DNA from: a virus
Virus record (IMG/VR): IMGVR_UViG_3300021376_000357
Location: 1 to 23,844 of that record
DNA length: 23,844 nt
Strand: one strand, 5' to 3'
The position numbers and the translations under genes are program-made. Positions within the stretch are counted from its first letter, which is position 1; every line of letters begins with the position of its first letter. Below are positions 1 through 23,844 of the stretch, in pieces. The notes under the pieces were generated by a model that made no database searches, was not told where the DNA came from, and saw only the letters and a list, made by a program, of their open reading frames with translations.

Positions 1-89
1 AGGGAACCGTCCTGCTTGACGAAGCTGACGGAAATGATGCTGGAGCCAGCTTCGTAGATGAACTGGCGGATGAAAGCGGTTTTGTCCAT
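1..89 (-). CDS. Partial small phage protein, 5' end only (WYL_2/Sm-like SH3 fold candidate)
   Basis: Only the first 29 codons are in the window; the gene runs off the left edge. Reading from an ATG at 89, the protein begins MDKTAFIRQF and reaches SVSFVKQDG. The pattern V-x-F-V-K-x-D-G resembles the start of the small Sm-like SH3-barrel proteins (WYL_2/DUF2693 type) that are frequent in cyanophages. That match is from memory and rests on a few residues. The gene lies downstream of a strong minus-strand terminator at 126-152, so it must have its own promoter in the short gap. No Shine-Dalgarno sequence is obvious. That the frame is coding is fairly likely; the family is a guess. Confidence 0.5.
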   Translation of the reverse strand, partial: MDKTAFIRQFIYEAGSSIISVSFVKQDGS

Positions 90-125
90 GGTTAAGCACG
101 AGGCATCGCTGCTTGGTCACAATAC

Positions 126-152
126 AAAAAAAGGGGGCTTAGAGCCCCCTTT
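126..152 (-). terminator. Rho-independent terminator after the ParB-like HTH gene
   Basis: Perfect 10-bp stem (AAAGGGGGCT with AGCCCCCTTT on the plus strand) at 130-152 with a three-base loop. Read on the minus strand it is followed by a run of T. It lies 11 bases after the stop codon of the minus-strand gene at 164-814 and ends the helicase/HTH operon. Confidence 0.9.
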
Positions 153-163
153 GTCACAAAGCT

Positions 164-814
164 TTACAAAACCAGTTCTGATAGTTCCTCCATTAGCTGG
201 AGGCACCAGACCTGGCCTTTCTTGGCGAGGAGCTTTTGAGCAGTTGGTGCTGGGTCTTTGAGCTGGATGGATGAAGGAGATGGCTTGATGAAACCTGCGG
301 CAATGCCAGCAGCGCGAGCAGACGGGAATTCACCTCGCGCTAAGGCTTCGGCAATCTCCGGCGCATCACGCTTGAGGCGACCGACTACATATTGCCCACT
401 GTTCCCCCAGTCGAGGACCTTACCATAGTAAGGTCCTGCTTTCTCCCTCTTAGAGTGCTGATTGGTGCCATGTTTTGAAAGCTCAAGGTCTGACCCTATC
501 AATGGATCAAGCTTCTCGTCAAGCCTAACCATGCGCCAATAAAGGCATTTGGCAGCGGTGCCTTCATCTTGAGCCTGCAGCGCCTTCATAAACGGCAGCC
601 AATCAGGAATGTCAAGCCCCTCAGGATGTACCACAAAATCACGCAAGCTTTCAAAGCAGAAGATTTCTCCATGGCGGGGGTCTTTGTATTCCCTGTAGTA
701 GCCATCATCCAAGATTTTGTTGATGGTGGAAAAAAACGTAGGATCGGAAATGCCCTCAAAAAAGCTTTTTGCTCCATGGCGAGCAGCGTAAACAATAAAA
801 TGTGTACCGCTCAT
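164..814 (-). CDS. ParB-like HTH-domain protein of unknown role (216 aa)
   Basis: Unknown function. The middle resembles the helix-turn-helix region of ParB/Spo0J-related phage and cyanobacterial proteins: HGTNQHSKRE at about residues 115-124, then GNSGQYVVGRLKRD at 137-150 and RAAGIAAGF at 167-175. This is the common pattern H-G..R-S, then a '.Y...RLKRD.PE' helix pair, then '.AA..AGF'. The N-terminal 100 residues are acidic/aromatic and I do not recognise them. The start ATG at 814 overlaps the helicase stop by four bases (ATGA), so the two are probably translationally coupled. A strong terminator follows. A DNA-binding accessory factor to the helicase is plausible but inferred. Confidence 0.85.
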   Translation of the reverse strand: MSGTHFIVYAARHGAKSFFEGISDPTFFSTINKILDDGYYREYKDPRHGEIFCFESLRDFVVHPEGLDIPDWLPFMKALQAQDEGTAAKCLYWRMVRLDEKLDPLIGSDLELSKHGTNQHSKREKAGPYYGKVLDWGNSGQYVVGRLKRDAPEIAEALARGEFPSARAAGIAAGFIKPSPSSIQLKDPAPTAQKLLAKKGQVWCLQLMEELSELVL

Positions 815-2781
815 GCTGCCACTTTCAATTGTTCAACTTTCCAAGCCCTAGCAACATTTAACCACTTTTCTTTTTCATCAAGCGTTGCTTTAGAGAAGTT
901 TTTGATACCAGCCAAACTGTTTAATTTTGTCCACACCTTGCGATATGCCCGGTCGTCTTCAAGGTGAACGAATGGCTCCAAACTATGGCGAATGGACCGC
1001 ACCAAAGAATTAGCCTCCGCAGAGAAAAGCCTTGATTGCTCGTCATAGCTTAATTCTTCTTTGATTGCAATTGGAGATGATGCTTCGTCAAAATTAATGC
1101 CAACAAGCTCACATTTTCCCTTTATCTCATTTTTAGCCAATTCCCCGTTGTCATCAATAATTAGCGAATTAATATAATTGGCCCACATTGTATTAAGGCC
1201 AAATTTTTTCGCAGAAGGATGATCAATCAGGCGGTCTGCAACACCCATGAGCTTGATTTTGTCCACGGCCAAAGATTCACCACGGTAAATGCGAAGGGTA
1301 TCGCCCGTCGTCGTTACATCGTACTCAAAAACAATTCGCTCTTTTTTCTCATTTTTGTCATTTTCTTTTTCATCCGCTTGGCCCAGCTCGCAACGAGCCT
1401 GTTTAATACGATTTTCAATTTCAGTGGCCATCCACATAATATAGGGATGAGCTGGGCATAAGAAATACGATGGCGTTTGGTCAATTAAAAAATCTTGATC
1501 TGCATATCCTTGCTTTTCATCAAGCCAAATGCGACGCTGCCCCCTTCCAATAAGTTGAATCATATACATAAGGGTCATGATTTTATTGAAATAGATGGTT
1601 ACTTTAATAGCGGGAATGTCCACTCCTTCCGAAATCATGCCAACTGACACAATCACATCAGGCCTGGCCATACTATTTTGGCGGCAGGCGCGTTGAATTT
1701 CCTCAATACGTTTTGTGCTGCTAGGGTCGTCGCTTACAATTTTTTCCACTTTTACGCCAGGATAAAAATTGTCGATATAAGATTCAACGCTTGAAGCATC
1801 ATTGATTGACGCGCAAGCAATATGCATAATTGATACATTGCGAGCGCCACTAGCGCGATAAATTTCAGCGCGAGAAAGTTCAAGATGTTGAAGACCTTGA
1901 GCAATAAGCTCCTTGTGCATGTCCTTTCCTTCTAGTCGGGGGTTAAGCATTTTTTTGCTATCGGTAATGCACACATATTTTCCAAGAGGTTCTTTGCAGT
2001 TTTGGTCCGCAAATTGTTGCCAATTATCAGAATCAACTGGCAATATATATTGCTGCCCAGTTTGCTTATCCCTTGCAGTGGCTTCTCCAAAAATAAAATG
2101 AATGGGGACTGTTCCACGAGTCTTACTCACTAAATCATCTGCGTAACGATAATAATGATCGGGCTCGACGGTTCCGTCTTCGCTGTAATAAGGGCGCCCA
2201 TGAATGTTGCGCTCACCCTCTAAAAGTGCAATAGTTCCTTTGGTACGCCATGGAGTACCACTGAGCATAAGTACATATGATGCACCTGCTCCCAATATGC
2301 TTACACCCTGCCCCCAATAAGCCTCGCGCTCTGCATGATGGTATTCATCAGCGATAAGCAAATACCCTTTCGTGCGACGCATCGCCAAAGCATTGCAAAT
2401 AGCTTTATATCCAGCGTAAGTGCCCACCCACACTTGAGTGTCGGACTGATAATTGGGACCAGCAGTTGCATTAAGAGAGCCCCTAAAAGTATTGAGCCAC
2501 CCGGTTTGAATGGGAAGAGATGGTACAAGAATTATGACAAGATCAAGCATGTCTGCTTCATACATGTCAAGAGCATTCTCACGTCCAAAAACAGTTTTAC
2601 CTCCGCCGGTGACGGTTTCCTGCACCCATACACGTTTGCCGCTCGCAAAGGCAGCCGAGCATTTTTTATTGGATTCGTCCTGCCAATCGCGCAGAGAAAC
2701 TTTAGGACGATTAATTTTTTGAGAAGCCATGGAAAGTTGAGCCTTTGTGAAGGTTGCAACTTTCGCAGCACGCCAAGCCAT
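811..2781 (-). CDS. SF2 DEAD/DEAH-type helicase (ResIII family)
   Basis: An ATP-dependent superfamily 2 DNA helicase or translocase. Motif I (Walker A) is TGGGKT at residues 58-63. Motif II is DEYHH at 145-149. Motif III is SGTPWRT at 174-180. Motif V is SVGMISEGVDIP at 379-390 and motif VI is QLIGRGQRR at 409-417. The arrangement matches ResIII/UvrB-like helicases rather than RNA DEAD-box enzymes. The last 200 residues match nothing I recognise. The first ATG (2781) lies 71 bases inside the upstream HNH gene. A second in-frame ATG at 2730 (residue 18) gives only a 20-base overlap and is the better start. The operon runs HNH, helicase, ParB-like HTH. Confidence 0.93.
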   Translation of the reverse strand: MAWRAAKVATFTKAQLSMASQKINRPKVSLRDWQDESNKKCSAAFASGKRVWVQETVTGGGKTVFGRENALDMYEADMLDLVIILVPSLPIQTGWLNTFRGSLNATAGPNYQSDTQVWVGTYAGYKAICNALAMRRTKGYLLIADEYHHAEREAYWGQGVSILGAGASYVLMLSGTPWRTKGTIALLEGERNIHGRPYYSEDGTVEPDHYYRYADDLVSKTRGTVPIHFIFGEATARDKQTGQQYILPVDSDNWQQFADQNCKEPLGKYVCITDSKKMLNPRLEGKDMHKELIAQGLQHLELSRAEIYRASGARNVSIMHIACASINDASSVESYIDNFYPGVKVEKIVSDDPSSTKRIEEIQRACRQNSMARPDVIVSVGMISEGVDIPAIKVTIYFNKIMTLMYMIQLIGRGQRRIWLDEKQGYADQDFLIDQTPSYFLCPAHPYIMWMATEIENRIKQARCELGQADEKENDKNEKKERIVFEYDVTTTGDTLRIYRGESLAVDKIKLMGVADRLIDHPSAKKFGLNTMWANYINSLIIDDNGELAKNEIKGKCELVGINFDEASSPIAIKEELSYDEQSRLFSAEANSLVRSIRHSLEPFVHLEDDRAYRKVWTKLNSLAGIKNFSKATLDEKEKWLNVARAWKVEQLKVAA

Positions 2782-2935
2782 TATCCATGGTGGTTAAACC
2801 ACCCTTGGAAAACGGAATGATGTGATCAACGTGGATCTTGTCGCCAACATTCAGTTGCTTGCCACAGTACCCGCACAGCCATCCTTGACGAGCAAGAAGA
2901 AGACCACGCTCAAGCTTAGTGAAACAACGACGCAT
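2711..2935 (-). CDS. HNH endonuclease, small
   Basis: Compact HNH nuclease of 74 residues. Zinc ligands are C21-x2-C24 and the CxxC pair around C57/C60. The catalytic HNH strand is HVDHIIPFSKGG at residues 35-46, and the CN..K tail is at 60-64. Its 3' end overlaps the helicase gene, which suggests coupled expression or insertion of the nuclease at the helicase start. The reading frame stays open upstream of the ATG to a CTG at 2986 with protein-like sequence, so a non-ATG start and a longer N-terminus are possible. It could be a free-standing homing nuclease or a DNA-processing nuclease; the sequence does not decide. Confidence 0.88.
   Translation of the reverse strand: MRRCFTKLERGLLLARQGWLCGYCGKQLNVGDKIHVDHIIPFSKGGLTTMDNGLACCESCNLHKGSTFHGFSKN
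2789..2803. repeat. 15-base perfect palindrome at the HNH/helicase junction
   Basis: GGTGGTTAAACCACC is a perfect inverted repeat inside the 3' part of the HNH gene, 8 bases upstream of the first possible helicase ATG (2781). Flanking bases extend it imperfectly (CCAT/TTGG). It could be an operator, an RNA hairpin tuning helicase translation, or a nuclease recognition site. It could also be chance within codons. Confidence 0.4.
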
Positions 2936-3038
2936 TTTGACAACGAAGGTGGCCCACGATGGGAACTGGTTGGGGAGTCCTTCCAGTCACATGCCACGAA
3001 AGCGTCGCTTGGATTAGCGACTTACCAAGCTTAGCAAT

Positions 3039-3060
3039 AAAAAAGCCCCTGGCGGGGCTA
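3039..3060 (-). terminator. Rho-independent terminator after the HicA-like gene
   Basis: Stem AGCCCC/GGGGCT with loop TGGC at 3044-3059, followed on the minus strand by a T run. It overlaps the TAG stop of the minus-strand gene at 3058-3252. It separates that operon from the HNH-helicase operon, which must start from its own promoter in the roughly 100-base gap 2936-3038. Confidence 0.85.
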
Positions 3061-3252
3061 GCAGGACAAAAGCCGTTTAATGTCACGCTCCACGTTCTTC
3101 AGGTTTCGCCAATCGGTGCAGGTTCTGCTGCAGACTAGTATTTTGCCAGAAGAATGCTTAAAAACATAATGCTTTGTTTGTCTATGAAGAACAAAGCCAT
3201 GTTTCTTAACAAACGCAAACAATGCTCGTTTATTGTCCTTAGTGGCCATCAA
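3058..3252 (-). CDS. HicA-like small phage protein (64 aa)
   Basis: Small basic protein with the layout of the HicA/YcfA double-stranded-RNA-binding fold: a short helix (ALFAFVKKHGF), then HRQTKHYVFKH at about residues 23-33, a G-hairpin strand, and a C-terminal helix ending DIKRLL. In HicA toxins the strand carries a catalytic His in a GSH-like motif. Here the corresponding region is RQTKHYVF. No HicB antitoxin is recognised next to it, so a toxin role is doubtful. Many phages carry such orphan HicA-like proteins. The start overlaps the upstream stop by four bases (3249-3252), and a terminator follows directly. Confidence 0.7.
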   Translation of the reverse strand: MMATKDNKRALFAFVKKHGFVLHRQTKHYVFKHSSGKILVCSRTCTDWRNLKNVERDIKRLLSC

Positions 3253-3515
3253 AGCCTATTCCAAATATCATCTCTCATTGCATCAGCCAAAGTTCGCACA
3301 AAATCTTTCGTGCGCTGGTATTTCTTGCCTTCCATCATCTTTGCGAAGTCGGCAGAGGAAAGTGATGTGGGGGCTTTGCTGGCATGGTCCGATAGTAGCC
3401 GCTGGGCTACAGCACGGTCTGCCGCGTTGTAAGACGACCATTTAAAACCAATGGTGTCGGTGACCATGCGCGAGATGCTGCGCTGTGTCGATGTGAGATA
3501 GGGAGCTTGAGTCAT
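3249..3515 (-). CDS. Hypothetical protein (88 aa)
   Basis: Not recognised. It is a mostly helical, slightly basic protein beginning MTQAPYLTSTQ. The open frame extends upstream to 3659, but that stretch crosses a terminator (3551-3573) and overlaps the next gene, so the ATG at 3515 is preferred. The C-terminal part (FAKMMEGKKYQRTKDFVRTL) has no motif I know. Its stop overlaps the ATG of the HicA-like gene (ATGA). Its promoter should lie between 3516 and 3550, just after the terminator. Confidence 0.7.
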   Translation of the reverse strand: MTQAPYLTSTQRSISRMVTDTIGFKWSSYNAADRAVAQRLLSDHASKAPTSLSSADFAKMMEGKKYQRTKDFVRTLADAMRDDIWNRL

Positions 3516-3550
3516 GAACTGCCTGCGAGGACGTGCTGAAGATAGGCGAG

Positions 3551-3573
3551 AAAAAGCCCCCTGTAAAGGGGGC
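3551..3573 (-). terminator. Rho-independent terminator after the RlpA-like operon
   Basis: GCCCCC/GGGGGC stem with loop TGTAAA at 3556-3573, followed on the minus strand by TTTTT. It comes 16 bases after the stop of the small secreted-protein gene at 3590-3766. Confidence 0.85.
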
Positions 3574-3589
3574 AATAATAAAACAATGA

Positions 3590-3766
3590 TTAAGGCTTGG
3601 CTGGTACGGGGAAGCCGTTGGCAATGCGGCAATACCGCTCGGGGTGGAGCTGTATGCACTTAGCCAGTCCCTGATGGTCTGGCATCACATTGGGGGCCGC
3701 CATGATGGCAAGCGCCCCCAGGCCAAACACAGTGGTGACGAGACAGAAGGAAGCAAGGTCTTTCAT
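3590..3766 (-). CDS. Small secreted or membrane protein (58 aa) coupled to RlpA-like gene
   Basis: Unknown. It starts MKDLASFCLVTTVFGLGALA, a hydrophobic stretch typical of a signal peptide or single membrane segment. A short soluble tail with two cysteines (CIQLHPERYC) and a proline-rich end follows. The ATG at 3766 lies two bases after the stop of the RlpA-like gene, so the two are co-transcribed and probably both act in the cell envelope. A longer start at 3787 would overlap RlpA and is less likely. The pairing suggests a lysis or cell-wall accessory role, which is inference only. Confidence 0.65.
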   Translation of the reverse strand: MKDLASFCLVTTVFGLGALAIMAAPNVMPDHQGLAKCIQLHPERYCRIANGFPVPAKP

Positions 3767-3768
3767 GA

Positions 3769-4119
3769 TTAGATGCGCGAGATACAAATGGAAGCCGTGC
3801 CCTGCCTGGGGGAAGCAATGCGAGAAAAGCTTCCGTAAGACAAATCAAGGATGCGCCCGTGAGCATAGGGGCCCCTGTCGTTGATTGTCACCACCACTTT
3901 CTTTCCATTGTGACGGTTGACGATTTGCACTTTGGTGCCCATGGGAAGTGAGGGGTGGGCAGCCGTCATGGCATGGGCATTGAAGCGGGCGCCGCTGGCA
4001 GTGGTTTGACCGTGATAGCCGTCACCAATGCCATAATGGCTGGCTTCGCCGCACGACAAAACAGCCGCTTGAGCAGGAACGTTGCCAAGCAGCAGGAGGG
4101 GGATTAAGAATCGAAGCAT
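3769..4119 (-). CDS. rlpA: RlpA-like double-psi beta-barrel protein, secreted
   Basis: Secreted protein with a signal peptide (residues 1-18, LRFLIPLLLLGNVPAQA) and an RlpA/DPBB domain. Family hallmarks are ASHYG (26-30), YHGQTTASG (35-43), MTAAHPSLPMGT (51-62), VNRHNGK (67-73), INDRGPY (79-85) and GRILDLS (88-94). RlpA proteins are lytic transglycosylases acting on denuded peptidoglycan strands, and the Asp in NDRGP is conserved for that activity. At 116 residues it is just the DPBB domain with no SPOR domain. In a phage it could help release or entry, or alter the host wall. A small secreted protein follows in the same operon. The upstream region also encodes an opposing structured RNA, so promoters may overlap. 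Confidence 0.9.
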   Translation of the reverse strand: MLRFLIPLLLLGNVPAQAAVLSCGEASHYGIGDGYHGQTTASGARFNAHAMTAAHPSLPMGTKVQIVNRHNGKKVVVTINDRGPYAHGRILDLSYGSFSRIASPRQGTASICISRI

Positions 4120-4187
4120 TCATTTAGGGGAAATAGCTAGCGAGGCCGCCAACAGTCGCCTGCAGGCAGTTGCACTATTGTGGCACG

Positions 4188-4472
4188 TTTGTCAAGGGCG
4201 CTGACGAGGGCGTAGCAAATGCCGCAGAAGGTGCTATGCTTTCTGAAGTGGTTGGTCCTAGTGGCTTAATTGCTGCTCCTGTCCTTCGGGGCGGGCCGTA
4301 AGGGTGGACGCTGCCGATGGTGCGGGCGAGGCCGTATGGTCTTGCCAAGGGGCTCATGGTTCCCTGCGAGGCGCACCATCTCATGACGGTGAGCTTCGTT
4401 GCGAGGCCCGTTGTGAATAAGGCGGCATCGGAAGCCACTAAGAGAAAGGGGGCTTAGGCCCCCTTTCTTTTT
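4188..4472 (+). ncRNA. Candidate structured RNA with multi-helix fold and terminator
   Basis: No convincing gene lies in 4120-4502. This GC-richer stretch folds on the plus strand into consecutive and nested helices. They are: 4189-4194/4202-4207; CAGAAGG/CTTTCTG (4225-4231/4239-4245); a 9-bp outer stem TAGTGGCTT/AAGCCACTA (4259-4267/4432-4440); a UUCG-capped hairpin (4278-4295); and a 9-bp stem GATGGTGCG/CGCACCATC (4316-4324/4372-4380) enclosing two hairpins (4325-4346 and 4348-4365). A final helix (4386-4411) has a UGA bulge. A terminator follows at 4444-4472. Several pairs are G-U on the plus strand and would be A-C mismatches on the minus strand, so the fold is strand-specific and agrees with the terminator direction. 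It matches no RNA class I know. The 5' end is uncertain. Confidence 0.6.
4444..4472 (+). terminator. Strong rho-independent terminator of the structured RNA
   Basis: Perfect 10-bp stem GAAAGGGGGC/GCCCCCTTTC with loop TTAG, followed on the plus strand by TTTTT. The other direction lacks a good T run. No plus-strand protein gene precedes it, which is the main reason to look for an RNA upstream. Confidence 0.9.
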
Positions 4473-4500
4473 GCCTGGCCACTGTCGCACAGTGGCAGGC
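4473..4500. repeat. 11-bp hairpin just after the RNA terminator
   Basis: GCCT plus GCCACTG pairs with CAGTGGC plus AGGC around a TCGCA loop, with one bulged G at 4477. There is no T run, so it is not a terminator. It lies immediately upstream of the possible plus-strand gene at 4503 and could be an operator or an RNA structure affecting that gene. Confidence 0.5.
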
Positions 4501-4502
4501 TT

Positions 4503-4763
4503 GTGCAACAAGCTCTTATACAAAGTCAGCTAGGCTCAATACAGCATTGGCTGGATCTTATGGAAAAATTTCACAGCGCCAGCTTGGAAAAAAATTTGGA
4601 GTCACGCAACGCGCAATCTTCAATGTTTTACGATCCGCGAAATGAAGAAGACTATGACACCTTTGCATACGGCACTGAGCCCATCCCTGGCGACCATAGT
4701 TGGAAACATAAAAAAAGCCCTAGTGAGGGCTTAGATGGAAGTGATGAGGCGATACCGGCGTAA
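4503..4763 (+). CDS. Possible hypothetical protein (86 aa, or 67 aa from ATG)
   Basis: Uncertain gene. The frame opens at GTG 4503; an ATG at 4560 is an alternative. The sequence is protein-like, with an amphipathic first half and an acidic, aromatic middle (MFYDPRNEEDYDTFAYG). It is the only plus-strand candidate in an otherwise minus-strand block. Its 3' end runs through a minus-strand terminator (4709-4732) and overlaps the last 33 bases of an opposing small gene. A possible -10 (TATACA) sits at 4518-4523, fitting the ATG start. It could be real with antisense overlap, or simply an open frame. Confidence 0.45.
   Translation: MQQALIQSQLGSIQHWLDLMEKFHSASLEKNLESRNAQSSMFYDPRNEEDYDTFAYGTEPIPGDHSWKHKKSPSEGLDGSDEAIPA
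4709..4732 (-). terminator. Rho-independent terminator of the left small-gene operon
   Basis: Stem AAGCCCT/AGGGCTT with loop AGTG at 4715-4732, followed on the minus strand by seven T. It overlaps the TAA of the 49-residue gene at 4731-4880 and marks where the 5412-4731 operon ends. Confidence 0.88.
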
Positions 4764-4880
4764 AAATTCTTCGTTTTGTTTTTCGCGCCAGTAAGCAAGG
4801 CGCCGTTCTAATTGTGCAGTGGTGAGCTGCATGACAGTGCGCTTGTCATGGTCGTAGTCGAGAAGGGGATCGTTGATCAT
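4731..4880 (-). CDS. Hypothetical protein (49 aa)
   Basis: Short gene found by reading the minus strand between a terminator and the neighbouring stop. It begins MINDPLLDYDHDKRT and continues with a charged helix (QLERRLAYWREKQNEEF), so it is probably a small helical protein. Its ATG overlaps the upstream stop in an ATGA, and its stop lies exactly at a strong minus-strand terminator. These two context signals make it convincing despite its size. Function is unknown. Confidence 0.7.
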   Translation of the reverse strand: MINDPLLDYDHDKRTVMQLTTAQLERRLAYWREKQNEEFLRRYRLITSI

Positions 4881-5083
4881 GGCTGAATCTTCTCCCTTAA
4901 TACATCGAGCATCATGAGCTTCTTGGCATAGAAGCTTTTGTCTTCATCAATGAGCTGCAATAAATCAGCAAGAAAAGCTTCCGCTTCATCATGGTCGATG
5001 TAGTCATACAACACGTCGGAAAACCGTGAATAACGCTGGCTGTTATAACTTTCTTGCCATTGTTCAAGCTCTTCCATTATCAT
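4877..5083 (-). CDS. Hypothetical acidic helical protein (68 aa)
   Basis: Not recognised. It is strongly acidic and helical (YDYIDHDEAEAFLADLL). The start at 5083 overlaps the stop of the upstream 110-residue gene by four bases; MEELEQWQ from a second ATG at 5077 is possible. Its stop overlaps the next ATG in the same way, so three genes (5412 to 4731) form one coupled operon. Small acidic phage proteins often bind host proteins, but nothing here shows that. Confidence 0.75.
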   Translation of the reverse strand: MIMEELEQWQESYNSQRYSRFSDVLYDYIDHDEAEAFLADLLQLIDEDKSFYAKKLMMLDVLREKIQP

Positions 5084-5412
5084 GCTTCTCCTTGCTGCAC
5101 AGCCTTAGCGTAGTTCGTCATATATTCTTCGAAATCAGCCCCTTCAGGGGCTTCTTTCATGAGCTGCTCATGCTGACGCTCATGCGCTTGTAAGCCTGCT
5201 TTAAACACTGAAGCAATGTGCTCCAGCCCTCGACGCTGTGCAAAGTTAGGCTCTTCCTCAATGGCCTGCTCAAGCGTGCAGATAAAGCCCTGTAGTTCCT
5301 TCACAGTGATGGGGCATTCAACAATGGGAGAGCCAAAGCTCATCCTGAGACGACCATCGTAAAAAGCCGATAATGGCTGGTCTGGCAGGAAACGATGGAA
5401 GGAAACTGTCAT
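5080..5412 (-). CDS. Hypothetical protein (110 aa), first gene of a small operon
   Basis: Unknown. The N-terminus has a beta-rich segment (FYDGRLRMSFGSPI) followed by helices with Glu-rich stretches (TLEQAIEEEPNF). It heads a three-gene operon. The leader of about 75 bases (5413-5490) contains a minus-strand TATAAG at 5445-5450 as a possible -10 and a TTGACG further upstream, but their spacing is too long for a standard sigma-70 pair. No known domain is seen. Confidence 0.75.
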   Translation of the reverse strand: MTVSFHRFLPDQPLSAFYDGRLRMSFGSPIVECPITVKELQGFICTLEQAIEEEPNFAQRRGLEHIASVFKAGLQAHERQHEQLMKEAPEGADFEEYMTNYAKAVQQGEA

Positions 5413-5490
5413 GGGAAATGGAGGAGAGGCTCTCGCCTGTTCGCCTTATATTGTGACCTGGCCAGCCCCTAGCGTCAAGCCTTCCAATGA

Positions 5491-5889
5491 TTAGTGTCGC
5501 TTATGGCCCCTTAGCCCTTTCGCCATTGCCCCAGTCCTTAAGGGCCGCTCTCGCCATTCAGAAGCAATGCAATGGCAATGCCCCATCGGCTCTAGCTCGG
5601 CATGCCTGTAAGCCCGATCAAGAAGAGTTTGTAATGCCTGGCGACGCGCCTTCGATAATGGCTCAGCCGGTTCTTCAATGCAGCAACGGGCGTAGTCTGC
5701 AATTTCAGAAATATCATCAAGCTCATTAGTGGTGATGACAAAATGCCGCCCTTTCTTATGGGCTTTAGCCCATGCTGGATGGATGGGCGGATGTTCCGCC
5801 GCCAATGCCAAAGCATCTTGCTCTAGCTCAGGCGGAATACAAATGCTGACAGTAGGTGCCAAGCCAGTGACAAAAGAAAGCTGGTCCAT
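5491..5889 (-). CDS. Hypothetical protein (132 aa)
   Basis: Unknown soluble protein. The ATG at 5889 (MDQLSFVTGL) is preferred because it begins two bases after the stop of the preceding gene; the frame is open to 5970, but that part overlaps that gene. It has an ALALAAEHPP segment, a HFVITTNELDDISEIADYARCCIEE stretch that may be a strand-helix unit, and a His/Cys-containing patch (MGHCHCIASEW) near the C-terminus that might bind metal. It is last in the operon running from 8416 or further upstream. No terminator is evident after it. Confidence 0.7.
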   Translation of the reverse strand: MDQLSFVTGLAPTVSICIPPELEQDALALAAEHPPIHPAWAKAHKKGRHFVITTNELDDISEIADYARCCIEEPAEPLSKARRQALQTLLDRAYRHAELEPMGHCHCIASEWRERPLRTGAMAKGLRGHKRH

Positions 5890-5891
5890 GA

Positions 5892-6086
5892 TTAATGGAA
5901 AACGCGGGCAACAGTTTTTGTTTGCTGGTCCCACGAAATGATAGTCAAACCAAAGGAACCATAGTACCAATCATGATTGGAAATATACACGAGAGAATGG
6001 CGAGGTAAAGTGTTGCGCCACCGAAAGCAAAGTTTTCCAATGCGGAGATGGCCAGTAGTGCAATTGCAATGGAAGGAAAGCTTCAT
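5892..6086 (-). CDS. Hypothetical protein (64 aa)
   Basis: Small, beta-rich, aromatic protein (LVYISNHDWYYGSFGLTIISWDQQ) with three cysteines in the first third. Its ATG overlaps the stop of the 55-residue gene upstream (ATGA), and its own stop lies two bases before the next gene. Both boundaries support it as real. I know no function. Confidence 0.65.
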   Translation of the reverse strand: MKLSFHCNCTTGHLRIGKLCFRWRNTLPRHSLVYISNHDWYYGSFGLTIISWDQQTKTVARVFH

Positions 6087-6250
6087 TGATCGTCTGGTTC
6101 TGGAAGGGGCTTGATTTCTTCAACAAGGGCTGCTTGCAAGTCAGGACGCATAATGAAAAGAAAATGCTCTGCTTGCTTTGGAGACATGGCCCCTAAACCA
6201 ATGCGCTGGCCGTCTTGAGTGGTAATCAAAAAAGTGCGGCAAATTTTCAT
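6083..6250 (-). CDS. Hypothetical protein (55 aa)
   Basis: Short gene read directly from the minus strand. It begins MKICRTFLITTQDGQRIG and has a short helix (SPKQAEHFLFIMRPDL) and an acidic, proline-rich tail. It sits three bases after the stop of the 147-residue gene and overlaps the next start by four. The strand-turn-strand N-terminus and acidic end resemble other tiny phage proteins, but no family is recognised. Confidence 0.7.
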   Translation of the reverse strand: MKICRTFLITTQDGQRIGLGAMSPKQAEHFLFIMRPDLQAALVEEIKPLPEPDDQ

Positions 6251-6253
6251 TGG

Positions 6254-6697
6254 CTAGTTTAATTCCTCCTCAATCGCTTCTAGCAATGTTTGGCTTATCT
6301 CCTCATTTAACATTGCCTTCCATTCTTCATCGCCTTTGAAGCTGCCTATTTCATTAAGCAAATGAAGGGCGTCTGAAATGCGAGTGGCATCCATCAAAGC
6401 CGAACAAGCGCCATCAACGTGGTTGTCTTGAAATAGCTGGTCAATGGAAAGGATGTGATGCTCAAACCACTTGCCGAGGGAGAACATGGCAAGTTGCCTG
6501 TAGGTCTCATCCCCAAACTCATCAACCAGCTTTTCGACAGTTTTCGCAAGGGCAGGCGGCAGTCCAACAACGCCTGGATCACTTAAATGGTCGTTAACGC
6601 TGGCAGACACTGCCATGCGCCTGCCTTGTTTCGCGATTGCTGTTTGACGCAGGAAATCATTAACTGTGGAAAAATCGTCCAATGAGAGGAAAATCAA
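6254..6697 (-). CDS. Hypothetical acidic helical protein (147 aa)
   Basis: All-helical acidic protein of unknown function. The longest frame starts at a TTG (6697). An ATG at 6616 (MAVSASVNDHL) preceded by AAGGCAGG is an alternative and would give 120 residues. Segments such as PPALAKTVEKLVDEFGDETYRQLAM and the C-terminal EISQTLLEAIEEELN look like amphipathic helices. It lies 33 bases downstream of the HTH gene and is probably co-transcribed with it. Confidence 0.75.
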   Translation of the reverse strand: MIFLSLDDFSTVNDFLRQTAIAKQGRRMAVSASVNDHLSDPGVVGLPPALAKTVEKLVDEFGDETYRQLAMFSLGKWFEHHILSIDQLFQDNHVDGACSALMDATRISDALHLLNEIGSFKGDEEWKAMLNEEISQTLLEAIEEELN

Positions 6698-6730
6698 CTA
6701 ATGGCAGTCTGTTTAAGACTAATCCTATTG

Positions 6731-7477
6731 TCAATAGTCGTCTTCATTAATTGTTTGTAAAGGCATGGTTTCAGGCCATACCTCCTGCTCTGTTTCAGGA
6801 TCAAAGCTGATAGTTTGAGCAGAAGCAGGGAGCGCATGCTCCCTGCGTTCTTCCGTGGCTTTGGCTTCTTTTTCTTTTTCAATGGTGGAAGAAAGGTCTT
6901 GCAGGAACTTTCTATAGCTTGTATCTTGCTGCTCAACGGGCTTGGCCTCATTAAGGCCAAGCAGCTTAGCCTGCTCCACGAGGCTGCTCTTGGCAACAGT
7001 CAGGAACGATGCATCACCAGCACTTTCTTCAATCTTGATGGTTTGCTTATCGTTGCCGTTGCCATCATCGTTGGTGATGATCGTGCGTCTACGCTTACTG
7101 GCTTCAAAGCTTTGCAAGGCCATCTCCTTAAGGTCCATTTGTTCCTTAAGCAGCCGTGCCCGATGCGTGTCCTGATTCTTTAAGATTTCTTCTGTGTAAA
7201 GCAGGCGATTAAATTTCCTATCACCATTGACAGTCTCCTTGCTGAGCTTCAAGACATTCGCAATCTGACGATTGCTCATGGATGCCGCAAGCAATTCTTG
7301 CACCATCCATCGCCTAAGGCCAAGCATTTCCTTGCTGTAGCCAGTAGATCCACCAGTTGATTTTGTATCACGAACAGCTTCAAACTGATGCTCAGAAATA
7401 CCAGCTTTTGACAAAGCTTTTAAAGCATATTCTTGCTCTTCTTCTGGCGTGCTAAATTCAACTTCGGGACGTGGCAT
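6731..7477 (-). CDS. HTH protein, possible small terminase subunit
   Basis: 248 residues. A helix-turn-helix is visible at about residues 60-90: ELLAASMSNRQIANVLKLSK followed by ETVNGDRKF, the pattern of a resolvase/sigma-like HTH. Long charged helices follow (residues 95-130) and then a disordered acidic C-terminus rich in Glu/Gln. N-terminal HTH plus central coiled-coil and flexible tail is the usual layout of phage small terminase subunits, which bind pac/cos DNA. No large terminase follows, so a regulator is equally possible. It belongs to the long minus-strand operon of small genes. Confidence 0.8.
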   Translation of the reverse strand: MPRPEVEFSTPEEEQEYALKALSKAGISEHQFEAVRDTKSTGGSTGYSKEMLGLRRWMVQELLAASMSNRQIANVLKLSKETVNGDRKFNRLLYTEEILKNQDTHRARLLKEQMDLKEMALQSFEASKRRRTIITNDDGNGNDKQTIKIEESAGDASFLTVAKSSLVEQAKLLGLNEAKPVEQQDTSYRKFLQDLSSTIEKEKEAKATEERREHALPASAQTISFDPETEQEVWPETMPLQTINEDDY

Positions 7478-7491
7478 GCAACAGAGAATAA

Positions 7492-7665
7492 CTATTCTCG
7501 CATTGTATCTCCTTTTCCTTCCAATGTTCTTACAAGCAATTCAGTGAAGCGTTCCATTTTGGAGGCGGCCACAGCCGCTGGATAGCAATTAATTGCTTCT
7601 TTCAATGAACACAGTTCCAACCATTCCTCATCAGAAAGCATTGGCGATTTTGGTTCATTAGGCAT
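7492..7665 (-). CDS. Hypothetical protein (57 aa)
   Basis: Small helical protein beginning MPNEPKSPMLSDEEW. The ATG at 7665 is chosen because the 48-residue upstream gene ends at 7658, giving a short overlap; an open extension to 7710 would lie inside that gene. It has two predicted helices (WLELCSLKEAINCY and MERFTELLVRTL). It lies 14 bases upstream of the HTH gene start. No known family. Confidence 0.6.
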   Translation of the reverse strand: MPNEPKSPMLSDEEWLELCSLKEAINCYPAAVAASKMERFTELLVRTLEGKGDTMRE

Positions 7666-7804
7666 GAAGGTCATGACGAAGCAAAGCAATGGCGTGGAAG
7701 ATTCCTGCAAAGAGGGCGGCGCCTATAGCGCCGCTAGTGAGAGCCACCCTGATTTCGTGCTGACGAATTTTGTCGTCAATGAGACGCTCTATATCGTCAG
7801 GCAT
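7658..7804 (-). CDS. Small single-pass membrane protein (48 aa)
   Basis: Read from the minus strand between two neighbours. It begins MPDDIERLIDDKIRQHEIR, a charged amphipathic helix, followed by one membrane segment (VALTSGAIGAALFAGIFHAI) and a short tail. Start and stop fit the spacing of the adjacent genes: five bases after the gene at 7810-8043 and an eight-base overlap with the next gene. It could anchor a complex to the membrane. A holin is conceivable, but it lies far from the lysis genes. Confidence 0.65.
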   Translation of the reverse strand: MPDDIERLIDDKIRQHEIRVALTSGAIGAALFAGIFHAIALLRHDLHA

Positions 7805-7809
7805 GATCT

Positions 7810-8043
7810 TCACTGTTCTTGCTTCTCTGTGGCAAAGTCTTTGTCAATCAATTGCTTGATTTCATCTAGGCTAGAGCGCCAATGGCGCTCTCCATTGCCA
7901 TCTTTGGCTCCGTAGAGAGTACGGGCCGCTGGTTGCGGCCCTTTCTTCGGAGAGGAGAAACCGTAGTGAAGAACTGGCTGGATCTCCACGCCATTATGTT
8001 CCAACAAGGGCAGTTTGTCTATAGCCTTAGGAGGATTAAGCAT
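7810..8043 (-). CDS. Hypothetical protein (77 aa)
   Basis: Unknown. The first part looks beta-rich (LPLLEHNGVEIQPVLHYGFS), the middle is a Pro/Gly-rich linker, and the C-terminus is a charged helix (SSLDEIKQLIDKDFATEKQEQ). It starts at the only in-frame ATG, 25 bases after the end of a possible small gene. Part of the minus-strand operon. Confidence 0.6.
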   Translation of the reverse strand: MLNPPKAIDKLPLLEHNGVEIQPVLHYGFSSPKKGPQPAARTLYGAKDGNGERHWRSSLDEIKQLIDKDFATEKQEQ

Positions 8044-8068
8044 TGTTTAGAAACTAATCTTTGCAATG

Positions 8069-8239
8069 CTAAGAAAGGTTTTTCTTTTGGAAGGCTGGTT
8101 TGGCCTTCCGCTGGAACCGTTCCGCCCTTGGGGGCTCCACTCTGGCTTGAGCGGCCTTGCGGAGGTTTATGGCCTCGCTGGAAAGCTGAGTGCAGGATTT
8201 TGGTTGCGCTCGGGACTTTCCGTGACCAGCATACTCCAT
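8069..8239 (-). CDS. Possible small basic protein (56 aa)
   Basis: Tentative. From the ATG at 8239 the frame gives a lysine/arginine-rich protein with helical segments (SSEAINLRKAAQARVEPP) and a very basic C-terminus. A competing frame in the same stretch gives a less natural sequence, and the opposite strand is also open, so coding status is not settled. Basic proteins of this size in phages often bind nucleic acid. Confidence 0.4.
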   Translation of the reverse strand: MEYAGHGKSRAQPKSCTQLSSEAINLRKAAQARVEPPRAERFQRKAKPAFQKKNLS

Positions 8240-8281
8240 GGCCGCAAGCGTCTTTGTGACACTCTTGCCATTGTCACATGG

Positions 8282-8416
8282 TCACCAACCAAAACCTTGT
8301 CCACCACTGAACTGAGGCTCCTGCTGCTCCTCCTCTTCTTCAATTAAGTCTTCTTGAACGGGCTCCTCAAGAAACGGCCCCTTGGCCGTTTCGTCCTCTT
8401 GCCAAATAATTTTCAC
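8282..8416 (-). CDS. Possible small acidic protein (44 aa, GTG start)
   Basis: Reading from GTG 8416 gives a very acidic protein (KIIWQEDETAKGPF, then a run of glutamates) ending GGQGFGW. The acidic tract and aromatic tail look protein-like. It follows directly after a weak terminator-like hairpin and would be the first gene of the 8416-5491 operon. The GTG start and small size keep confidence moderate. Confidence 0.5.
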   Translation of the reverse strand: MKIIWQEDETAKGPFLEEPVQEDLIEEEEEQQEPQFSGGQGFGW

Positions 8417-8420
8417 AGTA

Positions 8421-8442
8421 AAAAAGCGCCTTAAACAGCGCC
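8421..8442 (-). terminator. Weak terminator-like hairpin downstream of the primase-helicase
   Basis: On the minus strand GGCGC, an eight-base loop and GCGCT form a short stem (with a G-U pair) followed by a T run. The stem is only 4-5 bp, so termination is probably partial, letting some transcription pass from the primase-helicase gene into the small-gene operon. Confidence 0.45.
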
Positions 8443-8491
8443 AATAATTTGCTTCTATAGTTTAATTAGTCGTCCGCTGCGGTAGGCGACG

Positions 8492-8515
8492 GGGAGGCTA
8501 GTTACAGAGCCTCCC
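8492..8515. repeat. 8-bp perfect hairpin after the primase-helicase gene
   Basis: GGGAGGCT and AGCCTCCC form a perfect stem with an eight-base loop, 12 bases after the stop codon at 8527. There is no T run. It may protect the 3' end of the mRNA or work together with the weak terminator hairpin downstream. Confidence 0.5.
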
Positions 8516-8526
8516 TCACCATTTCG

Positions 8527-10515
8527 CTAAAACCAAATATCATCTTCTTTTTCCTCACTAAACCATTCCTCTTCTTTATGCATTGAAGGAACAATGGAAT
8601 TAGCGGGAGCTGCAGGGCTATAGTCCCATGCGTGGTACAAACGAGTGCGTTCACCATTTGGCCCCACATTGAAGCTGCTGGCAATCAGCCCTTGACGGCG
8701 AGCTTGTTCGGCCAAGCGCCCAGCAAGGCTGGAATCCATGCCAGAGACAAACATGCCCAACTGTTTTCTATCGAAGCGTTCATGGCGATTGCTTTCAATC
8801 TTCTGAATAATCTTCTCCAGTTCTTCGCGGCCCCCGTTCACGGGGCCGTTATAGTACCAGCCATAAGTGGCAGGGTCGCGGACAATATAGTGTTTACCAG
8901 CTAGTCCGCTACGACTCTTGGTCCATTCAAAGACAAACTGACTCGTGTCGTAATTTTGATCTTGACGATACAGCTTGACCACTTCGCTCACATTGGCCTC
9001 AAAGCTAGAACTGTCGCGAATGCCACCGCTTTTATTTAAATGGTGGAGTATGACGATGCTGCATTCGTATTGATTGGCAATGTCACGCAGTTCGTAGATG
9101 CAATTGCCTGCATCACTTTTTATTAAGTCAACGTCCATTCCAGCCAAACAACTGGTAAGGCTATCAATCATTACCAATTGCGGGCGATTCTTCTTGATGT
9201 GGTCATGAAGCTGAGGAATGTTAACGAAACGAAAGCGTTCAATAAAACCAATGTCCCCCAAGTCCAGCAGGGGATGATCGTGGTAGCCAATGATTTGCAT
9301 TTTCTCTGCTGCGTCTACTGTCGGCTCATCACATTGAATAATGAGAGCTTTTCCTTTTTGGCAGCGGCGTTTGCTCCAGGGTGTGCCGGTGGCAACGTGC
9401 AATGCCCAGTTGTACAAAAGCGTTGATTTGCCGCTTCCAGGAGCCGCTGCAAGCAACATGACGCTGCTTTCGGGAAGGATGCCTGCAATGGTCCATTTGC
9501 GTGCATCTTCTGACATGGCAATGGTCTTAGCGTCCATCACCTCCAGTTCTTCACGGCCATGTACGCGGGCCTTTGCCTCTATTAATAGCTTCTCCACCTC
9601 ACTGGCTGTCATTTTGAGGTCGTGAGTGGAAAGCCATTCGCGGGCTTCAAAAGCAACTTTGGTGTCGTTGCCATAAAGCCCGATCATGCGTTCAAATGTA
9701 CCAATCACTTCTTCGTAGGACGGGCGGCCATCGCGGCCCTCATGCCTGCTCCTAGAAACAATAGAAGATAAACATAATGTTAAGTCGGCACCATCGTCCA
9801 ACCAGTCGCCAATGTCGTAACCACCATTTTGCGGCAAGCTCTCCCATTCAAAATTGTCAGGGTCTGCATATAACCATTGACATCCAGGATTGTCCCCCGC
9901 CACCTCTCGCATGAGCGCAACGCCAGGCTCGTCACGATCTGGACACAGGACAATCTCATTGTTACGAAATAATAAGCTGTAGTCTGCGTTACTACGGTAC
10001 TGACCGCTACCCCCGAGAAACGTAACGCTGGGTAGCCCTATTTCCCATAATTTATCGCAGCACAATTCGCCCTCCACGATAAAAATAGGAAGCTTATTTT
10101 CTTTTGAAAAAACTAAAGCTTCTTTATATCGGTAGGGAAGGATGGACTTGCGTATTTCATCGGTGATTGATTTACGCTTGGGGGATGAATGGGCGACAGT
10201 TGGGTAGTCTTGATGAATGCTTTTTTTACCATTGCTATCATCCCGCACCACCTGCAAAACGCTGTCGCCATCACGGTTTTGGTAGTTGAATGTATATTTC
10301 TGGAACGGCCTCATTGGCCGTTCCCAGCGTTGTAAGGGGGCTAACGCATTGCGAATTTCAGCACGATGCTTGGGACTGTCATCATTAAAACAATTGTAAG
10401 CGCCTGTGGTCTTGTTAATGGAGAAGTCATTGCCGCCGCAGGCGGGGCAAATAAATTTACCTGCATGCTCGCTCGGTTCTAGCTTGGCTAGGTGGTCAAG
10501 AATCGAAAACGCCAT
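8527..10515 (-). CDS. Primase-helicase fusion (zinc finger, TOPRIM, RecA-like ATPase)
   Basis: 662-residue replication protein. The N-terminus has a CHC2-like zinc region (CPACGG at 23-28, C42). The TOPRIM domain shows FIVEGE (145-150) and CPDRDEPG (191-198), the metal-binding acidic motifs of DnaG-type primases. The C-terminal half is a RepA/AAA_25 RecA-like ATPase: Walker A APGSGKST (358-365), Walker B LVMIDSL (447-453) and a HH pair (491-492). It should prime and unwind phage DNA, as T7 gp4 does, although its ATPase is of the RepA rather than the DnaB type. The C-terminus (560-662) may be a winged-helix-like region and ends acidic. It starts at the ATG at 10515 in the divergent intergenic region. 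Confidence 0.92.
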   Translation of the reverse strand: MAFSILDHLAKLEPSEHAGKFICPACGGNDFSINKTTGAYNCFNDDSPKHRAEIRNALAPLQRWERPMRPFQKYTFNYQNRDGDSVLQVVRDDSNGKKSIHQDYPTVAHSSPKRKSITDEIRKSILPYRYKEALVFSKENKLPIFIVEGELCCDKLWEIGLPSVTFLGGSGQYRSNADYSLLFRNNEIVLCPDRDEPGVALMREVAGDNPGCQWLYADPDNFEWESLPQNGGYDIGDWLDDGADLTLCLSSIVSRSRHEGRDGRPSYEEVIGTFERMIGLYGNDTKVAFEAREWLSTHDLKMTASEVEKLLIEAKARVHGREELEVMDAKTIAMSEDARKWTIAGILPESSVMLLAAAPGSGKSTLLYNWALHVATGTPWSKRRCQKGKALIIQCDEPTVDAAEKMQIIGYHDHPLLDLGDIGFIERFRFVNIPQLHDHIKKNRPQLVMIDSLTSCLAGMDVDLIKSDAGNCIYELRDIANQYECSIVILHHLNKSGGIRDSSSFEANVSEVVKLYRQDQNYDTSQFVFEWTKSRSGLAGKHYIVRDPATYGWYYNGPVNGGREELEKIIQKIESNRHERFDRKQLGMFVSGMDSSLAGRLAEQARRQGLIASSFNVGPNGERTRLYHAWDYSPAAPANSIVPSMHKEEEWFSEEKEDDIWF

Positions 10516-10714
10516 AGAGGACCGTTGGTTTCGGCGGTTCTAACAGGTAAATAGGCACTTGTGATGTCTGCCACGTTTCTTAATAGTTTTTCCAAAACTC
10601 CTTAATGGCATCTTTAGGAAGCAAGGTTGACGGCTCCAAATCGGGCATTAGTGTGGCCCTGTTGTACATGTATGACTTTGCTCCGTCCGCATGAAAATCC
10701 AGGATTACGGGGAG
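10516..10714. promoter_or_regulatory. Divergent control region between the two main transcription blocks
   Basis: Transcription switches from leftward (primase-helicase) to rightward (recombination operon) here. For the rightward operon TATGAC at 10671-10676 is a possible -10, with only a poor -35. For the leftward gene no clear box is seen. A short minus-strand frame from 10672 to 10580 (starting MYNRATLMPDLEPS) reads like protein and may be a tiny gene upstream of the primase; it is not called because it leaves little promoter space. The first rightward gene encodes a ribbon-helix-helix protein that could act here. Confidence 0.4.
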
Positions 10715-10960
10715 ATGAAGAAAGGGAGGCACCTCAGTTTGACCGACACCGCCTTCAACCATCTCAACAACATTGCCCATGAGGCTCGCCTTTCAAAAAG
10801 CGAAACCCTCGAACGCTTAATTCGCTCCACGCCAGTCTGGGAAGGCAATGCCACTCTTTCCGAGGGCGCTTTTTCCTTGATTGAAGACTACGCTGCCTTA
10901 ATTGGCAAATCTCCTAATTTCTCAATGGACACCTTCATCGATGAAAGTTTCACAGCTTAA
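10715..10960 (+). CDS. Ribbon-helix-helix-type DNA-binding protein (81 aa)
   Basis: The segment HLSLTDTAFNHLNNIA followed by LSKSETLERLIRST has the strand-helix-helix layout and the S-x-S-E-x-[LI]-E-R-x-[IR] signature of Arc/MetJ-like repressors. A second half (LSEGAFSLIEDYAALIGKSP) looks like a degenerate repeat of the same unit. ATG 10715 is chosen because the protein then begins at the beta strand; ATG 10691 adds eight residues. It is first in the rightward operon and sits beside the divergent control region, so autoregulation or control of early genes is likely but unproven. Confidence 0.75.
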   Translation: MKKGRHLSLTDTAFNHLNNIAHEARLSKSETLERLIRSTPVWEGNATLSEGAFSLIEDYAALIGKSPNFSMDTFIDESFTA

Positions 10961-11195
10961 AATCGCTGCCGAACAATTCATGATTCTCCATGGTGATGGG
11001 GAAGTTGAATTGTGCTGGGAAGAAGGATGCTTCATTGAAGGATATTTGTCGGAGCATTTAGAAACCATCAATGATGCTCGCATCGTTCCTGACTGGCCCC
11101 TCCCTGGTTGTTCTCTCCTCTATCAAAACGAAGAGATTGAACAAAAGCTCGTGCTGTTCTATGGAGAGGAAAGTCCTCTCAAAACTAAAAAATGA
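10941..11195 (+). CDS. Hypothetical protein (84 aa)
   Basis: Acidic protein beginning MKVSQLKIAAEQFMILHGDG. The ATG at 10941 gives a 20-base overlap with the upstream gene; the frame is open further, but that stretch lies inside the RHH gene. Its stop overlaps the ATG of the annealing protein (ATGA), so it is translated with the recombination genes. The sequence looks like a small alpha/beta domain (EVELCWEEGCFIEGYL, then KLVLFYG). No family is recognised. Confidence 0.7.
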   Translation: MKVSQLKIAAEQFMILHGDGEVELCWEEGCFIEGYLSEHLETINDARIVPDWPLPGCSLLYQNEEIEQKLVLFYGEESPLKTKK

Positions 11196-12127
11196 CCTCC
11201 TCTTTACACACCTACGCCCTTTATTCCCCCGCTCCGTCCAAAATGGAAGACACCGCCAAACAGGCCATGCTAGATCGCTACAACGGCGTTTTTGCTCCGT
11301 TGGAGATCAGTGCTGAAGCTTTTAAAGCTGCTTATGACACCCCTGACATTGGTGCCCACATTGAAAAAGACTACAAGGGCCTTTCTTATCTTTCCTGGCC
11401 GTTTGCCTTCCGCTACCTCAAGGAGCATTTTCCTTCGATTTATGTGGCTTTTGAGGAGAAGACCATCGGTGAGGTGGTTTTTGGCGGCCCTGGCTATTAC
11501 TATCTTCGTCCTTATCTTACGGACGGCATTCGTCGTACTGCTGCTCTTGTATTTCCTGTAATGGACAGGAAACACAATGCCATTCAACAATTAGATGGTC
11601 GTGCCATTTCTGACAACTGCCAACGTGCCAGTGTTAAAGCAATTGCTACGTTTACGGGCTTGGGTCTTCGCCTTTATGCAGGGGAAGACATTCCAAAAGA
11701 AGACAATGCAAAGCCAGCCCGTCCCGCTCTTCAACAAGACGCTCCAAGAGAGGCTGGAGCAAAAGTATCAGCTCCGTCTACTGTTGTGGCTAGCGAAACA
11801 ACTAGCGACAAAGCCGAAGTTTTCGATGCAAAATCCTCTCTTGTAGCCTTCTGTAAAGCCAATCCATTTGGCTATGAAGATGAGCAGCGCAGCATGACCG
11901 CAGGCAAGATGGCCCTTGAAGCCCTTGGCATGTCTCGTGCCACGGAAATCAAAGACATTGTTGCCTTTAAGAATGTCGTTACGGGCATGCTCACGGCATG
12001 GACGAAGGAGCAAGGGCTGCGGATTACCAAAGTGGCAATGAAAGGCGAAATGGACGCCATTACATCGTGCTCTTCTGTTGAGGAGATGATCAAAGTGGCA
12101 GAGGCCTTTGTGGCAAAAAAGCAATAG
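11192..12127 (+). CDS. Single-strand annealing protein, DUF1071 family (Rad52-like)
   Basis: 311 residues. It carries the conserved pattern of DUF1071 phage annealing proteins: YLSWPFAFRYLKEHFPS (66-82), a strand-rich centre with FPVMDRKHNA (121-130), then ISDNCQRASVKAIATFTGLG (139-158) and LYAGEDIP (161-168). These proteins anneal complementary strands during phage replication and recombination. The middle (170-215) is a flexible linker, and the C-terminal 100 residues form a separate helical domain that may bind partners. A PD-(D/E)XK exonuclease lies downstream in the same operon, matching the usual exonuclease/annealing pair (lambda Exo/Beta type). Confidence 0.88.
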   Translation: MTSSLHTYALYSPAPSKMEDTAKQAMLDRYNGVFAPLEISAEAFKAAYDTPDIGAHIEKDYKGLSYLSWPFAFRYLKEHFPSIYVAFEEKTIGEVVFGGPGYYYLRPYLTDGIRRTAALVFPVMDRKHNAIQQLDGRAISDNCQRASVKAIATFTGLGLRLYAGEDIPKEDNAKPARPALQQDAPREAGAKVSAPSTVVASETTSDKAEVFDAKSSLVAFCKANPFGYEDEQRSMTAGKMALEALGMSRATEIKDIVAFKNVVTGMLTAWTKEQGLRITKVAMKGEMDAITSCSSVEEMIKVAEAFVAKKQ

Positions 12128-12129
12128 AT

Positions 12130-12228
12130 GTGGCAGTGGCCAACATTGAGCGGGTCTTTAATGGCAAATTATGTCTTGATACTAATGGCTTTCCCATCAC
12201 TGATCCTTGCATTTCTTTTAGCCAATGA
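12130..12228 (+). CDS. Possible micro-protein (32 aa)
   Basis: Tentative. The roughly 180 bases between the annealing gene and the next clear start contain two overlapping frames. From GTG 12130 the sequence reads ANIERVFNGKLCLDTNGFPI and ends ISFSQ, with natural composition. The alternative, ATG 12128 to 12304 (58 residues), is very hydrophobic and could be a two-pass membrane protein, but it may be an artefact of T-rich sequence. A nine-codon frame (12225-12254) follows the first by an ATGA overlap. I prefer the GTG frame but cannot decide. Confidence 0.3.
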   Translation: MAVANIERVFNGKLCLDTNGFPITDPCISFSQ

Positions 12229-12311
12229 TCATCTTGGACTGGTTCTCTCGCTAGGTTTTTATGCCTCATTTTGTTCCTCCTATCACGTCTGCTCCTTTTC
12301 CTGACTTCCCA

Positions 12312-12506
12312 ATGAGCACTTACCAGTTCAATCACGAAGAGGGGGAGCGTAAAGTATCTGCCTCGTTCGGTGAAAATTATTGCCCTGAAATTGTGGAGAA
12401 TTTCTACTTTTTCTTAGTGGGTTGTGGTTTTAGCCCAGAAACCGTGATTACGGCCATGCAACTAACCATCGATGAGATGCGGTCTGTTGCCACCAATGCT
12501 GACTAA
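12312..12506 (+). CDS. Hypothetical protein (64 aa)
   Basis: Begins MSTYQFNHEEGERKVSASFG at ATG 12312; an upstream ATG (12261) would add a proline-rich stretch that looks non-coding. It is mainly helical at the C-terminus (SPETVITAMQLTIDEM) with a NFYFFLVGCGF hydrophobic patch. The pattern 'W/F..FL.GCGF....V...' recurs in small phage proteins of unknown function. Its end overlaps the next gene by 11 bases. Confidence 0.65.
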   Translation: MSTYQFNHEEGERKVSASFGENYCPEIVENFYFFLVGCGFSPETVITAMQLTIDEMRSVATNAD

Positions 12507-12819
12507 TCATGCACGTCTTATTAAGAAATGCCACGAAGCTTTCTGGAGTTTTCCTGAAGACACGCTTAGCAGTGATAAACGCATTGCTGCTGTGTTTGAA
12601 GCAATTGCTACGGATGAGCTTGTTGACCGTTCTTATCTCGCTCAAATTGCCCGCAAGATCCTCATGCCTGACATCGCAATGTGTGAAGGGGACGACTGCC
12701 CTGTCAAAGAAAATTGCTGGCGTTACATGGCGCCTGCTGATCGCTGGCAAAACCATTTCGCGACGCCTCCGTTTAATGAAGAGGGCTGCGACTATTTCTG
12801 GGACATGAACGAAAAATGA
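12496..12819 (+). CDS. Cysteine-containing hypothetical protein (107 aa), likely zinc-binding
   Basis: Starts MLTNHARLIKKCHEAF at ATG 12496. The C-terminal half has CEGDDCPVKENCWRY (63-77) and GCDYFW (97-102). This makes four cysteines (63, 68, 74, 98) in a spacing that suggests a metal site, with the aromatic 'C-D-Y-F-W' ending seen in several phage hypothetical proteins. The N-terminal half is helical. It is embedded in the recombination operon by overlaps at both ends, so a role in DNA metabolism is plausible but not shown. Confidence 0.75.
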   Translation: MLTNHARLIKKCHEAFWSFPEDTLSSDKRIAAVFEAIATDELVDRSYLAQIARKILMPDIAMCEGDDCPVKENCWRYMAPADRWQNHFATPPFNEEGCDYFWDMNEK

Positions 12820-13061
12820 AAACCATTCTCGTCTTTTCCTGCATTGTATTGGCGCCATTTTCTGCATTGGCCCAAACGTTTCCTATTCAACAGCAAGGAA
12901 GCAGTTGCCCATTGAACTACTACGGTTCGGCTGGTTATTGCGTGCCTTCTTATGGCAATCGCACAAAATGGTCGGTGCCTTTCAATAGTGGCTCATCCTG
13001 TCCCTTAAACACCTACAGGAATGGCAGCTATTGCACTAAGTCTTATGGTTCCCCTTACTAA
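12816..13061 (+). CDS. Secreted Cys/Tyr-rich two-repeat protein (81 aa)
   Basis: A signal peptide (residues 1-20, ILVFSCIVLAPFSALAQ) is followed by two copies of a 20-residue repeat: GSSCPLNYYGSAGYCVPSYG (28-47) and GSSCPLNTYRNGSYCTKSYG (59-78). Each has two cysteines in the same spacing (C-x10-C), suggesting two small disulfide-linked loops. It starts on an ATGA overlap with the previous gene and ends on a TAATG with the exonuclease, so a secreted protein is being made from a DNA-recombination operon. Function is unknown; a periplasmic or cell-surface role, for example superinfection exclusion, is speculation. Confidence 0.8.
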   Translation: MKTILVFSCIVLAPFSALAQTFPIQQQGSSCPLNYYGSAGYCVPSYGNRTKWSVPFNSGSSCPLNTYRNGSYCTKSYGSPY

Positions 13062-13864
13062 TGGGATGTTACGATCTGTGTCTAGAAAATCTTCACATGC
13101 CTCGTCAGTTTCTGCGTTACGAGCCGAATCGGCTGCAGATCAACAAAAAGCGTTATTACGTTTGCGACGATTTTCCCAATGTCCCCGCAGGGTGTGTTTT
13201 GCCCTCTGTGACGACTATTGCGAGCGCGTGTTCGTCGCCTGGCAAGATTGCAGCACTCATGAACTGGCGGAGGAAAGTGGGGGATGAAGAAGCGAATCGC
13301 CGCACGCGCAATGCCGTGGAGCGTGGCAATTGGCTTCATGGCCTTTTAGAAGATTTCTGGAACGGCGAAGACATTGAAACCCATTTGGATTCCCACCCAC
13401 AGTTCGTTCCTTATTTCGATTCCATTGGTGGTTTTCTGGAGCGAGTGGATAGCCCGTTGCTCGTAGAAAGTGCTATTGCCTGGTATGACAATGCTAGAGA
13501 GATTGGCTATTCAGGCACCTTTGACATGTTGGCCAAGATGAACAATGGGGCTTATGCCTTGCTCGATTGGAAAACAAGCTTCAAAGAGAAGCCTGATACC
13601 CAGTTGGCCGACTATCGCATGCAGCTTGGCGCCTATGTGCAAGCGATTGAGCAGATGTATGGCATTGACATTGAAGGGGCTCATTGCGCCATTGCTATTT
13701 ACGATCCCGATACTGGCGAGGGGCAAGAAGCACAAGTGGTGAGTCTTGATGCTGCTGAACTGGTGGTGCAGGGCGAGATCATGACGCAGAAAACACAGCA
13801 GTTTTTCTTCGATTGTTATCCAGGGCGTCGTCCCTTAACAATATCCACAGATAGGGCAATGTAA
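13061..13864 (+). CDS. PD-(D/E)XK exonuclease (RecB/Cas4-like)
   Basis: 267 residues; a start at ATG 13097 (MPRQFLRYEP) is also possible. RecB/Cas4-type nuclease motifs are in order: LPSVTTI (47-53); RGNWLHGLLE (88-97) with the conserved RG...H...E; GTFDM (152-156) with the metal-binding Asp155; LLDWKT (167-172) with the D-x-K pair; and YRMQLGAYVQA (185-195), the Q-x-x-x-Y helix. These enzymes resect double-stranded DNA ends. With the upstream annealing protein it should form a two-component recombination system. The protein has no iron-sulfur cysteine cluster at the C-terminus (only C257), unlike Cas4. Confidence 0.88.
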   Translation: MGCYDLCLENLHMPRQFLRYEPNRLQINKKRYYVCDDFPNVPAGCVLPSVTTIASACSSPGKIAALMNWRRKVGDEEANRRTRNAVERGNWLHGLLEDFWNGEDIETHLDSHPQFVPYFDSIGGFLERVDSPLLVESAIAWYDNAREIGYSGTFDMLAKMNNGAYALLDWKTSFKEKPDTQLADYRMQLGAYVQAIEQMYGIDIEGAHCAIAIYDPDTGEGQEAQVVSLDAAELVVQGEIMTQKTQQFFFDCYPGRRPLTISTDRAM

Positions 13865-13865
13865 T

Positions 13866-13893
13866 TCTTGTAAATCATCGTTAAGCTTATAAC
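13866..13893 (+). promoter_or_regulatory. Promoter candidate for the SSB-like gene
   Basis: TATAAC at 13888-13893 is a good -10. The best -35 candidates upstream (TTCTTG around 13866-13871, TTGTAA slightly nearer) are only partial matches. It lies about 40 bases before the ATG at 13933, which has a clear GAGGAA ribosome-binding site, one of the few strong Shine-Dalgarno sequences in the window. This suggests high, independent expression of the next gene. Confidence 0.5.
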
Positions 13894-13932
13894 GCCCATC
13901 CAGGGTCTACTACTTTCCGAGAGGAACACTCA

Positions 13933-14214
13933 ATGCCCACTGGCAATCTTCCCATTTTTTCTGGCACTGTCGATTTGACGCCAGATATTCTGAACGCAGC
14001 CAAAAAGGCTGGCCCCAACGATCAAGGTAACTACAGCTTCCGTGTGGCGCTGTGGGACAATGACAAGCGCGATAAGGACACTTCTCCTCATTTCAAGGGG
14101 CAAGTGACTGTCAACAAGCTGGAGAACAGCCCCAAAGCCTATTCCAGCTTCTGGAAGAATGATGGCAATGGCGGCAGCAGCCGTCCCTCCCCATCTTCTG
14201 ACGATTTGTTCTGA
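13933..14214 (+). CDS. Candidate single-stranded-DNA-binding-like protein (93 aa)
   Basis: Not a recognised SSB, but several features fit. There is a beta-rich core with aromatic and basic residues (IFSGTVDLTPDI, then YSFRVALWDNDKRDK and HFKGQVTV). A Gly/Ser/Pro linker (NDGNGGSSRPSPS) follows, and the acidic-hydrophobic tip SSDDLF resembles the SSB C-terminal tail that docks partners. It is next to recombination genes. It has its own promoter-like sequence, a strong ribosome-binding site and its own terminator, as expected of a protein needed in large amounts. An OB fold cannot be proven by eye. Confidence 0.75.
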   Translation: MPTGNLPIFSGTVDLTPDILNAAKKAGPNDQGNYSFRVALWDNDKRDKDTSPHFKGQVTVNKLENSPKAYSSFWKNDGNGGSSRPSPSSDDLF

Positions 14215-14230
14215 TCATTGTTGTTTCTAG

Positions 14231-14250
14231 GGGCGCCATTGGCGCCTTTT
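14231..14250 (+). terminator. Rho-independent terminator after the SSB-like gene
   Basis: GGCGCC, loop ATT, GGCGCC (14232-14246) followed by TTTTCTTT. It comes about 17 bases after the stop at 14214 and just before the Dcd-family start at 14257, so that gene is read through or has its own start. Confidence 0.8.
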
Positions 14251-14256
14251 CTTTCA

Positions 14257-14841
14257 ATGCTTCTCACTGACAAGCAAATCAGCATCCTCGCTGAAAACGA
14301 CATCTTCTTTCCCTACACAGGCGAAAAATGCAGGGAAAACGAAAGCGGCAACAAGGCTTTGTCCTATGGCCTCTCCCATGCAGGGTATGACCTTCGTCTG
14401 TCGCCCGATGACTTTCGCATTGCTGATTACAAACGCAGTTGCAAAGCTCTTGACGTGAAGCGGTTTGATGAAACCATGCTTTACGACGCCACGCTCTTCC
14501 ACGAACGTGGTGACGCCTATTTCATCCTGCCGCCATATTCCTATGGCTTAGGCGTAAGCTTGGAACGCATCACAATGCCTTCTAACATCATGGGCATTTG
14601 CGATGGCAAGTCCACTTATGCACGGCAAGGCACCATCATTAATGTGTGCCCAATTGAACCTGGATGGTCTGGCCATCTCACCATTTGCATTGTCAATCCC
14701 AGCGATTTTCCAGTGCGTATTTACGCCAATGAAGGCATTGTTCAAGTGATGCTTGTGCAGCTTGCGTCTAGCGTGGACAAAGCTTATGCAGATGGTAAGT
14801 ATCAAAATCAAGGCGCTAAAGTGACACTTGCTGCCGTCTAG
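14257..14841 (+). CDS. Dcd/dUTPase-family protein lacking the catalytic Glu
   Basis: 194 residues of the dCTP deaminase/dUTPase fold. Family marks are HAGYDLRLSP (41-50), FILPPYSYGLGVSLE (89-103), GKSTYARQG (117-125, with the conserved Ser and Arg), CPIEPGWSGHLTI (131-143) and KYQNQGA near the end. In dCTP deaminases the strand after PGWSG reads (I/V)xLE, and that Glu is the catalytic base (E138 in E. coli). Here the strand reads LTICIVN, with Cys144 in its place. The start is ATG 14257; a longer frame includes the terminator. It sits with ThyX, which needs dUMP. The protein may be inactive or may have changed function. Confidence 0.88.
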   Translation: MLLTDKQISILAENDIFFPYTGEKCRENESGNKALSYGLSHAGYDLRLSPDDFRIADYKRSCKALDVKRFDETMLYDATLFHERGDAYFILPPYSYGLGVSLERITMPSNIMGICDGKSTYARQGTIINVCPIEPGWSGHLTICIVNPSDFPVRIYANEGIVQVMLVQLASSVDKAYADGKYQNQGAKVTLAAV

Positions 14842-14844
14842 CAG

Positions 14845-15210
14845 GTGAGTGCTCTTGAAGATCAGTTTCTTGGGCTTTGGCAGGCTAATTTTCCTTCCCT
14901 TCCATTGGTAAGAGAATTTAGCGAAGTGGAAGCCTGGGAAGCTGATTTTCAAGAACGCTATGCAAAATCAAAACGATCAAAACGTTATCGGGCTGACTTC
15001 GCTCACTTACCATCGCGTAGTCTCATTGAAATCCAGGGCGGCACTTTCAATCGAGGCCGTCACGTTACAGGCAGCGGTTACGAGCGAGATGCCCGAAAGT
15101 TCAATCTTGCCACCATATGTGGATGGCGAGTGTATTTATTAACTAGCCAAACGGCCAAAGACGCTTTTTGGATTGGGAAGATTGCTGCTGCAATTGATGC
15201 TTCTCAATAA
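14845..15210 (+). CDS. Small VSR/PD-(D/E)XK-like endonuclease (121 aa)
   Basis: The core YRADFAHLPSRSLIEIQGG (48-66) followed by RGRHVTGSGYERDARKFN and GWRVYLLTS matches the fold of small PD-(D/E)XK nucleases of the very-short-patch-repair or phage type: D-F, then E-I-x-G-G, a G-R-H loop, then D..K..A...G-W-x-V. The likely metal ligands are D50 and E63. It could nick or resolve recombination intermediates. It starts at GTG 14845, four bases after the Dcd stop. Its last 68 bases overlap the minus-strand gene at 15143-15514. Confidence 0.72.
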   Translation: MSALEDQFLGLWQANFPSLPLVREFSEVEAWEADFQERYAKSKRSKRYRADFAHLPSRSLIEIQGGTFNRGRHVTGSGYERDARKFNLATICGWRVYLLTSQTAKDAFWIGKIAAAIDASQ

Positions 15211-15514
15211 CTTCTGCTGCTTCACCAAGCAATTCTGAGGCGGCTTCTAAGTCATGGTCACGTAATGCCATGGCTTGCCGTAGTTCAAGGTTTTCCTTAA
15301 CCAATGAGCCAACGGCACCTTGCATATTGCTCCAACCTTCCAGCAAATTACCTGCCACTTCCCGCAGTTTATCAATGTCGTCGCATTCCGCTAAGGCTTT
15401 CTTGTTAATCGCCAGCGAGAAATCACGCTCCAAACTGCGTTCAAATGGTCCCATGGCAGTCATATAACTACGACCATCGTAGCTTAGTTCCAATGGAATA
15501 GAAAAATGCATCAT
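15143..15514 (-). CDS. Hypothetical coiled-coil protein on the opposite strand (123 aa)
   Basis: Convincing protein sequence on the minus strand inside a plus-strand block. It begins MMHFSIPLELSYDGRSYM (a second ATG at 15511). It has a long helical region with coiled-coil character (DDIDKLREVAGNLLEGW, then GSLVKENLELRQAM) and ends with a Gln/Ser/Lys-rich tail and WPFG. Similar helical phage proteins of unknown function exist. Its end overlaps the end of the nuclease gene by 68 bases in antisense. Its start lies 30 bases from the divergent gene at 15545, so a divergent promoter pair should be in that short gap. Confidence 0.75.
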   Translation of the reverse strand: MMHFSIPLELSYDGRSYMTAMGPFERSLERDFSLAINKKALAECDDIDKLREVAGNLLEGWSNMQGAVGSLVKENLELRQAMALRDHDLEAASELLGEAAEVIEKHQLQQQSSQSKKRLWPFG

Positions 15515-15544
15515 TGTTCATTCCGTTCTTGTCCTAGCCTAACG

Positions 15545-15862
15545 ATGAAGAGCTATGGCAAGCAGTTTGTTTATCGTGTGGATGATGGAAAGAAGGCCGT
15601 AATAAATGCTTCGGACTACCGTCCCTACTGGCTTCCACGCACGCCTCAGCATTATCAATGGCGGCCAGGGGAGGAAGTGGTCTACATTCAACCGACGGCT
15701 GCTGGCTGGATGGCCACCAGCTTAATTGGCACGCTTATTGGCTTTGTCGAACAAGGTAAACGGCAAAAAGCCGTCGTCATTTGGCATGACGAGACGGAGA
15801 TTAGTCCTACAATCAGCATGCAACGCTTGCGCCCCGTCACACTATTCCATGGCTCCCATTGA
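15545..15862 (+). CDS. Hypothetical protein (105 aa)
   Basis: Begins MKSYGKQFVYRVDDGKKAV at ATG 15545; the frame is open 39 bases further, but that part overlaps the divergent gene. It appears beta-rich, with WRPGEEVVYIQPT and AVVIWHDETEI segments that recall a small SH3-like barrel. Its end overlaps the ThyX start by 14 bases, linking the two in one operon. No function is recognised. Confidence 0.7.
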   Translation: MKSYGKQFVYRVDDGKKAVINASDYRPYWLPRTPQHYQWRPGEEVVYIQPTAAGWMATSLIGTLIGFVEQGKRQKAVVIWHDETEISPTISMQRLRPVTLFHGSH

Positions 15863-16553
15863 CCCCCTCCAAGACGGCATCAGCATGGTGCGCCTCATTG
15901 ATTGGATGGGAAGCTCTGTTGACATTATTGCTGATGCTCGTCAAAGTTTTGATACGGAGCAAGGCGAATGGTCGGAGCGTGATCAAAAACTCCTGAACTA
16001 TCTCGTTAAGCACAAACATACCAGCCCGTTCCGTGGCGTCGTGTTCAAATGGCAAGTAAAGGCTCCGCTTTTCATTGCTCGCCAATGGTGGAAGCATGTC
16101 ATTGGTGGAGCCTACGCCAATGACCAATTGGGCTGGAACGAAAAAAGCTTTCGCTATTGCGAGGCCGAGGAGGATCAGTTTTATATGCCTCGCCAGTTCC
16201 GTTATCAGAGCGATAGCAACAAACAGGCCTCTGCAGGCCCCATGGAGGAAGTCCTTAACCATTCCTGCATGATTGAATATGCCAAGGGCCTACAGGTCGC
16301 TAAACAGGCTTACAACAGCCTTTTGGCGATGGGGGTGAGCAGGGAGCAGGCGCGAGGCGTTATGCCGACTGCAGCCTATACCAGTTTCGTCTGGACCTGC
16401 AGTTTGCAGGCCCTTCTGCATTTCCTGAGCCTTCGCGATGCTCATGATGCACAAGGCGAAATCCAAGCCTATGCTCAAGCTCTTCATGCCTTAGCGCGTC
16501 CTATCGTGCCTGAAGCATTTGATGCTTTTGAAGCCAATGGCTATTCCTTTTGA
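15849..16553 (+). CDS. thyX: Flavin-dependent thymidylate synthase ThyX (variant motif)
   Basis: Makes dTMP from dUMP using FAD and methylene-tetrahydrofolate. ThyX features are SPFRGVVFKWQVKAPLFIARQW (59-80), FYMPRQFR (111-118), and the C-terminal helix set LLHFLSLRDAHDAQGEI (189-205), where the invariant Arg and the AQ-EI motif bind dUMP. The ThyX signature RHRxxSxNExSxRY is altered. Here KH (82-83) is followed by a longer loop of 13 residues before WNEKSFRY (96-103), and the first Arg is Lys. Start ATG 15849 is chosen; ATG 15885 (MVRLIDWMG) is also possible. It overlaps both neighbours. Confidence 0.92.
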   Translation: MAPIDPLQDGISMVRLIDWMGSSVDIIADARQSFDTEQGEWSERDQKLLNYLVKHKHTSPFRGVVFKWQVKAPLFIARQWWKHVIGGAYANDQLGWNEKSFRYCEAEEDQFYMPRQFRYQSDSNKQASAGPMEEVLNHSCMIEYAKGLQVAKQAYNSLLAMGVSREQARGVMPTAAYTSFVWTCSLQALLHFLSLRDAHDAQGEIQAYAQALHALARPIVPEAFDAFEANGYSF

Positions 16554-16923
16554 ACCATTTCCCATTGAAGGAGTTCCTAAAGTGTTTGATCCCGTAGACC
16601 GTCCCGCTCACTATGCCTTTGGCGGCATTGAATGCATTGAAGCCCTTGAAAGCTGCATGAGCGTAGAAGCTTTTAGGGGCTTTCTTAAGGCCAATGCAAT
16701 TAAATATTTGTGGCGTTATGAAAATAAGAACGGCCTAGAAGACTTAAGGAAGGCCAAATGGTATTTGAAGGCCCTCATTTTTGCTCTTGAAAATGATGAA
16801 ACAGCAGAGGCATTGGCTGCTCTTGAAAGCAATTGTAAAGATGGTTTTTGCCCCATGCCAGGCGCTCGCATTGGAGATCGTGCCGTTGATGAACCAATGT
16901 TTAGCCCAATTAACGACGTTTAA
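16537..16923 (+). CDS. DUF3310-family phage protein
   Basis: The central region is a clear DUF3310 match: HYAFGGIECIEALESCM, then FLKANAIKYLWRYENKNG and EDLRKAKWYLKALI. The pattern HY..GGIE.I......FLK.NAIKYLWRY..KNG.EDL.KA.WYL is the family signature found in many phages, whose role is not established. The start at ATG 16537 overlaps the end of thyX by 17 bases. The C-terminal tail after residue 90 contains two cysteines (CKDGFC) and is less conserved. It ends at a terminator shared with the opposing HNH gene. Confidence 0.85.
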   Translation: MAIPFEPFPIEGVPKVFDPVDRPAHYAFGGIECIEALESCMSVEAFRGFLKANAIKYLWRYENKNGLEDLRKAKWYLKALIFALENDETAEALAALESNCKDGFCPMPGARIGDRAVDEPMFSPINDV

Positions 16924-17399
16924 GCAGCAAAAGCCTCTCCTAAAACAAAGCCCCCAATAATGGGGGCTTTTTCTTGCGATGGAATGTACAGACCACGCTG
17001 TTCTGCGTAGGCTTCAATGTCCTGCAGCGAAGTGTGGGCGCTAACAAAGCTATGCTGATACACCCACATTGTTAATAGTTCTTCCCGCTTGGCAGTCCAA
17101 AACTGCTGAGGACGCCACCATTCAAAAATAGGCTCTGCCCCCTTATCAAGATTGCAGCTTTTGCATGATGGCACTAAATTATATTTTGCAAAATGCGGAC
17201 CGCCTTTGCTTTTGGGAACAATGTGGTCAACAGTAAGTTTTTCGTTCCATTTCCCACAATAAGCGCAAGCACAATGGCCTAATGGTCCTCTTAATGGATA
17301 GTCTTCAAAAATACTTTTTCTAAAGCGTCTGCGGGCATCCCCAGGGCGAAGTTCAATGAGAGAATGTAAAAGCTCATCGGGACCGTTCGCTCCAAGCAT
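16920..17399 (-). CDS. HNH endonuclease, free-standing (homing type candidate)
   Basis: 159 residues. CAYCGKW (45-51) gives the first CxxC pair. LTVDHIVPKSKGG (55-67) holds the HNH catalytic strand. N74 and CKSCN (79-83) complete the fold. The N-terminal RRRFRKSIFEDYPLRGP is of the type seen in phage homing HNH nucleases. It lies alone on the minus strand between two plus-strand modules and its stop overlaps the opposing stop, as expected for an inserted selfish gene. The frame stays open upstream of the ATG, with GAGGGAG as a possible ribosome-binding site before a non-ATG start, so the N-terminus is uncertain. Confidence 0.88.
   Translation of the reverse strand: MLGANGPDELLHSLIELRPGDARRRFRKSIFEDYPLRGPLGHCACAYCGKWNEKLTVDHIVPKSKGGPHFAKYNLVPSCKSCNLDKGAEPIFEWWRPQQFWTAKREELLTMWVYQHSFVSAHTSLQDIEAYAEQRGLYIPSQEKAPIIGGFVLGEAFAA
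16947..16972 (+). terminator. Rho-independent terminator, likely bidirectional, inside the HNH gene end
   Basis: AAAGCCCCC/GGGGGCTTT, loop AATAAT, followed by TTTTTC on the plus strand. On the minus strand the same stem is followed by TTTGTTTT. It ends the DUF3310/thyX operon, but it also lies within the last codons of the HNH nuclease on the other strand. Confidence 0.85.
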
Positions 17400-17436
17400 G
17401 GCATTATTAAATTTTCTTGTTTCTAATCTATCTCCC

Positions 17437-17466
17437 TCTAGTCGTCTTTGGAGATTATTTATAATG
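17437..17466 (+). promoter_or_regulatory. Promoter candidate for the lysis cassette
   Basis: A perfect TATAAT at 17460-17465, with no good -35 at standard spacing. It lies just upstream of the first lysis-region gene (17486) and after the HNH gene start. It suggests separate, probably late, expression of 17486-19209. The same stretch read backwards also gives an AT-rich -10-like box for the HNH gene. Confidence 0.5.
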
Positions 17467-17485
17467 AGAACAAGGATGGTTTTTA

Positions 17486-17695
17486 ATGAAAAGCTTTCAA
17501 GAAAGTTTGGCCAATTTTGTTGCCACGGTAACAGCAGGCATGCTGCTGTCTACAGGGGCGATGTTGATTACAGTGGGCAATCAACAAGTTAAGGTGGCCA
17601 CGCAAATTGAAAGCATTACGGAAAAACTAGACACTCTCACTGAAAACATCACTGCTTTAGAGGAGCGCGTGCGCTCGCTAGAAATTCGACGCTAG
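17486..17695 (+). CDS. Membrane-anchored coiled-coil protein (69 aa), lysis region
   Basis: N-terminal amphipathic helix (SFQESLANFV), one membrane segment (TVTAGMLLSTGAMLITVG, about 14-31), then a heptad-like coiled coil (ITEKLDTLTENITALEERVR). Holin-accessory or haemolysin XhlA-like phage proteins have the same parts, though often in the opposite order. Position just before the holin candidate and the endolysin supports a role in lysis, by inference. AAGGA lies 10 bases before the ATG. Confidence 0.75.
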   Translation: MKSFQESLANFVATVTAGMLLSTGAMLITVGNQQVKVATQIESITEKLDTLTENITALEERVRSLEIRR

Positions 17696-17725
17696 GCTAT
17701 AAGTACAAATTGAGCTATTACCATT

Positions 17726-17869
17726 ATGACTGGCGCTGAATGGTTTGTTATTGGCGGCATCATCATTGCTGCATTAGATCAAGTGCTTGATCGCTCGCCA
17801 CTGAAAAGCAACAACATGCTTCAACTTCTTATGGAGGGTTTAAAAACTATCTTCCGCGTAGCCAAATAG
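17726..17869 (+). CDS. Holin candidate, small one-pass membrane protein (47 aa)
   Basis: Short gene read between its neighbours. It starts MTGAEWFVIGGIIIAALDQV: a hydrophobic stretch (residues 6-20) with a short N-terminus, then a charged segment (DRSPLKSNN) and a second amphipathic helix (MLQLLMEGLKTIFRV). Size, membrane segment, and placement directly before the cell-wall enzyme fit a holin or pinholin. Small proteins of this shape occur next to cyanophage endolysins. No functional motif exists to prove it. Confidence 0.7.
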   Translation: MTGAEWFVIGGIIIAALDQVLDRSPLKSNNMLQLLMEGLKTIFRVAK

Positions 17870-17875
17870 TAACCA

Positions 17876-18820
17876 ATGCAAGCTGAAAACAAAGTTTTCT
17901 GGGACAAATGCTTTACCATTGCCAAGCGCCTTGGTTCGCGTTATCCAGAATTAGCGGCGGCTCAATGCTGCCTTGAGAGCGGTTTTGGCAAGCACACGTC
18001 TGGCAAAAATAATTATCTAGGCCTAAAGGGCCCTGGCACCGCCACAACCACGCAGGAATGGTACGACGGCCAGTGGGTGACAATTACGGCTGGCTTCATT
18101 GATTTTCCTTCCATTGAAGCCTGTCTTGATTATCTTGTTACGCGATGGTATAAAGACTATCGTCATTTCAAGGGTATTAACAATTCGCCCAATCGTTATG
18201 CCGCTGCCCGTGCTTTATATGAGCAGCGTTATGCCACTGATCCAGAATATCCTGCCAAGCTTTCACGCTTGATGAAAGAATACTCTCCTGAATCTTCCAA
18301 AATTATCATGGTTGGCCCCAAGAAACGTCCGCAAGACTTTGGTTTTAAACAAGGCGATTCTCATCTAATCGTTAATGACATTAGCGAAACCATGAAAGCG
18401 TTTAATTATGCAGGCACTACATTATGGGAAATTCCATGCTTGGCGCGTGGACAATACAGCGATTTTGAATTTAAAACAACCAATTCCGACACACCTCCTG
18501 GTCTTTATAAACTTGGACAAGTTTACAAAGACTATGAACGAGTGGGAGATAAGCCCGCTTATGATCGCACTCTTATGGCTTATGGCTGGTATAGCTTCGA
18601 CATGGTAGAGCTAGAAAATCAAGAAAACAAATATGGACGTGCTGGAATCATGATTCATGGTGGCGGAAGTGCATGTGGATGGCCTGGAGCATGGGAGCTC
18701 AAGCAAAAATTATTCACCACTCATGGTTGCGTTCGTTGCCATAACATTCATTTAAAAACTCACATTTTGCCCCTCATAAAACTTGGCACTGTTTATGTGA
18801 GTGTTTATCAAGAAGGATGA
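17876..18820 (+). CDS. Endolysin: glucosaminidase fused to L,D-transpeptidase (YkuD) domain
   Basis: 314 residues with two catalytic domains. The N-terminal domain (about 1-140) has the glucosaminidase/GH73 (FlgJ-like) pattern QCCLESGFGKHTSGKNNYLG (30-49), with Glu34 in the catalytic position, and should cut the glycan backbone. The C-terminal domain (150-314) has the YkuD signature: MIHGGG (259-264) and HGCVR (283-287) with the nucleophilic Cys285, then GTVYVSV. YkuD enzymes cleave or form 3-3 peptide crosslinks. There is no signal peptide, so export relies on the holin. It overlaps the next gene by four bases. Confidence 0.88.
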   Translation: MQAENKVFWDKCFTIAKRLGSRYPELAAAQCCLESGFGKHTSGKNNYLGLKGPGTATTTQEWYDGQWVTITAGFIDFPSIEACLDYLVTRWYKDYRHFKGINNSPNRYAAARALYEQRYATDPEYPAKLSRLMKEYSPESSKIIMVGPKKRPQDFGFKQGDSHLIVNDISETMKAFNYAGTTLWEIPCLARGQYSDFEFKTTNSDTPPGLYKLGQVYKDYERVGDKPAYDRTLMAYGWYSFDMVELENQENKYGRAGIMIHGGGSACGWPGAWELKQKLFTTHGCVRCHNIHLKTHILPLIKLGTVYVSVYQEG

Positions 18821-19209
18821 ATAAACAAGCGTGGCTCAATTCATTGTGTTATGAAGCTGGCTTATGGGCTGTTGTGCAATGGCCCTCGCTTGCCTTTAAG
18901 CCATGGTTTAAGTTGCTCATGGCGAATTGTCGTCCCGACTGGGCAGAATGGAAGACAAAAATTGTGATGGAAAAAGTGGATCAGCAAGCTGCCACTTTGG
19001 TAAAACAATGGGAAAAAGAAGAAAAAGAAACAAAAGCTAATGCTTTGGCTGATAAAGCTCAAAAGCTTTTCCCTACTGCCAAAATCACTCCGCTGCCCGA
19101 TGCCATTGTTCCTTCTGTCATGATTAGACATGCGCCGCCAGAAGACGCTAGCGACGCTGTTAAGGCCCTTGGCGGCGAAATCTGCATCACCTATCGCTTA
19201 GAGCCCTAA
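18817..19209 (+). CDS. Hypothetical protein (130 aa) after the endolysin
   Basis: Unknown. The N-terminal half is rich in tryptophan (eight, if W101-like positions are excluded) and amphipathic (LWAVVQWPSLAFKPWFKLLM). A Lys/Glu coiled-coil stretch (KQWEKEEKETKANALADK) follows, then a Pro-rich linker and a final small beta segment. It starts on the ATGA of the endolysin stop and ends 12 bases inside the opposing gene. The place in the operon suggests a lysis accessory role or a particle protein. Confidence 0.7.
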   Translation: MNKQAWLNSLCYEAGLWAVVQWPSLAFKPWFKLLMANCRPDWAEWKTKIVMEKVDQQAATLVKQWEKEEKETKANALADKAQKLFPTAKITPLPDAIVPSVMIRHAPPEDASDAVKALGGEICITYRLEP

Positions 19210-19380
19210 AACCGCCTTTAAGGCGCCCCACTTCTTCAGTTCTTGTTCGTGGTAGTCCACCCATGAGGCAATGGCATCACGAAGCCCTTGCCTAACCATA
19301 TCGGGATTATCATCAGAAACCAACTCATGCATGGCCTCGGCAAGACACTCCACTTGCTGCTTGTACCAAAGATCTTCCAT
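19198..19380 (-). CDS. Hypothetical acidic helical protein (60 aa), end of tail-fibre operon
   Basis: Small acidic helical protein beginning MEDLWYKQQVECLAEAMHE. It is the last gene of the leftward tail-fibre operon, 31 bases after the fibre stop. Its stop overlaps the opposing gene by 12 bases. A weak hairpin (CGCC/GGCG followed by TTTT) lies at its end and may terminate the operon. It could be a chaperone for fibre assembly, since such small genes often follow fibres, but that is inference. Confidence 0.7.
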   Translation of the reverse strand: MEDLWYKQQVECLAEAMHELVSDDNPDMVRQGLRDAIASWVDYHEQELKKWGALKAVLGL

Positions 19381-19411
19381 GGGAAGGTAGTCAATTCGCC
19401 TTTAGTTTAAC

Positions 19412-20386
19412 TCAATATGATCCGCCGTCAATTTCCACTCCATCAATTGTTCCACCAGTAATCGCCACGTTACTTGCGGCCTGAGTGGCCATTGTGCCAA
19501 GCCCTAGTGTGGTGCGAGCAGCCGAGGCATCGGCGTCATCGATTAAAGAACGACCATATGCAGATAAATCCGTGGTAGATGCAGTTGTTGCGCTATCAAA
19601 AAATGGCAGCTTATTGGCCGCTTGTGTAAGTGCCGCAAGATCAGCAAGAATATCGCTATAAGCTTGTACGTTAGAGCCAATGGCAAGGCCCAAATTACTG
19701 CGAGCATCACCTGCTGAAGTTGCGCCAGTGCCCCCATGTCCCAGGCCAATGGCAGTGCCCTGCCAAACGCCAGTGCTAATCGTGCCCAAACTTGTCAGGC
19801 TAGAAGAGACAACGGCAGAACCAAGGCCAGAGCTAGTTAAAACAGTAGTATTGTTAATTTTGTAAGCCTTACCACTGGCTAAATCAAGATGCTCACTACT
19901 TGTCCAACAATCAGACGCATCCACCCAATTAAATGTTTTATCAGTGGTGCCTTTCAGCGTGATGCCACCACCATCAGCCGTAACATCAGTGGGGGTTGCA
20001 ACGCTGCCAAGTTCAAGATTTTTATCGTCAACAGTAACAGTGGTGCTATTAACAGTAGTAGTGGTGCCATTAACAGTCAGGTCGCCGCCAATAATAACAT
20101 TGCCTGTAGTGGTGAGGCCGCTAACAGTGGTAAAAGCAACCGTGCCTGTAAATGTTTTATTACCTGTGATTGTTTGATTACCGCTTAAACTAACAAACGC
20201 ACCATCGCCACCAATCGCAACAACTTGCGTGGCAGTACCACCAGCCCCACCAGTGCCATAACCGTAATAAAGAATACCATTTCCTGCATCACTTTCGTTA
20301 TAAGCAAGTTCTGCATTGGCCAGACTTGACGGGGCACCAGTGCTACCACCACTGGCACGGCGCTTAATGCGAATGGTATTGGCCAC
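19412..20386 (-). CDS. Tail fibre protein (324 aa)
   Basis: Begins TIRIKRRASGGSTGAP (GTG start), the N-terminus seen in many cyanophage fibre proteins. A long Thr/Ser/Gly/Val beta-repeat region follows (TGNKTFTGTV, DLTVNGTTTTVNSTTVTVDD) and then the GLGHGGTGATSAGDARSN segment typical of cyanophage fibres near the C-terminal part. It ends with ITGGTIDGVEIDGG. Fibres bind host surface structures. It overlaps the end of the upstream fibre-like gene (TAGTG), so the genes are coupled. Confidence 0.9.
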   Translation of the reverse strand: MANTIRIKRRASGGSTGAPSSLANAELAYNESDAGNGILYYGYGTGGAGGTATQVVAIGGDGAFVSLSGNQTITGNKTFTGTVAFTTVSGLTTTGNVIIGGDLTVNGTTTTVNSTTVTVDDKNLELGSVATPTDVTADGGGITLKGTTDKTFNWVDASDCWTSSEHLDLASGKAYKINNTTVLTSSGLGSAVVSSSLTSLGTISTGVWQGTAIGLGHGGTGATSAGDARSNLGLAIGSNVQAYSDILADLAALTQAANKLPFFDSATTASTTDLSAYGRSLIDDADASAARTTLGLGTMATQAASNVAITGGTIDGVEIDGGSY

Positions 20387-20796
20387 TAGAAATTGCCCCC
20401 GTCAGTTAATGAAATGAAAGTGAAAGAAGAATTTGCCACAAACTTTTGGCTTCCTCCATCATAAACAAGAACGCTTCCGTCTATTTTGCTTCCAATGTTT
20501 ACATCAGAAAGATCATTCAACGTTAATGTTTTCCATTGCGTGTCATAATTAGCATTGCTCGTTTTTGCCAACACTTGACCAGTGGTGCCACCTGGAATAA
20601 TGCCCGGTCCGGGCACTCCCTGAGGGCCATTGCCAAAAAATTCAAGCACCACTTCTGCGGCTTGTTCAACAATAACCGCAGGACTTGCGCTAGCACTAAC
20701 AACAATGTTGTTCTCCTCTTCATTAATAATGATGGAAGAGGAGGATTGTTGAATGAGGTCAAGAATAGTAGTAGATTCTTGAACAATGACTGTCAT
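20386..20796 (-). CDS. Tail fibre or baseplate connector with collagen-like segment (136 aa)
   Basis: An N-terminal Ser/Ile/Glu-rich segment, then FGNGPQGVPGPGIIPGG, a short collagen-like Gly-X-Y stretch, followed by TTGQVLAKTSNANYDTQW. The pattern GGT-x-GQ-x-x-x-K-x-S-x-x-x-YD-x-x-W also occurs in the gene at 21178-21849, which shows shared ancestry. The C-terminal part (LSDVNIGSKIDGSVLVYDGG) is a small fibre repeat. It probably links the fibre to the baseplate protein upstream, with which it overlaps by four bases. Confidence 0.85.
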   Translation of the reverse strand: MTVIVQESTTILDLIQQSSSSIIINEEENNIVVSASASPAVIVEQAAEVVLEFFGNGPQGVPGPGIIPGGTTGQVLAKTSNANYDTQWKTLTLNDLSDVNIGSKIDGSVLVYDGGSQKFVANSSFTFISLTDGGNF

Positions 20797-21131
20797 TGAA
20801 AACTAAGCCCTCGATTAACATATGCATTTCCCTCTATTAAATAATAAACGTCATTGTCTGGTTCTGTAATCAAAATATCATACTGGCCTTGCTCGGTAAG
20901 ACCGCTTGTTCCCGATGCTTCTAAGCGAATTTTAAAAACACCGCTAACTTGACTGACATAAGACGCGGTAAAATCTGCAAGCTTGCTAGTGCCAAGCCTA
21001 TTATAAAGCTTGCTAACAATGGTATAGCCGCTCATATTAACTGGCACGCCAGAATCATCTTTATATTGCACCTGCAGCTCAAACGTGGCGCCCTGGTAAA
21101 TAGTAATATCGTGTTTACCCGGCGTAATCAT
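20793..21131 (-). CDS. BppU-like/tail-fibre N-terminal-domain protein, copy 1 (112 aa)
   Basis: A small beta-sandwich protein: HDITIYQGATFELQVQYKDD, then VNMSGYTIVSKL, then a C-terminal part with LTEQGQYDILITEP and VYYLIEGNAYVNRG. The order of strands and the 'YQG.T' opening match the BppU-like upper-baseplate domain of siphophages and its cyanophage relatives. A diverged copy lies upstream at 21852-22193 (MYYPATYNIVVLQNSTYRMQ). It is the first gene after a promoter candidate at 21148-21175 and overlaps the next gene by four bases. Confidence 0.85.
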   Translation of the reverse strand: MITPGKHDITIYQGATFELQVQYKDDSGVPVNMSGYTIVSKLYNRLGTSKLADFTASYVSQVSGVFKIRLEASGTSGLTEQGQYDILITEPDNDVYYLIEGNAYVNRGLSFQ

Positions 21132-21147
21132 GATCGTGTTTTCTTTT

Positions 21148-21175
21148 ATGTTAGTACAGCGGTAAAGTCTTTCAA
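21148..21175 (-). promoter_or_regulatory. Promoter candidate before the second fibre module
   Basis: Minus-strand TTGAAA (21175-21170), a 16-base spacer, and TAACAT (21153-21148), about 15 bases upstream of the ATG at 21131. The -35 matches consensus at four of six positions. No Shine-Dalgarno is visible. Confidence 0.45.
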
Positions 21176-21177
21176 TA

Positions 21178-21849
21178 TTATTGCCGAATTAGCCCTAAAT
21201 TTCGTAGCGCCACAATCAATCCGCTTAATGATGCAACAGTTTCGCCTGTGTTAGCGGGGATGGCAATACCAGATGGGCAAACAACGGGAGAAGCGCCAAA
21301 GAAACCAACCGATGCACCACTGCCAAAAACCGTTACGCCACCAGAAGCAGTAATATTTCCCGAAATGGTAGGAGAAATAACAATTGGAGATGAAAGCGTA
21401 GGGCTGTTATAAATGCCACTGGTTACAGTGGCAACATTTCCCACTGTTCCAGACAGCGTAATATTAAAAATAGTGCCATCTTCAAACGTGGAATTATCAA
21501 TGGTGCAAGCGTCAATAATGGCATTGGAAAGAGCAGTGCCATTAGCCGCCCCCCCATTGACTGTGGCTCCATTAATAGTGGCGCCAGTAATTGTCGGAGA
21601 CAGATAAGTGCCGCCAGAAATATTGCCTAAAACAGTGGTGCCAGAAATCGTACAATTACGAAGCGTTAGCCCAGATGCCGTGGAAGTCCACGATGCGTCA
21701 TAGTCAGTAGAACTAGCCTTGATAATAATTTGGCCGACTGTGCCCCCAGAGGGCAGAGTACTCTGCCCCATTGGACCCTGCACACCGGGAATGGAAAGCC
21801 CTAAATCAACAGGCTCGCCACTAACAACAGTAAGAATAATATCTGGCAT
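21178..21849 (-). CDS. Tail fibre protein with pentapeptide-like repeats (223 aa)
   Basis: A collagen-like segment (PGVQGPMG) leads into GGTVGQIIIKASSTDYDASW, the motif shared with the gene at 20386-20796. From about residue 60 to 150 comes a run of short beta repeats with Asn/Thr/Ser (LRNCTISGTTVLGNISGG, ATINGATVNGGA, IIDACTIDNSTFEDG) that recalls pentapeptide-repeat helices. The C-terminus GFFGASPV...LRNLGLIRQ is the common trimerisation end of phage fibres. It starts two bases after the BppU-like gene stop. Confidence 0.88.
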   Translation of the reverse strand: MPDIILTVVSGEPVDLGLSIPGVQGPMGQSTLPSGGTVGQIIIKASSTDYDASWTSTASGLTLRNCTISGTTVLGNISGGTYLSPTITGATINGATVNGGAANGTALSNAIIDACTIDNSTFEDGTIFNITLSGTVGNVATVTSGIYNSPTLSSPIVISPTISGNITASGGVTVFGSGASVGFFGASPVVCPSGIAIPANTGETVASLSGLIVALRNLGLIRQ

Positions 21850-21851
21850 GA

Positions 21852-22193
21852 TCAGTTCCTAGAGCAAGTGCCTGACACCGTGCAAGTGCCCTTTAACCAA
21901 TAGTAACGATCTCCACCTGCTTGCGTAGCACTTACGTCGTAATTGTATAGCCCCACTTCTAAGCCACTAGAAACAGTGGGAGGCAATGTAAGCTGAAAAA
22001 TTCCACTAGCTGCATTTGTAATTGCCGGGACAAAACTTGCAACAATTTGCCCATCAATTGCCCCACAAATATCACTATCAATCGTATAGCCAGAAAGATT
22101 AATGGGAGTGCCGCCGCTTTGCGTTGCAGTAATTTGCATCCGATAAGTGGAATTCTGCAGCACCACTATGTTGTAAGTGGCGGGATAATACAT
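21852..22193 (-). CDS. BppU-like/tail-fibre N-terminal-domain protein, copy 2 (113 aa)
   Basis: Same design as the gene at 20793-21131: an N-terminal strand region, then GGTPINLSGYTIDSDI aligned with GVPVNMSGYTIVSKL, then a hydrophobic strand (GIFQLTLPP), and a C-terminal VGLYNYDVSATQAGGDRYYWLKG. It is first in the leftward fibre operon and has a promoter candidate just upstream. It probably joins a fibre to the baseplate. Confidence 0.85.
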   Translation of the reverse strand: MYYPATYNIVVLQNSTYRMQITATQSGGTPINLSGYTIDSDICGAIDGQIVASFVPAITNAASGIFQLTLPPTVSSGLEVGLYNYDVSATQAGGDRYYWLKGTCTVSGTCSRN

Positions 22194-22216
22194 TTCCGCT
22201 TGGCCTGTTTTGTTTT

Positions 22217-22243
22217 ATTATAGCCCCGCATTGTTTCTATCAA
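22217..22243 (-). promoter_or_regulatory. Promoter candidate of the tail-fibre operon
   Basis: A perfect TATAAT on the minus strand (22222-22217) with TTGATA 15 bases upstream (22243-22238), 23 bases before the ATG at 22193. It lies right after the terminator at 22242-22270, so the fibre operon is transcribed separately from the two virion-type genes. The spacing is two bases short of ideal. Confidence 0.6.
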
Positions 22244-22270
22244 AAAAAAAGAGGCCCATTTGGGCCTCTT
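22242..22270 (-). terminator. Rho-independent terminator after the small basic gene
   Basis: A 9-bp stem AAGAGGCCC/GGGCCTCTT with a four-base loop at 22249-22270, followed on the minus strand by nine T. It lies two bases after the stop of the 45-residue gene and is one of the strongest terminators in the window. Confidence 0.92.
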
Positions 22271-22272
22271 AC

Positions 22273-22410
22273 TTATTTACCTTGACCGCGCAATTGTTTG
22301 CGACCATGGTTTGGTTTGCTGTTTTTGCCATGACCCTGGCGAGTGCGCTTGGGCTTGCTGACAATAATGCGCTTGGAGGACGAAGCTCCAAGTTTGCTTT
22401 TGACGGCCAA
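22273..22410 (-). CDS. Small basic phage protein (45 aa, TTG start)
   Basis: Lysine/arginine-rich protein: AVKSKLGASSSKRIIVSK followed by PKRTRQGHGKNSKPNHGR. The KRTRQG-G-x-x-SKP stretch recurs in short cyanophage and other phage proteins, probably nucleic-acid-binding or virion-associated; I recall the pattern, not a function. It has no ATG. The only usable start after the upstream stop (22434) is TTG 22410, 23 bases on. The terminator two bases after its stop strongly supports the frame. Confidence 0.75.
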   Translation of the reverse strand: MAVKSKLGASSSKRIIVSKPKRTRQGHGKNSKPNHGRKQLRGQGK

Positions 22411-22433
22411 TGGAGGGCAGCGAAAGAAGAATA

Positions 22434-22757
22434 CTAACTAGCCCAGGGCACACCAGCACCTTTAGTGGGAGCTTTTTGCTCATCAATTTGAGCCTGTAGG
22501 GCAGCTTCCACTTCTGCTTTTTTCTCTTCACCAAGCTTGTCGAGCAGCCAGCCCACTACAATTTCTTTAGTGAGATTGCCATAAGGAATGGCATCGTCCT
22601 CTTCGGGCGGTTCAAGCCCAAGAGATCCATACGCTCCTGAACGATACGTGCCGTCAAAAGCGTCAATCGTATAATGAAGCGTGTAGACAATACCGTCTGA
22701 AAGCGTGCGTTCAAGATTGGCAATGTTCCAGGAAAATTCAGTAGCTTGAGAGGCCAT
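22434..22757 (-). CDS. Phage virion-type protein (107 aa), DUF7936-like
   Basis: Starts MASQATEFSWNIANLERTL at ATG 22757 (a TTG start at 22763 adds two residues). It has a beta-rich N-terminus (DGIVYTLHYTIDAFDGTY) and a C-terminal helical part (LTKEIVVGWLLDKLGEEKKAEVEAALQAQI) ending GAGVPWAS. The layout 'F.W.I..LER...DG.V....' plus 'LT...VV.W....L.....E..L..QI' is common in small proteins near the tail genes of marine phages, called DUF7936 from memory. A virion or tail-assembly role is likely but not certain. Confidence 0.75.
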   Translation of the reverse strand: MASQATEFSWNIANLERTLSDGIVYTLHYTIDAFDGTYRSGAYGSLGLEPPEEDDAIPYGNLTKEIVVGWLLDKLGEEKKAEVEAALQAQIDEQKAPTKGAGVPWAS

Positions 22758-22822
22758 GATCAAACAAAACGTTCTTAGTTAGTTTAAAAGACAAATGAGC
22801 AAAGGCACCTTCGGTAAACCGT

Positions 22823-23704
22823 TCACAATTCAGGCATTTCATATTCTTTCGTGCTGTTGCAATAGTGTTTAAAAATAATTTCGCTTGTATTCCCAGCCCA
22901 AGACGCCACCTGCGGCACTGGAATGCCTTCTTCAATCCAACGACTAATGGCAGTGTGACGACAGTCGTAGGGACGGTACAAATGTGTAATTAATGCAGCC
23001 TGATGAAGGGGCTGTAATTTTTTACGGAAATAGCTTTGAAAAGCAAGCCTGTCCCAGGGAAAAATAAAACGATTATCCTGTGGTAATTGCTTAAGGATTT
23101 CTTGACACTTACTGTTTAATGGCACCCAGCGGCGCTTGTTGGTTTTGGTACTGTCCTTGAGTCCGTGCGTCAGCGTGTAGTTTTGATGTACAAGAATTTT
23201 GTTGTCTTTGATGTCATCCCAAAACAGTGCTCGCACTTCCCCTGTTCGCATTCCTGTCTGAAGCATAAATTCCGCATACCAAGCCCAGTTGATGTTTTTG
23301 TAACTGAGCTTTGCTTCCAATGCAGCAAGCACAAGGCCCACTTCGTTGCGTGGAATAACAATAACCTCCTCATCCCGCTGAGGTGCTTTGGGCATTTTGA
23401 AGCTTGCCAGGGGATTCTTGTCAATGAAAGCAACATCCTCCTGTGCTGCCCAGCGGTACATTGCTTTGGTATACATGGCTACACGCCTGGAAGTAAGCAC
23501 TGGCTTTTCCCCCAAAATCCAAATCATGATCTTGCGTGCGTCTTCAAAATCTTGGATGGGGCAGCGCCCCAGCCATTTAGTGACTTGACGGTAGTCGCTG
23601 GTAAGACTTGTGGGACAGAGGGAAATGCTACGTTCGTCAACAAATGACTGCCACACACCAGAAAGTGTGGACGCAGCAAGGTCTGTGCGATAAGATAAGC
23701 CCAT
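22823..23704 (-). CDS. int: Tyrosine recombinase integrase
   Basis: Site-specific recombinase of 293 residues. The core-binding domain spans about 1-110. The catalytic domain has TGMRTGEVRAL (150-160, Arg153), the Lys region TKTNKRRWVPL (186-196), YRPYDCRHT (243-251, Arg249 with Tyr246 where the first His of HxxR is usual), ASWAGNTSE (268-276, Asn272 in the usual H/W position), and the nucleophile Tyr281 in FKHYC. The YRPYD.RHT...VGNS-type variant is typical of cyanobacterial integrases from memory. It is transcribed leftward with no stop-free extension beyond its ATG. It marks a temperate element. Confidence 0.93.
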   Translation of the reverse strand: MGLSYRTDLAASTLSGVWQSFVDERSISLCPTSLTSDYRQVTKWLGRCPIQDFEDARKIMIWILGEKPVLTSRRVAMYTKAMYRWAAQEDVAFIDKNPLASFKMPKAPQRDEEVIVIPRNEVGLVLAALEAKLSYKNINWAWYAEFMLQTGMRTGEVRALFWDDIKDNKILVHQNYTLTHGLKDSTKTNKRRWVPLNSKCQEILKQLPQDNRFIFPWDRLAFQSYFRKKLQPLHQAALITHLYRPYDCRHTAISRWIEEGIPVPQVASWAGNTSEIIFKHYCNSTKEYEMPEL

Positions 23705-23737
23705 CGGTCTAGGTACATAGATCGGTCAGGGGTCAGG
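23703..23737. repeat. Short direct repeats beside the integrase start
   Basis: ATCGGTC occurs at 23703-23709 and 23721-23727. GGTCAGG occurs twice in tandem at 23724-23730 and 23731-23737. They lie at the integrase start codon and just upstream. They could be arm-type integrase-binding sites or repressor operators. They are short and may be chance. Confidence 0.4.
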
Positions 23738-23773
23738 GTGTTGCCGCACCGCTGATCCACCTCTTTCATAGCA

Positions 23774-23823
23774 CACTACGCGACCAGCCTGCTCTTGGGG
23801 AGCACCAGGGAAACTGCGTAGTG
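23774..23823. repeat. Nested inverted repeat upstream of the integrase
   Basis: CACTACGC (23774-23781) and GCGTAGTG (23816-23823) are a perfect inverted pair. They enclose a second hairpin, TGCTC-TTGGG-GAGCA (23790-23804), flanked by CC/AGG complementary bases. It lies about 70 bases from the integrase start, where an attachment site, operator, or RNA structure would be expected. The rest of 23738-23844 shows nothing else I can identify, and the window ends 21 bases later. Confidence 0.5.
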
Positions 23824-23844
23824 ATTGGCACCACGAGCCCTGGC

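Follow-up and report, generated by a model that had tools for sequence, protein, structure and literature searches.

A structured noncoding RNA gene of S-CBS4-like cyanophages and its possible action through protein binding

The locus and its transcription signals

The window, i.e., the whole stretch of DNA that was analyzed, is a 23,844-base IMG/VR virus record, in which the RNA sits between an rlpA-like gene of the DPBB type (3769-4119, minus strand; PF03330, E 1.7e-23) and a small plus-strand ORF (4503-4763). The former is its divergent neighbor, and the latter follows the terminator, carries the YDPRNEEDYDTF..TEPIPGD module and is possibly linked to the RNA; both lie outside it. A short module, YDPRNEEDYDTFEYGTEPIPGDTTW, was also seen to recur in small proteins encoded next to the RNA, in varied protein contexts and on either strand.

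A perfect intrinsic terminator occupies 4440-4472 on the plus strand, consisting of a 14-bp stem (4440-4453/4458-4471) followed by U, and the initial annotation was correct in stating that no plus-strand gene precedes it. By a lenient scan, a terminator was detected in all 82 distinct homologues, with stem sequences that vary from clade to clade. At the other end, an extended -10 box, TGC-TATGCT (4232-4240, plus strand; hexamer 4235-4240), is conserved directly before P1, the closing helix of the RNA, and is a promoter as judged by its sequence. In 77 of the 82 distinct homologues, 2-5 bases separate the end of the best -10-like box from the modelled core, and the box is TGNTANNNT or close to it in about 75 of them; no -35 consensus was found. 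From the positions of the -10 box and the terminator, the transcript is predicted to start near 4247 and to end at 4472 on the plus strand, a length of about 225 nt. Two 5' hairpins (about 4188-4240), initially counted as parts of the RNA, would then lie upstream of the transcript, the -10 box preceding P1; by this reading, they are promoter DNA.

Just 3' of the terminator, at 4477-4514, the window has two adjacent short hairpins, CCACTGTCGCACAGTGG and GCTTGTGCAACAAGC, the inner 9-mers of which are nearly mutual reverse complements. These hairpins were also found in the group of locus L020 and in loci L019 and L025, and in the last two CCGC..GCGG replaces CCAC..GTGG, which is a compensatory change. 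Farther along, a conserved neighbor protein, referred to here as cl6 (6731-7477; gp086 of phage S-CBS4), has a match to phrog_645 (E 9.4e-15), which bears the name 'Rnase E'; cl6 contains a helix-turn-helix-like stretch (SNRQIANVLKLSKETV), and thus the name looks doubtful. By eye, the translated ORF at 22823-23704 resembles a tyrosine recombinase (integrase), a hint that the phage could be temperate.

Architecture and covariation of the RNA

On the plus strand, region 4188-4472 folded at -142.7 kcal/mol, with a z of -5.6 against shuffled sequence, compared to -2.8 for the minus strand; the trimmed region 4247-4472 gave a plus-strand z of -5.9. It is to be noted that P1 was recovered when exactly 4247-4472 was folded, but was absent from the fold of the longer region. 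The GC content of the RNA is 60% versus 48-50% in both flanks, in agreement with the earlier remark that the stretch is GC-richer than its surroundings.

In the overall fold, all on the plus strand, P1 closes two domains. One is made up of P2 and the hairpins A, B and C; in the other, P6 leads to P7, P8 and P9, plus P10. P1 itself (4248-4253/4433-4438) is paired in 99.8% of cells, with double changes in 6/6 pairs. The initial annotation had proposed a 9-bp long-range stem (4259-4267/4432-4440), which is only 68% paired in homologues; the conserved closing helix is P1. The P2 helix (4255-4258/4306-4309) is 100% paired, with double changes in three of its four pairs, and its variants include GUCC/GGAC, GCUU/AAGC, GCUC/GAGC and GCCC/GGGC. 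Enclosed by it are hairpin A (4260-4277; 95% paired, double changes in 6/6 pairs), in which the loop is UUAANN, or a GAAA tetraloop in some clades; hairpin B (4278-4295; 95% paired, double changes in 7/7 pairs), which varies in length among homologues and is the previously noted UUCG-capped hairpin of the window; and hairpin C (4296-4303), a nearly invariant CC-GNRA-GG element (97% conserved). A natural short form that lacks hairpins A and B was seen at positions 8940-9090 (minus strand) of locus L231, where hairpin C is retained and promoter and terminator signals are present.

The second domain starts with P6 (4310-4314/4422-4426; 99% paired, double changes in 5/5 pairs) and continues with P7 (4316-4324/4372-4380; 98% paired, double changes in 9/9 pairs). 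The latter is a 9-bp stem that had been described with two inner hairpins, and these also proved to be real. Within it are P8 (4325-4327/4344-4346 and 4331-4333/4338-4340; 98-99.6% paired, double changes in 6/6 pairs) and P9 (4348-4351/4362-4365; 98% paired), the loop of which has a conserved CAU (4355-4357) and an overall conservation of 89-95%. A reading in which the P9 loop contains an AUG was considered and rejected, as the AUG is missing in loci L037 and L098. The P10 hairpin (4381-4416), drawn from the window fold, is of clade-variable length; it contains the bulged helix that had been placed near 4386-4411, which is thus present, but more variable, two modelled base pairs being 86% paired. 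Finally, the junction strand AUCGGA (4427-4432) is unpaired and 97-100% conserved.

Amid the changing helices, the constant bases are therefore AUCGGA, hairpin C with its GNRA loop, G4254, U4259, U4305 and the CAU of the P9 loop. Since many of the homologues were retrieved with search patterns that included AUCGGARG, the apparent conservation there is somewhat inflated; nonetheless, loci fetched via rlpA or cl6 share the AUCGGA core, with few exceptions, e.g., L231.

The helices were evaluated on two alignments. The first, A2, was made from 49 sequences with MAFFT alone, based on sequence only and with no fitting to structure; 94% of structure cells were paired and 42 of the 52 pairs showed double changes, values that none of the shuffles attained. 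Its covariation score was 0.540, compared to 0.209 in shuffles (reached in 0/500), and structures with slid partners scored no higher than 0.148, although the tested structure was the RNAalifold consensus of A2 and was thus favored over the slid versions. As the structure was derived from A2 itself, the shuffles and the larger set also matter. This set consisted of the 82 distinct sequences aligned to R1, the covariance model built from the 49 sequences; 97.6% of cells were paired and 48 of the 51 pairs had double changes, in an alignment that leans to the structure by construction. The best 24 column pairs by mutual information were all pairs of the structure (24/24), and no pseudoknots were found among the top covarying columns of the core. 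In A2, G-U cells (331) far outnumbered A-C cells (34), which fixes the plus strand and bears out the strand-specific G-U pairs noted at first.

The original description of a strand-specific structured RNA that looked undescribed and had a terminator of its own is upheld, and the support for a structured RNA at 4247-4472 (plus strand) is stronger than had been claimed. The abundant compensatory changes run contrary to the situation that would have spoken against it, i.e., homologues without such changes. Both a covarying secondary structure and, as sequence signals, its own promoter and terminator mark the RNA as stand-alone, and we are highly confident that S-CBS4-like cyanophages have a stand-alone noncoding RNA gene, represented in the window by 4247-4472.

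Homologues and distribution

By blastn, an unannotated counterpart with the same neighboring genes was found in the cultured Synechococcus phage S-CBS4, where it occupies the minus strand of HQ698895 at around 64,536-64,730, with the terminator in addition. An nhmmer search among rlpA relatives in IMG/VR yielded 44 loci with the element, including S-CBS4, on the strand opposite to rlpA where examined, and additional homologues were obtained by pattern scans with a conserved stretch and by a neighbor-gene search with the cl6 protein. The R1 model gave full-length matches across the homologue loci, which include many IMG/VR contigs; in the window, the match spans 4244-4444 at 161 bits, the window being one of the sequences from which R1 was built. 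In 19 records of 66-80 kb, there is exactly one RNA copy apiece.

As an independent neighbor gene, cl6 allowed a separate view of the distribution. The RNA was present in 55 of the 78 cl6 loci, and 22 of the remaining 23 stop no more than 3.6 kb from the gene. The other one (L275; IMGVR_UViG_3300027151_000002) appears chimeric, as it is identical to locus L274 up to base 10123 and unrelated beyond. The cl6 proteins of loci with the RNA share 42-75% identity with the cl6 protein of locus L142, and thus the RNA persists despite their divergence. No match to the RNA was found at L050-L084, where the rlpA relatives have about 54-62% identity. Locus L225 is also without the RNA; there, the contig breaks off a short way past a small ORF like those found downstream of the RNA.

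One exact-pattern scan of genome contigs gave four matches and no clear host copy. Of these, L183 scores as the RNA, L184 reached only 14.7 bits, and the other two gave no match. The L183 contig (NYTN01000042.1; 20,518 bases) is filed under a Rhodobiaceae MAG, but has the same size and score as the IMG/VR contig 2786546945_000009 (L142); it therefore appears to be the same phage contig and is probably mis-binned.

Possible function and relation to known RNAs

We propose that transcription of the RNA would start at its own extended -10 promoter, run opposite to the neighboring early operons and stop at its own terminator, so that the RNA ends would be paired in P1, as in other stable RNAs; these steps are read from the DNA signals. 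The folded RNA would then act in trans, most likely by binding a host or phage protein, as a ribonucleoprotein or a decoy. Candidate contacts to the protein are the elements that do not vary along with the helices, namely the AUCGGA strand of the junction, hairpin C (GNRA) and the P9 loop with its CAU; however, a ligand site, a catalytic core or tertiary contacts would explain the conserved unpaired bases just as well. Taken as a whole, the statement of a stand-alone RNA gene that acts in trans, with protein binding as a folded molecule, is one that we consider reasonably probable, whereas for the mechanism itself, i.e., trans action by binding protein, we infer roughly even chances. More tentatively, this may be a new class of phage RNA, kept as one copy per genome throughout a divergent group of phages, which during infection of picocyanobacteria commandeers or inhibits a host protein, or else assembles into a phage ribonucleoprotein that is essential.

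Among other functions, a ribozyme, a pRNA-like packaging RNA or an RNA serving to prime or mark replication would fit the compact fold and the invariant junction, as well as the location in the genome half with the replication genes. The S-CBS4 copy is also no more than 2 kb from the peak of the cumulative GC skew, a signal that is confounded by gene orientation. Against such a role, no Rfam family is matched and the terminase large-subunit gene of S-CBS4 is about 10 kb off, across the record ends, making it unlikely in our judgment.

An antisense RNA that base-pairs with phage or host mRNAs, e.g., that of the rlpA operon, is consistent with the adjoining, divergent position of rlpA in 65 loci and with the conserved unpaired stretches, which could pair with targets. 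However, the transcript does not overlap rlpA, and the architecture is compact and multi-helical with few long unpaired stretches. Moreover, the RNA is kept at loci without rlpA among the neighbors: 21 loci show none within the sequence examined, although some are near a contig end (e.g., L139), so that the true absences are fewer, and in L122, L142 and L174 other genes occupy the place of rlpA while the RNA stays. The last finding runs counter to the initial suggestion of an antisense regulator of the rlpA-like operon, and we regard antisense action in general as rather improbable.

Alternatively, the RNA could be a cis-acting leader (riboswitch or attenuator), the terminator of which controls the small downstream gene. 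The terminator indeed directly follows P1, and in 54 of the 74 loci the small ORF module lies downstream on the same strand, leaving room for a cis role in those. A riboswitch or attenuator would call for a co-directional gene in all members; however, about 20 loci are without a same-strand ORF, and ten have the module only on the opposite strand. Furthermore, the terminator stems are clade-variable and no conserved pairing partner was seen in the core, so that no antiterminator is evident; nor were extra covarying pairs for alternative pairing seen within the core, the part that the alignment covered. We regard a leader as distinctly improbable. Persistence of the RNA without rlpA and without a same-strand downstream gene argues against both an rlpA-specific regulator and a general riboswitch.

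Lastly, long minus-strand frames overlap the RNA in the window (4175-4438, 4266-4523), but a coding stretch or DNA-level element in place of an RNA gene has next to no probability, since the core lengths of the homologues (151-205 nt) represent all three residues modulo 3, and are thus not in frame and incompatible with codon-level conservation, and since the covariation, with its abundant double changes and strand-specific G-U pairs, contradicts it.

Returning to the proposed protein-binding RNA, its family combines very strong covariation with occurrence in phages of the ecologically important picocyanobacteria, and its presence in the cultured S-CBS4, which grows on Synechococcus CB0101, makes expression, deletion and pull-down experiments directly possible. 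At gathering thresholds, Rfam 15 (4227 models) gave zero matches in the window and in seven divergent homologue loci; an E-value search of 4100-4560 returned only weak matches far below gathering scores, mostly on the terminator, and ARAGORN found no tRNA or tmRNA gene in the window. No description of the RNA was found in the available text of open-access papers on S-CBS4 or cyanophage noncoding RNAs, a scope outside which most subscription journals fall. The RNA family is therefore new with respect to Rfam 15, although its biochemical function may be of a known sort.

The absence of an Rfam match separates this RNA from all of the following. 6S RNA and other stable bacterial RNAs have paired ends and their own promoter and terminator; the present RNA is alike in its paired ends and its promoter and terminator signals, but is multi-branched, whereas 6S RNA is a long bulged hairpin. 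The phi29 pRNA is a phage-encoded structural RNA that acts in trans; here, the S-CBS4 copy does not adjoin the terminase genes. GOLLD, ROOL and OLE are ornate stand-alone RNAs, some of them phage-associated, and are much larger; the RNA described here is likewise stand-alone, but smaller. GOLLD, ROOL and OLE are reported to be homo-oligomeric (PMC12286853). Structured RNAs of cyanophages include manA, wcaG and PhotoRC-II (RF01745, RF01761, RF01717), the first two described in potential 5' UTRs and the third with photosystem genes (PMC2864571). The present RNA, too, is a cyanophage-borne structured RNA, but one with promoter-like and terminator signals of its own.
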